64,000 nt of DNA, from NCBI GenBank assembly GCA_030531205.1, contig JAUNOC010000003.1, forward strand, positions 1 to 64,000, given 5' to 3'. This document shows, one piece after another, positions 1 through 64,000 of the stretch (its first letter is position 1; each line of letters begins with the position of its first letter). The stretch is from Phascolarctobacterium sp. GTDB lineage: Bacteria; Bacillota; Negativicutes; Acidaminococcales; Acidaminococcaceae. The translations under genes were made by a program, and so were the position numbers. The notes beneath the pieces were generated by a model that saw nothing but the letters and a program-made list of their open reading frames with translations, was not told the origin of the DNA and ran no database searches.

Positions 1-1
1 A

Positions 2-47
2 GCAAAATAAAAGTAGGCACTTTTTTGAGTGTCTACTTTTATTTTAC
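2..47. terminator. Imperfect hairpin at the window edge
   Basis: Bases 2-22 and 27-47 form an inverted repeat (about 18 of 21 pairs) around a short T-rich loop, looking like a terminator or small palindromic repeat. It lies immediately upstream of, and in an open frame with, the truncated exbB, where the first transmembrane helix of ExbB would be expected. It may be a real insertion or a contig-end artefact; the left edge prevents a decision. Confidence 0.4.
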
Positions 48-68
48 CAGTTCAGTGACTGCCCCCGC

Positions 69-449
69 TTGGCAGAAGCGTATTTAAGCCAAGAGAGTAA
101 GGATTTGAGCATTGTGGAAAGTAATGCTAATTTGGCTTTGGATTCTTATGATGAGCATGTTATCTTTTTGGATATGATTGTTACCGCTTCTCCGCTTTTA
201 GGACTTTTAGGAACAATTTTTGGTATGATTAGTGCTTTTAAAGTTTTTGATTTGCGTGCCGGTCAACCTTTTGCCATTACAGGCGGTATTGGCGAGGCGT
301 TGATTGCCACTGCGTTCGGTTTGATGGTGGCACTTTTGGCTTTGGGACTGCATTGTATTTTGCGTTTTTATTCCGACCGCTTGGTTACAGATATTAAAGA
401 ATGTTGTGCTATTTTGGAAATTCGTAAGCAGGACGGGCAAGAGGTATGA
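69..449 (+). CDS. exbB: ExbB/TolQ/MotA-family proton channel protein (N-terminally incomplete)
   Basis: Inner-membrane proton channel subunit of the TonB energising complex. The 126 visible residues hold the two C-terminal transmembrane helices of the family: one with the typical SPLLGLLGTIFGMI stretch (around residues 41-54) and a second beginning GEALIATAFGLMVALLALG. The usual first helix and periplasmic start are absent. The frame stays open to the left edge, but the upstream codons do not resemble ExbB, so the TTG start at 69 is only a formal choice. The stop overlaps the exbD start by 4 bases (ATGA), showing translational coupling. It is either a fragment cut by the window edge or a truncated gene. 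Confidence 0.7.
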   Translation: MAEAYLSQESKDLSIVESNANLALDSYDEHVIFLDMIVTASPLLGLLGTIFGMISAFKVFDLRAGQPFAITGGIGEALIATAFGLMVALLALGLHCILRFYSDRLVTDIKECCAILEIRKQDGQEV

Positions 450-850
450 AACTGCGTGAAAGAAAAAGGGGACTGCCTGCAATCATTGTTATCCCTATGA
501 TAGATATTATGTTTTTTTTGTTGGTCTTTTTCATGATGAGTACCATGTATATGACCAATGTGAAAACTGTGCCTGTAAAATTAAGTGATATGCGTGGTGG
601 AACAGTAACGGATGATGTGGCATTTGCAGTAACCATTGATAATGACAATCATTATTTTGTAGGTGATACTAAGGTAGATTTGGGAGTTTTGCAACAATAC
701 GCCCAAAAAGAGGTACAGAAGAACGCCAATGCCTTCATAGTTGTGAGGACGGATGCCAATAGTTCTTATCATGCTTTTGCCAATTTGGTTGATGCGTTGA
801 AGAGTGTAGGTGTGGCCCGTTTTGGTATTGCCACAGAAGCAGGGGAATAA
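446..850 (+). CDS. exbD: ExbD/TolR-family biopolymer transport protein
   Basis: Partner of ExbB in the TonB motor; converts the proton gradient into motion of TonB. 134 residues, normal length. A single N-terminal transmembrane helix (about residues 14-33) contains the PMIDIMFFLLVFFMMS segment with the conserved membrane aspartate, followed by a periplasmic domain. ATG overlaps the exbB stop as ATGA; tonB follows one base after the stop, so exbB-exbD-tonB is a tight operon. ExbD rather than TolR is inferred from the adjacent TonB. Confidence 0.9.
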   Translation: MKLRERKRGLPAIIVIPMIDIMFFLLVFFMMSTMYMTNVKTVPVKLSDMRGGTVTDDVAFAVTIDNDNHYFVGDTKVDLGVLQQYAQKEVQKNANAFIVVRTDANSSYHAFANLVDALKSVGVARFGIATEAGE

Positions 851-851
851 A

Positions 852-1466
852 ATGAAAAAAAACAATAAGGGATTATTGTTTGGTTTTGCTGTTTCCATAA
901 TTCTACATTTTGTTCTTTTAGGCGGTGCCTGGCTTTTCTCGGATAAAGTGATTTTGGAAGAAACTTCGGATGAGATTTATGAGGCCAGTGATGTGGTGGC
1001 AGATTTTGTGCCGGAACTGGATGAGAATACAATTAAGAATGTGCAAAAAATCGCCCGTCGCCATGTTACCCAAATTGAGATTGTACCTATAAATGATGGT
1101 GTGTTAGATAAATTGTTGGGAAAAAGCCGGTTGATTGCCCGGCAAGTGGAAGACGAGCGGTTGAAAGCCCAACGCAAAACTATTCCGGTAGTTAAAAATC
1201 CTGCTACAAAACCTAAACTTCTTTATCGTACACCTGTTCCTTATCCGGAGGAAGCACAGGGAGAGGTTGGCACTATTGTTGTGTGCTTTTTAGTTGGTTA
1301 TGACGGAGTTCCTGAATATACTTCTACGGCACAATCAAGTGGTAATCGTTTTTTAGATTCTGCCGCTTTGGATAGTTGCATAAAATGGCGTTTTGCACCC
1401 GCGAAGGATGCTCAAGGGCGTTTGGTGCGGTGTTTGGTTTATATTCCAATTACAGTGAAACCATAA
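852..1466 (+). CDS. tonB: TonB-family energy transducer
   Basis: 204-residue protein with a short cytoplasmic tail, one transmembrane helix (about residues 9-28), an extended charged linker, and a C-terminal TonB domain (about 125-204). The domain shows the family pattern: a PYPEEAQ-type entry, G-E-V-G-T-I-V-V strand, a G-V-P turn, an FLDSAALDSCIKWRFAPAK helix/strand and a final strand ending in ITVKP. It would span the periplasm to drive TonB-dependent receptors, which fits a diderm cell. ATG at 852 directly follows the exbD stop and was preferred over in-frame codons inside exbD. No receptor gene is in the window. Confidence 0.88.
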   Translation: MKKNNKGLLFGFAVSIILHFVLLGGAWLFSDKVILEETSDEIYEASDVVADFVPELDENTIKNVQKIARRHVTQIEIVPINDGVLDKLLGKSRLIARQVEDERLKAQRKTIPVVKNPATKPKLLYRTPVPYPEEAQGEVGTIVVCFLVGYDGVPEYTSTAQSSGNRFLDSAALDSCIKWRFAPAKDAQGRLVRCLVYIPITVKP

Positions 1467-1468
1467 AG

Positions 1469-1738
1469 ATGAAACGAAGAGATTTTTTTACAAAGGCATT
1501 TCCTGCTTATGTTTATCGTGTGGGGGAAATGGTCGCCAAGGAATCTGGCTTAAACGAAAAAGAGAATAAAGGATATTTTGATTCATTTGAGAGTGCCTAT
1601 CCATTTTTATCGGAGGTATCTATGGAAATGCTTTATCAGGCGGCAACCCAGTTAGGCATTGACCCTCAAGGGTTGAGCAAATTGGAGTTGGCTAAATTGG
1701 TTTATGAAAACAGAGGCAAAGTTTATCATGACGGTTGA
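1469..1738 (+). CDS. Small protein with an SRR-like N-terminus, unknown function
   Basis: 89 residues, starting two bases after the tonB stop. I do not recognise the family. The N-terminus KRRDFF resembles the twin-arginine motif seen again in the metallohydrolase two genes on, but no hydrophobic segment follows, so it is probably not exported. The rest is predicted helical and acidic, ending in a region that resembles a small SAP/helix-extension-helix-like fold (GIDPQGLSKLELAKLVYENRG). Its place between tonB and a Tat substrate makes an accessory or chaperone-like role possible, which is inference only. It overlaps the next gene by 11 bases. Confidence 0.75.
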   Translation: MKRRDFFTKAFPAYVYRVGEMVAKESGLNEKENKGYFDSFESAYPFLSEVSMEMLYQAATQLGIDPQGLSKLELAKLVYENRGKVYHDG

Positions 1739-2426
1739 TGAAGCGTTAACAAATTCATTACTTCTTTTTATGCAAAAAGGAAAAGGTAATGGAATGGAAT
1801 ATGTAAGTCGCTCTCACACTGCCGCTATGGGCTGGTACTATTGGCTTCATGGTGTGGCAGGGGTTTATGAAATTGAATTGGACAATTTGCAGAATGAGGG
1901 CAGGCAGGCGGAGTTTTACCTGCGTTATTATCCTGATACAGAGGAAGAGGTTTTGATAGATTATTCCGTAGGGGAGCAACTTTTGCGGTTTAATGAAAAC
2001 TTTTTCAACGATACAGCAATTAATGTGGAAAACGAAGAACACGAAATTTGCCCCTGCTGTAGCGTGCCGGAAAAAGAGGGGCAGGAGAAACATTCACATC
2101 ATCATGAAGGGGAGTGCCATTGTCATGAGCATCCGCACCGTAAGGTGGGAATTCCTTTTTTGGCAAAGAAGTTTGAGATGAACAAGAAAATGTTTCTTAT
2201 TGGTAAAGTCCATGTCCGTATCTTGGAAAATGACAAATGTGAAGCAGATGTTATTACCCAAGAGCGATTAATAGAACGGTCAGAGCAAGGTATCAAGTTA
2301 AACAGGGACGGGCAGGAAGTCGAACTGGTCGCCCCGGGTGAAGTGGACAGAAATGTCCCGGGTAACTTTTTGTGTAACCGTTTCATGGAATTTTTTAACA
2401 ACAAACTTTTAGCTGTGTTGGGCTAA
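1728..2426 (+). CDS. Hypothetical protein with a histidine/cysteine-rich metal-binding-like loop
   Basis: 232 residues from ATG 1728 (an in-frame ATG at 1704 would add 8 residues). The family is not recognised. No signal peptide or membrane helix is visible. The centre (about residues 105-140) is very rich in His and Cys: a CPCC motif, then HSHHH, and CHCHEHPHR, a pattern typical of nickel/zinc/copper storage or metallochaperone loops. The flanking parts look like two halves of a globular domain. Being cotranscribed with a Tat-exported metallo-beta-lactamase-fold enzyme, it might supply metal to it before export; this is inference. Confidence 0.78.
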   Translation: MTVDEALTNSLLLFMQKGKGNGMEYVSRSHTAAMGWYYWLHGVAGVYEIELDNLQNEGRQAEFYLRYYPDTEEEVLIDYSVGEQLLRFNENFFNDTAINVENEEHEICPCCSVPEKEGQEKHSHHHEGECHCHEHPHRKVGIPFLAKKFEMNKKMFLIGKVHVRILENDKCEADVITQERLIERSEQGIKLNRDGQEVELVAPGEVDRNVPGNFLCNRFMEFFNNKLLAVLG

Positions 2427-2438
2427 AGAGAAGGGAGA

Positions 2439-2585
2439 ATGCGTATGGAGAACACAGAAATGACCAATGAAAACCAAGGATTTTGTTGGTGTGGCTTTGC
2501 CGCCGGCGTTGTGGGTGGTGCGATTTTATTTTTGTTGACGATTTATTTTGTCAAAGCGACAATGTTCTCGTTGACAGCTGCGTAA
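2439..2585 (+). CDS. 48-residue single-pass membrane peptide
   Basis: Short gene with a good ribosome site (AAGGGAG) before ATG 2439. The first 15 residues are polar, followed by FCWCGF and one Gly/Ala-rich hydrophobic helix (about residues 19-45) and almost no C-terminal tail. Two cysteines sit just before the helix. It fills the gap exactly between the His-rich protein and the Tat substrate, so it probably belongs to the same transcript. Function unknown; a membrane anchor or small subunit of the downstream polytopic protein is possible. Confidence 0.65.
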   Translation: MRMENTEMTNENQGFCWCGFAAGVVGGAILFLLTIYFVKATMFSLTAA

Positions 2586-2598
2586 GGAGGTAAGAAAA

Positions 2599-3687
2599 AT
2601 GGCAGTATCTCGTAGAGATTTCTTAAAAGGCCTGGCAGTTGGCGGTACCACCGGCTATTTTGCTATGGCAGGTTTGTCCTCCACTGTTATGAAGGACATG
2701 TTTGTTCCCGATGAACCGGTCGGCGATGTGGAAATCGGGGAAGTAAAAAGCATTAAATGTACAGTTGTTTCTGAAACCAGTTGGTTTAACAACAAGGTAC
2801 TGGTAGGGGATATGATGAAAGCCGGCGGTTTGCTGGTTAACCAGTACATTATTCCTTGGACACGCAAAGGTGTGGCTGATGGCTTTAATGGTGATAACCG
2901 TGGTGGTTATTGTACATTAATTGATGTAGAATTTATGGACGGCACCAAAAAGAAAATTTTGTTTGACTGCGGTTGGAACAATGCTTGGATGGATGAATGT
3001 TTCCGCCGTGAAGGTGTGGACAAGATGTTGGAAAAAGACCAAATTGATTTGTTCTTTATTACCCATGAGCATTTTGACCATTACTGGGGTGTTGAATCCG
3101 TTACCAAACATTGTAACGATATGCCTGTAATTGTTCCGCATGGTTTTTACAAAGAAGGTTATGACCTGCTTTGCGAAAAAGGTCATTGGGAAGTTGCCGG
3201 TGTAAAGAATGATTATCCGCATAAGGGTAAAGTTCAAGAATTTGAATCCGGCACAGTACATAAGATTTTCCCGGGTGTAGCATCCATTACTTTTGACTCT
3301 TCAATTATTACCCGTGTTAAGGGTGAACAAGCATTAGTATTTAATATCCATGACAAAGGATTGGCAATTGTTACCGGTTGCTGCCACATGGGTATCATTT
3401 CTTTGTTGCAAGAAGTTCGTCATCGTGTTAAGGGTGGCGAAAAGATTTATGCAATTCAAGGCGGTTTGCATATTTCACCGTTTGAAGATTGGGATCCGCA
3501 ATATGATGACTTGATTTTGGCTATACCTAAATATGGTATTGAAGTTATGGGTTGCAACCATTGCACCGGTTATTTGACTGCAGAAAAAATGGTTAAAGCA
3601 GGTCTGCCCGTTGTGCAGGGAACAGCACGCTTTAAGAGTAAAAAACCGTTGTATTTAGGCAATGGTGACCAAATTGTCTTTGGTTGA
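2599..3687 (+). CDS. Tat-exported metallo-beta-lactamase-fold hydrolase (COG1237-like)
   Basis: 362 residues with a clear twin-arginine signal (S4-R5-R6-D7-F8-L9-K10 followed by an apolar stretch to about residue 29). The mature part is a metallo-beta-lactamase fold: T155-H-E-H-F-D-H161 is the HxHxDH metal site, a TGCCHMGII segment near 260-266 supplies another His, and a GGLHI segment near 293 follows. The way these pieces are spaced resembles the COG1237 branch (dihydropterin/MJ0296-like) rather than true beta-lactamases. A near-perfect ribosome site (AAGGAGG) precedes ATG 2599. Export as a folded, metal-loaded enzyme fits the tat genes that follow. The substrate is unknown. Confidence 0.85.
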   Translation: MAVSRRDFLKGLAVGGTTGYFAMAGLSSTVMKDMFVPDEPVGDVEIGEVKSIKCTVVSETSWFNNKVLVGDMMKAGGLLVNQYIIPWTRKGVADGFNGDNRGGYCTLIDVEFMDGTKKKILFDCGWNNAWMDECFRREGVDKMLEKDQIDLFFITHEHFDHYWGVESVTKHCNDMPVIVPHGFYKEGYDLLCEKGHWEVAGVKNDYPHKGKVQEFESGTVHKIFPGVASITFDSSIITRVKGEQALVFNIHDKGLAIVTGCCHMGIISLLQEVRHRVKGGEKIYAIQGGLHISPFEDWDPQYDDLILAIPKYGIEVMGCNHCTGYLTAEKMVKAGLPVVQGTARFKSKKPLYLGNGDQIVFG

Positions 3688-3711
3688 TTTTGAATTTTTG
3701 GAGGTATTACA

Positions 3712-4992
3712 ATGAATACATTAAAAGAGCATATGTGGCTGGAAAGCCGCCTCTTTGAAGACAAAATGAAACAACCAATGCGTGGTATTGTTGGCGTGAT
3801 GGTTTCTTTCATTATGTTCTACATTCTTTGGGAATTCTTTATGGATATCCGTCCCTGGGGCGTTATGAAATGGTACACACCCCAATACGGTTACATGTAT
3901 GTTCGCTGGATTTTGATTGTTGCCATTTGGCAAGCATATATCTTTAATTTCTGGCCGTTCTCTTTGAAATGGCGTGAAAGTAATCATCCTTTGGTTACAG
4001 GTGGCATTTTGATTTTGGTAAACTTTGCTATTGTAGGTGCGGTAATTTGGGGATTTTTCTACAATTTCCTCGGTAAATTGTCCATTCCTTATTTGAGCGT
4101 TGACCAGTTGGAAAGTTTAGGCATGACAAGATTCTATGCCCGTGAATATTCATCCTTGGCTATTTTGATGTTTGCGGCTATTGCATCTTGGTTGAGCCCT
4201 ATTGTTCCTGTATGCTTTGGTAATCATCCCTGGCAGAATATGAAACAACCGGCAAGAGGATTTACCGTATTTATGGTAACATTCTTTATGTCCGTAATTT
4301 TCTTCTTCTGTCTGATGCATCCGCATTACCATGTATTGTTCTGGCCGTTCCAAGAATATGCTGCTGCTTATCCTTGGTGGTACAGTTTTGCTCACACTTT
4401 ACACGGCAACTACAATGTAGGTTGGGTAATGTGCGGTACAGTGGCTATTTGGTTGTTGGAATTGACTTTTGAACGTTATCCTTTCCGTTTGATTAAAAAC
4501 AAAATCGTGCGTGGTTGCGTAGGTTTTGTAGGCGTTTGGCTATTTGCTATGTTGTTGTTCTATATGTTCAACTTCATTCAAGATTTGTCCTGGGGTTATG
4601 CAGTTGATGGGGCAAAACGTATTTATGCTCCTGATTGGCGTTATCTGCATAGTGGTGAATTGGCTATTATGGTGTTGATTCCGGCTATGATTTTGAATTT
4701 CTATTTTGATAACGGACCTAAAAAATATGGCCCCGCATTGAATATTGCTTTGCGTTTGGTTATTATTTTAGTGGCTACCTGCGTATTCCATTATTTGTAT
4801 TACAAATTTAGCCCTGGATTGTTGGGTACCCAGGCAGGATACAGTCATCCGCAACAATTCCCGATGGCACCTGGCATTCTGTTCATTTGTACAATGTTGT
4901 TTCATAACTGGTTTATGGATTTCTGGCCTGGCAAAAAACGCATTGGTAACAGTGATGTAGAATTAGACGCTGAAGGCGAAGAAATTAAATAA
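3712..4992 (+). CDS. Polytopic membrane protein of the metallohydrolase operon
   Basis: 426 residues with about ten to eleven hydrophobic helices and a high content of Trp, Phe and Tyr; His residues occur near membrane borders (HPHYH, FAHTLHGN). No transporter or oxidoreductase signature was recognised. Starts with ATG 3712 after GGAGGTATTACA, 24 bases behind the hydrolase stop, so it is almost certainly cotranscribed. It may be a transporter for the product or substrate of the secreted hydrolase, or a membrane partner; both are guesses. The acidic C-terminal tail is short and cytoplasmic-looking. Confidence 0.8.
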   Translation: MNTLKEHMWLESRLFEDKMKQPMRGIVGVMVSFIMFYILWEFFMDIRPWGVMKWYTPQYGYMYVRWILIVAIWQAYIFNFWPFSLKWRESNHPLVTGGILILVNFAIVGAVIWGFFYNFLGKLSIPYLSVDQLESLGMTRFYAREYSSLAILMFAAIASWLSPIVPVCFGNHPWQNMKQPARGFTVFMVTFFMSVIFFFCLMHPHYHVLFWPFQEYAAAYPWWYSFAHTLHGNYNVGWVMCGTVAIWLLELTFERYPFRLIKNKIVRGCVGFVGVWLFAMLLFYMFNFIQDLSWGYAVDGAKRIYAPDWRYLHSGELAIMVLIPAMILNFYFDNGPKKYGPALNIALRLVIILVATCVFHYLYYKFSPGLLGTQAGYSHPQQFPMAPGILFICTMLFHNWFMDFWPGKKRIGNSDVELDAEGEEIK

Positions 4993-4995
4993 ATC

Positions 4996-5024
4996 TTGAA
5001 TTAACAGATTTTTTTGGGTATAAT
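4996..5024 (+). promoter_or_regulatory. Sigma70-type promoter of the tat genes
   Basis: TTGAAT (4996-5001), a 17-base spacer and a consensus TATAAT (5019-5024). It begins within a few bases of the stop of the membrane protein gene and points to tatB/A/C. Expected start is near 5031, immediately before the hairpin at 5034-5060. Confidence 0.75.
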
Positions 5025-5033
5025 ACCTAAAAC

Positions 5034-5068
5034 GGGCTGTACAGGAGTCCTGTACAGCCCAATTTTTT
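5034..5068 (+). terminator. Terminator-like hairpin in the leader of the tat genes
   Basis: Bases 5034-5045 and 5049-5060 form a perfect 12-bp stem (GGGCTGTACAGG and its complement, loop AGT) followed by AATTTTTT. It can end the upstream operon, but because the promoter at 4996-5024 lies upstream of it, every tat transcript would carry it at its extreme 5' end. Confidence 0.8.
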
Positions 5069-5078
5069 GGAGTGAGAA

Positions 5079-5336
5079 ATGAGTATTGGTTTTGGTGAAA
5101 TATTAATGATATTGTGCGTGGCGTTCTTTGTGGTTGGCCCTAAAGATATGCCAAAAGTAGCCAGAACTTTGGCACGGGGCGTGCGTAAGTTGCGGGAAAT
5201 GATGAAGTCCGTTACGGAAGATTTTGAAGACGAACTGCAACTGGAAGAGGCAAACAAAGGTATTGCTTCGGCTAATGAAGAATTTAAGCGTGTTCAAGAA
5301 AAAGTCAACGAATTGAACAAGGTAATAAAGGAGTGA
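5079..5336 (+). CDS. TatA/TatB-family translocase subunit
   Basis: 85 residues: a short N-terminal membrane helix (GFGEILMILCVAFFVVGP), a hinge with the typical P-K-D-M-P, an amphipathic helix and a long charged coiled tail (to residue 85). The E in the membrane helix and the longer tail are more TatB-like than TatA-like. Twin-arginine translocation moves folded proteins across the inner membrane. ATG 5079 follows GGAGTGAGAA. Four bases separate it from the next tat gene. Assignment as tatB is probable, not certain. Confidence 0.85.
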   Translation: MSIGFGEILMILCVAFFVVGPKDMPKVARTLARGVRKLREMMKSVTEDFEDELQLEEANKGIASANEEFKRVQEKVNELNKVIKE

Positions 5337-5340
5337 GATT

Positions 5341-5529
5341 ATGCGTTTAGGAGCAACAGAATTATTGCTTATTCTCGCCATTGCTTTTATTGTTTTTGGA
5401 GCAGGCAAACTGACTGGTATAGGCAAGGCATTAGGAACCAGTATTCGGGAATTTAAGCAAGAAATGAAAAATCCAGAAAAGGAAGAAGAAAAAAAGAATG
5501 ATGGAGCCGACAAACCTGCCGACAAATAA
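5341..5529 (+). CDS. tatA: Twin-arginine translocase subunit TatA
   Basis: 62 residues, the usual length of a TatA. The N-terminal helix reads GATELLLILAIAFIVFG, followed by the G-A-G-K-L hinge, an amphipathic helix and a lysine/glutamate-rich tail. TatA oligomers form the translocation pathway. ATG 5341 lies just behind GGAGTGAGATT. The 3' end overlaps the start region of tatC by 32 bases, which couples their translation. Confidence 0.88.
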   Translation: MRLGATELLLILAIAFIVFGAGKLTGIGKALGTSIREFKQEMKNPEKEEEKKNDGADKPADK

Positions 5530-6271
5530 TCAAGAAGAATCGGTGGAAGTCGAGCAACTTCAAATGTACGAAAAGCCCATCGGAGAACATTTGCAAGAAT
5601 TACGCAAAAGATTTTTGTGGTGTTTTGTACTTGTCTTGGTGGCTTTTTTTGCTATTGCTTCATATTGGTCAGAAACTTTAGTGGAACTTTTGTCTGCACC
5701 AGTAAAGGCAAAAGGTATCCAATTTATTTATGTAGGACTGGCTGAAGCGTTAGTTGCTCAACTGAAGGTGGCATTTATTGCTGCTGTCGTGGTGGCAAGC
5801 CCGTTTATTATTTGGAATATATGGAGTTTTATTAAGCCGGCACTCTATGATAATGAAAAAAAATATGTGTTGGGGTTTACATTTGCTTCTGTTATTCTTT
5901 TTATATTGGGTGTAGCATTTGGATATATGGTTGTTTTTTTGTCTGCTATTACATTTTTTGTATATGTGGGTCAGGACATTGCTACACCGATGTTGTCCAT
6001 TAGTGACTATGTAAGTTTTCTCTTTGGATTTGTAATTCCGTTTGGTTTGGTTTTTGAAATGCCTATTATCAGTTTTGTATTGGCAAGAATGGGGTTAGTA
6101 ACGGCAAAATCTTTATCAGCATTTAGAAAGTACATTGTCTTAGTAATTTTTGTTGTCGCTGCTTTCTTGACACCTCCCGATGTCTTTTCTCAGTGTCTGA
6201 TGGCATTGCCAATGTTGATTTTATATGAACTTGGTATTATAGTTGTAAAGATATTTGGTAAAAAGGAATAA
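5498..6271 (+). CDS. tatC: Twin-arginine translocase subunit TatC
   Basis: 257 residues with six membrane helices. The signature loop after a polar N-terminus is present (IGEHLQELRKRF, around residues 26-37), as are the FIKPALYDNEKKY segment and the F-G-L-V-F-E-M-P motif of helix 4-5. TatC binds the twin-arginine signal. The start could be either of two consecutive ATG codons (5498 or 5501) within tatA; the SD-like AGGAAGAAGAA is upstream. A dedicated tat locus behind a Tat substrate operon is notable; further Tat substrates elsewhere are likely. Confidence 0.93.
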   Translation: MMEPTNLPTNNQEESVEVEQLQMYEKPIGEHLQELRKRFLWCFVLVLVAFFAIASYWSETLVELLSAPVKAKGIQFIYVGLAEALVAQLKVAFIAAVVVASPFIIWNIWSFIKPALYDNEKKYVLGFTFASVILFILGVAFGYMVVFLSAITFFVYVGQDIATPMLSISDYVSFLFGFVIPFGLVFEMPIISFVLARMGLVTAKSLSAFRKYIVLVIFVVAAFLTPPDVFSQCLMALPMLILYELGIIVVKIFGKKE

Positions 6272-6303
6272 AAAAAACCACCTTTTAAGGTGGCTTTTTT
6301 ATT
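6271..6303. terminator. Bidirectional terminator between tatC and the convergent gene
   Basis: A-run, stem CCACCTT/AAGGTGG (6278-6293 region) and T-run; works in both directions between converging genes. Confidence 0.85.
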
Positions 6304-6305
6304 CC

Positions 6306-7031
6306 TTATTTTTTCTTTTTAATATCGCCGGTTTTGTTGACTAATTTGGTAGCATAGGCACGCATGGCTTCGTTTGCCTGACGGCGGTAGTCCTCAGGGG
6401 GCAGGGCAAATGCCCTGTCCATATTGACTTGGTCGCTTAATTCCACCACATTGTAGCGTGGATTGCCACTGATTTCGTAGCCCTTGAATGTATCTGTGTC
6501 TTTGTCAAAGTAGAAATAAATTTCCTTATCCGCTTTATAGCGGCGGTCATAGTCATAGCCGGTAAATTCATCATAGCCGCCCTCCGGCATACTGTCTGCA
6601 AAATATGGCGTGAACAGTTCTCTGATACTGCGTACCATACCGGGAAGTTCTGGCAGACGGTCATAGGTCTTGTTCACATAATCAATGCTGTACCATTGGT
6701 TGCCTTTGGCAAAAGAATTGACATCCTTGACAATTCTGCCGTAGCCGTCATAGGTGGTCTGGCGTTCTGCACAGATGGCACTTGTCTCGTTGTATTCAAA
6801 ACGATTGTAGCGTACACGTTCAGCTGGTTTGAGTTGTTTGAAAGCATCGCCGCTTAAGATTTCACTCATATCAATTTTTTGAACAACAACCATGTGGAGA
6901 TTATGCTTGGTGGTGTCCAAAGTGGTTTCATAAAAGTTCAAGGAACGCTGCCCGATGTCATAAGCAAGGGCGGTTGCTGTAATAGCACCGCTTAACAAGG
7001 TAATAGCGAAAGTTGCTATATTTTTTTTCAT
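6306..7031 (-). CDS. Exported protein of unknown function
   Basis: 241 residues with a signal peptide (MKK, hydrophobic core to about residue 22, cleavage near ATALA-YD). The mature part is rich in Tyr and Asp and contains repeated short strand-like segments (VVVQKID, RIVKDVNSF, QWYSIDYVNKTY). I do not recognise the family; it might be a periplasmic or outer-membrane-attached protein. A strong AGGAGGAAAAGTAA precedes the ATG. It is transcribed divergently from the response regulator with interleaved promoters, so it may be a target of that system. Confidence 0.8.
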   Translation of the reverse strand: MKKNIATFAITLLSGAITATALAYDIGQRSLNFYETTLDTTKHNLHMVVVQKIDMSEILSGDAFKQLKPAERVRYNRFEYNETSAICAERQTTYDGYGRIVKDVNSFAKGNQWYSIDYVNKTYDRLPELPGMVRSIRELFTPYFADSMPEGGYDEFTGYDYDRRYKADKEIYFYFDKDTDTFKGYEISGNPRYNVVELSDQVNMDRAFALPPEDYRRQANEAMRAYATKLVNKTGDIKKKK

Positions 7032-7058
7032 TTACTTTTCCTCCTGTAAAGATAATAT

Positions 7059-7099
7059 ATTATAACATATTGAAATATAGGTGTGCAAGGTGGTAAAAT
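7059..7099. promoter_or_regulatory. Interleaved divergent promoters
   Basis: Minus strand: TTGCAC (7083-7088) and TATAAT (7059-7064), spacer 18, for the exported protein. Plus strand: TTGAAA (7070-7075) and TAAAAT (7094-7099), spacer 18, for the two-component genes. The two promoters overlap, so polymerase binding should be mutually exclusive. Confidence 0.55.
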
Positions 7100-7129
7100 A
7101 TATTTTAGGTTTCAGGTGCGAGGTGAAAA

Positions 7130-7819
7130 ATGAGTAAGATTTTAATTGCAGATGACAACAAACAGATTGCGGATGTGCTGGCAAAGTTTGTTGCCAAGGA
7201 GGGGATGGAGCCGGTTATAGCCAGCGATGGCGAAATGGCTTTGCAACTTTTTGTCAAGCATGCCCCGAATATTGTGATGGTGCTTTTGGATGTGATGATG
7301 CCAAAGATGGATGGTTTTGAGGTTTGTAAAACTATCAGGCGGGATTCCATGGTTCCCATCATTATGATTACGGCACGGGATGAGGACTATGACAGGATTA
7401 TGGGGTTGGATATGGGGGCGGATGATTATGTGGTGAAACCCTTTTCACCGACAGAGGTCATGGCCCGTATCAGGGCTGTGTTACGCCGGATCAAGAGTCC
7501 TGCCCAGCCGGGAGGGCAGATTTTGACCATCAGCAATCTTTTTATTGATATTGACCGTTATGAGGTACGGATTGGTACAGAAAGTGTGTCTTTGACAAAA
7601 AAAGAGGTGGAATTGCTTTACACATTGGCGAATACTCATATCAAGATGTTCACCCGAGATGATTTATTGGATAAGGTGTGGGGTGCGGATTACGAAGGTA
7701 CGGATAGGGTAGTGGATACCCATATTAAGCGGCTTCGTGCAAAGCTAAATAATTATAAACATCCCGAATGGGATATTAAGACCGTTTGGGGCAGAGGTTA
7801 TAAATTTGAGGTACTTTGA
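7130..7819 (+). CDS. OmpR/PhoB-family response regulator
   Basis: 229 residues. Receiver domain at about 1-120 with acidic pocket D9-D10, phosphoacceptor D54 (LLDVMMPKMDG), and the conserved Thr and Lys (ITARDE, VVKPFSP). A winged-helix DNA-binding domain occupies about 130-229 and ends in the typical VDTHIKRLRAKL and TVWGRGYKFE motifs. ATG 7130 follows GAGGTGAAAA. It overlaps the kinase gene by 4 bases. It is a standard transcription regulator; its targets are not visible, although the divergent exported gene is a candidate. Confidence 0.95.
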   Translation: MSKILIADDNKQIADVLAKFVAKEGMEPVIASDGEMALQLFVKHAPNIVMVLLDVMMPKMDGFEVCKTIRRDSMVPIIMITARDEDYDRIMGLDMGADDYVVKPFSPTEVMARIRAVLRRIKSPAQPGGQILTISNLFIDIDRYEVRIGTESVSLTKKEVELLYTLANTHIKMFTRDDLLDKVWGADYEGTDRVVDTHIKRLRAKLNNYKHPEWDIKTVWGRGYKFEVL

Positions 7820-9225
7820 AATTGCATTTAAGTAAAATTGCCAGGCGTTTGAGTTTGTATTTTGGCGGCCTTTTGGTCGTATTTGCGGTGGTAATTGGCA
7901 TTGCCTTCTACCAGTTGCTGAAAACTCAAACGGTGAATTTAAGAACGGAAGAAATGCGGGCTACAGCGGAGCGTATGGCGGAAGTTGTGAGCGATAATAT
8001 TGATGTGCTGGAATTCTATCATGGACCGGCCATTGCCAGTTCCCGTCTTTCCCAATATTTGGATAATGTGGCACAGGAACATGTGTGGGTTTTGGATGAA
8101 ACCACAAAACTGACGGATAATTATCGCCGTCTGCCCAAGCATATTAAAGAGAAGGTGGATGAGTGTTTCCGTGGGCAAAAGTTCACTGCTCAGGATTATT
8201 CTCCCCGTTATAAAGATACGGTGCTGACTGTGGGGGCTCCAGTCAAAGACAGAGTGGGGCGCATCCGCGCGGTAGTGTTGCTTCATGCCCCGGTGCAGGG
8301 AATTCAGCAGGCTGTATTTAATGGCTTGAAAATACTCTTTTTATCATTGGCTATTGCCTTTATTTTGGGGTTGGTTTTCAGTATTTACATGGCGAGAATT
8401 TTTACGAAACCTTTGGCAAAAATGGAAACTATTGCCAATGAATTGGGTGAGGAAAATTATGCTGCCCGTTGCGAAATTAAGCAAAATGATGAAATTGGTT
8501 CTTTGGCAAATACATTGGATACATTGGCAGAGCGTCTGGATGCGGCTAAGGAACAGCGGGCCCGTCTGGAAAAAATGCGCCGTCAGTTTATCAGTAATAT
8601 TACTCATGAATTGCGTACTCCTTTGACGGTGGTGCTGGCAAGCTTGGAGGCCTTGAAATTAGGCGTAATTACGGAAGAAAAGGAAGTAGCCGAGTGCTAT
8701 GACAGCATGTATAAAGAGGGCGTTTTTGCCAAGGAAATGATTACGGATTTGCTGGAACTTTCCAAGTTGCAAAACACGGATTTTCCATTGGATAAGCAAA
8801 AGATTAATTTTGTGGATGTGGCGAGGGATGCGGTGGCGGCAGGTATAAAATTGGCTATGGAAAAAAGAATAGTCATTACCTTTGATTCTGATGTAGAAGA
8901 ATTGTTGATTACTGCTGACAGTCGCAGATTACATCAAATGCTGATGGTGTTTATCACCAATGCCATTAAGTTCAGTAAGGAAGAGAGCAATATAGAGATT
9001 GTTTTGAAAGACAGAAATCTCACTATTACGGATCATGGGTGTGGTATGAATAAGGAAATGGCAGAACATGCTTTTGATATTTTTTACACTTCTCATGATG
9101 AACGGAACAAGGAAGGCAGTGGTTTAGGATTGGCGATTGCACGCAGTATTGCGGACAGGCACGGATTTATTTTAACTTTGACCAGTGCGGAAAATATAGG
9201 CACAACGGTGAGAGTGGTTGTGTAA
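7816..9225 (+). CDS. Membrane sensor histidine kinase
   Basis: 469 residues: membrane helix near 12-34, periplasmic sensor of about 130 residues, second helix near 170-190, HAMP domain (around 190-245), dimerisation/phosphoacceptor domain with H264 in ITHELRTPLT, and an ATPase domain with N (FITNAIKFS), DHGCGMN and GSGLGLAI boxes. Translation must begin with TTG at 7816, overlapping the TGA of the response regulator, with GAGGT upstream. Forms a two-component pair with the preceding gene; the stimulus is unknown. Confidence 0.94.
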   Translation: MKLHLSKIARRLSLYFGGLLVVFAVVIGIAFYQLLKTQTVNLRTEEMRATAERMAEVVSDNIDVLEFYHGPAIASSRLSQYLDNVAQEHVWVLDETTKLTDNYRRLPKHIKEKVDECFRGQKFTAQDYSPRYKDTVLTVGAPVKDRVGRIRAVVLLHAPVQGIQQAVFNGLKILFLSLAIAFILGLVFSIYMARIFTKPLAKMETIANELGEENYAARCEIKQNDEIGSLANTLDTLAERLDAAKEQRARLEKMRRQFISNITHELRTPLTVVLASLEALKLGVITEEKEVAECYDSMYKEGVFAKEMITDLLELSKLQNTDFPLDKQKINFVDVARDAVAAGIKLAMEKRIVITFDSDVEELLITADSRRLHQMLMVFITNAIKFSKEESNIEIVLKDRNLTITDHGCGMNKEMAEHAFDIFYTSHDERNKEGSGLGLAIARSIADRHGFILTLTSAENIGTTVRVVV

Positions 9226-9348
9226 TGAGTAATTAGTAATGAGTAATTAAGGACAATTTTTGCTACGCAAAAATTTCCAATTATAATCATAGGAACTTTT
9301 CAACATAATTATTCATTATTATTTATCAATTTGAAAGGAACATAAATC
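9226..9348. repeat. Intergenic repeat remnant
   Basis: Holds a direct repeat of ATGAGTAATTA, a 9-bp perfect hairpin (AATTTTTGC 9255-9263, GCAAAAATT 9267-9275) and at 9282-9310 a copy of the ATAATCAYAGGAACTTTT... end sequence of the mosaic repeat family described at 22.0, 23.8, 25.8 and 29.2 kb. AAAGGAA just before 9349 serves the next gene. Confidence 0.55.
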
Positions 9349-10053
9349 ATGGACTACGGAACTAAGAATTTAACAATTGTTATTACCGGCGGGACAAGTG
9401 GTATCGGCAGGGCTTGTGCGGAGTTTTTGGCAAGTGAAGGGGCTAAGGTTTTTATATTGGCCAGGCATGAGAAAAAAGTAAAAAATTGTACTTTTATTAA
9501 ATGTGATGTTACCAAACGTATAGATGTCAAGAATGCAATGGCAAAGGTGGTGAAAGTTACTGGCAGTATTGACATTCTCATTAACAGTGCAGGCGTCTAT
9601 GCAGAGCAGATGCTGGAACGGAGCACTGACAAGGACTATGATTTGCTCATGGATACAAATGTGAAAGGTACAGTGCTGACAATTCAGTACGCACTCAAAT
9701 ATATGGACAAGGGCAATATTGTGAATGTGGCGAGTGATGCTGGGATAAGAGGAAATTACGGCTGTGCTTTGTATAGCGCAACTAAGGGGGCGGTGGTGGC
9801 ATTGACCCGTTCATTGGCATTAGATTTAGCACCGAATATACGTGTGAATTGCGTTTGCCCAGCCGATGTGGATACACCATTATTGCAAAAACAATGTAAG
9901 GCAGGGCATTACACTTACGCAGATGTGGCAAGTGTTTACCCGTTGCAAAGGGTTGCCAAAGCGGAAGAAATTGCCCATGTAATCTGTTCTGTGGCTTCTC
10001 CGGGCAATGGTTTTATGACGGGCAGTATTATTCCCGTTACCGGCGGATTATAA
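9349..10053 (+). CDS. Short-chain dehydrogenase/reductase
   Basis: 234 residues with a complete classical SDR core: the nucleotide motif TGGTSGIG near residue 14, the D-V after the third strand, the NSAGVYAE motif (NAG-type), an active-site Ser in NVASDAG, Y142-x3-K146 (YSATK), and the P-A-D-V-D-T-P-L segment. Reduces or oxidises an NAD(P)-linked alcohol/ketone; substrate unknown. The family resemblance to 3-oxoacyl-ACP reductase (FabG) is general only. It stands alone between repeats and the murI promoter. Confidence 0.9.
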   Translation: MDYGTKNLTIVITGGTSGIGRACAEFLASEGAKVFILARHEKKVKNCTFIKCDVTKRIDVKNAMAKVVKVTGSIDILINSAGVYAEQMLERSTDKDYDLLMDTNVKGTVLTIQYALKYMDKGNIVNVASDAGIRGNYGCALYSATKGAVVALTRSLALDLAPNIRVNCVCPADVDTPLLQKQCKAGHYTYADVASVYPLQRVAKAEEIAHVICSVASPGNGFMTGSIIPVTGGL

Positions 10054-10060
10054 TCTTTCT

Positions 10061-10089
10061 TTGCGCTATCAGAAAAATTATGCTATAAT
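10061..10089 (+). promoter_or_regulatory. Promoter of murI
   Basis: TTGCGC (10061-10066), 17-base spacer, TATAAT (10084-10089) with the extended TGC directly upstream of the -10 box. Confidence 0.65.
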
Positions 10090-10125
10090 ACATTCAATAA
10101 ATGGACATTTTTTAGGGAGATGACT

Positions 10126-10956
10126 ATGAAAAAAGAAGTAAAACCTGAATTGCCGGAGAAAAAGTTGCCCATAGGGGTTATTGACTCCGGTGTAGGCGGA
10201 CTCAGTGTCTTGAAGTGGCTTCAGGAAAAAATGCCTCACGAGGATTTTATTTATATTGGCGATACAGCACGTTGTCCTTATGGTAATGCTCATAGTGAAG
10301 ATGAGATTTTGGAGTTTAGCGCCCAAATGATTGATACACTGGGACAAAAGGGTGTGAAGGCCTTTGTGGTGGCCTGCAATACAATTTCTATGTTGGGTGG
10401 AGAAAACCTTCGTTTTGGTTATGAATTGCCTGTAATTACCATGAGTTTGGGAACCCAAATTCTTTTGAATACCAGTCCCACGAAGAAAATTGGTATTATG
10501 GCAACGCCTTTTACCATTAGCAAAGATTTGCATCGCAGTGCCATTTTGGCGGCGGATGCTTCTGCAGATGTAAGTGTGGTTGGGTGTCCTGATTTTGTTC
10601 CTTTGATTGAAGGGGAAAAATTTGGTTCTTTGAAACTTAGGATGACCATTACCAAATATTGTAAGGAATTCAGAGAAAAGGGTGTGGATACTATCATTCT
10701 TTCTTGCACCCATTATCCATTTATCCGTGAGGAGATTGAAAAGGAAATGGGACCGGGAGTGCATATTGTGGATCCGGCAGAGCAGACCGCATTGGATGTT
10801 ATGGAAACATTAGGTAAAGATTTGCTTAAAACAGAGGGGGCTGGTAAGGCCAAGATTTGTTGTACCGCAGATATATCCAGAGTCCGCCGTCTGGCAGAAA
10901 GAATTTTGGACTTAAAGAAATGTGAGTTCAGCGAAATTAAATTAGTTGAGTTATAA
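10126..10956 (+). CDS. murI: Glutamate racemase
   Basis: Converts L- to D-glutamate for peptidoglycan. 276 residues from ATG 10126, which is correctly spaced behind AGGGAG; the ATG at 10120 lies almost on the ribosome site. Shows the IGVIDSGVGGLSVL start, the C84-N-T motif (VACNTIS; the usual following Ala is Ile-Ser here) and C194-T-H-Y-P, the two catalytic cysteines. It is monocistronic, bounded by its own promoter and a strong terminator. An aspartate racemase is less likely given the DSGVGG and CPYG motifs. Confidence 0.93.
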   Translation: MKKEVKPELPEKKLPIGVIDSGVGGLSVLKWLQEKMPHEDFIYIGDTARCPYGNAHSEDEILEFSAQMIDTLGQKGVKAFVVACNTISMLGGENLRFGYELPVITMSLGTQILLNTSPTKKIGIMATPFTISKDLHRSAILAADASADVSVVGCPDFVPLIEGEKFGSLKLRMTITKYCKEFREKGVDTIILSCTHYPFIREEIEKEMGPGVHIVDPAEQTALDVMETLGKDLLKTEGAGKAKICCTADISRVRRLAERILDLKKCEFSEIKLVEL

Positions 10957-10970
10957 TAAAAAAATGCAAT

Positions 10971-11002
10971 AAAAAACCTCGTAAGATTTTACGAGGTTTT
11001 TT
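10971..11002. terminator. Bidirectional terminator between murI and the V-ATPase operon
   Basis: AAAAAACCTCGTAA (10971-10984) pairs perfectly with 10989-11002 around loop GATT, giving A- and T-runs for both strands. Confidence 0.92.
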
Positions 11003-11007
11003 ATTGC

Positions 11008-11652
11008 TTAGTTTGCTTTGTTGGCGGCTTTGGCTATCATATCCTTGGCCTTCATCAGACGCACTGTGCTGGCCCTGTCGTTTTCTTCCAGTTTCATGGT
11101 GATGAACTTGATGTTTTCCTGCATTTCGGGAATCATGACATATTCCAGCGCATTAACCCGGCGGCGGGTCTTTTCAATTTCATCAGCAAGAAGATTACAG
11201 GTCTTTTCGCACTCTGCCAATTCCAACAGTTTGGGTAACAAATCAGAAAGTTCCACAACCGCATTATCCAGGGAACTGCTGGTAAAGGTGAAGGCATAGG
11301 GAATGTTGGTGGCCTTGTTTTCCTGCCCCGTATAACGGATGGTAGGAACATCCACACTCATTACATTATGCTCACCAATTTCATACACCGCTGCCCGTGC
11401 CGGGTACAGGAGGGCTTCAGAAACCCTCAAGGCACCCATTTGGGCTTTGGCAATGCTGAACTTGGAGGAAACCGTACTCACTGCTTTTTCCACTTCAAGA
11501 CGCAGGGTATGGTTTTTGCGAATATGAATCATAAACTGCCGCACCATTTCGTCCCGTTTATCTTTCAGAAGTTTATGTCCCCGCACTGCTGTTACAAGAC
11601 GTTTCTTCAGGCGGGTCAACTCCATACGGGTCGGATTTACTCGTACAGCCAT
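11008..11652 (-). CDS. ntpD: V/A-type ATP synthase subunit D
   Basis: 214 residues. Central-stalk rotor subunit of the V/A-type ATPase. Begins VNPTRMELTRLKKRL, the family signature, and consists of two long coiled-coil helices at either end (about 5-75 and 140-210). Last gene of the nine-gene operon; three bases behind subunit B. Confidence 0.95.
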   Translation of the reverse strand: MAVRVNPTRMELTRLKKRLVTAVRGHKLLKDKRDEMVRQFMIHIRKNHTLRLEVEKAVSTVSSKFSIAKAQMGALRVSEALLYPARAAVYEIGEHNVMSVDVPTIRYTGQENKATNIPYAFTFTSSSLDNAVVELSDLLPKLLELAECEKTCNLLADEIEKTRRRVNALEYVMIPEMQENIKFITMKLEENDRASTVRLMKAKDMIAKAANKAN

Positions 11653-11655
11653 TGA

Positions 11656-13041
11656 TTATGCCTCCTCTGTAGCCGCTACATAATATTTGTCAAGGTATTC
11701 GTCACGGATACGTTTCAGTTCCGCACGGGGGAGAATGCCCAAAAGTTTCCATCCCAAATCCAAGGTTTCCTCAATGCTGCGGTTAGTTTCGTAGCCCTGG
11801 GAAACATATTGCTTTTCAAAGGCATCCGCAAATTTTGCGTAAAGTTTGTCAACCTTGCTCAAAGCGGCTTCGCCCAAGATGGTTGCCAATTCTTTGGCTT
11901 CCTTGCCACGGGCATAGCAGGCAAAGAGTTGGTTCATAGTGTCCGCATGGTCCTCACGGGTCTTGCCCTTGCCAACGCCCTTATCTTTCAAACGGCTCAA
12001 GGAAGGCAGAACATCCACAGGAGGAGTCAACCCCTTACGGTTCAATTCACGGCTCAAAATAATTTGGCCTTCGGTGATGTAACCTGTCAGGTCAGGAATT
12101 GGATGAGTTTTGTCATCCTCCGGCATGGACAGGATAGGAATTTGGGTAATGGAGCCCTTTTTACCTTTAATACGTCCGGCACGTTCGTAAAGGGTAGCCA
12201 AGTCCGTATAGAGGTAGCCGGGGTAGCCACGACGGCCGGGAACTTCCTTACGGGCTGCGGACACTTCACGGAGTGCATCGGCATAGTTGGTAATATCAGT
12301 AATAATAACCAGTACATGCATACCTAAATCGTATGCCAAGTATTCAGCGGCGGTAATGGCCATACGGGGTGTGGCAATACGTTCAACCGCCGGGTCATTG
12401 GCCAGGTTGATGAACATAACCGCACGTTCCAAAGCGCCGGTCCTGTTAAAGTCCTCCATGAAGTAGTTGGCCTCTTCAAAGGTAATACCAACGGCTGCAA
12501 ACACTACGGCAAAGTTTTCACCGGTGCCACGCACCTTTGCCTGACGGGCAATCTGTGCCGCCAGTTGGGCATGGGGCAGGCCGGAGCCGGAGAACACTGG
12601 CAGTTTTTGTCCACGTACCAAAGTGTTCAGACCGTCAATGGCGCTGATGCCGGTTTGGATAAATTCCGCAGGATAGTCACGGGCTGCAGGATTCATGGGT
12701 TCGCCGTTAATATCACGGTATTGTTCAGGAATAATTTCCGCACCACCATCTTTGGGGCGGCCCATACCGTCAAATACACGTCCCAGCATGGCGGGGCTTA
12801 CGCCCAGACGGGTGCCGTGACCCAAAAAACGGGCTTTGGCAGTATCAATTTTCAAACCTTGGCTGCTTTCAAAAAGTTGTACCAGGGCATGTTCGCCTTC
12901 AACCACCAATACTTTGCCGGAACGGATTTCTCCGTTGGCCTGACGGATTTCTACTAACTCGTCATATTTTACACCCTCTACATTGTCAACCATCATCAGG
13001 GGGCCTACAACTTCGCGAATTGTTTTATAGTCCTTAAGCAT
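11656..13041 (-). CDS. ntpB: V/A-type ATP synthase subunit B
   Basis: 461 residues, full length. Non-catalytic nucleotide-binding partner of subunit A in the A3B3 head. Family landmarks: beta-barrel start ([17 protein letters not shown]), [18 protein letters not shown], and the [16 protein letters not shown] segment that replaces a functional P-loop in B subunits; then [33 protein letters not shown]. Overlaps the end of subunit A by one base. Neighbours A and D complete the rotary head. Confidence 0.97.
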
Positions 13042-14813
13042 CAGTTCTCGCCTCCTTCAGTAAGTGCTGCAAAGGCAGCATCCAATTCTTTTGCCACAGC
13101 GGCAAATTGTTCTTTCCAGTCCTTTTCGGCAATGTATTTGACACGGCCGATTTGTTCACGGACGGGCATATCAATAAGTTTGTCCAAATGTACATGCTGT
13201 TCCAAAGCCGCTTCCGCTTTTTCATACCAAGTCAAGATGATCTTCATCATATCATGCTGTTTCTGCAAGGAAGTGTAAGTGTCCACATCGTGGAAGGAGT
13301 TCTGATGTAAAAAGTCCTCACGGATGGAACGGGCACACTCCAAAGTCAGACGGTCTTTGAATGCCAAAGCGTCCACGCCTACCAGACGGACGATTTCTTC
13401 CAGTTCCGCTTCTTCCTGGAGAATCTGCATCATCTTGCCCACCATGTCTGCCCAGTCGGGGCTTACGCTAGTGTTGTAGAAATTACGCAGACGGTCACTG
13501 TATAAAGAATAACTTTGCAACCAGTCAATAGCGGGGAAATGACGGCGGTAAGCCAGTGCCGCAGAGAGGCACCAGAACACCTTAACAATACGCAAGGTTG
13601 CCTGGCTGACCGGTTCGGAAATATCACCGCCCGGAGGGGAAACCGCACCGATGGCGCTGACCGCACCCTGACGGCCGTCAGAGCCGATACAGGTAACGAT
13701 ACCCGCACGCTCATAGAATTCTGCCAGACGGCTTGCCAAATATGCCGGGTAACCTTCGTCACCGGGCATTTCTTCCAGACGGCCGGACATTTCACGCATT
13801 GCCTCTGCCCAACGGCTGGTGGAGTCCGCCATAATTGCCACTTTGTAGCCCATATCACGGAAGTATTCCGCAATAGTAATGCCGGTGTAAATGGATGCTT
13901 CACGTGCCGCAACGGGCATATCGGAAGTGTTGGCAATCAATACAGTACGTTTCATCAGTGGAAGTCCAGTACGGGGGTCGTTCAATTCGGGGAATTCCAT
14001 CAGAACGTCCGTCATTTCGTTGCCACGCTCGCCACAACCAACATATACGATGATGTCCGCATCCGCCCATTTTGCCAGCTGATGCTGAATAACCGTCTTG
14101 CCGCTGCCGAAGGGACCGGGCACTGCCGCAGTACCGCCCTTGGCAATGGGGAAGAGGGCATCAACAACCCTTTGCCCCGTAATCATGGGTTCGGTGGGGG
14201 GCAGTTTGTCAACATAGGGACGGGAACGGCGTACGGGCCATGTCTGCAACATGGGATATTCAGTAACACTGCCGTCTTCGCCCTTTAGTTTGTACACGGG
14301 TTCCAAAATGGTAGCTTCACCATTGAAAACCCATTCCAGGGTACCGCTCTTGCCGGGCGGCACCATAATCTTGTGGAGGACGGCGGGAGTTTCCTGAACC
14401 GTACCGATAATATCACCGCCTACAACCTTGTCGCCAACTTTGGCAACAGGTTGGAATTTCCATTTTTTCTCACGGTTTAATTTGGGAACATCAATACCCC
14501 TGGTAATACGGTCTCCTGCCTCCTGACGGATAACATCAAGGGGGCGTTGGATACCGTCATAGATACCTTCAATCAAACCGGGAGCCAGTTCAACGCTCAT
14601 GGGCATACCGGTGCTTTCAACCGGTTCCCCGGGACCAAGGCCGGCGGTTTCTTCATAAACCTGGATGGAGGCCTTGTCATCCCTTAATTCAATGATTTCG
14701 CCGATCAATCGTTTTTCGCTGACCCGGACAACGTCATACATCTGGACGTCGCCCATACCGCTGGCCACGATCAACGGACCTGCTACTTTAACAATAGTTC
14801 CTTTTCCTTTCAT
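13041..14813 (-). CDS. ntpA: V/A-type ATP synthase catalytic subunit A
   Basis: 590 residues, normal for the family. Catalytic subunit with the P-loop [13 protein letters not shown] near residue 230, preceded by the non-homologous bulge domain typical of V/A-type A subunits (about 110-190), and [13 protein letters not shown] with the catalytic Glu. Also contains the [27 protein letters not shown] signature pattern in order. Ten bases downstream of subunit F. Couples ATP hydrolysis or synthesis to ion transport through the K ring. Confidence 0.97.
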
Positions 14814-14823
14814 TGGCTGTCAC

Positions 14824-15150
14824 CTAACCTTCCTTGAACAGAATATCTGCGCCCACCGCTTTTTCCACATTCTCCCTCAAACGGCGCATCCCGATACCCA
14901 ACGCACCGGTGGATGAGGGAATGGGAATGATAGCGGGGAATGTTGCTGTAGTGTAATAATCTATAACCTGAGGCACAAGCTGGGCCGTGTTTTCCGTGAT
15001 ATAAATCACTGCATAGCCGGCATCCGCCAGCTTATGAATACGGGCTTCAATTTTCTCCGCTTCCGTTTCATAAAACACGTCCAGGCCGATGGCGTTAAAG
15101 ATCATTACGGAGCCGGGGTCGCCGATTACTGCAATTTTTTTATCTGCCAT
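14824..15150 (-). CDS. ntpG: V/A-type ATP synthase subunit F
   Basis: 108 residues, CheY-like small rotor subunit. Starts DKKIAVIGDPGSVMIFNAIGLDVF and holds the Y-A-V-I-Y-I-T-E-N strand and the PIPSSTGALGIGM loop typical of subunit F. Located between C and A, as in other bacterial V-ATPase operons. Named ntpG in the Enterococcus scheme (atpF in others). Confidence 0.92.
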   Translation of the reverse strand: MADKKIAVIGDPGSVMIFNAIGLDVFYETEAEKIEARIHKLADAGYAVIYITENTAQLVPQVIDYYTTATFPAIIPIPSSTGALGIGMRRLRENVEKAVGADILFKEG

Positions 15151-15167
15151 AATTATCCCCGTCCTTC

Positions 15168-16160
15168 CTATGCATAGAGCTCGGGGAGTTCCAGTTCAAA
15201 ACCGCCCCGTTTTGCTCCGAAAATAACTCTTAAGGCCTTGGCCTCGGCTTCACGTCCCATTAAGTAACCGATGATGGGACCCAGTGAGAACATTTCCCAT
15301 TTCACATTTCTGAGAACATTCATCAGAGCGGTTTCCATCTTCCGCTTCAAAATAGGGGTGTTGCCTGTGGTTACATATTCTTCAACTGCGGCAGAAATAA
15401 TCTTACCGTTGGAACCGCGGTTGAACTTCACAGCCAGTTGTTCTTTGGGCAAATCAAAGGACTCAACAAACACGCTGTGGTCAATTTCGCCACCGTCCAG
15501 CAACAGGTCTTTCAATCTGTCTGCATCCCAGCCCAGCAGACGGGCCCGGATAACACTGCGGGCATTTTGAAAGTCCGCAGACAAGGAGAAGAATTTTCTT
15601 ACGAAACTTTGGTCTTTCTGCTGATCAAGCACATTCTTTATGTGGGTGAACATGGCACCGTCTATCTGGGCGCTGAACTTCAAAGGGTCAATATCGTGTT
15701 GTAATTCCGCTTCGATTTTGTTCAGCGTTCTCTTAAATGCTTCAGGAAGTGCTTCATAGTTTTTGCTATTGATGCAATCCTTCAGCAGGGGGATCGGAAG
15801 AGCCCCGTCCTCAATGAGGATATCGGGAACTTCACGGTCTAACAGACGTGCCTTGAGCAAAGATTTAATGTTGTGGACATCAACCTGCAAAAAGAACAGG
15901 GAAGTAAGTTCCGGTGCGGGAGTAAGTTCCCAGACCATTCTCCTGCTCAGTTGTAGCTGGCTGCGGATGACATAGTCAATTTCAGTATCATTCAACTGAT
16001 CTTGGGATATGCCGCCACCATAGCCGGTTTCCAGCAACATTGCCAAAGCGCTCTTTTCGTCCGGTGCTTCGTGGATACGGCGCAACTGGGCGGAATCAAG
16101 CATTTTGGTGGAAAGCTCACTGATGCGGCCCACAGCATATTCATAGCTTGCCTGGGGCAT
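15168..16160 (-). CDS. ntpC: V/A-type ATP synthase subunit C
   Basis: 330 residues. Subunit C/d-type, the funnel that connects the central stalk to the membrane ring. Has the Y-A-V-G-R-I start, the DVHNIKSLLKARLLD segment, and the second matching half (SARSVIRARLLGWD-like) that reflects the internal threefold helical repeat of this family. Its start immediately follows the stop of subunit E. Confidence 0.92.
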   Translation of the reverse strand: MPQASYEYAVGRISELSTKMLDSAQLRRIHEAPDEKSALAMLLETGYGGGISQDQLNDTEIDYVIRSQLQLSRRMVWELTPAPELTSLFFLQVDVHNIKSLLKARLLDREVPDILIEDGALPIPLLKDCINSKNYEALPEAFKRTLNKIEAELQHDIDPLKFSAQIDGAMFTHIKNVLDQQKDQSFVRKFFSLSADFQNARSVIRARLLGWDADRLKDLLLDGGEIDHSVFVESFDLPKEQLAVKFNRGSNGKIISAAVEEYVTTGNTPILKRKMETALMNVLRNVKWEMFSLGPIIGYLMGREAEAKALRVIFGAKRGGFELELPELYA

Positions 16161-16766
16161 CTATTTCACCTCCGTAAAGAGCATGGCTGCCACTTCTTTT
16201 TCCACGTTTGTCCTTACCTGGCTGAGCAAAGTGGGGAAGGAGCCATCATAATCACTGTTTTTGCCTTTGAGGATAAGACCACCGTCAAAGGCACCGGTTT
16301 CCTTGGACAAAGACAGATTGCCGGCCTTGCCCGATGCTTTGAGGGCACCGTTCAATTTGTCAAGAAAACCATTTTTGTATTTTTTAACATCCGCTTCAGG
16401 AACCACTAGTTCTTCGGAACCGTTTTCAGCTGCCTTCAGAACAATATCAGTAATCAGTGCTTCCCATTTTGCCTGGGGCAAATTGTTCAATTCGGCTGCG
16501 GCCTGTCTGAAAGCATCTTCAATAACTTCCCTTTGGGAATTAAGGGAGTTCTTGCGGGAGAGAAGTTCTGCAATAAGAACCTGACGGCGTGCCGCCTCCT
16601 CCGCATCTGCTTTCGCCTGGGCACGAATTTCTTCAACCTTGACCTTAGCAGCGGAAATAATCTTATCAGCATTTGCAGTGGCCTTTTTCTTGGCTTCCTC
16701 AAGAATGATGGAGGCCTCGGCTGCCGCATCCTGCTGAATCTTTTCTAAAATCTTGTTTGCTGCCAT
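16161..16766 (-). CDS. ntpE: V/A-type ATP synthase subunit E
   Basis: 201 residues. Peripheral stalk subunit. Long N-terminal helix (about 1-95) rich in Ala, Glu and Lys with a coiled-coil pattern, followed by a globular domain ending in VEKEVAAMLF. Pairs with the small coiled-coil protein encoded first in the operon. Preceded by a GGGAGGATTAACCC region between K and E. Confidence 0.9.
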   Translation of the reverse strand: MAANKILEKIQQDAAAEASIILEEAKKKATANADKIISAAKVKVEEIRAQAKADAEEAARRQVLIAELLSRKNSLNSQREVIEDAFRQAAAELNNLPQAKWEALITDIVLKAAENGSEELVVPEADVKKYKNGFLDKLNGALKASGKAGNLSLSKETGAFDGGLILKGKNSDYDGSFPTLLSQVRTNVEKEVAAMLFTEVK

Positions 16767-16783
16767 TGGGTTAATCCTCCCAA

Positions 16784-17290
<507 letters not shown>

Positions 17291-19147
17291 TTAATTAGTC
17301 ACATCTGTGTACTTGGTTCTGAGAGCCAGGGGGACGAAGGCACGGCCTCCGGTCTGGAAGAACTTACCAAAGAACTCAATATACTGCAGACGGCTACTAT
17401 GCACAAAGGCACCAAGAATATTGATAATGATATTGAAAATGTGGCCGCCAACAAGCACCACCACCGCAGCGGCAATACCTACAGGACCTGCACCTGCCAG
17501 CATACCCGCAATGGTATTGATAACCATGGCGATAACGCCGGTTGCCAGACCAAGGGCGAAGAGACGGCTGTAACTGAGCAGATCGCTCAGATAACCGCTG
17601 ATGTTGTACAAACTCAGCACACCGCTCATCAGGCGGCTGAAAATACCTTTCTTTTCCCGACCGCCGAAAAGCACAATAATGGCCGCTCCAAAAAGCGCAG
17701 TCCACTTGCCGATTTCACCGGGCAGAACCGCCATCATGGCAAGCCCTGCAAAGATAATCAGCCAGGAGGCCTCATCAGCAATGGCACCAATAACATTACC
17801 GCTCTTCAAATCGCTGTAGAGTTTCAGGCAAATACCAACAATAAGATGGAGACCGCCAAGGCCGAAGCACAGGGCCAGCATCTTCAGGGGTTCCTTCATT
17901 GGCACAAACAGTAGGGGTTTCCATTCCAAACCGAACCAGCCGCCGAAAGCGGCCCCCCAGATAATTGTGCTGATGCTGCCCAAAAGAACCACCATAGTCA
18001 GTTTGCCCACAAAATCCTTCGGTTTCAGAACTTTCATAAGGATGTAGAGTGCCACGGTCAATACTAGACCATAGCCCGCATCGGAAAGCATCATACCGAA
18101 GAAAATGAAGTGGAATGGAGCCATGAACAGGTTGGGATCCATAGTTCCCGGCAAGGGACGGCTATAGAGTTCCACAACTGATTCATAGGGCCTAACCAAA
18201 GCATTGTTTTCCATAACGGAAGGAGGAATCTCGCCCTCTGCCGGATCAAGAAAAGTGAGTTCATAGGCATCCGTAACGGATGCAACTGCTTTCTCAATTG
18301 CCCCGGTCCGGTCGGCCCTGCACCAGCCCTCCAGGTAGAAGGTCTTATCCGTTTCCGCACCGCCTTGAGCCATACGCTCTTCTTTGGTGGCAAGTTGGTC
18401 ATAATAAAGTTCCAACTCGCCCTGACGGCCGGAAAGGGTTTTTGCCTCCACCTCCAAATCGTCGGCCACAGTATTTTTCTGCTGGGCCGCCTTTGTCAAA
18501 TCAACCGCGATTTCCTTAACCAATCCGGTACGCTTTGGAAATACCATATCCAGGAAATCATGCGCTTTCAGAAAGTGTTTGACCTGTGCCACTGAATCCT
18601 TGTGGGCAAAAATCAGCAGTGCCCTGCCCTCAGGCGCTTCTTTAAAAGAAATAACTTCCGCATTCAGGGAAGCAATATCCTCCTTGAACACAGGAACCTG
18701 GGCATCTTCCATGTAACCTGCAAAATAAGTGGTATTCTCCGTAGGTTGAAGATCCTCCAAAGGAATGTCCATGTCCGTCCAGGCATCCAACGCCGCAACC
18801 TGGGCCAGCATGGTTGCCGCTTCGTTGCGTTTGGTGGAAATACGCTCGGACAGTTCACTGAGTTGCTTTGTGAGTTTTTCGCCTTCCTGAATTTCTTTCA
18901 GGAAACGGTCATAAGCAACGGTGGGTTTTGCAGAAAACAGGGATTTTTTCGGAGCGTGCAAGTCAACAAACTTCAACACCTCTTTTGTTTGCTGCAACTG
19001 ATCGGAAATTTCTGCCGCCCCTTCCAGTGGATTCTTTTCCCCGTCGGAAATAAGCATCAGGTCGCCGTTCTTTTGCAATTCCAAGAGTAGCGCGTCACGG
19101 TCTTCTTTTAAGGCAAACAAAGTTGCCTTTTTCATAGGAATAAGCAT
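17291..19147 (-). CDS. ntpI: V/A-type ATP synthase subunit I (a-type stator)
   Basis: 618 residues: a soluble N-terminal half (to about residue 330) with coiled coils that attach to the peripheral stalks, then about eight membrane helices starting at MAPFHFIFFGMMLSDAGYG, the family signature. The essential Arg region lies in the GVLSLYNISGYLSDLLSYSRLFALGLATG segment. Start at 19147 keeps the LIPMKKATL segment usual in homologues; ATG 19135 is an alternative with a better-spaced GAGGT. Confidence 0.95.
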   Translation of the reverse strand: MLIPMKKATLFALKEDRDALLLELQKNGDLMLISDGEKNPLEGAAEISDQLQQTKEVLKFVDLHAPKKSLFSAKPTVAYDRFLKEIQEGEKLTKQLSELSERISTKRNEAATMLAQVAALDAWTDMDIPLEDLQPTENTTYFAGYMEDAQVPVFKEDIASLNAEVISFKEAPEGRALLIFAHKDSVAQVKHFLKAHDFLDMVFPKRTGLVKEIAVDLTKAAQQKNTVADDLEVEAKTLSGRQGELELYYDQLATKEERMAQGGAETDKTFYLEGWCRADRTGAIEKAVASVTDAYELTFLDPAEGEIPPSVMENNALVRPYESVVELYSRPLPGTMDPNLFMAPFHFIFFGMMLSDAGYGLVLTVALYILMKVLKPKDFVGKLTMVVLLGSISTIIWGAAFGGWFGLEWKPLLFVPMKEPLKMLALCFGLGGLHLIVGICLKLYSDLKSGNVIGAIADEASWLIIFAGLAMMAVLPGEIGKWTALFGAAIIVLFGGREKKGIFSRLMSGVLSLYNISGYLSDLLSYSRLFALGLATGVIAMVINTIAGMLAGAGPVGIAAAVVVLVGGHIFNIIINILGAFVHSSRLQYIEFFGKFFQTGGRAFVPLALRTKYTDVTN

Positions 19148-19150
19148 ACC

Positions 19151-19456
19151 TCAGACCATAGCCCTTTCTACAATAAATTTTACCGCTTCGGGAAGGTGTG
19201 CCCTGGCTTTTGCTGCAGCACTATTGTCCTCCTGGGAACGCTGGGACACCATAATGGCGGCCTTGCGTTGGGCATCGGACTGTGACTGGGCAACAGTCGC
19301 TTTGGCTTCTTCTCTTGCGGCGTAGATTAACTCTGCTCCCTTGGCATTGGCAGTATCCTCGGCTTCACGCAACAAAGAACGGGCCTGTAATTGGGCGTTC
19401 TTTTTGGTTGTGACTGCTGCAGTTTCCGCTGCCTTAATGTCATCAAGCATTGACAA
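19151..19456 (-). CDS. V/A-type ATP synthase subunit G/H-like stalk protein
   Basis: 101 residues, almost entirely alpha-helical with a high Ala/Glu/Gln/Lys content and a coiled-coil pattern, ending in LPEAVKFIVERAMV, typical of the peripheral-stalk subunit called G, H or NtpF. First gene of the operon. TTG at 19456 has the better distance to AAAGGGTGG; ATG 19450 is the alternative start. Partner of subunit E in the peripheral stalk. Confidence 0.85.
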   Translation of the reverse strand: MSMLDDIKAAETAAVTTKKNAQLQARSLLREAEDTANAKGAELIYAAREEAKATVAQSQSDAQRKAAIMVSQRSQEDNSAAAKARAHLPEAVKFIVERAMV

Positions 19457-19531
19457 ATCTTTTCACCACCCTTTCTTATAAAATTTATAAAGGAAATTAT
19501 GCAAGAATGCAAAATTTCTGTAAGTGCATAT

Positions 19532-19560
19532 ATTATAACACTTACTTAAAATAATTACAA
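19532..19560 (-). promoter_or_regulatory. Promoter of the V-ATPase operon
   Basis: On the minus strand TTGTAA (19555-19560), a 17-base spacer and TATAAT (19532-19537), with about 75 bases of leader to the first gene. Confidence 0.7.
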
Positions 19561-19686
19561 TATCTATAGTATAGTATTTATAGCATAGTTTTTCCTTACG
19601 ATGATTTTGCAGATTGCCCGCAGTTTTATATTCTGAAAAAAACGTGATGTCATTTTTCGTTTGCCGGATGTAATGTTTTTTGTTGC

Positions 19687-19715
19687 TTGACAAAGAATGT
19701 GATTGCCACTAAAAT
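19687..19715 (+). promoter_or_regulatory. Promoter of the 145-residue exported protein
   Basis: Consensus TTGACA (19687-19692), 17-base spacer, TAAAAT (19710-19715). Between this and the V-ATPase promoter (19561-19686) nothing else is visible except AT-rich DNA. Confidence 0.7.
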
Positions 19716-19755
19716 ATAAAGTAATATTGTACCTAGTTTTAAGGAGGAAAGAAAA

Positions 19756-20193
19756 ATGAAAAAAATTATTATGGCAACTTTGGCCGCTCTGGCGGTTTCT
19801 GCTGCAGCGTTTGCTGATAGCTACAATCCTTTCCATGAAATGTATAAGGCACAGGCACACAAGGAAATGCGTAATGGTGTGGCCCAATACAATTTTATGT
19901 TAATTGATGAAAGTGCAGAACCCGTTTCCAATGTAACTTTGACCTATGTTAATCATGACAACAAGGTTTTGACCGCTAAGGCAGATGCTAAGGGCAAGGT
20001 ACATTTGGAATTCCGCCAACCCAATTTCCTGCAATTGGTAAGCATGAATGTGGGCGGTGTGGAATATCGTGTGATTGGTGATGATGTCAGTGATGATGTC
20101 AGTTACAAGGATATTTCCAAAGGCGAAGTGGAATATTATGTAATCCAAACCCACAAAGCAAATAAAGCCGCATATATTTACGATGCTGACTAA
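19756..20193 (+). CDS. Small exported protein of unknown function
   Basis: 145 residues with a signal peptide (MKKIIMATLAALAVSAAAFA, cleavage about residue 20). The mature part starts with an amphipathic helix and then looks like a small beta-sandwich (VSNVTLTYVNHDNKVLTAKAD, KVHLEFRQP), as in transthyretin-like or carboxypeptidase-regulatory-like domains, but this is a loose impression. Strong AAGGAGG ribosome site and its own consensus promoter suggest high expression. Monocistronic. Confidence 0.8.
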   Translation: MKKIIMATLAALAVSAAAFADSYNPFHEMYKAQAHKEMRNGVAQYNFMLIDESAEPVSNVTLTYVNHDNKVLTAKADAKGKVHLEFRQPNFLQLVSMNVGGVEYRVIGDDVSDDVSYKDISKGEVEYYVIQTHKANKAAYIYDAD

Positions 20194-20201
20194 AATTCGT
20201 T

Positions 20202-20281
20202 AAAATCGTTTTATACTCTAAGAGCCCCTTGACGTACTCAACGGTATGCCAGCGGGCTCTTTTCTTGTCTAAAACGATTTT
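20202..20281 (+). terminator. Nested inverted repeats, terminator-like
   Basis: An outer pair AAAATCGTTTTA (20202-20213) with its complement (20270-20281) surrounds an inner pair AGAGCCC (20221-20227)/GGGCTCT (20254-20260) followed by TTTC. The inner part can terminate the exported-protein transcript; the outer pair is unexplained. Confidence 0.6.
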
Positions 20282-20313
20282 CTCTTCGTTTTTTTGTGCT
20301 GTCTAAATGTCTT

Positions 20314-20342
20314 TTTACTGAATTGTTATTCTGTGGTATAAT
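20314..20342 (+). promoter_or_regulatory. Promoter of the hydantoinase-family gene
   Basis: TTTACT (20314-20319), 17-base spacer, TATAAT (20337-20342); the gene begins only about 14 bases after the expected start, with GGAGG in between. Confidence 0.6.
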
Positions 20343-20362
20343 TGCGTTAGGAGGAAAAGAAT

Positions 20363-22009
20363 ATGTTACTTGGCATAGATGTGGGCGGGACTTTTACGGA
20401 CGGGGTTCTCGTTGATAGCACAGAAGTTCTTGCCCAAGCGAAAAGGAAAACAACTCATGAAAATGTATTACATGGAATTTTGGCGGCATTGGATGCGGTG
20501 TTGGGGAATAATGCTTCCAAAATTGAACGGGTGGTAATCTCCAGTACCATTGTGACCAATGCTTTGACGGAACATAAATTGGACCCCGTATTCCTTGCCA
20601 CAATTCCGGGTCCCGGCATGAATACTAAAGGTAAGTTTCCGGTGGAAGCAATGGAAATTACAGGATATATTGACCACAGAGGCAAATGCACAGCACCGAT
20701 AAATTGGACAAAACACAGAAACCTGACCAATATGCAGGGAAAAGGTGCAGCGGCAGTCAGCGGCAAGTTTTCTGTACGGGACAGCAGTTTGGAAAGGGAA
20801 TTGGCAAGGCAGTTAAAAGAGCAGGGTTTTGCCCCCGTTTTCCGAGGTGCGGCACTTAATGGCGAATTGAATTTTGTCAGACGAACAAATTCCGCTTATT
20901 ATGCGGCGGCAACCTATGAACTTTTCAACAAATTTTTTCAAGCAGTACAGCGTGCTTTGCAGGAACGTTCTGTAGTCGCCCCCATTTTTATCTTGAAAGC
21001 GGATGGAGGAACTTTGCCTCTGGCAGAGGCATTGAAACAACCGGTGGAAGCAATTTTCACTGGCCCTGCTGCCAGTGTATTAGGTATTGAAGCACTGGTG
21101 GCACCGGATTTGCCAGCCATATCTTTGGATGTAGGAGGCACTACAACGGACATTGCCTTTTGGGAGCATGGGATGCCATTGATGGCAAAACATGGGGCGA
21201 CTGTGGACGGTTATCCTACCGCAGTCCGCACTTTCCACATGAGAAGCGTGGGGATTGGTGGGGACAGTGCTATTACAAAAAAAGCAGACGGATCGTATCA
21301 AGTAGGCCCAATGCGTCAGGGAACTGCTGCCGCATTGGGCGGCAATGAGCCGACTTTTGGGGATGCTTTGGTCGTCAGTGGCAGGGCGAATTTTGGGGAT
21401 GTGAATAAATCTGTCGCTGCTCTTGCCAAGTTTGGTGATGCTAAACTTGAGGCGGAAAAAATTGTGGCAGCGGCGGTGGCAACGATTAAAAATACCATTG
21501 ATACTATGTTGGCAGAATGGGCATTGCAACCGGTATATACGGTGGAAGATGTGCTGAAGGGTACGGAGTTCCAACCAAAACTTTTGGTAGGCGTGGGTGG
21601 TGGTGCAACTGGACTTATCAATGCTTTGGGTGAAGAAATGGGACTGCAAGTACAAATTCCACAAGGGGCGATGGTTGCCAATGCCATCGGTGCCGCACTC
21701 AGCAGACCGACTTTGAGTGCAGGACTTAGGGCAGACACTACGGAAGGATTTTACCTTATAGCAGAAGAAGGTCAGAAAAGAGAGTTGCCCGGCGGGTTTG
21801 GCATGAAAAAGGCAGAAAATATTTTGAGCGAATATTTGCGTAATGCTACGGCAAAATGGAACTTGCCGGACCAAGAGGTTGAGATTATCAGTAAAGAGTT
21901 TTTTAACACCATTCACGGTTATTATGACAGCGGTGAGATTATCAATCTCCGTATGCAGCTAAAACCGGGAGTGCTGAATAAATTAAAAGTTAAAAATGAA
22001 AAGTTATAA
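20363..22009 (+). CDS. Hydantoinase/oxoprolinase-family protein (HyuA-like)
   Basis: 548 residues. Actin/HSP70-like ATPase fold: the N-terminal LGIDVGGTFTDGV phosphate loop and the second domain entry SLDVGGTTTDIAFWEHG near residue 255 mark the hydantoinase_A family (N-methylhydantoinase A, 5-oxoprolinase, acetone carboxylase beta). These enzymes usually need a HyuB-type partner, which is not present nearby. The substrate cannot be told. GGAGGAAAAGAAT precedes ATG 20363. The gene ends directly at a copy of the mosaic repeat. Confidence 0.88.
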   Translation: MLLGIDVGGTFTDGVLVDSTEVLAQAKRKTTHENVLHGILAALDAVLGNNASKIERVVISSTIVTNALTEHKLDPVFLATIPGPGMNTKGKFPVEAMEITGYIDHRGKCTAPINWTKHRNLTNMQGKGAAAVSGKFSVRDSSLERELARQLKEQGFAPVFRGAALNGELNFVRRTNSAYYAAATYELFNKFFQAVQRALQERSVVAPIFILKADGGTLPLAEALKQPVEAIFTGPAASVLGIEALVAPDLPAISLDVGGTTTDIAFWEHGMPLMAKHGATVDGYPTAVRTFHMRSVGIGGDSAITKKADGSYQVGPMRQGTAAALGGNEPTFGDALVVSGRANFGDVNKSVAALAKFGDAKLEAEKIVAAAVATIKNTIDTMLAEWALQPVYTVEDVLKGTEFQPKLLVGVGGGATGLINALGEEMGLQVQIPQGAMVANAIGAALSRPTLSAGLRADTTEGFYLIAEEGQKRELPGGFGMKKAENILSEYLRNATAKWNLPDQEVEIISKEFFNTIHGYYDSGEIINLRMQLKPGVLNKLKVKNEKL

Positions 22010-22400
22010 ATTGTGGTAAGATGTTCCTGTGATTATATTTTTTGAAAGTTGGCTTTGTGGGAACTTTTTCCGCCCCAGGCGTGGGGCGGGGAACCGTCTA
22101 AAGGAACATAAAAAGACGGTGGTGGGGTCGCACGCTACGAGTTATAAGTTGTAAGTTAGAAGTTATAAATTTCGGTGTAAAGTTCCTGTGATTATAGTAA
22201 TTGTTGGTGCTATGTTAATTTTGTTTCTTCAGTCGGGGAGAGCGACCCACCCCGTCAATCTACCTATGTTCCTAACGATTGCCACCCCGCCCATGCCTGG
22301 GCGGGAAAAAGTCAGCATAGGGCGACAGCCCCCGCAAGGGCGGGGGCTACCTAAGTTCTTGTATCCTGTCGTTTAATTACAGGAACATATTACCATAATT
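22010..22400. repeat. Mosaic repeat element with terminal inverted repeats (non-coding copy A)
   Basis: Left end GTGGTAAGATGTTCCTGTGATTA (22012-22034) and right end around 22374-22398 are inverted copies (about 21 of 24 matching). A second left-type end lies inside at 22174-22195. The interior has GC-rich hairpins: GCCCCAGGCGTGGGGC (22072-22087), CCCGCCCATGCCTGGGCGGG (22287-22306) and AGCCCCCGC..GCGGGGGCT (22327-22347). No convincing gene; short open frames here are made of repeat sequence. Confidence 0.7.
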
Positions 22401-22448
22401 GGTCTTTGGTCTTTGATAAATTGCTATTTAATTTGAAGGGAGCATATT

Positions 22449-23762
22449 ATGACAAATACGCTTGGGTTAACATTTTTCCCTGCCTTTGACTGGTACTTGT
22501 CTCCGGGGCATCCGGAGCGGCAGGAACGGTTGCTTTATACCCGTGACCAGTTGGAGGAGGAGGGACTGTTTGACTGCCCTGAAATAAAAGAATATCGTCC
22601 CCGTATTGCCAAAATTGAGGACTTGCAGAGGGCACATATCGGTGTGCCAAATATCGCACGGCTTATTACCCCTGCTCATTTGACCAGTGCAGGCGGTTGT
22701 TTGGTGGCGGCGGATGCTGTTATGAAAAAAGAAGTAAAGCGTGCCTTTGCTCTCGTCCGTCCGCCCGGACATCACGCTATGCGGGTTGTACACGGTATTC
22801 GGGGATTTTGCACGGTAAATATTGAAGCCATTATGGTGGAATATTTGCGTTCCACTTATGGCATAAAAAAAGTTGCCGTGGTTGACACGGATGTGCACCA
22901 CGGGGACGGCAGTCAGGATGTTTTCTACCACGATCCTAACACCTTGTACATTTCTTTTCATCAGGACGGTCGGACACTCTATCCCGGTACAGGATTTCCG
23001 GATGAGGCAGGCAGTCCTGCCGCTTGGGGTACAAATATCAATTTGCCGCTGTTGCCGACTACGGGGGATGAAGGATTACACCGTCTGTTTGACGGACTTA
23101 TCCGTCCTATGTTGGACGATTTCCAGCCGGAAATAGTGATTAATTCCGCAGGTCAGGACAATCATTTCTCTGACCCCCTTGCCAATATGCAGATTACTGC
23201 TCAAGGTTATGCCCGTTTGGCGGATAAACTGAAAGCAGATATTGCGGTGCTGGAAGGCGGTTATTCAGTGGAAAGTGCCTTGCCCTATGTGAATACGGGG
23301 ATTATTCTGGCAATGGCGGGCATGGATTACAGTCACGTGGTGGAGCCGGATTTAAGTGGTTTGCGTCCACAGGACAAGCGGTGCAATGCCCGTGTAGATG
23401 AATTGATAAACCAAAGTGGGGAAATTTATTTCAAGCGTGAAAAGACACAAAAAGAACTCCTTGCCCAATGTCATGGGGTTTGGAGTCGCAAGAAACATAT
23501 TTATTATGATGAGGAAGGCATTCGTGAGGAACAAGTGGAAACCATCCGTTATTGCGATTGTGGTGGTTATTTCACTATTAAAACAGCGGCGGAAGGGACT
23601 CGCTTTGGTGACCAAAGTGCCTTTATAGTTTGTCTGCCCCGCACTGCTTGTGAACATTGCCGCAGTATGGCTCATGACGAGGCATTGAAGGAAAAGAAAA
23701 CGGGCAAGTGGATGTATGTGTTAGTTCAAGATATTGCTACGGGGGAAATTGAGGAGTTGTAG
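22449..23762 (+). CDS. Histone-deacetylase-family protein with Cys-rich C-terminal extension
   Basis: 437 residues. The arginase/deacetylase fold is complete in residues 1-310: RPPGHHAM (catalytic His pair), VVDTDVHHGDGSQD (zinc ligands and charge relay), SFHQDGRTLYPGTG, and NSAGQDNHFSDPL (the usual SAGFDAH). Probably an acetylpolyamine or acetoin-type deacetylase; the true substrate is unknown. The last 110 residues are additional and contain two CxC/CxxC-type pairs (CDCGGYF and CEHC), likely a zinc ribbon. ATG 22449 follows AAGGGAGCAT. Flanked on both sides by mosaic repeats. Confidence 0.9.
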   Translation: MTNTLGLTFFPAFDWYLSPGHPERQERLLYTRDQLEEEGLFDCPEIKEYRPRIAKIEDLQRAHIGVPNIARLITPAHLTSAGGCLVAADAVMKKEVKRAFALVRPPGHHAMRVVHGIRGFCTVNIEAIMVEYLRSTYGIKKVAVVDTDVHHGDGSQDVFYHDPNTLYISFHQDGRTLYPGTGFPDEAGSPAAWGTNINLPLLPTTGDEGLHRLFDGLIRPMLDDFQPEIVINSAGQDNHFSDPLANMQITAQGYARLADKLKADIAVLEGGYSVESALPYVNTGIILAMAGMDYSHVVEPDLSGLRPQDKRCNARVDELINQSGEIYFKREKTQKELLAQCHGVWSRKKHIYYDEEGIREEQVETIRYCDCGGYFTIKTAAEGTRFGDQSAFIVCLPRTACEHCRSMAHDEALKEKKTGKWMYVLVQDIATGEIEEL

Positions 23763-23830
23763 GTTTCAGGTGTGAGGTGTCAGGTTAGAGGGGGGGAAGG
23801 AATTAGGATACAGGATTTAGGGGAATGAGT
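23763..23830 (+). repeat. TCAGGTGT-type degenerate tandem repeat
   Basis: Contains GGTTTCAGGTGTGAGGTGTCAGGT, a short degenerate repeat also found at 25586-25610, 26150-26172, 38552-38573 and near 7110. Confidence 0.5.
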
Positions 23831-24473
23831 AATTATGGTAAAATGTTCCGGTGATTATGTGATAGATTGCAGGAACGTGAATAGCCCCCGCCTTTGCGGG
23901 GGCTGGCACCCAAAGGAACATAGAAAGGTGACTGGGGGTGCGAATTACGCGGTTACTTGTAGTGGCATAAAGAACAAATAAATTAAGACAAAAGAAAGGT
24001 GCAGTTAAGAAGAGATGTACGATTACAATTCATACAATGTAAAATTTGCAAGGAAACTTCGTAAGAGTATGACACCTTGGGAAAACAAGTTGTGGTATCA
24101 GTTTTTGCGAGGGTATGAAGTACGTTTTTACAGGCAAAAAGTTATTCAAAATTATGTTGTTGATTTTTTCTGTACAAAAGCATTATTGGCAGTGGAATTG
24201 GATGGGGGAGGACATTACAACCTTCAAAAGGAAGAACAGGACAAAATAAGGACAGAAAACCTTGCAGCACAAAATATTATGCTTATTCGTTTTTCTAATT
24301 TGGATATAGATAATAATTTTTATGCGGTATGTTCGGAGATAGACAGGGTTGTAAAAGAGCGTATCAATCCGCACCCCCAGTCGCAACCACGTTCCTAAAA
24401 GCGACAGCCCCCGCAATGGCGGGGGCTACCTATGTTCATGTAATTTGTTATATAATCACTGGAACTTTTTACC
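23831..24473 (+). mobile_element. Putative inverted-repeat element carrying a DUF559 gene
   Basis: Left end 23831-23859 (AATTATGGTAAAATGTTCC then GGTGATTATG) and right end 24452-24473 are inverted copies with about 20 of 22 matches over the core. Subterminal parts are also inverted: GACTGGGGGTGCG near 23930 against CGCACCCCCAGTC at 24370-24382, and an AGCCCCCGC hairpin on each side (23883-23904 and 24407-24427). The only gene inside is the DUF559 endonuclease-like protein. No target duplication is obvious. Non-coding relatives occur throughout the window, so this looks like the coding member of a MITE-like family; transposition itself is inference. Confidence 0.6.
24015..24398 (+). CDS. DUF559 (Vsr-like) endonuclease-domain protein
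   Basis: 127 residues. The pattern (RxLRxxMTPWEnkLW, then DFFC, then AVELDGGGHY and LIRFSNLDI) is that of DUF559, a PD-(D/E)XK nuclease fold related to very-short-patch repair endonucleases: D near residue 49, E-x-D near 60-62 are the likely metal ligands. The C-terminal dozen residues are encoded by the repeat sequence itself, the same bases that recur at 29552-29580. Start ATG 24015 with AAGAGAT upstream is weakly supported. Located within inverted repeats, so it may be the nuclease that mobilises the element; not shown. Confidence 0.82.
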   Translation: MYDYNSYNVKFARKLRKSMTPWENKLWYQFLRGYEVRFYRQKVIQNYVVDFFCTKALLAVELDGGGHYNLQKEEQDKIRTENLAAQNIMLIRFSNLDIDNNFYAVCSEIDRVVKERINPHPQSQPRS

Positions 24474-24592
24474 TTCATTTCACAATTCAAATTTCTAATT
24501 TTTATCGTACTTTTCTCCACACCCGCCTTCGGCACCCTCTCCACAAGGAGAGGGCAAGTGATTTGGATGTTTTGATTTCTTAATAGAGTAAC
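24474..24592. other. Non-coding DNA between repeat element and terminator
   Basis: Contains a CCCTCTCC/GGAGAGGG hairpin (24535-24554). Nothing else is recognisable. Confidence 0.5.
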
Positions 24593-24623
24593 AAAAACTA
24601 CCCTTTTTAGGGTAGTTTTTTGT
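24593..24623. terminator. Terminator of the HD-GYP gene
   Basis: ACAAAAACTACCC and GGGTAGTTTTTTGT form a strong stem with A- and T-runs on both sides; it immediately follows the minus-strand gene. Confidence 0.85.
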
Positions 24624-24624
24624 T

Positions 24625-25236
24625 TTACTCTTTCTTATTTCTTGGCTTTGGCAGGACTGCCATAAACGCCTTGACCACTTCCGGGTCAAAGAGCGTACCC
24701 ATCTTGTCTTTCAACTCTTTGAGGGCTTTTTCGGGTGGTTTGCGGTAGTTCTGTGTTGCCGGATTAATATTGGCATCATAATAATCTGCCACTGCCACAA
24801 TTCTTGCTCCGATGGGGATATTATTTCCCTTGATATGGTTGGGATACCCCTTCCCGTCCCAAGTTTCGTGATGATTGTGGATAATGTGGACAATATTGCT
24901 GAATTCCGGCAAATTTTCCAACATTGCTGCCCCTGCCGCCGCATGCCTTCTGTAGGCGGCGTTCTCCCTGACGGAAAGATAGGGATATTTATCCAAAATG
25001 TTATTGGGTACAGCCAAAGTACCAATATCATGCAGCAAAGCACTCATCTTGATACACCCAATTTCTTTTGTGTCCAGCCCTAATTTTGCCGCAATGCTGG
25101 CAGCATAATTGGCAACTTGACAACTGTGGGTGTAGATATGCTTGTTTTTAAATTTCAAAAGTTTCATGTAGAAGTCGCACACCTCACGGGTATTGTCTTC
25201 AATCAGGAAATCCAAACTTTTGGGAATACTAATCAT
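24625..25236 (-). CDS. HD-GYP domain phosphohydrolase
   Basis: 203 residues from the ATG at 25236 (GAGGTCAAAATG), chosen over an upstream in-frame codon that would add 25 residues without a ribosome site. Contains the HD motif (LLHDIGTL), HRRHA-type His, and HHETWDGKGYPNHIKGNNIPIGARIVAVADYYDA-type segment that defines HD-GYP domains; the GYP triad is intact. Such domains hydrolyse cyclic di-GMP. No receiver or sensor domain is attached; the N-terminal 40 residues are a small helical cap. Divergent from the ncRNA promoter at 25332-25360. Confidence 0.88.
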   Translation of the reverse strand: MISIPKSLDFLIEDNTREVCDFYMKLLKFKNKHIYTHSCQVANYAASIAAKLGLDTKEIGCIKMSALLHDIGTLAVPNNILDKYPYLSVRENAAYRRHAAAGAAMLENLPEFSNIVHIIHNHHETWDGKGYPNHIKGNNIPIGARIVAVADYYDANINPATQNYRKPPEKALKELKDKMGTLFDPEVVKAFMAVLPKPRNKKE

Positions 25237-25331
25237 TTTGACCTCATAAAAAGTTATGTTCGCATATTCTACCAAAACTTCTGTTACAATGCAAGCAAAA
25301 TTTATGTACATTTTGTTACAAAATTTGTCTA

Positions 25332-25360
25332 TTGCAATGAAAACATTTATAATATATAAT
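25332..25360 (+). promoter_or_regulatory. Promoter of the 25.4-kb ncRNA
   Basis: TTGCAA (25332-25337), 17-base spacer, TATAAT (25355-25360). The expected start, 25367-25368, coincides with the 5' strand of the closing stem of the RNA. Confidence 0.7.
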
Positions 25361-25366
25361 ATCGTG

Positions 25367-25581
25367 TAATATGTTCAGGTCTGTGGTTGTAAATCGATGC
25401 CAGTTGCGGGCGAAACGATCCACGTAAGCAAACCAAAGAGTTTGTGAGCATGGCGCAGTGTAGAGGTAAGTCCTGCCGCTGTAAAGCGAGAGGGAGAGTA
25501 GTGGGGAGCGGATGCTTAGGAGCGAAATTTCCGGCAGGCGGGTGTGGGGGCAAAAACCAGGTCAGCTGAACATATTTTTTT
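25367..25581 (+). ncRNA. Standalone structured RNA candidate, class unknown
   Basis: About 212 nucleotides with its own promoter. An 11-bp perfect closing stem joins the ends: AATATGTTCAG (25368-25378) with CTGAACATATT (25566-25576), running directly into a T-tract. Inside: stem GTGG..ATCG / CGAT-CCAC (about 25383-25423), hairpin CAAAC-CAAAGA-GTTTG (25429-25445 region), and CCTGCCG (25472-25478) pairing with CGGCAGG (25532-25538). It contains no coding frame. I compared it from memory with RNase P, tmRNA, SRP, 6S and cobalamin, TPP, FMN and T-box leaders; none matches convincingly. Paired ends and size would suit a 6S-like RNA, but the interior is not a simple rod. Confidence 0.65.
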
Positions 25582-25640
25582 ATCTCAGGTATCAGGTGTC
25601 AGGTTTCAGGAAAGTTCGCATTGAGCGGACTTTTTTGTTT
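25582..25640 (+). terminator. TCAGGTGT repeat plus second terminator
   Basis: A degenerate TCAGGTATCAGGTGTCAGG run is followed by AAGTTCGC-ATTGA-GCGGACTTTTTTG (25612-25637), a second hairpin/T-run for read-through from the ncRNA. Confidence 0.6.
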
Positions 25641-25728
25641 TTGGAATATAATGTCGCAATTACTCATTACCAGTTATCAAAAATTTTGCTACGATTATAT
25701 AATCTTTAAACTGAAATACAAAACGAGT

Positions 25729-25765
25729 TTTTAACGTTAAAAATTCACTTTTAACGTTAAAAATC
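25729..25765. promoter_or_regulatory. Twin TTTTAACGTTAAAA palindromes, 20-bp period
   Basis: Two palindromes centred on AACGTT at 25733-25738 and 25753-25758 are separated by exactly two helical turns. An almost identical pair occurs upstream of the minus-strand gene at 52856. Looks like a cooperative operator; no gene start lies next to this copy. Confidence 0.6.
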
Positions 25766-25821
25766 CCTTTATATTTAAATTCTAATTCTTTAAGATTTAC
25801 AATAAAATAACTTCTTCAAAT

Positions 25822-26145
25822 TTTATCACAGGAACATCTTGCCATCATTTCTAATTTCTAATTTCACATTTCTAATTAAAGTTGTCAACCTAATTGCTCA
25901 CCCCACCACCGTCCTTCTATGTTCCTTTAGACGGTCCCCCGCCCCTTTATGGGCGGACGAGGGTTTGCATAACTTCGCACACCCGAAACCCATAATCTAA
26001 TCACAGGAACGTTTTATCATATTTGGTCTTTGGTCTTTGACTTTTATTCTTGTCTGGGGGAGCGACCCCACCACCAGCCACCGAAAAATTGTCGCTGGTC
26101 CCCCGCCCCACGCCTGGGGCGGAAAAAAGTTCTCACTGTGCTAAC
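25822..26145. repeat. Mosaic repeat copy C (inverted relative to copy D)
   Basis: Two right-type ends (25822-25850 and 25995-26026), the ACCGTC..TATGTTCCTTTAGACGGT module, CGCCCCTTTATGGGCG hairpin (25938-25953), and GCCCCACGCCTGGGGC (26105-26120). The stretch 25883-25928 is the exact reverse complement of 29395-29440 in copy D. Ends in TGATACCTGACACCTGACACC, the inverted TCAGGTGT repeat. Confidence 0.7.
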
Positions 26146-26182
26146 TTTCCTGATACCTGACACCTGACACCTCAAAATCCCC

Positions 26183-26387
26183 TTGACAAAACAACTATAC
26201 ATATATATAATATGTAGCGATATGTGGGAGTGGGGTCTGCGGACGAGGTGCCCCATATCAGCGACAACCTAATCTGTGAAATGCATTGGCACGATGCAGT
26301 GGAAACATGGCAACACGCGCGGGCAGGCCTGGCTAAAACAGATGACGGTTGAAAAATTTATTTTAATTTCATGAAGGAGGATTTATC
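26183..26387 (+). promoter_or_regulatory. Consensus promoter and long structured leader of the porin genes
   Basis: TTGACA (26183-26188), 17-base spacer, TATAAT (26206-26211). The start near 26218 leaves a leader of about 170 nucleotides. It can fold into GATAT..GGGG / CCCCATATC (26219-26261 region), and a multi-branched part closed by ATCTGT (about 26272) with ACAGAT (about 26339) that encloses TGCAT-TGGCACGA-TGCA. No intrinsic terminator is visible, so it could be a riboswitch, a thermosensor or a stabilising leader; class unknown. Confidence 0.6.
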
Positions 26388-27662
26388 ATGAAAAAATCTT
26401 TGGTTTTGGCTATGGCTATGGCTATGGGCGTAACTGCATCTGCTTACGCTGCTAATCCGTTCTCCGATGTACCTGCTGGTCATTGGGCTTATGACAGCAT
26501 TGCACAATTGGCGAGTGCTGGCGTAGTTGACGGTTATGGTGCTACCTTTGGTGGCGACAAACTCATGACCCGTTATGAAATGGCACAAATTGTTGCTAAA
26601 GCAATGGCAAAAGGTGCTAACTGCGACAAATTGGCTGCTGAATTTGCTGACGAATTGGACGCTCTCGGTGTTCGCGTTGCTAAATTGGAAAAGAAAGTTG
26701 ACAACGTAAAGATTACCGGTAACATCCGTTACAGCTACAAAGATGGTAGCCATGGTCATGGTACCAATAAGGGTGGTAGTCATGATGGTGCTGCTCAAAA
26801 GAGTTACAACCGTTTCCGTACCCGTTTATTTGTGGCTGGTCAAGTAAATAACAACTGGAAATATAACGGAATGATTGAAAATGATCGTTATATGGCTTCT
26901 GGTGCTACTGATCAAGACAAGACTATTTTGAAACGCGCCACCGTTGATGGTCGTTTGGGAGGATTAAAGGTTTCTGCTGGTCGTAAATACTTCAACATTC
27001 CCACCATGATTGATAGTGAAGCGGATGGTTTGGAAGTTAAGTACGGCTTTGGTAAGGTTAATCTGACAGGTTGGGCAATGAAACATTTGAAAACTGACAG
27101 GGTGTACGGTGAATGGAAGAACGCTACAGATGATGACGATCGTGTTTATATGGCAAAAGTTGATGGTAAATTTGGCAAGTTGGGCGCTTTGGCTTCTTAT
27201 TGGAAAGTTGATGGAAATGCAGTTCGTAAGGGAGACGATGGTGAAATTTGGACAGTTGGTTTAGATTATCCTGTTGCGAAGGATTTAAAATTGGCTGCTG
27301 AATATTTCCATGGGGACAAAGGCGATAAGAAAGGTTATGATGAGAACGGTTACTTTGTAGAATTGAAATATCGTGGTGCAAAGGCAGCAAAACCCGGTAC
27401 TTGGGGCTTGTGGGTTGCTTACCATGATCGTCCGGTTTCAACAATGATTAGTCCTTCTACCATTGTTTATGCTGCTAATTACCCTGATCTCACTAATAAC
27501 GATGGTTTCAAAGGTTTTGAAGTTGGTGGACAATATACTTTGGCTAAGAACATTGTTGCAGGCCTTCGTTACTATGATTTTGATGGTCGTGAGAAAAAAC
27601 TTAACGGCGGAAAATCTAACAAGGTTCGCACTGTTTGGGGCGAAGTTATTTTCACATTCTAA
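26388..27662 (+). CDS. SLH-domain outer-membrane porin (OmpM-type), first copy
   Basis: 424 residues. Signal peptide (1-21, ending SAYA-AN), an SLH domain (about 22-85: NPFSDVPAGHWAYDSIAQLA, YGATFGGDKLMTRYEMAQIVAKAM), a short coiled-coil segment, and a beta-barrel of about 300 residues with alternating strands ending in the aromatic C-terminus VIFTF needed for BAM recognition. In Negativicutes the SLH domain tethers the outer membrane to modified peptidoglycan and the barrel forms a pore. Overlap with the second copy is strongest in the first 110 residues. AAGGAGG ribosome site; long leader. Confidence 0.95.
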   Translation: MKKSLVLAMAMAMGVTASAYAANPFSDVPAGHWAYDSIAQLASAGVVDGYGATFGGDKLMTRYEMAQIVAKAMAKGANCDKLAAEFADELDALGVRVAKLEKKVDNVKITGNIRYSYKDGSHGHGTNKGGSHDGAAQKSYNRFRTRLFVAGQVNNNWKYNGMIENDRYMASGATDQDKTILKRATVDGRLGGLKVSAGRKYFNIPTMIDSEADGLEVKYGFGKVNLTGWAMKHLKTDRVYGEWKNATDDDDRVYMAKVDGKFGKLGALASYWKVDGNAVRKGDDGEIWTVGLDYPVAKDLKLAAEYFHGDKGDKKGYDENGYFVELKYRGAKAAKPGTWGLWVAYHDRPVSTMISPSTIVYAANYPDLTNNDGFKGFEVGGQYTLAKNIVAGLRYYDFDGREKKLNGGKSNKVRTVWGEVIFTF

Positions 27663-27698
27663 TCTGACCATAGTATAACTGAAAGGAATTAAAAGATT

Positions 27699-29036
27699 AT
27701 GAAAAAATCTTTAGTATTAGCAATGGCTATGGCAATGGGTGTGACTGCATCCGCTTACGCCGCTAATCCCTTTAGCGACGTTCCCGCCGGTCATTGGGCT
27801 TATGACAGCATCTCCAAATTGGCGACTGCTGGCGTAGTTGACGGTTATGGTGCTACCTTTGGTGGCGAAAAACTCATGACCCGCTACGAAATGGCGCAAA
27901 TCGTTGCCAAAGCGATGGCAAAAGGCGCTAATGTTGACAAACTCGCTGCTGAGTTTGCTGACGAACTGGATTCCCTCGGTGTTCGTGTTTCCAAACTGGA
28001 AAAGAAAGTTGACAACGTAAAAGTTACCGGTCAAATCCGTTTCACTTATACCGATGTAAGGGGTAAAGCAGGCAAAGACAGTGATGCTAAAATGCGTAAC
28101 CGTATCTTTGTTGAAGGCAAGGTTAATGACAACTGGACTTACACCGGCATGTTGCAACAAACTCGTACTCTCCTGCATAATGCTGCAGACACCAGCGATG
28201 ATGTTAAGTTGATAAGAGCATACTTGGATGGTCGTTTGGGCGGTTTGAAAGTTCGTGCAGGTCACTGGAACGAATTCTTCATCAATGAGGCAATCCTTGA
28301 TAATATGGTTGATGCAGTTCAAGTGTCCTACGGTGCATTCAAGAACAAAGTGAACATTTATGGTTTGGCTGGCAAGTGGGCCAGTGATGCTGATGGTTCT
28401 AATATTCGTGGCAAGTACAAAGATGAAGCTGGTTTGCTGGGGGGGCCAGCTAATAAGAAATATGCTTACGGCTATCAAGACGATGCCCGTCTCTATATTT
28501 TAGGTGCTGCTGGCAAGGTAGGCCCTGTTGACTTGGCATTCAATTATTTCAAAACTACTGGCGAATTTGGTCTTGATGGCAAGGATTACAGTGGTCATAG
28601 AGAAGGACTTAAACGTAACATTTACAACGTAAATGCAAGTTGGTCTTTCTTGAAGGACTTCACCTTGAAATATGATTATATGTGGACCGATAATCGTCTC
28701 TATACTCCGTGGGCTGATGACGAAAAATCTGGCTCCAAGGATGGTTGGATTGCTCAATTGTTCTACAAGGGAGCGGATCCTGCTAAAGTCGGTACTTGGG
28801 GCTTGCACTTCCGTTACTTTGACCAACCCGCAAGCGTGTTCTTGTTCCCGACCTATGATTTGAACTCGTTTGATGCAGATGGCGGTTACAAGGGTTGGAA
28901 CGTCGGTGGTGATGTAACATTAGCTAAGAATATTTACTTGAATGTTAACTATTATGACACTGAGTCCAAAGCAAAATATGACAGCAAGAAAGGTACTGAT
29001 CGCCGCGTATTCAGCGAATTGTACTTCTTGTTCTAA
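27699..29036 (+). CDS. SLH-domain outer-membrane porin (OmpM-type), second copy
   Basis: 445 residues. Its first 110 residues are nearly identical to the upstream porin (same signal peptide, SLH domain and LEKKVDNVKVTG hinge), while the barrel has diverged in loops. It ends with RRVFSELYFLF, the terminal Phe typical of barrel proteins. Only 36 bases separate it from the first copy, with GAAAGGAATT as ribosome site and no promoter seen, so both share the structured leader upstream. Tandem copies may diversify by gene conversion through the shared SLH part. Confidence 0.95.
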   Translation: MKKSLVLAMAMAMGVTASAYAANPFSDVPAGHWAYDSISKLATAGVVDGYGATFGGEKLMTRYEMAQIVAKAMAKGANVDKLAAEFADELDSLGVRVSKLEKKVDNVKVTGQIRFTYTDVRGKAGKDSDAKMRNRIFVEGKVNDNWTYTGMLQQTRTLLHNAADTSDDVKLIRAYLDGRLGGLKVRAGHWNEFFINEAILDNMVDAVQVSYGAFKNKVNIYGLAGKWASDADGSNIRGKYKDEAGLLGGPANKKYAYGYQDDARLYILGAAGKVGPVDLAFNYFKTTGEFGLDGKDYSGHREGLKRNIYNVNASWSFLKDFTLKYDYMWTDNRLYTPWADDEKSGSKDGWIAQLFYKGADPAKVGTWGLHFRYFDQPASVFLFPTYDLNSFDADGGYKGWNVGGDVTLAKNIYLNVNYYDTESKAKYDSKKGTDRRVFSELYFLF

Positions 29037-29061
29037 TAATCATCAGATTATTAAAAAACTT

Positions 29062-29092
29062 AAAGAGAGTCGCGTCAGCGGCTCTCTTTTTA
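29062..29092 (+). terminator. Terminator of the porin operon
   Basis: AAAGAGAGTCGC-GTCA-GCGGCTCTCTTTTTA, strong stem with T-run, 26 bases after the stop. Confidence 0.9.
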
Positions 29093-29103
29093 TGTTGAAT
29101 GTG

Positions 29104-29173
29104 AAATCTGACTTGAGATAAGAAAAATCTGACCTAATATTAAGTCAGATTTTTGCAATCTCAGGTCAGATTT
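29104..29173. repeat. Triple-nested palindrome
   Basis: AAATCTGAC (29104-29112), TGAGAT (29114-29119) and AAAAATCTGAC (29123-29133) pair respectively with 29165-29173, 29158-29163 and 29144-29154. The same CTGAC word builds both outer and inner stems, so alternative foldings are possible. No gene overlaps. Confidence 0.7.
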
Positions 29174-29201
29174 AGGGCTAAGGGCTAAGGGCTAAGGGCG
29201 A
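29174..29201 (+). repeat. 7-bp tandem repeat AGGGCTA x4
   Basis: Four head-to-tail units, the last one AGGGCGA. A slippage-prone short repeat directly behind the nested palindrome. Confidence 0.7.
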
Positions 29202-29221
29202 AGAATAATGCGTAATGCGAA

Positions 29222-29612
29222 AATAAATGTCAAAGAACAAAGAGAAAAGACCAAATATGGTAGGATGTTCCGGGGATTGAAATTTTGGTTTCAGGTGTGC
29301 GAGGTTATGCGAACCCTCGTCCGCACCTAAAGGGGTAGACAGTCCAGTGGACTGTCGCCGAGAAATTCAGGTTTATCCAGCGAGGCAAAAAAGCTAAAGG
29401 AACATAGAAGGACGGTGGTGGGGTGAGCAATTAGGTTGATACTTTGTCTGGAATAAATGTCAAAGAACAAAGAGAAAAGACCAAATATGGTAGGATGTTC
29501 CGGGGATTAGAATTGGGAAGTTTGGAATAAAGCGAACAAGTTTTCTGCGTAATCCGCACCCCCAGTCGCAACCACGTTCCTAAAAGCGACAGCCCCCGCA
29601 AGGGCGGGGGCT
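29222..29612. repeat. Mosaic repeat copy D with a 57-bp internal direct repeat
   Basis: Bases 29222-29278 and 29452-29508 are identical and each ends in a left-type end sequence (ATGGTAGGATGTTCCGGGGATT). Between them lie the GCGAACCCTCGTCCGC module, a CAGTCCAGTGGACTG palindrome (29340-29354) and 29395-29440, which is the exact reverse complement of part of copy C. The last part (29545-29612) equals the right inner part of the DUF559 element, including an AGCCCCCGC..GCGGGGGCT hairpin. Confidence 0.72.
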
Positions 29613-29633
29613 AAATACATTAAATTGATATTG

Positions 29634-29678
29634 TTTGTATAAACAAATGTTGACAAATGATAATAATTGATATAAAAT
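29634..29678 (+). promoter_or_regulatory. Promoter and operator-like site of the toxin-antitoxin genes
   Basis: TTGACA (29650-29655), 17-base spacer, TAAAAT (29673-29678). A TTTGT-ATAA-ACAAA inverted repeat at 29634-29647 abuts the -35 box and is a likely autoregulation site for the antitoxin. Confidence 0.65.
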
Positions 29679-29709
29679 AAATATACAAATTTTTAAGGAG
29701 GATAAAATT

Positions 29710-29973
29710 ATGGCACAAGCAATAGTCAGTTTCAGGATGGATGCAGAGTTGAAGCGTGGGATGGAGGAAACATGCCGCAGAATGGGGCTTACCATGACCA
29801 GTGCTTTCACCATGTTTGCCACAATGGTGAACCGTACCCAAAGCATTCCCTTCAAAATTGCCGTTGACCCGTTTTACAGTGAGGAGAATATGGAGGAATT
29901 ACGTCATAGGATATTGGACATTAAAACCGGGAATGCGAAAATGGTTGAACATGAACTTATTGAGATGGAATGA
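29710..29973 (+). CDS. RelB/DinJ-family antitoxin
   Basis: 87 residues with an N-terminal ribbon-helix-helix (AIVSFRMDAELKRGMEETCRRMGLTMTSAF), the DNA-binding and dimer part, and an acidic C-terminal tail that would wrap around the toxin. Strong AAGGAGG ribosome site. Overlaps the toxin gene by 4 bases (ATGA). With its partner, it forms a type II system; represses its own promoter at 29650-29678 by family analogy. Confidence 0.9.
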   Translation: MAQAIVSFRMDAELKRGMEETCRRMGLTMTSAFTMFATMVNRTQSIPFKIAVDPFYSEENMEELRHRILDIKTGNAKMVEHELIEME

Positions 29974-30233
29974 TGAATATTCAGTGGCTTGATAAGGCGT
30001 GGGATGAGTATCTTGACTGGCAGAATGCTGACAGAAAAACTTTAAGAAAAATTAACAGTTTGATTAAGGACATTAGTCGTAACGGATATCAATGTGCTGG
30101 AAAACCAGAACAATTAAAAGGTGATTTTGCTGGATTTTGGAGTGTTCGTATTGATAAGAAAAATAGGATTGTTTTTAGAATTGTTGATGGGAATGTGGAA
30201 GTTATTCAATGCAGCACACATTACGGAAACTAA
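29970..30233 (+). CDS. YoeB/Txe-family mRNA interferase toxin
   Basis: 87 residues, RelE-like fold. The YoeB pattern is complete: W-D-E-Y-L-D-W-Q near the N-terminus, KINSLIKDISRNGYQCAGKPEQLKGDFAGFWSVRI in pieces (conserved E, G-K-P-E, W-S-x-R-I), and the terminal C-S-T-H-Y, with the catalytic Glu, Arg and His in place. It would cleave mRNA on the ribosome when the antitoxin is degraded. Appears intact and hence functional. Confidence 0.92.
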   Translation: MMNIQWLDKAWDEYLDWQNADRKTLRKINSLIKDISRNGYQCAGKPEQLKGDFAGFWSVRIDKKNRIVFRIVDGNVEVIQCSTHYGN

Positions 30234-30308
30234 GTTTAACTAAATTTTTGTTTCCTTTTTAGATATAATGTAGTATAATATGTAGGTAATTAAGTAAAGG
30301 AGGTAACT

Positions 30309-30869
30309 ATGAAAGGTTTTAAGTATATGTTGGCAGTTGTGGCTTTGGTTGTAAGTTTTGCTGCCGTGAAGGTTGAGGCGGCAACGGTGGCTGTCATTCC
30401 CTTGATTAACAAGGTGGAATTCAATACGGTGGAAGAGGAAAAAGTTCCCAATATGATTTACATGAATGAGGCATTGAATGTGTTGAAAAACAAGCAGGGT
30501 TATATGCTTGTGGAAAATGACCGTTTGCGTCATGCTATCAAGGATAATATTGATCCTTATAAATTGCCAACTAAAGAACAGTTGAAGACCATCAGCAAGA
30601 AAGGTAATGTGGACATTGTTTTTGCTATGGAATTGACGGATTATGACTATAATGTGCAAGAGTCAGGGACTACCCGTTTGACAATTATGAATTTGCGGGC
30701 TAATTTGGCATCTTACAATCGTCTAACAGGAGAATATTACATTAAAAAATGTGTAGATAACAGCGACGGTGATGAAACCTTTACCAGCCGTTGGGATATT
30801 GTGCAAGAAGCATGGACAAAGATGGTAAAGCAAGAATTTGACAGGATTACGAGGTTTAAGAAGAGATAA
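30309..30869 (+). CDS. Exported protein, paralogue 1
   Basis: 186 residues with a signal peptide (hydrophobic segment to about residue 24, ending VEA-A). The mature start TVAVIPLINKVEFNTVEEEKVPN is almost shared with the next exported protein. The layout (a conserved IPLIN strand, long helix, then VDIVFAMELTDY and LASYNRLTGEYY strands) resembles the small CsgG/TolB-N-like proteins found again at 57.3 kb, suggesting a periplasmic or lipoprotein-free accessory role. AAGGAGGTAACT ribosome site. The exact function is unknown. Confidence 0.85.
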   Translation: MKGFKYMLAVVALVVSFAAVKVEAATVAVIPLINKVEFNTVEEEKVPNMIYMNEALNVLKNKQGYMLVENDRLRHAIKDNIDPYKLPTKEQLKTISKKGNVDIVFAMELTDYDYNVQESGTTRLTIMNLRANLASYNRLTGEYYIKKCVDNSDGDETFTSRWDIVQEAWTKMVKQEFDRITRFKKR

Positions 30870-30873
30870 AATT

Positions 30874-30930
30874 CAAAGACCAAATGATCAGACCCTCGTC
30901 CGCCCATAAAGGGGCGGACAAGGGGTTGTA
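30874..30930. repeat. Short mosaic repeat copy E
   Basis: CCAAATGATCAGACCCTCGTCCGCCC.. with a GTCCGCCC-ATAAA-GGGGCGGAC hairpin (30899-30919), inserted between the two paralogues. Confidence 0.6.
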
Positions 30931-30974
30931 GAATTCATAATTCTGAATTCTTAATTTTGCTGATAGGAGTGCTT

Positions 30975-32281
<1,307 letters not shown>

Positions 32282-32282
32282 A

Positions 32283-32843
32283 ATGTCAACACAGGATGTT
32301 TTGCAGAATCTTGATGCAAAAATGGCAAAATCGGTGGACGCTTTAAAGGTGGATTTAGCAAGTATCAGGGCGGGGCGTGCCAATCCTTCGCTTTTAAGTA
32401 AAGTAATGGTTGATTATTATGGCACAATGACACCTATTAATCAGGTAGCCAATGTGTCTGCTCCGGAGCCCCGTTTGATTACGGTGCAACCTTGGGAAAA
32501 AACAATGGTCAAAGCTATTGAAAAGGCAATTATGACTTCAGAATTGGGGTTGACACCTAATAGTGATGGGGTGGTAATTCGTTTGAATATTCCACAGGTT
32601 ACGGAAGAACGCCGCAAAGAATTGGTAAAAATGGTTGGCAAAAAAGCGGAAGAATATAGAGTAACAATTCGCAATGCCCGCCGTGATGCCAATGACGCTG
32701 TGAAGAAAATGGAAAAGGCAAAGGAAATCACGGAAGATGAATCCAAAAAATGCATTGATGATATTCAGAAGGCCACGGATAAAAAGATGAATGAGTTGGA
32801 AAAAATTGTGGCTGCTAAAGAAAAGGAAGTTATGGAAATCTGA
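32283..32843 (+). CDS. frr: Ribosome recycling factor
   Basis: 186 residues from ATG 32283, spaced correctly behind GGAGGAAAATAAA. Splits post-termination ribosomes with EF-G. Typical RRF sequence: LASIRAGRANPSLL, the VDYYGTMTPINQVANVS segment of the beta domain and RNARRDANDAVKKMEK in the long helical domain. Directly behind pyrH. Confidence 0.97.
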   Translation: MSTQDVLQNLDAKMAKSVDALKVDLASIRAGRANPSLLSKVMVDYYGTMTPINQVANVSAPEPRLITVQPWEKTMVKAIEKAIMTSELGLTPNSDGVVIRLNIPQVTEERRKELVKMVGKKAEEYRVTIRNARRDANDAVKKMEKAKEITEDESKKCIDDIQKATDKKMNELEKIVAAKEKEVMEI

Positions 32844-32881
32844 TAGGGATTACCTGACACGAAAGGAAAGGAGGTGCAATG

Positions 32882-33049
32882 ATGGCTTTGAAAATTGACA
32901 AAGAGAAATGCTTAGGTTGTGGCGCTTGTGCCGCTAACTGCCCCGTAGGTGCTATTAAAGAGAAAGATGGCAAATACGAAATTGGCGATGCATGTGTAGA
33001 ATGTGGCGCTTGCGCTGCTAACTGCCCTGCTCAAGCAATCAGCAAATAA
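32882..33049 (+). CDS. 2[4Fe-4S] ferredoxin
   Basis: 55 residues, clostridial-type. Two CxxCxxCxxxCP motifs (C10-C13-C16-C20-P and C38-C41-C44-C48-P) within a duplicated fold, one per cluster. Acts as a low-potential electron carrier for anaerobic metabolism. ATG 32882 is 7 bases behind GGAGG; the preceding ATG at 32879 is too close. It sits inside the usually contiguous frr-uppS order. Confidence 0.93.
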   Translation: MALKIDKEKCLGCGACAANCPVGAIKEKDGKYEIGDACVECGACAANCPAQAISK

Positions 33050-33058
33050 CAAAAGGCA

Positions 33059-33084
33059 ACAATGCACCCGTAAGGGTGCATTGT
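33059..33084 (+). terminator. Hairpin after the ferredoxin gene
   Basis: ACAATGCACCC (33059-33069) pairs with 33074-33084 around GTAA. There is no good T-run, so it may protect the 3' end rather than terminate. Confidence 0.5.
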
Positions 33085-33108
33085 GCATATTTGCCGAAAA
33101 AAATGAAA

Positions 33109-33220
33109 TACCAAATGAACAAATAGTAAAGCCCCTTGTCCGCCCCTTTAGGGGCGGACAAGGGATTGCATAAAATCGTACGCCGTTGATATAATCAACG
33201 GAACATTTTACCATAATTAC
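33109..33220. repeat. Mosaic repeat copy F
   Basis: A 14-bp perfect hairpin (CCCTTGTCCGCCCC 33133-33146, TTTA loop, 33151-33164), CCGTTGAT-ATA-ATCAACGG (33182-33200), and a right-type end GGAACATTTTACCATAATTA (33200-33219). Sits between fdx and uppS. Confidence 0.65.
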
Positions 33221-33256
33221 ACATTACGAATGACGCATTGCGCATTATTATAAACA

Positions 33257-33958
33257 ATGATACCAAGTCATATAGCAATTATCATGGACGGGAACGGTCG
33301 CTGGGCGAAGGAACATGGAAAAATTCGTACAGCGGGACATCAGGCAGGTGCTGAAGTTTTGAAAGACATTGTGAAAGCCGCAGATGCACTTGGTGTAAAA
33401 GTTCTCACCGTTTATGTTTTTTCAACTGAAAACTGGAAGCGTCCCCAAATGGAAGTTGATTTCATTATGCAACTTTTGGGGGCTTATTTGAAAAAAGAAA
33501 TTCCTGAGTTTAATGCCAATAATGTGCAGGTACGTTTTATCGGCAGCCGTAATGGTTTGCCTGAATCCGTACTTGAGGAACTGGATTTGGTTTTGCAGTC
33601 AACAGCAAAGAACACGGGAATTATTTTGAATTTGGCAATAAACTATGGAGGCCGCGAGGAAATTGTGTCTGCTACCAAAAAAATTGTGGGAGCAGTGCAA
33701 AGTGGTGACCTTAAGGTTGAAGATATAGATGAGAAATGTTTTGAAAACTTTCTCTATACAGGTGATTTGCCGGCACCGGATTTGTTGATTCGTACCGGTG
33801 GTGATTTTCGTATTTCTAATTTCCTGTTATGGCAGTTGGCTTATACGGAAATTTGGACAACGGAAACTTATTGGCCGGATTTTACACCAGAACTTTTGCA
33901 GACCGCAGTGGCAGAGTTCGGCAAACGGGAAAGGCGTTTTGGGGGATTAGGAAACTAA
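33257..33958 (+). CDS. uppS: Undecaprenyl diphosphate synthase (isoprenyl transferase)
   Basis: 233 residues. Cis-prenyltransferase making the C55 carrier lipid. The N-terminal HIAIIMDGNGRWA motif with catalytic Asp, the YVFSTENWKRP segment, NYGGREEIV and the C-terminal LIRTGGDFRISNFLLWQLAYTE signature are all present in order. No clear ribosome site before ATG 33257, only an AT-rich stretch with repeated ATTACGCATTG-like words. Begins the uppS-cdsA-dxr-rseP group. Confidence 0.96.
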   Translation: MIPSHIAIIMDGNGRWAKEHGKIRTAGHQAGAEVLKDIVKAADALGVKVLTVYVFSTENWKRPQMEVDFIMQLLGAYLKKEIPEFNANNVQVRFIGSRNGLPESVLEELDLVLQSTAKNTGIILNLAINYGGREEIVSATKKIVGAVQSGDLKVEDIDEKCFENFLYTGDLPAPDLLIRTGGDFRISNFLLWQLAYTEIWTTETYWPDFTPELLQTAVAEFGKRERRFGGLGN

Positions 33959-33959
33959 A

Positions 33960-34826
33960 ATGTTAACAAGAATTATTACAGCAGTTATTGGTATTGTGCT
34001 GGCAGTTGGTATAATTACATACGGCGGTTGGGTTTTCGGCCTGGCTGTTTTGGTATTGGGAGTTTTGGCATGGCATGAGTTTTTCCAAATGGCGAAGAAT
34101 AAAGGTTTTCACATTTATCCATTTTCCGGTGGTGGTGGTGTGGCTTTGTTGCTTGCATTGGTAGGGTATGCTTATACCGAAGGTGTTGACCAATTCTTTC
34201 AATATCCTTGTATATTGCTTTTGACAGTTGTGATTTTTCTTTTGATTTGTTTTGAAGGCCTTTTGCGGCATTGTCATTGGCATGAGGAAAACTGGATGGC
34301 GGATGCAAGTTATACTGCTTTCAGCTTTTTCTATTGCGGACTTTTGCTGGCTCATGTAATTTTGGTGCGTGGAGTTCCGGGATGGAAGTTTGAACTTTTC
34401 AATCATACTATGACTTATGGGGAAGCATTGCTGTGGATGGTGCTTTTGGGAACTTGGGCAAGTGATACTTTTGCTTATTTCATCGGTATCACTTTTGGTA
34501 AGCATAAGTTTTGCAAGGTAAGTCCGAAAAAGTCATGGGAAGGGGCAATAGGCGGTTTCTTTGGTTCTATGTTTGTGGTTGTTGCGGTGGGAATACACTT
34601 TATGATGATGAGTAGCAGTTTGGCTCATTGTCTTGGTTTTGTCATTGCGTTTTTCGCACCCGTAGGAGATTTGATTGAGAGTGTGATTAAGCGTGGCTTT
34701 GAGGTTAAGGATAGCGGGATTTTGTTGCCGGGACATGGGGGAGTGTTGGACCGGTTTGACAGTTTGTTGTTCACGGCTCCTCTCACATACTATGTTTTAT
34801 TGTTTTGGAAAATGTTTATAGGATGA
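33960..34826 (+). CDS. cdsA: Phosphatidate cytidylyltransferase
   Basis: 288 residues with about eight membrane helices. Makes CDP-diacylglycerol, the phospholipid precursor. The family signature is at the C-terminus: SPKKSWEGAIGGF and V-G-D-L-I-E-S-V-I-K-R-x-F-x-V-K-D-S-G-x-L-L-P-G-H-G-G-V-L-D-R-F-D-S-type region. Starts one base after uppS and overlaps dxr by ATGA. Confidence 0.96.
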   Translation: MLTRIITAVIGIVLAVGIITYGGWVFGLAVLVLGVLAWHEFFQMAKNKGFHIYPFSGGGGVALLLALVGYAYTEGVDQFFQYPCILLLTVVIFLLICFEGLLRHCHWHEENWMADASYTAFSFFYCGLLLAHVILVRGVPGWKFELFNHTMTYGEALLWMVLLGTWASDTFAYFIGITFGKHKFCKVSPKKSWEGAIGGFFGSMFVVVAVGIHFMMMSSSLAHCLGFVIAFFAPVGDLIESVIKRGFEVKDSGILLPGHGGVLDRFDSLLFTAPLTYYVLLFWKMFIG

Positions 34827-35956
34827 AGCACATATCTCTATTAGGCAGTACCGGCTCCATTGGTCGCCAGACCATAGAAGTTGCTCTTGCTAATCCTGAC
34901 AAATTGAAAATAGTTGCCATTGCTGCCCATAAAAATGTGGCAGAGATGGAAAGGCAGATAAAAGTTTTGCAACCGGAAGTGGCAGTTTTAACGGATGTAA
35001 CTGCGGCACGGGAATTGCAAAAATGTTGTGGTTCCAAAACTAAGATTTTGGCAGGGCAGGACGGCTTATTGGCAGCAGCTACTTGGCAAAGTGCTGATGT
35101 AGTAGTTGGTGCAATGGTTGGTTATGTTGGTTTGCGACCAATTTTGGCAGCGATTGAATGTGGAAAAAACATTGCCCTTGCCAACAAGGAAACTTTGGTG
35201 GCGGCAGGGAAGATTGTGATGGAGGCAGTACATCGTAAAGGAGTAACTTTAACTCCCGTAGACAGCGAGCATAGTGCCATTTTCCAGTCACTTCGTGGCG
35301 GGGCTAAAACTGAAATCAAAAATTTAATGCTTACGGCAAGCGGCGGGCCTTTCTTTGGAAAAAACAGAAAGGAATTGGCAAATGTCACTGTGGACCAATG
35401 TTTGCATCATCCTAATTGGAGAATGGGAGCAAAGGTCACTATTGATTCCAGCACTTTGGCAAACAAGGGTTTGGAAGTGATTGAGGCACATTGGCTGTTT
35501 GATATGCCGTACGAAAAGATTAAAGTATTGATTCATCGTGAGAGTATTGTTCATTCTTTGGTGGAGTTTTGCGATGGCAGTGTAATAGCCCAGTTGGGGA
35601 ATCCTGATATGCGTTTGCCTATTCAGTATGCCTTAAGTTGGCCGGAAAGATATGCCAATTCTTTTGGTACTTTGGATTTGGTTAAGGCGGCAAAATTGAG
35701 TTTTGCAGAGCCGGACATTGAAACTTTTCCTGCGTTGCAACTTGCGGGAGAATGTGGTATGGCCGGTGGTGTATTGCCAACCGTATTCAATGCGGCTAAT
35801 GAAGTGGCAGTGGAAAAGTTTTTGGCAGGAAAGATTAAGTATTTAGATATCTACGAAACCACAGAAAAGGTGGTTAAGCAGTTTTCTGCAAAGGAAAATT
35901 ATACTTTGGAAGATATTGAAATGGCAGATAAGGAAGCCAGGGATTTGGCGAGGTAA
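34823..35956 (+). CDS. dxr: 1-deoxy-D-xylulose-5-phosphate reductoisomerase
   Basis: 377 residues from ATG 34823, overlapping the cdsA stop. MEP pathway enzyme. NADPH site LLGSTGSIGRQT at the N-terminus, ANKETLVAAG, PVDSEHSAIFQ (metal binding), LTASGGPF and the WRMGAKVTIDSSTLANKGLEVIEAH segments. An in-frame codon 18 bases upstream lacks any support. Together with ispG 1.5 kb downstream it shows the methylerythritol route to isoprenoids. Confidence 0.97.
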   Translation: MKHISLLGSTGSIGRQTIEVALANPDKLKIVAIAAHKNVAEMERQIKVLQPEVAVLTDVTAARELQKCCGSKTKILAGQDGLLAAATWQSADVVVGAMVGYVGLRPILAAIECGKNIALANKETLVAAGKIVMEAVHRKGVTLTPVDSEHSAIFQSLRGGAKTEIKNLMLTASGGPFFGKNRKELANVTVDQCLHHPNWRMGAKVTIDSSTLANKGLEVIEAHWLFDMPYEKIKVLIHRESIVHSLVEFCDGSVIAQLGNPDMRLPIQYALSWPERYANSFGTLDLVKAAKLSFAEPDIETFPALQLAGECGMAGGVLPTVFNAANEVAVEKFLAGKIKYLDIYETTEKVVKQFSAKENYTLEDIEMADKEARDLAR

Positions 35957-35958
35957 GG

Positions 35959-36705
35959 ATGGATTTTAGAGGTATTATTGTTGCGTTAATAACGATTGGT
36001 ATTTTGGTAACGGTGCATGAACTGGGGCATTTTATGGTTGCCAAAATGATGGGCATGCGGGTGGATGAGTTTGCCATTGGTTTTGGTCCCGTACTTTGGA
36101 AAAAGCAGAAGGGGGAAACACTTTATGCCATCCGTGCTATCCCTTTAGGCGGGTTTAACCGAATTGCCGGCATGAATCCCGATGACCCGTGGACGGAGGA
36201 CAGTTATAAGGCAAAATCTGTTTGGGCAAGAATGTTCACCATTGTGGCCGGGGCTTTGATGAATTTTGTTCTGGCGGCTGTGGTCTTTGCCATTATTTAT
36301 TTCTTTTGGCGTAATACGGGATTTTTCGCTTCCGTTTGGGGCGGTATTCTGCACATGGTGAAGGTTACGGTGTGGATGTTGCAGGGATTTTGGACAATGA
36401 TTTTTGGCAAGGGAGCAGTGGATTTGGCAGGCCCCTTGGGTGTTGTGATGGTGGCAGGAGATGTGGCTGCTCATGGTATGCGGGCTGTACTTAATTTTAT
36501 TGCTTTTCTAAGCGTTAATTTGGGTATTATCAATTTGCTGCCTTTGCCCGCTTTGGACGGGGGGCATTTTGTACTTTTGCTTTTAGAGGCCTTCCGTGGC
36601 AAGCCATTGCCGGATAAAGCCATGGAGTATATTCAATATGTTGGTGTTGCTTTGATTTTAGCCATTGTGCTTTTCAGTACTTATCAGGATATTTTGAGAT
36701 TTTAA
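35959..36705 (+). CDS. rseP: Site-2 protease RseP, short form lacking the PDZ domain
   Basis: 248 residues. Intramembrane zinc protease. Has the HELGH active site near residue 21 (TVHELGHFMVAK), the GPVLW and IRAIPLGGF segments, and the late LLPLPALDGGHF motif carrying the third ligand. Typical RseP/RasP proteins have 340-450 residues with one or two PDZ domains between the second and third helices; here the sequence passes directly from AIIYFFWRNTG to a short hydrophobic-amphipathic stretch, so PDZ is missing. The gene is otherwise intact and in its usual place behind dxr. Confidence 0.93.
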   Translation: MDFRGIIVALITIGILVTVHELGHFMVAKMMGMRVDEFAIGFGPVLWKKQKGETLYAIRAIPLGGFNRIAGMNPDDPWTEDSYKAKSVWARMFTIVAGALMNFVLAAVVFAIIYFFWRNTGFFASVWGGILHMVKVTVWMLQGFWTMIFGKGAVDLAGPLGVVMVAGDVAAHGMRAVLNFIAFLSVNLGIINLLPLPALDGGHFVLLLLEAFRGKPLPDKAMEYIQYVGVALILAIVLFSTYQDILRF

Positions 36706-36731
36706 AAGTAGTTGGTATCGGGAGGAAAATC

Positions 36732-37301
36732 ATGAATGTAACTGTGTTTTTGGGTTCCACCTTGGGAAATGATAAAATTTATGCAGAGGAAGTTGTAAAA
36801 ATTGGTAAGTGGATTGCCAAGAACGGACACACTTTAGTTTTTGGCGGCAGCCGTGAAGGTCTGATGGAAAAATTAGCTGTGACTGTTATGCAACAGGGAG
36901 GACCGGCTATAGGTGTACAGACCAAGTATTTGAATGATAAATATGGTGCAGTAGAAAATTTAACTACTTTGGAATTGGTTGACAAGATGGCGGAGCGTAT
37001 TACTCGTATGATTGAACTGGGTGATATGTTTATTATTTTTCCAGGTGGGGTAGGAACTTTGGAGGAGGCCGCTCAGGTCTTGTCAAGAAATAAGTTGGGG
37101 ATTATCGGGCTCAAACATATTGCTTTTTATAACTTGAATGGGTTTTATGATGGTTTTAAAAGGTATTTGAAAGGCATGGATAAAATGGGATTTGGGGATG
37201 AAAAATCTAACAAAGTAACACATTTTATCAATAGTGTTGCAGAAATTGATAATATTGCACAGATTGTGGTGTCTGACATAAACAATAAAAAACAATTTTG
37301 A
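36732..37301 (+). CDS. LOG-family (TIGR00730-like) nucleotide-binding protein
   Basis: 189 residues. Rossmann-like fold with the LOG signature PGGVGTLEE (the usual PGGxGTxxE) and LVFGGSREGLM in the N-terminal half. Enzymes of this type cleave cytokinin or other nucleoside monophosphates to base and ribose phosphate. GGGAGGAAAATC precedes ATG 36732. Inserted between rseP and ispG, which are commonly adjacent. Confidence 0.88.
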   Translation: MNVTVFLGSTLGNDKIYAEEVVKIGKWIAKNGHTLVFGGSREGLMEKLAVTVMQQGGPAIGVQTKYLNDKYGAVENLTTLELVDKMAERITRMIELGDMFIIFPGGVGTLEEAAQVLSRNKLGIIGLKHIAFYNLNGFYDGFKRYLKGMDKMGFGDEKSNKVTHFINSVAEIDNIAQIVVSDINNKKQF

Positions 37302-37371
37302 TTAAAACCTACAAAACGACTAAAAAAAACGTCTTGTATAGGTAGGAGGAAAAATTAAATCCGCTTTTAGG

Positions 37372-37399
37372 TGCCGCCGAAGGGCGGCATGTATTTTTT
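37372..37399 (+). terminator. Terminator after the LOG gene
   Basis: TGCCGCC (37372-37378)/GGCGGCA (37383-37389) with loop GAAG and a following ATTTTTTG. A preceding ribosome-site-like GGTAGGAGGAAAAATT (37341-37356) leads into no recognisable gene. Confidence 0.75.
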
Positions 37400-37407
37400 G
37401 TAAAGGT

Positions 37408-37447
37408 GAAAATTCCGTAATTTTCACGTGAAAATTACGGAATTTTC
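37408..37447. repeat. Perfect 40-bp palindrome
   Basis: Left half 37408-37427 and right half 37428-37447 are exact reverse complements with no loop, centred on CACGTG and containing AATTCCGTAATTTT. It lies between a terminator and the ispG promoter. Confidence 0.85.
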
Positions 37448-37495
37448 TCTGTTTTAATACCAATGGTTTTGTGGTATAATAAAAATGTATTAATT

Positions 37496-38551
37496 ATGAA
37501 AAGAAGAAAAACGATTCAATTACATATTGGCTCCGTGCCGGTAGGTGGAGATGCTCCTATTGCGGTACAGAGTATGACTAATACGCCAACTCAGGATGCG
37601 GAGAAAACTTTAGCACAAATCGGACGGTTGGCGGCAGCCGGGTGTGATATTGTCCGTTGTGCGGTGCCGGATGAAGATGCGGTGACCGGGTTGAAAAAGA
37701 TTTGTGAAAAGTCACCTTTGCCAGTCATTGCTGATATTCATTTTGATTATCGTTTGGCATTGGGTGCCTTGGCTGCGGGAGTGGCGGGGTTACGTTTAAA
37801 TCCGGGCAATATTACGGAGCAGGAAAAAGTTGTGGCGGTGGTGGAGAAGGCAAAAGGGAATAATATTCCTATACGCATTGGGGTCAATGGCGGTTCTTTA
37901 CCAAAAGATTTGCTGGCTAAATACGGGCATCCTACACCGGAAGCATTGGTGGAGGCCGCATGGCAACATATTCATATTTTAGAGAAACTTGATTATCGCA
38001 ACATAAAGGTTTCCTTGAAAGCACATGATGTGCCTTTGACATTGGCGGCTTATCGTCTGTTGGCAGAGCAATGTGATTATCCGTTGCATGTGGGAATTAC
38101 GGAGGCGGGGACTGTAAACAGCGGCATTATCAAAAGTGCAGTGGGCATAGGGGCGTTGCTGGCGGAAGGCATTGGGGATACAATTAGGGTTTCATTGACC
38201 GGTGATCCGGTGGAGGAAGTGCGGGTTGGCAGGGAAATATTAAAGGCATTGGGACTTAGGGATTACGGCCCGACTTTAATAAGTTGCCCGACTTGCGGCA
38301 GGACGCAAATTAATCTTGAAAAAATGGCTTTGGCGGTGGAAGAATATTTGCAGAAGATTACCAAGCCAATTAGTGTGGCCGTGATGGGGTGTGTGGTAAA
38401 TGGACCGGGAGAAGCAAGGGAAGCGGATGTTGGCATTGCCGGTGGTAAGGGAGAAGGATTGCTTTTCCGCAAGGGCGAGATTATTAAAAAAGTTCCTGAA
38501 GACAGGTTGTTAGCAGAATTGTTTGCGGAGATAGACAGAATTCAGGGATGA
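37496..38551 (+). CDS. ispG: 4-hydroxy-3-methylbut-2-enyl diphosphate synthase
   Basis: 351 residues from ATG 37496. Radical-type [4Fe-4S] enzyme of the MEP pathway (flavodoxin/ferredoxin-dependent). AVQSMTNTPTQD start, TIM-barrel, then the cluster ligands C-P-T-C-G-R-T-Q and the third Cys in GCVVNGPGEA. A TATAAT box at 37475-37480 is only 15 bases before the ATG and there is no purine-rich ribosome site, so the mRNA should have a very short leader. The longer in-frame start at 37463 lies upstream of that promoter and is rejected. Confidence 0.95.
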   Translation: MKRRKTIQLHIGSVPVGGDAPIAVQSMTNTPTQDAEKTLAQIGRLAAAGCDIVRCAVPDEDAVTGLKKICEKSPLPVIADIHFDYRLALGALAAGVAGLRLNPGNITEQEKVVAVVEKAKGNNIPIRIGVNGGSLPKDLLAKYGHPTPEALVEAAWQHIHILEKLDYRNIKVSLKAHDVPLTLAAYRLLAEQCDYPLHVGITEAGTVNSGIIKSAVGIGALLAEGIGDTIRVSLTGDPVEEVRVGREILKALGLRDYGPTLISCPTCGRTQINLEKMALAVEEYLQKITKPISVAVMGCVVNGPGEAREADVGIAGGKGEGLLFRKGEIIKKVPEDRLLAELFAEIDRIQG

Positions 38552-38634
38552 GGTTTCAGGTGTCAGGTATCAGGGAGCAGGGATGAAAAAAGTTCCTGTG
38601 ATTAGATAGCGATGTTGTGAGAAAGGATTAGAGT
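38552..38634. repeat. TCAGGTGT repeat and partial mosaic-repeat end
   Basis: TTTCAGGTGTCAGGTATCAGG (first 20 bases at about 38552-38571) followed by a left-type end AAAAAGTTCCTGTGATTAGA (38586-38605). The ribosome site AAAGGATTAGAGT before proS lies at its end. Confidence 0.55.
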
Positions 38635-40344
38635 ATGAAGGTTACACAATTGTATGCACCGACTTTGAGAGAGGTGCCGGCAGAGGCAGAGATTGTCAGC
38701 CATCAAATGTTGATGCGTTCCGGTTTTATCCGTAAGGCAACGGGAGGTATGTACACTTATTTGCCATTGGCTTGGCGGGTAATGAAGAAGATTGAGAATA
38801 TCATTCGTGAGGAAATGGATGCCAAAGGAGCACAGGAAATTTTAATGCCGATTACGCAACCGGCAGAACTATGGCAGGAGTCAGGACGTTGGGGCGCTTA
38901 TGGTGCGGAAATGTGGCGCTTGAAAGACAGGCATGGCAGGGAGTTCTGTTTGGGTCCAACTCATGAAGAAATGATTACGGCTTTGGTAAGGGATGAGGTG
39001 CGGTCTTACAGGCAGTTGCCTTTAATGCTTTACCAAATTCAAAACAAATATCGTGATGAACGCAGACCTCGTTTTGGTTTAATCCGCAGTCGTGAATTTA
39101 TTATGAAGGATTGTTATTCTTTTGATAGGGATGAGGCAGGACTTGATAAATCTTATAATGCTATGTATGGTGCGTATAGTCGTGTGTTCACCCGTTGTGG
39201 TTTAAATTATCGTCCGGTTGAGGCGGACAGTGGTGCTATTGGCGGTAGCGGTTCCCATGAGTTTATGGCTTTGGCGGAAACTGGTGAGGCAGAACTAGTT
39301 TATTGCAGCAAGTGTGATTATGCAGCGGATGTGGAAAAGGCGGAATTGCACGAAATAGTGGCGGCGGATGAGGCGTTGCAAGATGTAGAGGAGATTGCTA
39401 CACCTGACTGCAAAACTATTCAAGCAGTTTGTGATTATTTGAAGTTGCCCATAGAAAAATCTGTGAAAGCAGTGGCTTTCAGTTCCGAAAAGGGTTTAAT
39501 CCTTTGTTTTGTTCGTGGTGACCACGAAGTTAATGAAATTAAGGTTGTGAACACAGTTGGCGTGCCGGAAGTTATGATGGCGGAGGACAGCGAACTGGTT
39601 GCCGCAGGTACTGCGGGCGGTTATATGGGACCTAAGGGATTGGACTCAAAGAAGGTTATTGTAATTGTGGACAATACGGTTATGAAAATGCACAATTTCT
39701 GTTGTGGTGCCAATAAAGCAGGGTACCATTTGTTGAATGTAAATCCCAACCGTGATTTTACTCCGACTTATGTGGCGGATATTCGTTTGATTCAGGCAGG
39801 GGATCCTTGTCCGCATTGCGGAGCACCAGTGGCACATGCACGGGGGACGGAAGTTGGCCAAGTTTTCAAGCTTTTCACAAAATATTCCGGTGCTATGGGG
39901 GCAAAGTATTTGGACGAAGATGGCAAGGAACAGCCCGTTGTTATGGGGTGCTATGGTATTGGTGTAGGCCGTACCATGCAGGCAGTAGCTGAACAATATA
40001 ATGATAAGGATGGTATGATGTGGCCCCGTGCAGTTGCTCCTTATGAAGTAATCGTATTGCCTATGAATACCAAAGATGAGGCAAGCACAAAGAAGGCCTT
40101 TGAAATTTATGAAGCACTGCAAAAAGCAGGGGTGGAAACGGTTATTGATGACAGAAATGAAAGACCAGGCGTCAAGTTCAAGGATGCAGATCTGATTGGC
40201 TATCCTTTGCGGGTGGTGTGCGGACCGAAGACATTGGAACAAGGTAAGTTAGAAATCAAGATTCGCAAGACAGGTGAAGTAAAGATGCTAGATTTACAGA
40301 GTGATTACATTAAAGAGATTAAGGAAATTTTGGAAACATTATGA
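38635..40344 (+). CDS. proS: Prolyl-tRNA synthetase
   Basis: 569 residues, the bacterial type with an editing domain inserted between motifs 2 and 3. Class II motifs: RKATGGMYTYLPLAWRV (motif 1 region), FRDERRPRFGLIRSREF (motif 2), and YGIGVGRTMQAVAEQ (motif 3). The insertion domain spans about 230-400. Ends overlapping polC by ATGA. Charges tRNA-Pro. Confidence 0.97.
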   Translation: MKVTQLYAPTLREVPAEAEIVSHQMLMRSGFIRKATGGMYTYLPLAWRVMKKIENIIREEMDAKGAQEILMPITQPAELWQESGRWGAYGAEMWRLKDRHGREFCLGPTHEEMITALVRDEVRSYRQLPLMLYQIQNKYRDERRPRFGLIRSREFIMKDCYSFDRDEAGLDKSYNAMYGAYSRVFTRCGLNYRPVEADSGAIGGSGSHEFMALAETGEAELVYCSKCDYAADVEKAELHEIVAADEALQDVEEIATPDCKTIQAVCDYLKLPIEKSVKAVAFSSEKGLILCFVRGDHEVNEIKVVNTVGVPEVMMAEDSELVAAGTAGGYMGPKGLDSKKVIVIVDNTVMKMHNFCCGANKAGYHLLNVNPNRDFTPTYVADIRLIQAGDPCPHCGAPVAHARGTEVGQVFKLFTKYSGAMGAKYLDEDGKEQPVVMGCYGIGVGRTMQAVAEQYNDKDGMMWPRAVAPYEVIVLPMNTKDEASTKKAFEIYEALQKAGVETVIDDRNERPGVKFKDADLIGYPLRVVCGPKTLEQGKLEIKIRKTGEVKMLDLQSDYIKEIKEILETL

Positions 40345-43300
40345 AATCAGTTCTAGTTCCTGACAAGCAGAAAACTGAACAACTGTTTAAACAACTGAAC
40401 TTAAGTGACGCAGAAATTGCGTCACTCGTTTTCTTACAACTTTCTCAGATTGAGATTGATACGGAACTTGGAACATGGACTTTAGTTGGTAAAGGAAAGT
40501 TGGATGATGCCATACGAAAGAAAGTTGCAGAGCAATTAGAAAAAACATTTGGCTTAAAGAAAGTTGAATTTTCCCTTACAGAACCAGAGAAGATAAAGAA
40601 AAAGGAAACTGCACCTAAAAAAGAAAAGCCGGCGGAAATAGAGCAAAGTGATTATGATGATAGTGAAAGTGATTTTGCTAAGGCCTATGCTTCTCTTTAT
40701 GCTCCCAAGAATATGAACATTGTCTTCGGTAATGCACCTAAAGGAAATGTCCGCAGTATGTCCAGTATTACCGAAGAAGAAAACAGGGTTGTGGTAGAAG
40801 GAAAATTTGTTTCCACTTTGGACAAGGATGGAAAGCTGCAGAGTTTTATTGAAAAAGAATTGCCGACAGGTGCTATTCTTGTGACTTTTAATGTGGCAGA
40901 TGAAACCAACGGACTTTTTGTGCGGATGCGTTTTCCTGCTGAACGGGACGGTGAGGGGGATTATGCCACCCGTGGCAGAAAGGAATGTAATGATTTCAAA
41001 CGGCGCTTAAAAGTAGGACAAATGTTGCGTATTCAAGGCAATGTAGAACGGGATAAATATTTGTTCAACGAGTTGGTGCTTTTGCCTAAAGGAATTATGA
41101 TAGTACCGGAAGAAAAGCGGGTGGACACGGCAACTAACAAACGGGTTGAATTGCATTGCCATACTATGATGAGTGGCATGGACGGCATCACAGATATGGA
41201 AAAATTGGTGGAACGGGCAGTGGAATGGGGGCATCCCGCTTTGGCTATTACGGATCATGGTGTTGTGCAAGCGTTTCCGTTTTGTGCCAAGGCGTTGGCG
41301 GAAATCAATAGTGTGCGTAAGGGAAAAGATTTGCCACCCAGTGATTTGAAATTGATTTATGGTATGGAGGGATACATTCCTGAACATATTATTTTGTTAG
41401 TGAAGAATGCGGAAGGACTGCGTAATTTGTATAAAATGGTTTCACTCAGCCATTTGCGGTACTTTCATCGTCACCCTTTGTTGACTAAGGAAATGGTTAT
41501 GCAACATCGGAATGGTATTTTGCTTGGCAGTGCTTGTGCGGCAGGGGAACTTTACCGTGCATTGGTACGTGGGGCAACGGAAGATGAATTAGAGAAGATT
41601 GCTTCTTTTTATGACTATTTGGAAATCCAGCCAACAGGCAACAATGAATATATGGTGCGGAGTGGGAAATATACACAGGCGGATGTGGAAAACTTTAATC
41701 GTAAAATTTATGAATTGGGCAAGAAATTAGGCAAGTTGGTTGTTGCGACCGGTGATGTGCATTTCTTAAATCCGGAGGACGCTAAAGTCAGGGCGGTGTT
41801 GCAGGATGCACAAAAGTATGAGGATGCGGATAATCAGGCACCGCTTTATTATAGGACTACGGAAGAAATGTTAGCGGAGTTTAGCTACTTAGGAGATGAG
41901 ATTGCAGAAGAAATTGTAATAACTAATCCGGCTAAAATTGCGGCAATGGTGGAACGGTTGAAACCGGTTCCGGATGATGACCAACTTTATTCTCCGCATA
42001 TTCCTGGCGCAGAAGATTTTATCAAAAATATGGCCTATGAAAAAGCCCATAAACTCTATGGAAAAGAATTACCCAAGTTGGTGGATGATCGTTTGAAATT
42101 GGAACTTGATTCCATTATTGGACATGGGTTTGCCGTGCTTTACTATATTGCTCACAAGTTAGTAAAACGTTCTTTGGAAATAAACTATATGGTTGGCAGC
42201 AGGGGGAGTGTCGGATCCAGTTTTGTTGCTACAATGGTGGATATTACAGAGGTTAATCCTTTGGCACCCCATTACCATTGTCCGCAATGTTGTCATACAG
42301 AGTTTTTTACCGATGGTGAATATGCTTCCGGTTTTGATTTGCCACCGAAGAATTGTCCTAATTGCGGAGAAGAAATGGTAAGGGATGGGCACAATATTCC
42401 TTTTGCGGTGTTTATGGGATTTCACGGGGACAAGGTTCCTGATATAGATTTGAATTTCAGCGAAGTGGCACAGCATTACGCCCATGAATATACCAAAGAA
42501 TTATTTGGCAGGGATAATGTTTGCCGTGCGGGTACGATTGCTACTGTAGCTGCCCGTACTGCCATGGGGTTTGTGCGTGGCTATTTTGAAAAACGCAATA
42601 TTCATGCCCATCCTGCTTATATGGCTTCTATCATTCAAAGATTGCAAGGTGTGAAGCGGACAACAGGTCAGCATCCTGGCGGTATTATTGTAGTGCCACG
42701 TGATATGGATATTCATTATGTAACGCCAATGAATTATCCCAGTAACGAACGTAAGATGAAACTTAATATTTTGGGTGAGTATGATCCACCCACAATTACT
42801 ACCCATTTTGATTATCACAGCATTAATGACCGTATGGTGAAATTAGATATTTTGGGACATGATGACCCGGGTATGCTTCGTCATTTGGAGGAGATTATTC
42901 CCGGTCTGATAGCAAAAAATATTCCGGTGGGAGACCCGGAAACAATGGCTATTTTCACTGGTACGGAATCATTGGGGGTTACGCCGGAGCAAATTGGTTG
43001 TGCCGTTGGAACATATGGTATTCCGGAGTGCGGTACGAAATTTGTTCGTCAAATGATTGCAGATGTTAAACCAACTAAATTCAGTGATGTGGTACGGATT
43101 TCCGGTTATTCTCATGGTACGGATGTGTGGCTTAATAATGCTCAAGATTTGATCAGGGAAGGCAAGCCGGTAACAGATACAATTTCTACCCGTGATGATG
43201 TAATGACGCATTTGATTGGTGCAGGTGTAGAGCCGTCTATTGCCTTTGAAACAATGGAATTTGTCCGTAAGGGGAAAGCCCATAAGAATGGCCTTTTGCC

Positions 43301-43922
43301 AAAAATGCGGGAAGCAATGGAAAAGGCAGGAATACCAAAATGGTATATGCAGTCCTGCGAAACTACGCAATATTTGTTCCCCAAAGCCCATGCAGTTGCT
43401 TATGTTATGATGGCTTATAGAATTGCCTATTGTAAAGTGCATTATCCAAAAGAGTTTTATGCCGCTTATTTTACAGAACGGGCGGATGCCTTTGATTTCA
43501 CAATGGTTTTGCAGGGCAAGGAATATATTAAGAAGTTTATCAGGGATACTTATGAGCAAGGACCTAAAGCAGAAAAGAATTCCAAAGCCAAAGCATCCAT
43601 TCCATATTTGGAATTGGTGGTAGAAATGTTGGAACGTGGATTGATTTTTGAACCAATGGATTTATATGAGTCGGACGCTACAAAATTTCTTTTGACAGAA
43701 AAGGGCTTGCGTCCGCCTTTGGCATCTTTGCCCGGTGTGGGTAGCGAAGCGGCAAAGGCATTGGCAAAAGCGATAAATGAGGCCAAAACCAATAAAACAC
43801 CGTTTTTGAGCAGGGAAGATTTGATTGATCGCAGTGGTGTTGGCAAGGTTGTAGTGGATAAATTGGCAGAGGTGGGGGCATTGGGTGATTTGCCGGAAAG
43901 TAATTCTATCAGTTTATTCTAA
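40341..43922 (+). CDS. polC: DNA polymerase III alpha subunit, PolC type, without exonuclease domain
   Basis: 1193 residues. Replicative polymerase of low-GC Firmicutes type. N-terminal domain, OB domain (about 150-260), PHP domain (RVELHCHTMMSGMDG), then polymerase core with the zinc finger HCPQCCHTEFF..CPNCG, GSRGSVGSS, DKVPDIDLNFSGE-like DIDLNFSEV, KRTTGQHPGGII, and the terminal (HhH)2 region. In B. subtilis PolC the PHP domain is interrupted by a DnaQ-like 3'-5' exonuclease of about 200 residues; here YGMEGY runs straight into PEHIILLVKNAEGLRNLYK, with no exonuclease. The reading frame is uninterrupted, so this is a domain loss, not a frameshift. Confidence 0.96.
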   Translation: MKSVLVPDKQKTEQLFKQLNLSDAEIASLVFLQLSQIEIDTELGTWTLVGKGKLDDAIRKKVAEQLEKTFGLKKVEFSLTEPEKIKKKETAPKKEKPAEIEQSDYDDSESDFAKAYASLYAPKNMNIVFGNAPKGNVRSMSSITEEENRVVVEGKFVSTLDKDGKLQSFIEKELPTGAILVTFNVADETNGLFVRMRFPAERDGEGDYATRGRKECNDFKRRLKVGQMLRIQGNVERDKYLFNELVLLPKGIMIVPEEKRVDTATNKRVELHCHTMMSGMDGITDMEKLVERAVEWGHPALAITDHGVVQAFPFCAKALAEINSVRKGKDLPPSDLKLIYGMEGYIPEHIILLVKNAEGLRNLYKMVSLSHLRYFHRHPLLTKEMVMQHRNGILLGSACAAGELYRALVRGATEDELEKIASFYDYLEIQPTGNNEYMVRSGKYTQADVENFNRKIYELGKKLGKLVVATGDVHFLNPEDAKVRAVLQDAQKYEDADNQAPLYYRTTEEMLAEFSYLGDEIAEEIVITNPAKIAAMVERLKPVPDDDQLYSPHIPGAEDFIKNMAYEKAHKLYGKELPKLVDDRLKLELDSIIGHGFAVLYYIAHKLVKRSLEINYMVGSRGSVGSSFVATMVDITEVNPLAPHYHCPQCCHTEFFTDGEYASGFDLPPKNCPNCGEEMVRDGHNIPFAVFMGFHGDKVPDIDLNFSEVAQHYAHEYTKELFGRDNVCRAGTIATVAARTAMGFVRGYFEKRNIHAHPAYMASIIQRLQGVKRTTGQHPGGIIVVPRDMDIHYVTPMNYPSNERKMKLNILGEYDPPTITTHFDYHSINDRMVKLDILGHDDPGMLRHLEEIIPGLIAKNIPVGDPETMAIFTGTESLGVTPEQIGCAVGTYGIPECGTKFVRQMIADVKPTKFSDVVRISGYSHGTDVWLNNAQDLIREGKPVTDTISTRDDVMTHLIGAGVEPSIAFETMEFVRKGKAHKNGLLPKMREAMEKAGIPKWYMQSCETTQYLFPKAHAVAYVMMAYRIAYCKVHYPKEFYAAYFTERADAFDFTMVLQGKEYIKKFIRDTYEQGPKAEKNSKAKASIPYLELVVEMLERGLIFEPMDLYESDATKFLLTEKGLRPPLASLPGVGSEAAKALAKAINEAKTNKTPFLSREDLIDRSGVGKVVVDKLAEVGALGDLPESNSISLF

Positions 43923-43990
43923 TTCACTATTGTATATAGTAGTTATTTATAATATAATTGAGATATAGTTTGAGAAAGAAGGGAAAGATT

Positions 43991-44821
43991 TTGCAATATA
44001 AACGGGTCTTAACAATTCAAGATATCAGTTGCGTGGGGCAATGCAGTATGACGGTGGCCTTACCGATTATTTCTGCCTGTGGCTTGGAAACAGCGGTATT
44101 GCCGAGTGCAGTGCTTTCCACTCATACAGGTGGCTTTAATGGATTTACCTGTCATGATTTGACGGAAGATTTTCCAGCCATAGGTGCACATTGGGAAAAG
44201 GAAAAGATTAAGTTTGATGCAGTTTATACCGGTTATTTAGGCAGTGTGAAGCAGGTTGAATATGTGTTGCAAATTATGCAGTCAGCGGCTAAATCGTCCT
44301 GCAAAAAAATTGTTGACCCGGCAATGGGGGATAACGGCAAGTTATATCCTGCATTTAACGATGATTATGTGGCGGCAATGCGAAACTTATGCGCCAAAGC
44401 AGATATTGTAATTCCTAATATTACTGAGGCAAGTTTTCTGACTGGAGTTGCTTACAAAACGGATTATGATGAGAAATATGTGAAAGAACTTTGTGATAAA
44501 TTGCAGGTGATGGGAGCCAAGACGGTGGTACTCACAGGCGTAAGTTATAAAAAAGGACGTACTGGTGTTGTAGTGGCAGATGTTGCCGGCTTGCAATATT
44601 ATGAACATGAACAGTTACCGCAAAGTTATCATGGAACAGGTGATGTTTTTGCCAGTGCTTTTACAGGGGCATTGTTGCAAGGCAAGACCACGATGGCTGC
44701 TGCACAGATAGCAGCAAATTATACAGTACAATGTATTCGTAACACAGTAGAAGACAAAGAACATTGGTACGGGGTGAAATTTGAAACTTGTTTGAGAACT
44801 TTGCAAAAAGAGTTGGAATGA
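43991..44821 (+). CDS. Pyridoxal/pyridoxamine kinase (PdxK/PdxY-like)
   Basis: 276 residues from TTG 43991, which follows GAAGGGAAAG at a good distance; an upstream in-frame TTG at 43958 would add 11 poorly supported residues. Ribokinase-like fold with Q-D-I-S-C-V-G-Q-C-S at the N-terminus, STHTGGFNGFT, VDPAMGDNGKLY, PNITEASFLTG and the terminal GTGDVFASAFTGALL motif with the catalytic Asp. Salvages vitamin B6. Overlaps the secretin gene by ATGA. Confidence 0.9.
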   Translation: MQYKRVLTIQDISCVGQCSMTVALPIISACGLETAVLPSAVLSTHTGGFNGFTCHDLTEDFPAIGAHWEKEKIKFDAVYTGYLGSVKQVEYVLQIMQSAAKSSCKKIVDPAMGDNGKLYPAFNDDYVAAMRNLCAKADIVIPNITEASFLTGVAYKTDYDEKYVKELCDKLQVMGAKTVVLTGVSYKKGRTGVVVADVAGLQYYEHEQLPQSYHGTGDVFASAFTGALLQGKTTMAAAQIAANYTVQCIRNTVEDKEHWYGVKFETCLRTLQKELE

Positions 44822-46059
44822 AAAAACTTGTTTTTGCTTGTTTGATATTTATGATGGCGGCTGTGGGACGGGCGGAGAATTTGAACATCCGTTTTGCAGA
44901 TACGGAGGTTGTGGAGGCAATCCGCACCATTGGTATTGTTGCCGGAGTAAATATTGTAGTTGATGATAGTGTTAAGGGAAAAGTAAGTGCCCAACTTATT
45001 GATGTAAATCTTGATGAAGCATTGAGAACTATCTTGGCAGGTAAGAATGCCACCTATTTTTACACAGAGAATGGTGTTATTGTCACTGCGGTTGCCAATG
45101 CCAAATACTTTGCACAGGGATTGAATGTATATCATCCCAACCATGTATTTGTAAAAGATATCCGGGATGTGGTCAAAGGGCTTTTTGATGATGGCCAGGT
45201 AGTTTTTGATAATGACACTAACACAATTTTTCTAATGGGCGGGGAGCCGGAAACTGCCAAGATGCAAAGAATTTTGGCAGCATTGGACAGGGCAACGAAA
45301 CAAGTAACTTTAGAGGCACAGATATATGCCATCAGCAGGGAAGATATGGAGAAACTTGGGGTTAATTGGGATTGGGACAAAATACCTCAACGGGAGAGCA
45401 GAACTGATGGAAGTAGTGATGAAGATAATAATGAAGATAGAAATTATGGAGGAAAATTTAAGTTTTGGCGGGGGTATTCTTTCCGTTTTGCGGCGACCTT
45501 AGATTTGTTGCAAACGAAGGGACGGGCAAAATTGTTGGCAACACCAAAATTGATAGTGGTCAGCGGCAAAGAGGGCAGAATTTTTGTCGGGGAAAAGATT
45601 CCCGTTCAAACTGAACGGCATGACAGTGGAGGACGCTATGAATCTACCGATTTCTTGGATGTTGGTGTGGATATGCGGTTCCAACCGTTGATTAGCAATG
45701 ATGGTAAATTAGTTACTTTAAGAACCAAGTTGGAAGTGGGGACTCCCACTTTGGTAAGCGAGTTAAATAATTATAAGATTACCAGTCGGGGTACGGAAAC
45801 GGTTGTTCGGATTTTATCTGGTGAAACAATGGTTATTGGCGGTTTGATAAATGAAGAAGAACAACGGACCTTGCAGAAAGTGCCGGTTTTGAGTAAGATA
45901 CCTTTGTTGGGGGCTTTGTTCAAGCATCGCACCAACATTAAAAATAAAGTTGAAGTAATTATGCTTTTGACACCCTATGTGAATGAAGCAGGGGATGCTC
46001 CCACCATTTTTGATATGGAGCAGGCAAAAAAGTCAATATTTGATGAGAAAATGAGGTGA
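44818..46059 (+). CDS. Secretin (PilQ/GspD family)
   Basis: 413 residues from ATG 44818. Signal peptide (residues 1-20, ending RAEN), an STN/N0-like domain (about 20-80), one N1-type domain (85-165), then the secretin core (about 165-395) with VPVLSKIPLLGALFKHR, the family signature, and IMLLTPYV at the end. It should form a multimeric outer-membrane pore for type IV pilus or type II secretion-like assembly. Short for the family because only two periplasmic N-domains are present. Confidence 0.93.
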   Translation: MKKLVFACLIFMMAAVGRAENLNIRFADTEVVEAIRTIGIVAGVNIVVDDSVKGKVSAQLIDVNLDEALRTILAGKNATYFYTENGVIVTAVANAKYFAQGLNVYHPNHVFVKDIRDVVKGLFDDGQVVFDNDTNTIFLMGGEPETAKMQRILAALDRATKQVTLEAQIYAISREDMEKLGVNWDWDKIPQRESRTDGSSDEDNNEDRNYGGKFKFWRGYSFRFAATLDLLQTKGRAKLLATPKLIVVSGKEGRIFVGEKIPVQTERHDSGGRYESTDFLDVGVDMRFQPLISNDGKLVTLRTKLEVGTPTLVSELNNYKITSRGTETVVRILSGETMVIGGLINEEEQRTLQKVPVLSKIPLLGALFKHRTNIKNKVEVIMLLTPYVNEAGDAPTIFDMEQAKKSIFDEKMR

Positions 46060-46064
46060 TGGGA

Positions 46065-47273
46065 ATGTTAGAAAGAAAGTTTGGCTCTAAGATGATGCTA
46101 AATGTGGAAGGTCAGTCCGTTGGTTTTGTAGATGACCTTTTGAATTTGGCAGTTCAACGCCGTGCCAGCGATGTGCATATTGAACCTATGCAGGATAAAA
46201 CACGTATCCGTATTAGGGTGGACGGGATGTTGCAACAATTGTGTGATTTGCCAAAGGGGGATCAGGATGCGGTGGTGAGCCGTATTAAGATTATTTCCTC
46301 TATGGATATTACAGAAAAACGTTTGCCGCAAGATGGGCATCTTGAAAAAACTATTGCAGATAGGTTGGTGGATTTTCGTATTAGCAGTATGCCGACAGTG
46401 TATGGCGAAAAGATTGTTATCCGCATTTTGGACAAGACCAATTCTTACTTGACATTGAATAATTTGAGTTTCTCTAATGAAAATTTGGATGCTTACAGAA
46501 ATCTTTTTGCCAATCCGCATGGCATTGTTTTGGTAACCGGTCCCACAGGTAGTGGCAAGAGTACAACATTGTATGCTACTTTGGGCGAATTGAACAAGCC
46601 GGAAATAAATATCATTACTTTGGAAGACCCGGTGGAATATCAGTTGCCTGGAGTTAATCAAATTGCTTTGAATAATAAGGCAGGTTTAAGTTTTGCCAGT
46701 GGCTTGCGTGCGGTGCTTCGTCAAGACCCTGATATAATTATGGTTGGCGAAATCCGTGATGAAGAAACTGCCCGCATTGCAGTTCAGGCGGCTTTGACAG
46801 GACATTTGGTTTTGAGTACATTGCATACTAATAATGCAGTTGGTGCCATCACACGCCTTTTGGATATGGGAATTGAACCATATTTGTTGGCTTCTTGCCT
46901 CAGAGGGGTAGTCGGACAACGCTTGGTGCGTAAAGTGTGCTACCATTGTTCCGAAAAATATGAAGCCAGTCCTGCTGAATTGGCATGTTTGCATATGACG
47001 GTTAATGGTAGTCATTATTTGGTTGATGCTACCGGTTGCACAGAGTGCTATGGTACTGGATTCAACGGTCGTTTGGCAGTTCAGGAAGTTTTGACAGTCA
47101 ATGAAGAAATCAGGACTTTGATTACCCGCAGGGCGACAGAAGAAGAAATTATAGCAGCAGCAACCAAAAACGGATTTTGCGGTCTTTATGAAGATGGCGT
47201 TAAGAAAGTGTTGGCAGGAGCAACCACTTTGGGTGAACTCTTGCGTGTTTCGGAAGTGGAAAAGAAACAATGA
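46065..47273 (+). CDS. PilB/GspE-type assembly ATPase
   Basis: 403 residues from ATG 46065, spaced behind GGTGATGGGA; GTG 46056 and ATG 46059 are alternatives. Walker A GPTGSGKSTTLY, Asp box DPVEYQLPG, Walker B RQDPDIIMVGEIRD, His box TGHLVLSTLHTNNA, and the C-terminal tetracysteine zinc site C-Y-H-C..C-T-E-C typical of extension ATPases. Lacks the N-terminal GspE domain, so it is compact. Energises filament assembly through the inner membrane. Confidence 0.95.
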   Translation: MLERKFGSKMMLNVEGQSVGFVDDLLNLAVQRRASDVHIEPMQDKTRIRIRVDGMLQQLCDLPKGDQDAVVSRIKIISSMDITEKRLPQDGHLEKTIADRLVDFRISSMPTVYGEKIVIRILDKTNSYLTLNNLSFSNENLDAYRNLFANPHGIVLVTGPTGSGKSTTLYATLGELNKPEINIITLEDPVEYQLPGVNQIALNNKAGLSFASGLRAVLRQDPDIIMVGEIRDEETARIAVQAALTGHLVLSTLHTNNAVGAITRLLDMGIEPYLLASCLRGVVGQRLVRKVCYHCSEKYEASPAELACLHMTVNGSHYLVDATGCTECYGTGFNGRLAVQEVLTVNEEIRTLITRRATEEEIIAAATKNGFCGLYEDGVKKVLAGATTLGELLRVSEVEKKQ

Positions 47274-48238
47274 TTAAAGAATTATTGGAAGAAGCCCGCA
47301 GTAGGGGGGCTTCAGATTTACATATTGTTCCCGATGCTGTGCCTATGATTAGGGTGGACGGGATTTTACAAACATTGGGCGAAGAAATTTTGACTGCAGA
47401 AGATACATTGATGTGTGCGGAGGAATTGGGCATTGTTGATGTACGCCGTCAGGAAAGAGATGTTGCTTTTGAAAGCGAAGGTCAGCGTTACCGTATAAAT
47501 GCCTATCTGCATCAGGATGCTGTGGCTTTGGCTATACGCATAATTCCGCAAGAAATTCCCGGTTTGGAAACTTTGCGTTTGCCGGAAATTGTTGGAAGAT
47601 TTGCAGATTTGAAAGGCGGGTTAGTAATTATTACCGGCCCCACCGGTAGTGGCAAAAGCACAACATTGGCAGCATTAGTGGATAGGATTAATGCTCTGCG
47701 TTATGCTCACATTATCACATTGGAAGACCCCATTGAATACAAACATACCAATAGACGTGGATTAGTAAATCAAAGAGCCATTGGTACGGATACTGCTAAT
47801 TATGTTAGCGGGCTGCAAGCAGCATTAAGACAGGACCCGGATGTGATTTTGTTGGGGGAAATGCGTGACCACAAAACGATGCAAGTGGCTTTAACTGCGG
47901 CGGAAACAGGGCATCTGGTTTTGACGACCATGCATACAGGCGATGCAGTGGGAGCCATTAACAGAATCATTGATGCTTGTGGAGAACAAGCGAATTTGGT
48001 GCGGAGCCAGTTGGCTGCCTGCCTGCAAGGAGTCGTGGCACAAGAACTTTACCCAAGAATTGGCGGTGGCAGGGTGGCGGCTTGCGAAATTTTAATTGCC
48101 ACACCGGCTTTGAGAAATTTGATTAGGGAAAATAAAATACATCAAATTCCCAATTTTATTCAAACTGGTTCACAGTTTGGTATGCAGAATATGGAAGTCG
48201 CTGTATTGAAATTAAGAAGGGATGGGTTGATTAAATAA
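47270..48238 (+). CDS. PilT-type retraction ATPase
   Basis: 322 residues. Start MIKELLEEARSRGASDLHIVP is typical of PilT; Walker A GPTGSGKSTTLAALVD, LEDPIEYKHTN, RQDPDVILLGEMRD and TGHLVLTTMHTGDA follow. No zinc tetracysteine, in contrast to the upstream ATPase, which supports the retraction role. ATG overlaps the pilB-like stop. No pilC or pilin genes adjoin; the remaining parts of the machine must be elsewhere. Confidence 0.93.
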   Translation: MIKELLEEARSRGASDLHIVPDAVPMIRVDGILQTLGEEILTAEDTLMCAEELGIVDVRRQERDVAFESEGQRYRINAYLHQDAVALAIRIIPQEIPGLETLRLPEIVGRFADLKGGLVIITGPTGSGKSTTLAALVDRINALRYAHIITLEDPIEYKHTNRRGLVNQRAIGTDTANYVSGLQAALRQDPDVILLGEMRDHKTMQVALTAAETGHLVLTTMHTGDAVGAINRIIDACGEQANLVRSQLAACLQGVVAQELYPRIGGGRVAACEILIATPALRNLIRENKIHQIPNFIQTGSQFGMQNMEVAVLKLRRDGLIK

Positions 48239-48729
48239 TGTTAGAGTATCGTGGTGCCACATTTGATGATGTGGAAGAAATTCACAAACTTTTGAATGAT
48301 TATGCTAAGGAAGGGCTGATGTTGCCACGTTCCCGTAATTCTATTTATGAAAACTTGCGGGATTATATGGTGGCGTGTGATGAGGACTGCAAACTTGTGG
48401 GGTGTGGTGCCTTGCATTTTGTGTGGGACAGATTGGCGGAAATACGTTCTTTGGCAGTTGTTCCCGAAATGAAAAAAAGTGGCATTGGCAGTATGCTGGT
48501 TTCTCTTTTGGAAGCGGAGGGGATTCGTAAAGGAGTCAAGTTCTTTTTCACTTTAACCTATCAACCCGGTTTCTTTGCCAAATGCGACTATATGCATACG
48601 GAAAAGGAAGACCTGCCACAGAAAGTGTGGAAGGAATGTGTTTATTGCCCGCTTTATCCAGATTGCAATGAAGTGGCATTGATTAAGAAGACACCTGACT
48701 TTAAGGAAGACGAATTTGAATTTGAATAA
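48238..48729 (+). CDS. GNAT N-acetyltransferase (ArgA-like short form)
   Basis: 163 residues. Acetyl-CoA binding motif VVPEMKKSGIGSMLVSLLE (V-x-P-x-x-x-x-x-G-I-G) and the YQPGFFAKCDY loop are typical of stand-alone N-acetylglutamate synthases found in many anaerobes; the ending C-V-Y-C-P-L-Y-P-D-C supports this group. Starts on the last base of the pilT-like gene. Amino-acid biosynthesis is likely; ArgA identity is probable only. Confidence 0.85.
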   Translation: MLEYRGATFDDVEEIHKLLNDYAKEGLMLPRSRNSIYENLRDYMVACDEDCKLVGCGALHFVWDRLAEIRSLAVVPEMKKSGIGSMLVSLLEAEGIRKGVKFFFTLTYQPGFFAKCDYMHTEKEDLPQKVWKECVYCPLYPDCNEVALIKKTPDFKEDEFEFE

Positions 48730-48747
48730 AACAAAGGAGAAAAGATT

Positions 48748-49257
48748 ATGAAAATTTTGATTTTGGCGGGTTCACCCCGTAAAACTGGTAACAGTTACAA
48801 ACTGATTGAGGCCTTCAAGGAAGGTGCGGCGAAGCATGATATTACCGTGATGCCGGTGGGAAATATGAAAATCAATGGTTGCCTTGCCTGCGAATATTGC
48901 CATACTCAAGGCAATGGCAAATGTATTCAAAATGATGATATGCAACAAATTCATCCGCTGTTGGCAGAAGCAGAGATGATTGTTTTGGCAAGTCCTGTGT
49001 ATTATTGGGGATTGAGCGGTCAATTGCAAAGTTGTCTCACCCGTTGGTATGCTCCTCACAGACCGGCAAAAGCAACGAAATATGCGGTGCTTTTAGCCAG
49101 CGGCAGTGAGGGCGTATATGATGGCATTGAAGCACAGATGAAGGCGTGCCTGCCTTATTGTGGTGGGGAAATTTTGGGAATAATCAAGACCAGTGAAGAA
49201 AAACATAATTTGCAAGAGGCATGTGCTGCGGCTAAAGCGTTAGGAGCAAGTTTATAA
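48748..49257 (+). CDS. Flavodoxin-fold NAD(P)H-dependent FMN reductase / iron-sulfur flavoprotein-like
   Basis: 169 residues. ILAGSPRKTGNSYKLIEAF is the FMN phosphate loop and LASPVYYWGLSGQLQSCLTRW the flavin-binding motif of the iron-sulfur flavoprotein family. The cysteine cluster GCLACEYCHTQGNGKCIQ (4Fe-4S type spacing) is present. AAAGGAGAAAAGATT precedes ATG 48748. Redox partner unknown. Confidence 0.88.
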   Translation: MKILILAGSPRKTGNSYKLIEAFKEGAAKHDITVMPVGNMKINGCLACEYCHTQGNGKCIQNDDMQQIHPLLAEAEMIVLASPVYYWGLSGQLQSCLTRWYAPHRPAKATKYAVLLASGSEGVYDGIEAQMKACLPYCGGEILGIIKTSEEKHNLQEACAAAKALGASL

Positions 49258-49261
49258 GATT

Positions 49262-50464
49262 ATGAATTTTATTTTGAATGTATTGGGAATAGCGGTAATT
49301 TTAGGATTTTGTTATTTGATAAGTTATGACCGTAAAAATATAAAATTACCAATTATTGCCAAAGCATTGGCTTTGCAAATTATTTTGGCGGTTGTTTTAG
49401 TAAAAATACCTGCCGGTGTTTGGGCTGTCGGCAAGATAGGGGATTTTGTTACCAAAGTTGTGGGTTATGCCCGTGACGGGTTGCAGTTTGTCTTTGGCTG
49501 TTTGATTGACCCAACGGCTGCGACAGGATTTGTTTTTGTTGTGCAGGTTTTGGGAACAATCATTTTTGTAGGTGCCTTAGTGGGGGTGCTTACCTATTTA
49601 GGCATATTAGGTTGGGTAATTGCCAAACTGGGGCGTGTGATTGGTAAGTTGACTGGGTGTTCCCAGTTGGAAGGATTTATAAGTACCGCCAATATTTTTC
49701 TTAGTGATACAGAATCTCCGCTATTAATGAGCCGTTACTTGGGGTTTATGACCAATAGTGAAATTATGGTTATGTTAGTGTCCGGCATGGGCAGTATGTC
49801 TATGAGTATTCTTGGCGGTTATATTGCGATGGGGATTCCTGCCAATTACTTGGTTATTGCGGGGGCTTTGGTGCCTTTTGCCAGCATTGCTGTCAGCAAG
49901 ATATTATTGCCGGAAATTGAAGAACCGCAGATTGTAGAAAATATTGATTTGTCGGGGCAGTCAAAGGCATCTAATTTAATTGAAGCCATTGCTAATGGGG
50001 CAATGGACGGAATGCAAATGGTTATCGCCATTGCCGCCAGTTTGGTAGCAATCATCTCTATGGTTGCTTTGGTGAATGGGGCATTGGAATTGGTTAATCT
50101 GAAGTTGGAAGAAATTTTTGCCTGGATTTTCTCGCCTTTAGGTTATCTTATGGGGTTGGATGGAAATTATCCGGAATTGGTAGGAAAACTTTTGGGCTGC
50201 AAATTGATTTTGACGGAATTTATCTCGTATGACATTTTAGGGAAAATGGTGAGCAGTATGGACCAACGTACAGCGATGATGCTCAGCATTGCCTGTTCCG
50301 GTTTTGGCAATGTCAGTGCAATGGCGATTTGTGTGTCGGGAATCGCCGCCCTCTGTCCGCCGATGAAAGGAACACTTTCCAAATTGGTCTTCAGAGGAAT
50401 GTTGGGCGGTTTTGCTGTCAGCGTTATGAATGCCATGATAGTTGGGATTGTCTTGTTGTTTTGA
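49262..50464 (+). CDS. Concentrative nucleoside transporter (NupC family)
   Basis: 400 residues, about ten hydrophobic segments. The CNT signature is clear: GFISTANIFLSDTESPLLM (E-S-P-L/T-E family core) and the second half FISYDILGKM, SIACSGFGNVSAMAICVSGIAALCP. Imports nucleosides with Na+ or H+; coupling to Na+ would suit the Na+-type V-ATPase, an inference. Four bases behind the flavoprotein gene. Confidence 0.93.
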   Translation: MNFILNVLGIAVILGFCYLISYDRKNIKLPIIAKALALQIILAVVLVKIPAGVWAVGKIGDFVTKVVGYARDGLQFVFGCLIDPTAATGFVFVVQVLGTIIFVGALVGVLTYLGILGWVIAKLGRVIGKLTGCSQLEGFISTANIFLSDTESPLLMSRYLGFMTNSEIMVMLVSGMGSMSMSILGGYIAMGIPANYLVIAGALVPFASIAVSKILLPEIEEPQIVENIDLSGQSKASNLIEAIANGAMDGMQMVIAIAASLVAIISMVALVNGALELVNLKLEEIFAWIFSPLGYLMGLDGNYPELVGKLLGCKLILTEFISYDILGKMVSSMDQRTAMMLSIACSGFGNVSAMAICVSGIAALCPPMKGTLSKLVFRGMLGGFAVSVMNAMIVGIVLLF

Positions 50465-50490
50465 AACAAGATTTGTTTTATAAATTTATA

Positions 50491-50522
50491 AAAAAAGGAC
50501 TACAGAAATGTAGCCCTTTTTT
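50491..50522 (+). terminator. Terminator after nupC
   Basis: AAAAAAGGACTACA-GAAA-TGTAGCCCTTTTTTT, strong hairpin with long T-run. Confidence 0.92.
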
Positions 50523-50581
50523 TATTTGGATATATGAATGGAAAGCCAATTAAAAATAAAAAAAATTAACCTCTATAATTA

Positions 50582-50610
50582 TTGACAAATTTAGCAAAAA
50601 AGCATAAAAT
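50582..50610 (+). promoter_or_regulatory. Promoter of hipBA
   Basis: TTGACA (50582-50587), 17-base spacer, TAAAAT (50605-50610). Confidence 0.75.
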
Positions 50611-50633
50611 TATAAATGTAAACAGGAGAAATG

Positions 50634-50945
50634 ATGAATAAAGTTTTGGTGCCACAACTAAAAGAAAAATTAAAAATTATGGGACAGCAGATAAAAATGG
50701 CACGGTTACGCCGCCGATTACCTTTGGAACTGGTGGCGGAGCGTGCGGGGGTCAGCCGTGCCTCGGTTTATTCTGTTGAGAATGGTTCGCCGTCAGTGGC
50801 AATGGGGATTTATGCGTCTGTGTTAATGGCTTTGAACGGATTGGATAAGGACTTGCTTTTGATTGCGAAAGATGACGAATTGGGACGAAAGTTACAGGAC
50901 TTGGCGTTAATAACACCTAAACGGGCTCCACGACAAGGAAAGTGA
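50634..50945 (+). CDS. HipB-like XRE-family antitoxin
   Basis: 103 residues from ATG 50634 (AGGAGAA upstream; the adjacent ATG 50631 is too close). A helix-turn-helix of XRE type fills the middle (GQQIKMARLRRRLPLELVAER.AGVSRASVYSVENG in pieces). It likely represses its own promoter and neutralises the kinase encoded four bases downstream. Confidence 0.88.
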   Translation: MNKVLVPQLKEKLKIMGQQIKMARLRRRLPLELVAERAGVSRASVYSVENGSPSVAMGIYASVLMALNGLDKDLLLIAKDDELGRKLQDLALITPKRAPRQGK

Positions 50946-50949
50946 AAAA

Positions 50950-52185
50950 ATGAGCAAAATGATTTATGTTTATGAAAACAATAGTGCAGGTATGGATGTT
51001 TTGGTCGGTTATGTCTATGTGGAAGAAGTCAATGGCAAGGAAGTATTTGCTTTTGAATATGCTGATGACTGGTTGACCGGGCATATAGGCAATGTAAGTT
51101 TTGACCCGGATATAAATATGTATGCCGGCAGGCAATATTTGGACAATAACAAAACTATTTTCGGTATGTTGGCAGATTCCTGTCCTGACAGATGGGGAAG
51201 AATGTTGATGCAACGCAGGGAAAGCATTATTGCACAAAAAGAAAAAAGGCATCCAAGAAAGTTGTTGGAAAGCGATTTTTTGTTAGGAGTTTATGACGGT
51301 GCAAGAATTGGCTCTTTGCGTTACAAGTTGGATAGGGATGCTGATTTTTTGGCTAATGACAAGAATTTGGCTGTGCCGCCTTGGGTGGCATTACATAAAC
51401 TGGAAAATGCTTCTTGGGCATTTGAACAAGGTGAAAGTGCAAATGAATGGTTGGAAATTTTAATTGCACCAGGTTCTTCCTTGGGCGGAGCCCGTCCCAA
51501 AGCCACTGTTCAAGATGAAAAAGGAAATCTGTGGATTGCCAAATTCCCGTCAAAAAATGACGAATATGATGTAGGGGCATGGGAAATGGTGGTACATGAC
51601 TTGGCGGCAATGGTTGGCTTGAATGTACCTTTGGCACGATTGGAAAAGTTTTCGGAAAAAGGTTCCACCTTTCTTGTAAAAAGATTTGACCGATTAGATA
51701 ACAGAAGATTACATTTTGCATCCGCAATGACATTGTTAGGCAAACAGGACGGGGAATTTGGCACCAGTTATCTTGATTTAGTGAATTTTATTTGTTCTTA
51801 CGGGGTACAGGTGGAGCAAGATTTAAAAGAATTATGGAAACGGGTTGCCTTTAGCATGTTGGTGGGAAATACGGATGACCATTTAAGAAATCACGGCTTT
51901 TTGTTGGAGCAAAACGGTTGGCATCTTTCCCCCATATTTGATGTAAATCCTGTACCTTATGGAAATAATTTGGGTTTATTGATAAATGAAAAAAGCAGTT
52001 TGATTAATGAAGATTTGCTTTTGAGCACAGCAAAATATTACAGATTGTCAGATAGTGAGGCAAAAACTATTTTCAAGGAAATGCAAACAACTGTTAATTC
52101 ACATTGGCAAACTAAAGCAAAACAATATAAAATAAAAAGAAAGAGTATAGAATATATGCAGGAAGCGTTTGCAAAGATGTTGTAG
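50950..52185 (+). CDS. HipA-family serine/threonine kinase toxin
   Basis: 411 residues. N-terminal HipA_N domain (about 15-110) and C-terminal kinase-like domain: LGGARPKA ATP-binding segment, LVKRFDR, and the catalytic GNTDDHLRNHGFLL with the DFD-type PIFDVNP after it. Relatives phosphorylate glutamyl-tRNA synthetase or other targets to arrest growth. All key motifs intact. Probably cotranscribed with hipB. Confidence 0.93.
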   Translation: MSKMIYVYENNSAGMDVLVGYVYVEEVNGKEVFAFEYADDWLTGHIGNVSFDPDINMYAGRQYLDNNKTIFGMLADSCPDRWGRMLMQRRESIIAQKEKRHPRKLLESDFLLGVYDGARIGSLRYKLDRDADFLANDKNLAVPPWVALHKLENASWAFEQGESANEWLEILIAPGSSLGGARPKATVQDEKGNLWIAKFPSKNDEYDVGAWEMVVHDLAAMVGLNVPLARLEKFSEKGSTFLVKRFDRLDNRRLHFASAMTLLGKQDGEFGTSYLDLVNFICSYGVQVEQDLKELWKRVAFSMLVGNTDDHLRNHGFLLEQNGWHLSPIFDVNPVPYGNNLGLLINEKSSLINEDLLLSTAKYYRLSDSEAKTIFKEMQTTVNSHWQTKAKQYKIKRKSIEYMQEAFAKML

Positions 52186-52190
52186 TCACA

Positions 52191-52856
52191 CTAAAACACA
52201 ATAGTGTCCTCGTCATCCTCATCGTCATTGGCACTGATTTTACTCAGCATTTCTTCCATTTCCTGTATGGATACCAGTGTTTCATAAAGTTTGTTGGAAA
52301 TATGAATACATTGGTTCCTGTCAAAATTGGCAAGGACAAACTTTATAAATTTATCCGTGAACCAGTCGGGGTATTCCTTTGGCTGGTTTTTCAAAGTAAG
52401 AAGCAGATGGAAATTTTCGTCTGTTTCTTTTATTTCTTTGGGGTCGGTCAAAAGCAGTTCGTTTCCTGCTTGTTGGTTAAGGTTGGCGAGGGCGGCGATT
52501 TTTTCTTCGGCGGGAGCAGCGTTTTCAGAATAAATTACATTCAACTTGTTTTCTAAATCGGAAATGGTACGGTTGCGGATGTTTTTTAACCCCAGTTCAC
52601 GGCGGATTTTTTGCAAAATGTTTTTTGAACGTGTCAAATCCTGTTCGTCCCAACGGTAGGGCAGTCGTGCCGCCCGTTTTGCCTTTTCGCCAATCCAGTG
52701 CAGGGCTTTGTGGTCACCGTGCAGGGATAAGAGTTGGATGCGGTCAACGATAGCGGCGGCTTCCTCTTGCAATTTTTTCTTTTGCCGGCAGCGTTTCATT
52801 GCCTCTTTGCCCGGACGGATAAAGTTTCCAATCTTGCGGTTTAATTTTGTAGCCAT
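52191..52856 (-). CDS. Hypothetical basic/helical protein
   Basis: 221 residues, family not recognised. Very basic, helical N-terminus (about 1-35, rich in Lys and Arg), central region with WIGEKAKRAARLPYRWDEQDL, and an acidic C-terminal tail (DDEDDED). No signal peptide or membrane segment. Ends five bases from hipA in convergent orientation. Good ribosome site GGAGAGCAAC on the minus strand. The twin TTTTAACGTTAAAA site upstream suggests tight regulation. Confidence 0.75.
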   Translation of the reverse strand: MATKLNRKIGNFIRPGKEAMKRCRQKKKLQEEAAAIVDRIQLLSLHGDHKALHWIGEKAKRAARLPYRWDEQDLTRSKNILQKIRRELGLKNIRNRTISDLENKLNVIYSENAAPAEEKIAALANLNQQAGNELLLTDPKEIKETDENFHLLLTLKNQPKEYPDWFTDKFIKFVLANFDRNQCIHISNKLYETLVSIQEMEEMLSKISANDDEDDEDTIVF

Positions 52857-52908
52857 ATTGTTGCTCTCCTTTTTATGAAAAAATATAATCTTTTGTTAAT
52901 TATCCTAT

Positions 52909-52944
52909 TTTTAACGTTAAAAGTTAACTTTTAACGTTAAAAAA
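52909..52944. promoter_or_regulatory. Second twin TTTTAACGTTAAAA site
   Basis: Palindromes centred on AACGTT at 52913-52918 and 52933-52938, again 20 bp apart, located 53-88 bases upstream of the minus-strand start at 52856. The only other copy is at 25.73 kb. Between here and 53062 no gene is seen. Confidence 0.62.
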
Positions 52945-53062
52945 GGGCTTTGCGTTTTCTGGTGAAAAGTTTTTGTGCAGGTTCATTATTTTAAGATTTT
53001 TTCATTTTTTGACTAGTGAATTATTTTTTTCTGAAGGTTGGTTGAGGGGTTGTAACAAAAAT

Positions 53063-53112
53063 CAAGTGTCTGGGATGTTACGCAAACGGAACACCACAGA
53101 CACTTGTTTTTA
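53063..53112. terminator. Terminator/palindrome with the 24-bp repeat, left copy
   Basis: CAAGTGTCTG (53063-53072) and CAGACACTTG (53097-53106) close a long stem whose inner part TGTTACG-CAAA-CGGAACA belongs to a 24-base word (53076-53099) repeated with one mismatch at 56234-56257. Followed by TTTTTATGCTAT. Terminates the minus-strand XRE gene in the other direction too. Confidence 0.75.
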
Positions 53113-53146
53113 TGCTATACTTCTTTCAAAGATTTTGTTTTGAATG

Positions 53147-53386
53147 TTAAGATTTTTTTGATTGGGGCGGGACGTATTCCAAAAGGTCTGTTAAATCGCA
53201 GTTCAAGGCATAACATAAACGGGAGAGAATGGCGATGTCAAGCCGTTGGATGTCGTTATGGATGTAACTTTTTAGCTGAGTACGTTGCATTTCAGCACGG
53301 AATGCAAGTTTGTTGATACTTATATTTTGTTCTTTAAGTATATCGGCAAGTTTAACCCTAACTGTACCGTATTCGATGTCTTCCAT
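53147..53386 (-). CDS. XRE-family transcription regulator
   Basis: 79 residues from the ATG at 53386, which has AAGGTG upstream; a longer start at 53404 lacks a ribosome site. Helix-turn-helix: KLADILKEQNISINKLAF, EMQRTQLKSYIHN, and the typical CDLTDLLEYVPP ending of Cro/CI-type small regulators (YozG/LacI-like family). Divergent from the DUF1232 gene with the promoter in between, so it likely controls it. Confidence 0.88.
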   Translation of the reverse strand: MEDIEYGTVRVKLADILKEQNISINKLAFRAEMQRTQLKSYIHNDIQRLDIAILSRLCYALNCDLTDLLEYVPPQSKKS

Positions 53387-53441
53387 ATATACACCTTCTT
53401 TCATAAATTTATGAATACATTATAAAAAAATTATCCATATA

Positions 53442-53470
53442 TTGACACGGGTGTATATATATGATAGAAT
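53442..53470 (+). promoter_or_regulatory. Promoter of the DUF1232/RiPP genes
   Basis: TTGACA (53442-53447), 17-base spacer, TAGAAT (53465-53470). The region 53404-53441 holds the divergent XRE start. Confidence 0.68.
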
Positions 53471-53541
53471 ACGACAAATATTTATATATGAGTAGAAATA
53501 TCCTCATGCAGTACTTGGGGAAGGGAAAAGGTATTTTTAAT

Positions 53542-53910
53542 ATGAGTAAATTTTCAGATGAAGAATTAACAGAATCAATGAATAAGTACGCTGGTACTTA
53601 TGATGACAGCAAATTTTGGTCTATCATTAGAAAGTATGGCAAGAAAATTGGCGGTGGCTTGCTGACAAAGGCATTGCAACTTTATTATCTTTTGCAAAAA
53701 GGGGATGTCCCGAACAAAATAAAACTTATGATTATGGGGGCATTGGCATATTTGGTCAGTCCTGTGGATTTGATACCTGACTTGATACCATTGTTAGGAT
53801 GGACGGATGATGCGGCGGCAGTTGGCTTGGTTGTGAACCAGTTAAGTAACTATATGGACAGTGATATAGTGGATATGGCACGAAAGAAGATAGAGGAGAT
53901 TTTTGGATAA
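53542..53910 (+). CDS. DUF1232 (YkvA-like) protein, first copy
   Basis: 122 residues from ATG 53542, which follows AAGGGAAAAGG; an in-frame ATG at 53461 lies inside the promoter. The YkvA/DUF1232 motif is IMGALAYLVSPVDLIPDLIPLLGWTDDAAAVGLV in pieces (A-Y-L-V-S-P-x-D-L-I-P-D and G-x-x-D-D). The family is membrane-associated and of unknown function. Very similar to the copy at 56853-57209 in both motif and surrounding helices. Confidence 0.85.
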   Translation: MSKFSDEELTESMNKYAGTYDDSKFWSIIRKYGKKIGGGLLTKALQLYYLLQKGDVPNKIKLMIMGALAYLVSPVDLIPDLIPLLGWTDDAAAVGLVVNQLSNYMDSDIVDMARKKIEEIFG

Positions 53911-53940
53911 GTAATTGTCGAGCGAAGGTATGGAAATACG

Positions 53941-54273
53941 ATGGTGAATAATTTGGGAAATGATATTTCAATAACTATTGAGGATATTCACAAAAGATTA
54001 CAAGGAAAAGATTGGCTAAAAATTGAGATTGTTACGGAATATCTTGAGATGTTAGGCGGGAAAATAAGAGTGCGTTCAGTTGATTTGAAATATAGTTGTG
54101 AGTTGAAAAATGATGAAAAAAAAGTATTAGAGAAAAGTCAAAACAATATTATTAATAATTTGGAATTTGACAAACAGAATGAACTTATAGATTATGTAGC
54201 GAATTATTATGCTGTTCCAAAAGAAAATGTAAAGATTGTGTGTTCAGAGATAGTTAAAGATCATTTTGATTAA
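53941..54273 (+). CDS. Hypothetical protein upstream of the RiPP precursor
   Basis: 110 residues, unknown family. Predicted mixed alpha/beta, with acidic and lysine-rich stretches (ISITIEDIHKRLQGKDWLKI, then EKSQNNIINNLEFDKQNELI). Much more AT-rich than the genes outside the island, as are the next three genes. The start ATG 53941 has only a weak GAAGGT site upstream. Position in the cluster suggests an immunity or accessory role, which is a guess. Confidence 0.65.
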   Translation: MVNNLGNDISITIEDIHKRLQGKDWLKIEIVTEYLEMLGGKIRVRSVDLKYSCELKNDEKKVLEKSQNNIINNLEFDKQNELIDYVANYYAVPKENVKIVCSEIVKDHFD

Positions 54274-54362
54274 AATATTTGTCCTAATATTTTATATGAC
54301 AGACAGATATTCTTAATAAAATAATTCAATATTTAATGTTGAATGGAAAGGAGAAATATATT

Positions 54363-54476
54363 ATGAAGAAAATCAGTTATAAAAAACCTATGATTTTAGC
54401 AAAATTAAGTATGGGATATGACTGCTCTCGGCGTACGCAACATGTAAGTACACCAATTAATTGTAGAATTCCATAA
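54363..54476 (+). CDS. 37-residue RiPP precursor peptide candidate
   Basis: Starts at ATG 54363 behind AAAGGAGAAATATATT and ends at TAA 54474. The peptide is basic at the N-terminus (MKKISYKKPMILAKL), then GYDC with Cys21, and a core containing Cys34 (SRRTQHVSTPINC and RIP at the end). Short basic leader, KKPMI motif and a core with two Cys resemble precursors of radical SAM-modified peptides (ranthipeptide/sactipeptide-like). A perfect terminator hairpin separates it from the maturase gene. Modification and product are inferred. Confidence 0.75.
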   Translation: MKKISYKKPMILAKLSMGYDCSRRTQHVSTPINCRIP

Positions 54477-54485
54477 TTAATTTGT

Positions 54486-54535
54486 AAAAGACAAAACGCA
54501 TTATGCTGATTGTATAATGCGTTTTGTCTTTTTAG
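54486..54535 (+). terminator. Terminator/attenuator between precursor and maturase
   Basis: A 19-bp perfect stem (54486-54504 with 54514-54532), 9-base loop GCTGATTGT, followed by TTTTTAG. Partial read-through would make far more precursor than maturase mRNA, as in many RiPP operons. Confidence 0.85.
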
Positions 54536-54553
54536 TTTGAAAGGAGACAAGAA

Positions 54554-55987
54554 GTGTTTTATTCGTTGAAAAAAGATTGTTATTTTAGAAAATATGGTAA
54601 TATCGGTTATATAGTGCATTCAATTTATTTTATTGGAGAAGTAGTCAATGAATCAGGAACATTATTTATTGAGCAGTTAGATTATTCACTCAAAAGCATA
54701 GACGAAATTGTTAAAAAGTTGCTTTTTGTTTTTGATGATGTTGATGAAAGAAATCTAAAAAACGATATTATTGAATTTTATGAATATCTATATTCAGTCG
54801 GTTATTTAAATCGTTGTAGTAATCCGAATAATTTTACTGAAGAAATAAAAGATGTTTCTACGATTACAAATGAACCAATAACAAAAGATGTAGATGTTAT
54901 TACAAATAAAACTATTTCGGAGTTTTTTGCAGATTATGCAAAAAACAACCCTTTTCTTGTTACGTTTCATGTTGAATTGACAAGCAAATGTAATGAAAGA
55001 TGTGTTCATTGCTATATACCGCATGAAACAAAAAATAATGAGATTGATTATGATTTACTCGTGGATATTATTGCTCAATGTAGAGATATGGGGGTTATGA
55101 ATATAGTACTTTCAGGTGGAGAGCCAATGTTATATCCCTATTTTAGTGATGTTCTTAAAAAGATTAAAGATTATGATATGAATGTCGTAGTATTAAGTAA
55201 TCTAACATTGTTGGATGATAAAATAATTCAAACATTGCAATATAAGCATACCACTTGTGTAAATGTTTCGTTATACTCTATGGAAGCCGGTATTCATGAA
55301 AGCATCACTATGCTAAAAGGGTCATTTGAAAAAACGAAGAATAATATTTTAAAATTAATTGATAATAATATCCCTGTTCGAATTAACTGCCCTATCATGA
55401 AACAAAATAAAGATAATTTTGTTGAAGTTATGCGATGGGGATATCAGCATAAATGTAGTGTTAAAGTTGATTATTTGATGATGGCAAAAAAGGATGGTAC
55501 ATTAGATAATTTAAGCAATCGTTTATCGAGTCAGGAATTACGAAATGTCATGAAGAATATTATAAATAATGATGAGGACTTACAGTGCAAAATAAGAAAT
55601 GGTAACAAGAAAATTTCAAAACCAGTATGTTTAGATACACAGGCATTGTGTGGAGTTGGGTTGACAACACTTTCTATGGATAGTCAGGGGAATATTTATC
55701 CTTGTGTAGGGTGGCAAAAATGTAATTGTGGTAATGTAAAGGAAACTGCATTGAAAGATATTTGGGAACATTCTAAGGAATTAAATTATTTAAGAAAATT
55801 AAGATTTGGGGATTTTGTGGAATGTAGAAATTGTGAAGATGTACATTATTGTGCGATGTGTTTAAGTATGAATGCGAATGAGAGTAAAGATGGGGATGTA
55901 TTTGATATCCCTAAAATTACATGTGAGGCAGCAAAAATTTATCATAAAGTTATTGAAGAATATTATAAAAAAATAGAGAATAAGTAA
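54554..55987 (+). CDS. Radical SAM/SPASM peptide maturase with PqqD-like domain
   Basis: 477 residues from GTG 54554 (AAGGAG with 7-base spacing). Residues 1-100 form a PqqD-like RiPP recognition domain; radical SAM core with C146-x3-C150-x2-C153 (CNERCVHC), LSGGEPMLYP and ITMLKGSFEKTKNNI; SPASM domain with CGVGLTTLSMDSQGNIYPC, WQKCNCGN, FVECRNCEDVHYCAMC and a last Cys near CEA. Such enzymes install thioether or C-C links on Cys-containing peptides. It should modify the upstream 37-mer. AT-rich coding suggests horizontal acquisition. Confidence 0.92.
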   Translation: MFYSLKKDCYFRKYGNIGYIVHSIYFIGEVVNESGTLFIEQLDYSLKSIDEIVKKLLFVFDDVDERNLKNDIIEFYEYLYSVGYLNRCSNPNNFTEEIKDVSTITNEPITKDVDVITNKTISEFFADYAKNNPFLVTFHVELTSKCNERCVHCYIPHETKNNEIDYDLLVDIIAQCRDMGVMNIVLSGGEPMLYPYFSDVLKKIKDYDMNVVVLSNLTLLDDKIIQTLQYKHTTCVNVSLYSMEAGIHESITMLKGSFEKTKNNILKLIDNNIPVRINCPIMKQNKDNFVEVMRWGYQHKCSVKVDYLMMAKKDGTLDNLSNRLSSQELRNVMKNIINNDEDLQCKIRNGNKKISKPVCLDTQALCGVGLTTLSMDSQGNIYPCVGWQKCNCGNVKETALKDIWEHSKELNYLRKLRFGDFVECRNCEDVHYCAMCLSMNANESKDGDVFDIPKITCEAAKIYHKVIEEYYKKIENK

Positions 55988-56015
55988 TAGTGTCAATAAA
56001 AGAGGAGGATGTACT

Positions 56016-56171
56016 ATGTCTGTTATGTATGAATGGGTATGCGAAAATTGTGGGAAAAAAGTGTTGCGTGGAGAAACACTTGGTCGTCCACAACCGGGAG
56101 TATGTCCGAGAGCTCTATTTAAGGGCAGACCTCACCGTTGGACAAAAAATAGGACGTTTGGGAAAAAATAA
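56016..56171 (+). CDS. 51-residue zinc-ribbon protein
   Basis: Small gene with strong GAGGAGG ribosome site before ATG 56016. Begins MSVMYEWVCENCGKKV (C9-x2-C12-G) and later has PGVC30P and HRW, a pattern of small rubredoxin-like zinc ribbons. Preferred over an overlapping frame from 55990, which has no ribosome site and no such motif. Located 28 bases behind the maturase, so cotranscribed; it may be an accessory (electron transfer or regulatory) factor. Confidence 0.7.
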   Translation: MSVMYEWVCENCGKKVLRGETLGRPQPGVCPRALFKGRPHRWTKNRTFGKK

Positions 56172-56228
56172 TTGCTATTTCAAATTATGATAAAGTTCTA
56201 ATGTTAAAATTTTATTTGTTATAAGTTT

Positions 56229-56268
56229 TGTGGTGTTACGCAAACGTAACACCACAGGGAAATATTTT
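56229..56268. terminator. Terminator/palindrome with the 24-bp repeat, right copy
   Basis: TGTGGTGTTACG (56229-56240), CAAA, CGTAACACCACA (56245-56256): a perfect 12-bp stem. Bases 56234-56257 match 53076-53099 in 23 of 24 positions, in direct orientation, and both copies are followed within 15 bases by TTTTTATGYTAT. Confidence 0.78.
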
Positions 56269-56309
56269 TATGTTATGATTATGTCGTTCGCTGTTAAGGG
56301 TGTGATATA

Positions 56310-56636
56310 ATGACAAATGAAGAATTTTACGAAAATTTGGGCTGGCAGGTGTGGTCTTGGCGTACTGGCAGAGGCATGACCCAACAGCAGTTGGCAGATG
56401 CTTGCGGTGTGTCCCGTTCCAGAATTTCGTTGATTGAATCGGGCAGGACGCATTTAAATTTTGATACTTTTATTTTGTTGGCAAAGGCATTAGGTATTGA
56501 GCCACATATTTTGCTTGACCCAAAGGAGCGAAATAATTTAATTCGTTTGGATGCCGACCCGGAAATACAAAAGATTGTTAAGGAATTGGATAATTTCTGC
56601 GAACAGGTTGAGAAGGAGAACAAGAAAGATGAATAA
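56310..56636 (+). CDS. XRE-family transcription regulator
   Basis: 108 residues. Helix-turn-helix in residues 12-65: WSWRTGRGMTQQQLADACGVSRSRISLIESGRTHLNFDTFILLAKAL, in two segments, with a further C-terminal helix (IQKIVKELDNFCEQVEKENKK). No good Shine-Dalgarno, only AAGGGTGTGATATA. Paralogous in position (not in sequence) to the regulator at 53.2 kb, and precedes the second DUF1232 gene. Confidence 0.88.
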   Translation: MTNEEFYENLGWQVWSWRTGRGMTQQQLADACGVSRSRISLIESGRTHLNFDTFILLAKALGIEPHILLDPKERNNLIRLDADPEIQKIVKELDNFCEQVEKENKKDE

Positions 56637-56769
56637 TAATGGGAAGAAATATGTTTTTGGTGCATTAAAAGAGAATAATTATTGGGAAGAAGAAACCGTT
56701 TTGACGTTGCAAAACGGTTTCTTAGTGTCCATAGTAAGGTGGTTAAAAAGAATATTCAGGTTAAAATGA
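56629..56769 (+). CDS. Possible 46-residue protein
   Basis: ATG 56629 overlaps the XRE stop by 8 bases and has GAAGGAG upstream. The frame contains a hairpin GAAACCGTTTT/AAAACGGTTTC (56692-56721), so it may be a non-coding leader with a terminator-like stem instead. The peptide ends in a basic, hydrophobic tail (VRWLKRIFRLK). Uncertain. Confidence 0.35.
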   Translation: MNNNGKKYVFGALKENNYWEEETVLTLQNGFLVSIVRWLKRIFRLK

Positions 56770-56852
56770 GAGAGTGGTTTTGGCTGTACTACAAAAGTTT
56801 ATATAATGGTCTTGAAGATGATATTTTATCTGTGAAAAGGGGAGATTTTGAG

Positions 56853-57209
56853 ATGGATAAGGTTTCTTTGGAAGAGATTAACAGTTTCAGCGGTAAGTAT
56901 AATGAAAGTATGTTTTGGACGGGGTTACGAAAGATTTGTTCTACCGTAGGCAAAGAGGTGGTGTATAAGGTTTTGCAACTATATTACGTATTGCAAAAGG
57001 ATAGTGTGCCTACCTCGCAAAAAGTTCTCATTATGGGAGCGTTGGCATATTTGGTAAGTCCTGTTGATGTTGTGCCTGACTGTATTCCTATTGTGGGTTG
57101 GGTGGATGATGTGGCTGCCATCGGTGTTGTGCTGAGCCAGATTTCCAAATATGTGGACGGGGATATCAACAGCAAAGTTGAGGATAAAATAGAAGAACTT
57201 TTTGCCTGA
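56853..57209 (+). CDS. DUF1232 (YkvA-like) protein, second copy
   Basis: 118 residues from ATG 56853 (AAGGGGAG upstream); a longer frame from 56682 or 56766 exists but has no comparable ribosome site and its extra residues do not match the first copy. VLIMGALAYLVSPVDVVPDCIPIVGWVDDVAAIGVV in pieces is the DUF1232 motif. Identity with the copy at 53.5 kb is high through the helical N-terminal half (KVLQLYYVLQKDSVP against KALQLYYLLQKGDVP). Function unknown. Confidence 0.85.
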   Translation: MDKVSLEEINSFSGKYNESMFWTGLRKICSTVGKEVVYKVLQLYYVLQKDSVPTSQKVLIMGALAYLVSPVDVVPDCIPIVGWVDDVAAIGVVLSQISKYVDGDINSKVEDKIEELFA

Positions 57210-57322
57210 GGTTTATGCTGGATAATGGACATGCTGTGCCAGATGTGATAAAATAAAGAAAATTGTTTTGTCATATTTTTGCCATAAATGCTTGATACAA
57301 TAAATATAAGGAGGTCGGGGGC

Positions 57323-58144
57323 ATGAAAAGATTTTTCGTAATTTTAACATTGATGTTGTCCATTGCTGTATCTGCTTTTGCGGATAAGCAGATTATTGCA
57401 GTGTGGGACATTGTTAATGGTTCCGGGAATTATGTAGGTAATAAGGTAGCACAGGATTTTAAGGCAGAATTGACTACTGCTTTGGTAAATAGCGGTGCTT
57501 TTAATGTGGTGGAACGGGGACAGTTAAAAAGTGTACTTCGTGAATTTTCTTTTCAACAGTCAGGCATGGTTGACCCGGCAACCGCAGTACAGATTGGCAA
57601 GATGAGTGGGGCTGGTTTGACTTTTGTTGGGAATGTGGTGACAGCTACGGTTGGTCATCAGGATAATTTTGTTTATAAATCAGTAAAAGCAAAGGTTAAA
57701 CTAAATTATAAAATTATAGACAATAAGACGGGCGTAATTAAGATTTCTGAGATGGTGGAGGGGAATAGTTCGGTTGTGGACGGTCAAAGAGTTAATACGG
57801 AATTGTTGATGTATAACGCAGTAAAGGAAGCAGTAGAAAAAGTAACGGCTGCACTGACTGAACTCAACCCGGTTAGTGCATGTGTTATTAGGACACATGA
57901 GAAGTGGGTATATATTAATGTAGGTAGTGAGAATGGTGTTAAGGTAGGCGATATGTATGGTATTTATAGTGAGGGCAATAATTTGGTTGATCCAGTTACG
58001 GGCGATATTTTGGGAACTGAGGAATTTCATATTGATAATATGAAAATTATTAAAGTTATGCCGAAATATTCCATAGGAGTGCGAAAAAATAATAAACGTG
58101 CTGTCTTTCCTGAAATGAAAGTTAGAAGGATATTTGGAAAATGA
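57323..58144 (+). CDS. CsgG/FlgO-like exported protein
   Basis: 273 residues, signal peptide 1-20. Mature part opens with QIIAVWDIVNGSGNYVGNKVAQDFKAELTTALVNSGAFNVVERGQL in pieces, the pattern of the CsgG/TolB-N/FlgO family, then a beta-rich C-terminus (residues 190-270). No lipobox Cys is visible, unlike CsgG. Overlaps the next gene by ATGA. Likely located in the periplasm/outer membrane; might form an assembly with the following two proteins. GGAGGTCGGGGGC ribosome site. Confidence 0.82.
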   Translation: MKRFFVILTLMLSIAVSAFADKQIIAVWDIVNGSGNYVGNKVAQDFKAELTTALVNSGAFNVVERGQLKSVLREFSFQQSGMVDPATAVQIGKMSGAGLTFVGNVVTATVGHQDNFVYKSVKAKVKLNYKIIDNKTGVIKISEMVEGNSSVVDGQRVNTELLMYNAVKEAVEKVTAALTELNPVSACVIRTHEKWVYINVGSENGVKVGDMYGIYSEGNNLVDPVTGDILGTEEFHIDNMKIIKVMPKYSIGVRKNNKRAVFPEMKVRRIFGK

Positions 58145-59226
58145 AAAAAATTATAATAGTTGCTTTTGTTTGTTTGCTTCTTAGTGTCAGTGTTTTGGCG
58201 AAAGAAGTCGTGAGCATGGGATATGGCAATACGGCAAAATTGGCAGAGGCGGATGCTCTCCGTAATGCTGTGGAAAATGTGATGGGGATGGTGGTGGATA
58301 GCACAACCATTACAGAAAAACAACAACTTATTGAAGATAATGTACTTACTCATTCTCGTGGTTACATAACGGATTACGAGGTGTTGTCTAAAAATAAAAT
58401 TAAAGATGGTTGGCAGGTTCAGGTCAAAGCGGAGGTTGATACCAAAGCGGATTCAAAACTAATGAATGATTTGGTGAAGTTAGGAATTATTGATTTGTCC
58501 TTGCGTAATCCGAGAATTGCGGTTCTAATTTATGAAGATGCATGGACGGATGACAGTGTTCCAGCGGAAACAGCGTTAATCAAATGTTTTTTGGACAATG
58601 GGTTTGAACAGATGGTCAACACGGATGCTTTTGCCCTGTACCGCAGAGATGCTTGGCGGTATGATTTGGCAAAACTCAGGACTTTGGCGGCTCATCTCAA
58701 CGCAGATATTGTAGTAGTGGGCAAGGCGATTCATAACAATAATGGCGATGTGGGCAGATTTCTTGATGGTTCAAGGACGGGAATGTTGTCCTGTCGGGCT
58801 CAAATAGATGCCCGTATGTATTCCGCCAAGACCGGCAGAATTATTGCTTCCGACAGTAAAGTCGGCAGTGGGGCGGATATCAGCAAACGGATTGCGGCAA
58901 GGGCGGCAGTAAGCAATGCGGCGGAAGAATTGGGCAAGGTGTTCACGGAAAAACTGATTGCTGACGGAGCGGGAAATAGACAATATGTTACCTTAGTAGT
59001 GAAGGCGGATGGATTTCAAAAAATGAATTTGGTAAGACGGGCTTTGGAAAATATCCAACAGGTAAAATCTTTGCAGTTAAGGGAATATCGTGGTGGACAG
59101 GGTTTGTTCCAAATGCGTTATGCCGGCAGTCCTGAACAGTTGTTCCGACTTTTGCAGAAACAGGCAGAATGTAATGTGGTTATGGAAACCGCCACTTATG
59201 ACGGTTTAGTGATAAAAGTATATTAA
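58141..59226 (+). CDS. FlgT-like exported protein
   Basis: 361 residues, signal peptide 1-20 (SVLAKE). First domain (about 22-105) carries the FlgT_N pattern: GYGNTAKLAEADALRNAVENVMGMVVDSTT and VLTHSRGYITDYEVL; the central part (115-280) resembles FlgT_M/CsgG-like repeats with GRIIASDSKVGSGADISKRIAARAAVSNAAEELG in pieces; C-terminal domain 285-361. In Vibrio, FlgT forms the H-ring of flagella, but no flagellar genes are seen here. Confidence 0.8.
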   Translation: MKKIIIVAFVCLLLSVSVLAKEVVSMGYGNTAKLAEADALRNAVENVMGMVVDSTTITEKQQLIEDNVLTHSRGYITDYEVLSKNKIKDGWQVQVKAEVDTKADSKLMNDLVKLGIIDLSLRNPRIAVLIYEDAWTDDSVPAETALIKCFLDNGFEQMVNTDAFALYRRDAWRYDLAKLRTLAAHLNADIVVVGKAIHNNNGDVGRFLDGSRTGMLSCRAQIDARMYSAKTGRIIASDSKVGSGADISKRIAARAAVSNAAEELGKVFTEKLIADGAGNRQYVTLVVKADGFQKMNLVRRALENIQQVKSLQLREYRGGQGLFQMRYAGSPEQLFRLLQKQAECNVVMETATYDGLVIKVY

Positions 59227-59239
59227 GGAGGGTAAAAAA

Positions 59240-60184
59240 ATGAGAAAGTTTTTTGTGGCAAGTGTTTTGGCGGCAAGCATGGGGCTTAGTGCGGTGGCTG
59301 GTGCTGCCAATGTGGCAACAGTTCCTGACGCAGGGGTAACCGTGACAAAAAAGGTTGTGCAAGTTCAACAGGCGGCTCCAGTAGCCCAAAAGTCCCTGAA
59401 TAGTGTTGTGAACTGGGATAAGGGTGCGGATGCTGATATTGTGGTTGTAGGCATGGGCAAAAAAGGCAATGGCAATACTTTGATGGCAAGGCGTGCTGCT
59501 ATTGTGGACGGCTATCGTAATTTGGCTGAAACTATTGGGGGCGTACAAATTGATTCTGATACAACTGTAAGGGATATGGAAACAGAAAGTGATGTTATCA
59601 GAACTAATGTGAGTGCTGTGGTGAAGGGTGCAAGAATTTTGGAAGAGGGAGAACTGGCAAATGGTGACTACTATGTAAAAATGAGTTTGCCACTCTTTGG
59701 TGAAAAGTCATCCGTTGCTGCTGCAGTATTGCCGGAGGCATTGAAAAAAGTTGATTATGTAGCACCGGAAAAGATTACCAAAAAGAACACCGCTTTGGAC
59801 AAGGCAGAATTCAAGGAGGCAAAAAGTTTGAAATATACAGGGGTTGTTATTGATTGTCGTGGTTTAGGTTTGGACTGCACTTTTGCTCCGCAAATTTTGG
59901 ACAATAACGGCAGGGGTATTTACGGTTGTGAGAATATTGACAAGGATTTTGCAGTCAGCAAAGGTATGGTGGAATATAGCAAGGACATGGATTTTGTTAT
60001 GAGCGGCAAAAGCCGTGCAGGTGCTAATCCCTTGGTTATTAAAGCTAATATGGTGAAGGGCGGCACTAACAGCGTTAATCCTGTAAATGCAGTGGTTGCT
60101 CAGGAAGACGGGGATAAAGTGCTTTTGGCTATGCAGAATAACAAAGAGTTGTTGCAAAATTGTGCAGTGGTATTTGTAAGATGA
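59240..60184 (+). CDS. LPP20-family exported protein
   Basis: 314 residues, signal peptide 1-22. Residues 55-160 (VVVGMGKKGNGNTLMARRAAIVDGYRNLAETIGGVQIDSDTTV in pieces) match the LPP20/FlgP domain: an A-R-R-A-A-I-x-D-G-Y-R-x-L core. The second half (VVIDCRGLGLDCTFAPQILDNNGRGIYG) is typical of secreted LPP20 proteins with a beta-strand rich end. Cotranscribed with CsgG-like and FlgT-like genes. Overlaps the next gene by 4 bases. GGAGGGTAAAAAA ribosome site. Confidence 0.85.
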   Translation: MRKFFVASVLAASMGLSAVAGAANVATVPDAGVTVTKKVVQVQQAAPVAQKSLNSVVNWDKGADADIVVVGMGKKGNGNTLMARRAAIVDGYRNLAETIGGVQIDSDTTVRDMETESDVIRTNVSAVVKGARILEEGELANGDYYVKMSLPLFGEKSSVAAAVLPEALKKVDYVAPEKITKKNTALDKAEFKEAKSLKYTGVVIDCRGLGLDCTFAPQILDNNGRGIYGCENIDKDFAVSKGMVEYSKDMDFVMSGKSRAGANPLVIKANMVKGGTNSVNPVNAVVAQEDGDKVLLAMQNNKELLQNCAVVFVR

Positions 60185-60840
60185 GATTTTTCAAAAGGGT
60201 GGTCTGTGTTGTTCTGACCACTCTTTTTTTATTAGTTACAACTTGTTTTGCGGAATGTGGCATAGGTGACACTGGGACAGAGGTTTATCGGGTACAGGTG
60301 GAGCTTTTGAAACAGGGATATCAGGTCAGCAAACTTGACGGTGAATTTGGTGAAGAAACAGAGCAGAATATCTCTTCTTTTCAGGAACGCTGTGGCTTGC
60401 CGGTAACAGGCAAGGTAGATAAGGAAACATATTACTCACTTTTGAGCAGGGAACATTTGCCGTCTGAAATTAAACCGAGGATACTTCGCTTATTTGATAT
60501 TGCCACGCAAATGCTCACTACAAAATATGCTTGGGGTGGGGAAAACAGTAAGGGATTTGATTGTAGCGGTTTTACGCAATATTGTTACAGTTGTATCGGT
60601 GTTGATTTGCCAAGAACAGCAGATATGCAGTATGAGTTTGGCAAATTCGTCCGTAAAGATAATTTGCAGCCGGGGGATATGGTGTTTTTCAGTACTTACG
60701 AATCAGGGGCATCTCATTGCGGTATTTATTTAGGTAGTGGCAAATTTATCCATGCTGGTTCAAGCACGGGCGTAGCCATTGCAGAATTAGACAATGTCTA
60801 TTGGCGAAAAAGATATTATGGAGCATGTAGGATACTATAA
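60181..60840 (+). CDS. NlpC/P60 peptidase with peptidoglycan-binding domain
   Basis: 219 residues from ATG 60181 (ATGA overlap with the LPP20 stop). Signal peptide 1-24, a PG_binding_1 domain (about 28-85: GDTGTEVYRVQVELLKQGY), then an NlpC/P60 catalytic domain (100-219) with catalytic Cys in GFDCSGFTQY, His in SHCGIYLG, and the third polar residue in HAGSS. Cleaves peptide stems of peptidoglycan. In this operon it may open the cell wall to let the CsgG/FlgT/LPP20-like assembly pass; inference. Confidence 0.92.
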   Translation: MRFFKRVVCVVLTTLFLLVTTCFAECGIGDTGTEVYRVQVELLKQGYQVSKLDGEFGEETEQNISSFQERCGLPVTGKVDKETYYSLLSREHLPSEIKPRILRLFDIATQMLTTKYAWGGENSKGFDCSGFTQYCYSCIGVDLPRTADMQYEFGKFVRKDNLQPGDMVFFSTYESGASHCGIYLGSGKFIHAGSSTGVAIAELDNVYWRKRYYGACRIL

Positions 60841-60841
60841 A

Positions 60842-60876
60842 AAAAATAACCCGTCACATTGTGACGGGTTATTTTT
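60842..60876. terminator. Bidirectional terminator
   Basis: AAATAACCCGTCAC-ATT-GTGACGGGTTATTT with A- and T-runs, between converging genes. Confidence 0.93.
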
Positions 60877-62082
60877 TTATCTGTTTTTCTTTAATTCTTT
60901 TTCCAATTCTTTCTTTTGTCTTGCCAATTCCTTTTTACGGAGTTTGTCAAGTTCTGCTTGGCGTTTGGCTTGTTCTTTTTCAAATTTTTCTTGCTCTTTT
61001 TTCATTTTTTCCATTTTCTTGATTTCTTCTTTAGTCAGAGCGGGTTCTTGGTGTTTGGGAGGTGTTTTGCTGTAGTCCTGAACTGCTTTGCCATTACGGA
61101 TAATGGTAACTCCACCTTCCGGTTGTTGGCGTTGGATGGGGGGAGGAGTGATATAATCTTTTCCCTCTACAAGTTCTTGTTCCTGTTTCTGTTCTTGAAC
61201 TTCTTCCTTATATTCCGGTCGCATAATGGGACCGGTGGTAACATTGTCAACAACCTGTTGTTTTTGTTTTGCTGCTGCGGCATATACTTGCTCAGGGTGT
61301 TCGCTGTAAAGAGCATCATGGGCTACTTTGTCTGTAATATCAGCCGGCAAGGGTTTGCCGGAATTGATTTCCACCAAAGGAATGTATTCAACAGGTAATT
61401 CTGTAAATTCGGGAACAGCTTTCAAAATTGCTTCGGCTTCTTCTTGTTTTCCTTCTGCCAATAATTTTTCTGACTCCAAATGTGCCTTTTTCACCAAACT
61501 GTCGTGTTGGTCTTTGGCTTTGTCATATTCAGGGCGTTTCTTTTCTTCGGGATAGGGAATGGTGGCATCCGCATGTTGCATACAGATAAAACTGTCCACT
61601 GCATCAATAAATTCCTGTGTCCTTAAGGTTTTGGTAGGTTGGATGCAGAAGAAAGAATATTCCTTGTTGTGTGCCCAAAACTTTGCTGTTAAATAGTTCA
61701 GCACTTCGCCTTGGTCGTTCATCCTGCTGAAACAATAAATGGATTCGTGGTTGGGGGCGATATGCAAAAGCCCTTCCACATAGGGGTCCAAATCAAGTTT
61801 TTGCAAGGATGTGCGGAATTTAGTCCTTTCGTTATCCAATGCCAGACCACTGATTTCTGTTACTTGGGTTGGTGTAATTTTAATGGTGAAACTGGCATCG
61901 TCAACCGGGTCATAGGCCTCCAAAACAACATTTTTGTTTGTAGTTGTGGGTTTGGCTTCCAAAAGATAGCGATCCGGAAGGTTGATATAAAATTTGTTGG
62001 TTTTGTCCAAAATCTGTCTTGCTTGGACAAGGTTGGTCAAAGCAAGACCAACGCAAAAAAGTGCAATAGTTTTCTTTTTCAT
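60877..62082 (-). CDS. Exported protein with a long charged coiled-coil tail
   Basis: 401 residues from the ATG at 62082 (codons upstream lack support and the MKKK start gives a signal peptide to about residue 22, ending VQARQ). Residues 25-175 form a globular domain of unknown family; residues 175-330 are proline/glutamine-rich; the last 65 residues are an unbroken Glu/Lys/Gln coiled coil. It looks like a periplasmic linker or scaffold. No purine-rich ribosome site precedes the ATG, although TATAAT lies 13 bases upstream. Confidence 0.8.
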   Translation of the reverse strand: MKKKTIALFCVGLALTNLVQARQILDKTNKFYINLPDRYLLEAKPTTTNKNVVLEAYDPVDDASFTIKITPTQVTEISGLALDNERTKFRTSLQKLDLDPYVEGLLHIAPNHESIYCFSRMNDQGEVLNYLTAKFWAHNKEYSFFCIQPTKTLRTQEFIDAVDSFICMQHADATIPYPEEKKRPEYDKAKDQHDSLVKKAHLESEKLLAEGKQEEAEAILKAVPEFTELPVEYIPLVEINSGKPLPADITDKVAHDALYSEHPEQVYAAAAKQKQQVVDNVTTGPIMRPEYKEEVQEQKQEQELVEGKDYITPPPIQRQQPEGGVTIIRNGKAVQDYSKTPPKHQEPALTKEEIKKMEKMKKEQEKFEKEQAKRQAELDKLRKKELARQKKELEKELKKNR

Positions 62083-62094
62083 AATATAATAATT

Positions 62095-62139
62095 ATAGCA
62101 TAGTATTCTGTTTATTTCTATAAAAAAATGTGGTATAAT
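62095..62139. promoter_or_regulatory. Divergent promoters for the coiled-coil gene and gap
   Basis: Plus: TTTATT (62111-62116), spacer 17, TATAAT (62134-62139) for gap. Minus: extended -10 TGCTATAAT (TATAAT at 62095-62100) for the coiled-coil gene, with no clear -35 box. Confidence 0.55.
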
Positions 62140-62200
62140 ATTTACAAATAATATACACACATTATGAGTGTGATTTTTCACTGATGAAAGGGAGGACTGA

Positions 62201-63226
<1,026 letters not shown>

Positions 63227-63229
63227 TTC

Positions 63230-64000
63230 ATGGACAAATTAAGCGTTACAGATTTAGAACTGCAAAATAAAAAAGTTTTGGTGCGGGTGGATTTCAATGT
63301 GCCGATGGATGACAAGGGCAAAATTACGGATGATACTCGTATCCGTGCGGCTTTGCCCACAATAAATTATTTGCTGAAGCAGAAAGCAGCAGTAATTCTT
63401 TGTGCTCATTTGGGCAGACCCAAAGGAAAGGTGAACCCCAAATATTCTTTGAAACCAGTTGCTCTTTATTTGGGCAAACTTTTGAAAATGAAAGTTGCCT
63501 TTGCTGCCGATTGTGTTGGCGAGGTGGCGGAGCAGGCCGCTAAAACTTTGAAACCAGGCAAGGTTTTGTTATTGGAAAATTTGCGGTTCCATGCTGAAGA
63601 AGAAGCCAATGATATGGAATTTGCCGGAAAATTAGCGGCTTTGGCAGAATGTTATGTCAATGATGGCTTTGGCGTTTCGCACAGGGCTCATGCTTCCGTT
63701 GAGGGGGTTACACATTTTCTGCCCAGTGCAGCGGGCTTTTTGCTGGAAAAAGAAATTGAATTTGTAGGTCGGGCTGTAACCGACCCTTTACATCCTTTTG
63801 TAGCAATTATTGGTGGTGCCAAGGTCAGCGATAAGATTGGGGTTATTGAAAACCTTTTGGATAAGGTGGATACACTTTTAATCGGTGGCGGTATGGCTAA
63901 TACTTTCCTTGTAGCCAGCGGTTGCAAATTAGGTAAATCATTGGTGGAATTGGACAAAGTGGATTTGGCGAAAAAACTTATTGCCAAAGCCAAGAAAAAT
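63230..64000 (+). CDS. pgk: Phosphoglycerate kinase (3' truncated by window end)
   Basis: 257 codons visible from ATG 63230 to the right edge; the full enzyme has about 390. [56 protein letters not shown] and [13 protein letters not shown] are family motifs in the N-terminal (3-phosphoglycerate-binding) domain. Last visible residues are KLIAKAKKN. Cotranscribed with gap. Confidence 0.97.

Follow-up and report, generated by a model that had tools for sequence, protein, structure and literature searches.

A probable two-gene RiPP cassette in a Phascolarctobacterium genome, a divergent member of a peptide and maturase family carried by plasmids and phages

Results

The peptide gene, the hairpin and the maturase gene

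The window, i.e. the 64,000 nucleotides of Phascolarctobacterium sp. contig JAUNOC010000003.1 that were analysed, carries a short peptide gene, a hairpin and a gene for a PqqD-radical SAM-SPASM maturase, one after the other (Table 1). The 37-residue frame noted in a preliminary description of this DNA is real, with an ATG start behind a strong AAAGGAG site, and encodes MKKISYKKPMILAKLSMGYDCSRRTQHVSTPINCRIP, in which the leader SYKKPMILAK precedes the core CSRRTQHVSTPINCRIP with its two cysteines, C21 and C34. The core contains neither the GRPC[NK]PP motif nor CxPN or GRPCNPP. In line with the earlier claim, the peptide belongs to none of the curated precursor families, without a match above cut-off in NCBIfam or Pfam.

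The open reading frame and Pfam likewise agree with the maturase as first described, a 477-residue protein with a CNERCVHC site, a PqqD-like and a SPASM domain. Radical_SAM (PF04055) covers residues 141-295 with 76.8 bits (cut-off 29.5), SPASM (PF13186) residues 366-428 with 35.8 bits (cut-off 21.5) and PqqD (PF05402) residues 31-84 with 24.1 bits, just above the cut-off of 23.4. The cysteines of CNERCVHC, which has the CxxxCxxC form of radical SAM sites, are C146, C150 and C153; they are invariant in the maturase alignment (A3), and so are C366, C384, C424, C427, C433, C436 and C457; the former would ligate the radical cluster and the latter the auxiliary clusters. No curated NCBIfam family claims the enzyme, the similarity being at superfamily level (e.g. 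93 bits where the cut-off is 500), and searches of NCBIfam, Pfam, PHROGs and PADLOC with the cassette gave superfamily-level matches and no specific family. An AlphaFold model of the maturase, made from a three-row alignment, reached a pLDDT of 58.6 and was too poor to use.

The hairpin between the two genes is a 19-bp perfect inverted repeat, as reported before, and its RNA folds at -32 kcal/mol (z = -7.3), a stability equalled by none of 200 shuffles. A stable hairpin occupies the gap between peptide and maturase genes in nine of nine distinct loci, with folding z-scores of -3.2 to -7.3. As the hairpin sequences differ among the loci, it is the structure and its position that are conserved. 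A U-tract follows the hairpin in the window and on the plasmids and is absent from the L037 and L104 copies. Since several copies lack it, the hairpin is not a classical terminator everywhere, and the element originally called an attenuator is thus general as a hairpin but not as a terminator. Its shared effect is probably an abundant peptide message and little enzyme message, which some copies may reach through partial termination and others through protection of the 3' end.

Table 1. Features of the cassette in the window, the adjoining zinc-ribbon frame, and family peptide genes on phage records
Feature	Position	Strand	Basis or context
RBS of precursor gene (AAAGGAG)	54347..54353	+	sequence
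Precursor peptide gene, 37 aa	54363..54476	+	ORF, ATG start, strong RBS
Hairpin, terminator-like, U-rich 3' side	54486..54532	+	arms 54486-54504 / 54514-54532
RBS of maturase gene (AAAGGAG)	54540..54546	+	sequence
PqqD-radical SAM-SPASM maturase, 477 aa	54554..55987	+	GTG start; Pfam; clade 97/99
Zinc-ribbon ORF, 51 aa	56016-56171	same as maturase	starts 28 bases past maturase stop
Orphan family peptide	L052 5959-6075	-	among terminase and HslV-like peptidase genes
Orphan family peptide	L054 1612-1728	-	same kind of phage contig as L052
Orphan family peptide	L059 4500-4571	-	5' end cut off; same kind of contig as L052
Orphan family peptide	L053 351-467	-	94-kb contig with DNA polymerase

The zinc ribbon is most likely a neighbour

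The 51-residue frame downstream of the maturase is also real, and its orientation and its start 28 bases after the maturase stop could point to a system of three parts, with the zinc ribbon active in maturation or metal delivery as the third component envisaged in the preliminary description. We consider this very improbable: the zinc ribbon has a host-like G+C of 43%, against 29% for the cassette, it is absent from the other copies of the cassette, and its homologues in related genomes occur without the maturase. The match of the window frame to Zn_ribbon_8 (E = 0.036) is weak and below the Pfam cut-off, but copies in related genomes share the motif CxxC...GxPxxGxC..K...PHxW. At a lax threshold homologues are present in 9 of 99 related genomes. 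Inspection by eye identified the same type (CxxC, GxPxxGxC, PHxW) in four related genomes, with a partial match in G001, and beside none of these same-type homologues was there a relative of the window maturase; in two related genomes a DUF1232 gene is near the zinc ribbon, as it is in the window. The zinc ribbon is therefore most likely a host gene beside which the cassette landed.

Relatives of the maturase on mobile elements

Full-length relatives share 36-41% identity with the window enzyme and are rare. Among 72,556 plasmid records seven have one (five from E. coli, one from Salmonella and one from Photobacterium). All seven plasmids are typed as conjugative, and the four that were looked at in detail have F-type mating-pair genes. 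Among sampled genomes a full-length maturase was found in three of 300 from the host's class, the host included, and in one of 296 from the phylum of the L001 genome, a record titled Sediminibacterium. The L037 enzyme is on a phage contig, Mu-like by reading of its ORFs, and that of L038 on a contig where two tyrosine recombinases precede it and one integrase-like ORF follows. Chromosomal members are sparse (L104, L105 and L107), and as L107 is on a 6.4-kb contig from a sample of the L001 phylum while its enzyme groups with those of L037 and L104 in the tree, contamination is possible for this one. Damaged copies occur as well, L049 being interrupted and L041 and L112 fragments. A scan of GTDB contigs with a single sequence gave two distant relatives, and the sole match in complete E. 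coli genomes was a recombinase fragment.

In the maximum-likelihood tree the window maturase stands on a long branch within the clade of the mobile family, together with its members from plasmids, phages and chromosomes (support 97/99); the distant maturases fall outside this clade. The cassette has a G+C of 29% in a window of 42%; similarly, the maturase gene has 30% in a plasmid stretch of 44% and 35% in a phage stretch of 63%, and serine recombinases adjoin plasmid copies. Most likely the cassette spread between unrelated bacteria by plasmids, phages and defence islands, the window holding a divergent copy.

A peptide gene precedes each maturase gene

In nine distinct loci the order of peptide gene, hairpin and maturase gene is the same, with the peptide directly upstream. 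All full-length maturase homologues that were found were inspected, as earlier proposed, and each is preceded by a short two-cysteine peptide whose leader contains Y..P. The main form has a length of about 38 residues and resembles Y.KP..LAQST..MAQC.PNSKPSGRPCNPPGPSGR. The plasmid peptide is MSYSKPTVLAKSSTYMAQCRPNSKPSGRPCNPPGPSGR, that of the L037 phage contig MIYKRPEILAQGTVKMAECKPNSKPSGRPCNPPRPTGR, that of L038 MKKYQTPTLVAQSTVKMADCRPNRRPCGRPCNPPGPGGR and that of a genome from the class of the host MVYEKPVILAQSTVQMAQCRPNSKPSGRPCNPPGPSGR, the starts of the last two having been picked by eye. The core is nearly unchanged between the gammaproteobacterial plasmids, these two contigs and the genome of the host's class; for a mobile gene, this degree of conservation suggests a conserved target or demanding chemistry. 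The precursor genes of E. coli and Photobacterium differ in 17 of 38 codons, all silently and with no amino-acid change, indicating that the main-family peptide is translated and under strong purifying selection. As the gene tables of the plasmids omit the peptide and label the enzyme simply 'radical SAM protein', the system is easily missed in these records.

The window peptide and that of L105 differ from this form in the core, although the Y-x-x-P of the leader and two cysteines in the second half are retained; all precursors in the clade have two cysteines. Against a profile of nine precursors from other loci, from which the window peptide was left out, the latter ranked first among the 883 window ORFs of at least 20 aa and was equalled by one of 5000 shuffles, and both this ranking and the alignment recover a Y-x-x-P leader followed by two core cysteines. 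The match itself is modest (E = 0.078 for the set searched), and membership in the family is convincing because the peptide adjoins the right enzyme. That the adjacent maturase acts on this peptide, as had been suggested, is very probable. Searches of viral contigs with patterns specific to the window peptide returned no relatives, and no relative near enough for a selection test on the window's own copy was found. Peptides of distant maturases also have Y..KP leaders, so this motif could be a general recognition element instead of a mark of the family.

The loss of the conserved core motifs could also mean that the window peptide is decaying, i.e. that a GRPCNPP-type core arrived, lost its role and drifted while the maturase frame stayed open. 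Degraded maturases do occur elsewhere (interrupted by a transposase in G276, fragments in G190 and G904). We find decay improbable, as the peptide gene retains its start site and still encodes the leader and both cysteines, its 19-bp hairpin is perfect, and the maturase has all of its radical and SPASM cysteines. Moreover, L105 has a divergent two-cysteine core next to an intact maturase, showing that the core changes elsewhere in the clade too. The window peptide is a divergent member of the family, as is that of L105, with leader and cysteines retained and the core different.

Phages with the peptide alone

Four phage records, of two kinds (L052, L054 and L059 on the one hand and L053 on the other), carry a peptide gene of the main family and no recognisable maturase that we could find (Table 1); as these records are possibly fragments, it is uncertain whether the maturase is truly missing. 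In L052 and L053 the peptide gene is tightly packed between co-directional genes. What a phage gains from a peptide that it cannot itself modify is the question that these substrate-only phages pose.

Discussion

Based on the genes and their domains, the conserved gene order, the purifying selection on the main-family peptide and the mobility of the cassette, we propose that the window holds a horizontally acquired two-gene RiPP cassette whose maturase crosslinks the peptide at its core cysteines, a reading to which we give a probability of about 0.75. The pairing of substrate and enzyme, the ratio of their expression and the crosslink chemistry we infer, as we do the leader binding, the type of bond, the cleavage and the target of the peptide. 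The 37-residue peptide would be made in quantity, while the hairpin behind its gene would restrain the downstream enzyme. By homology, the PqqD-like domain may bind the leader via the Y-x-x-P motif, the radical SAM cluster would generate a 5'-deoxyadenosyl radical, and the SPASM clusters would take the electron back during bond formation. The two cysteines of every clade precursor are the natural crosslink sites and make a thioether the first guess; one or two such crosslinks would most likely form at those of the window core. As the cassette has no exporter, protease or immunity gene, its product probably acts within the cell or relies on host functions.

Known systems share parts of this arrangement. 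The sactipeptide maturases AlbA, SkfB and StsB also combine radical SAM and SPASM domains with an N-terminal recognition domain and an adjacent short cysteine-containing precursor, and the sactisynthase SkfB is the nearest solved structure to the window maturase by sequence profile (6.4e-18). However, identity is limited to the radical SAM/SPASM region, the precursor sequences are unlike, and the cassette has neither exporter nor immunity genes. Their family models are not passed by the window maturase, with 65 of 850 bits for AlbA, 57 of 300 for SkfB and 78 of 625 for StsB. The ranthipeptide maturases of the PapB and SCIFF/CteB type are alike in layout, which in CteB is PqqD-rSAM-SPASM, and a cysteine thioether chemistry is plausible for the window enzyme as well. 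SCIFF precursors have six cysteines, whereas the window precursor has two and matches no NCBIfam precursor model; against the PapB model the maturase scores 64 of 340 bits, and the Cys-x3-Asp motif is absent from the window peptide. The SkfB profile match and the weak matches to the AlbA, StsB and PapB models would fit an ordinary secreted bacteriocin of sactipeptide or ranthipeptide type, with exporter and immunity gene elsewhere in the genome. We think this unlikely, given that the scores are so far below the curated cut-offs, that in the neighbourhoods listed we noticed no transporter or protease immediately adjoining a copy, and that the peptide occurs alone on phage contigs of two kinds.

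The company that the cassette keeps suggests another role. Type I restriction-modification genes directly follow L104, genes of the TOTE primase-helicase type are near L049, which also has an Mrr nuclease, and beside L112, and an AriA/OLD-like ATPase gene directly precedes L107; these known or candidate conflict genes are neighbours as seen at the copies named. Given these neighbours, together with the plasmids and phages themselves, a part in conflict between mobile elements is plausible and the most likely biological role, though we hold it tentatively. RiPPs in general have been linked to phage interactions in a metagenome study (PMC11118758). A more specific and rather doubtful version is that the crosslinked peptide serves as an intracellular weapon or shield among plasmids, phages and hosts, its minimal mobile cassette of two genes providing neither export nor immunity, and that the substrate-only copies of some phages use, saturate or subvert a maturase that the host already has. 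PADLOC has no specific defence-system match for the maturase; its radical SAM match is to the prokaryotic viperins (pVip), which are found in defence contexts, at the generic level of the superfamily (1.3e-18). Viperins make nucleotide analogues and, to our knowledge, have neither a SPASM or PqqD domain nor a peptide partner.

The cassette had no match in the family libraries or papers searched, its core and leader strings were absent from the open full texts searched, and we found no literature joining SPASM, a precursor peptide and a defense island. The GRPCNPPxP pattern was likewise absent from all 395 genomes of the L001 phylum. The family of two-gene cassettes is previously unnamed and apparently undescribed, and it is the family itself, its spread, the strict conservation of its peptide and the substrate-only phages that are new here. 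The undescribed cluster of the preliminary description is accordingly real as a pair of genes, not as three, and represents a single, divergent copy within a mobile family. As the cassette is about 1.8 kb long and on plasmids already resident in E. coli, tests of its chemistry and of its effect on phages should be easy.

Other radical SAM enzymes with peptides came into view during the analysis. Chromosomal rSAM/SPASM enzymes of the host's class (L004-L021) are 27-36% identical to the window maturase over the radical SAM core, and their peptides share C-x-P units with the main core of the mobile family. They differ from the cassette in that the enzyme is of about 406-442 aa and the peptide is downstream, long, repetitive and without a Y..KP leader. 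In L007-L009, L011, L012 and L016 long peptides of Cys-x-Pro repeats, e.g. of CFPRQ, follow PqqD-rSAM-SPASM genes, and the repeat peptide of L016 has no match among NCBIfam models. More distant rSAM/SPASM genes in L108, L109, L110 and L111 are followed by short cysteine peptides (at 6518-6777 in L108 and 3179-3307 in L109, oriented); L109 and L111 peptides have KTYQKPV leaders, and L108 has two peptides in tandem. Directly after the divergent cassette of L105 is a second, different radical SAM gene (9641-10723, oriented).

The surroundings of the cassette in the window have features of their own. Some 2-4 kb upstream, at 50631-52185, a helix-turn-helix gene is followed by a gene that reads as HipA-like, by its sequence a probable toxin-antitoxin pair. 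The 110-aa ORF directly upstream of the precursor (53941-54273) belongs to no family, equals the cassette in AT-richness (G+C of 27%) and may have arrived with it. Two DUF1232 genes, about 51% identical, flank the cassette at 53461-53910 and 56682-57209, and a third match is outside the window at G000:C13:70998. The palindrome GGTGTTACGCAAACGTAACACC occurs at 53073-53096 and 56231-56254, one copy being exact and one having three mismatches; by chance none is expected, and the pair brackets the cassette, one DUF1232 gene and the zinc ribbon.
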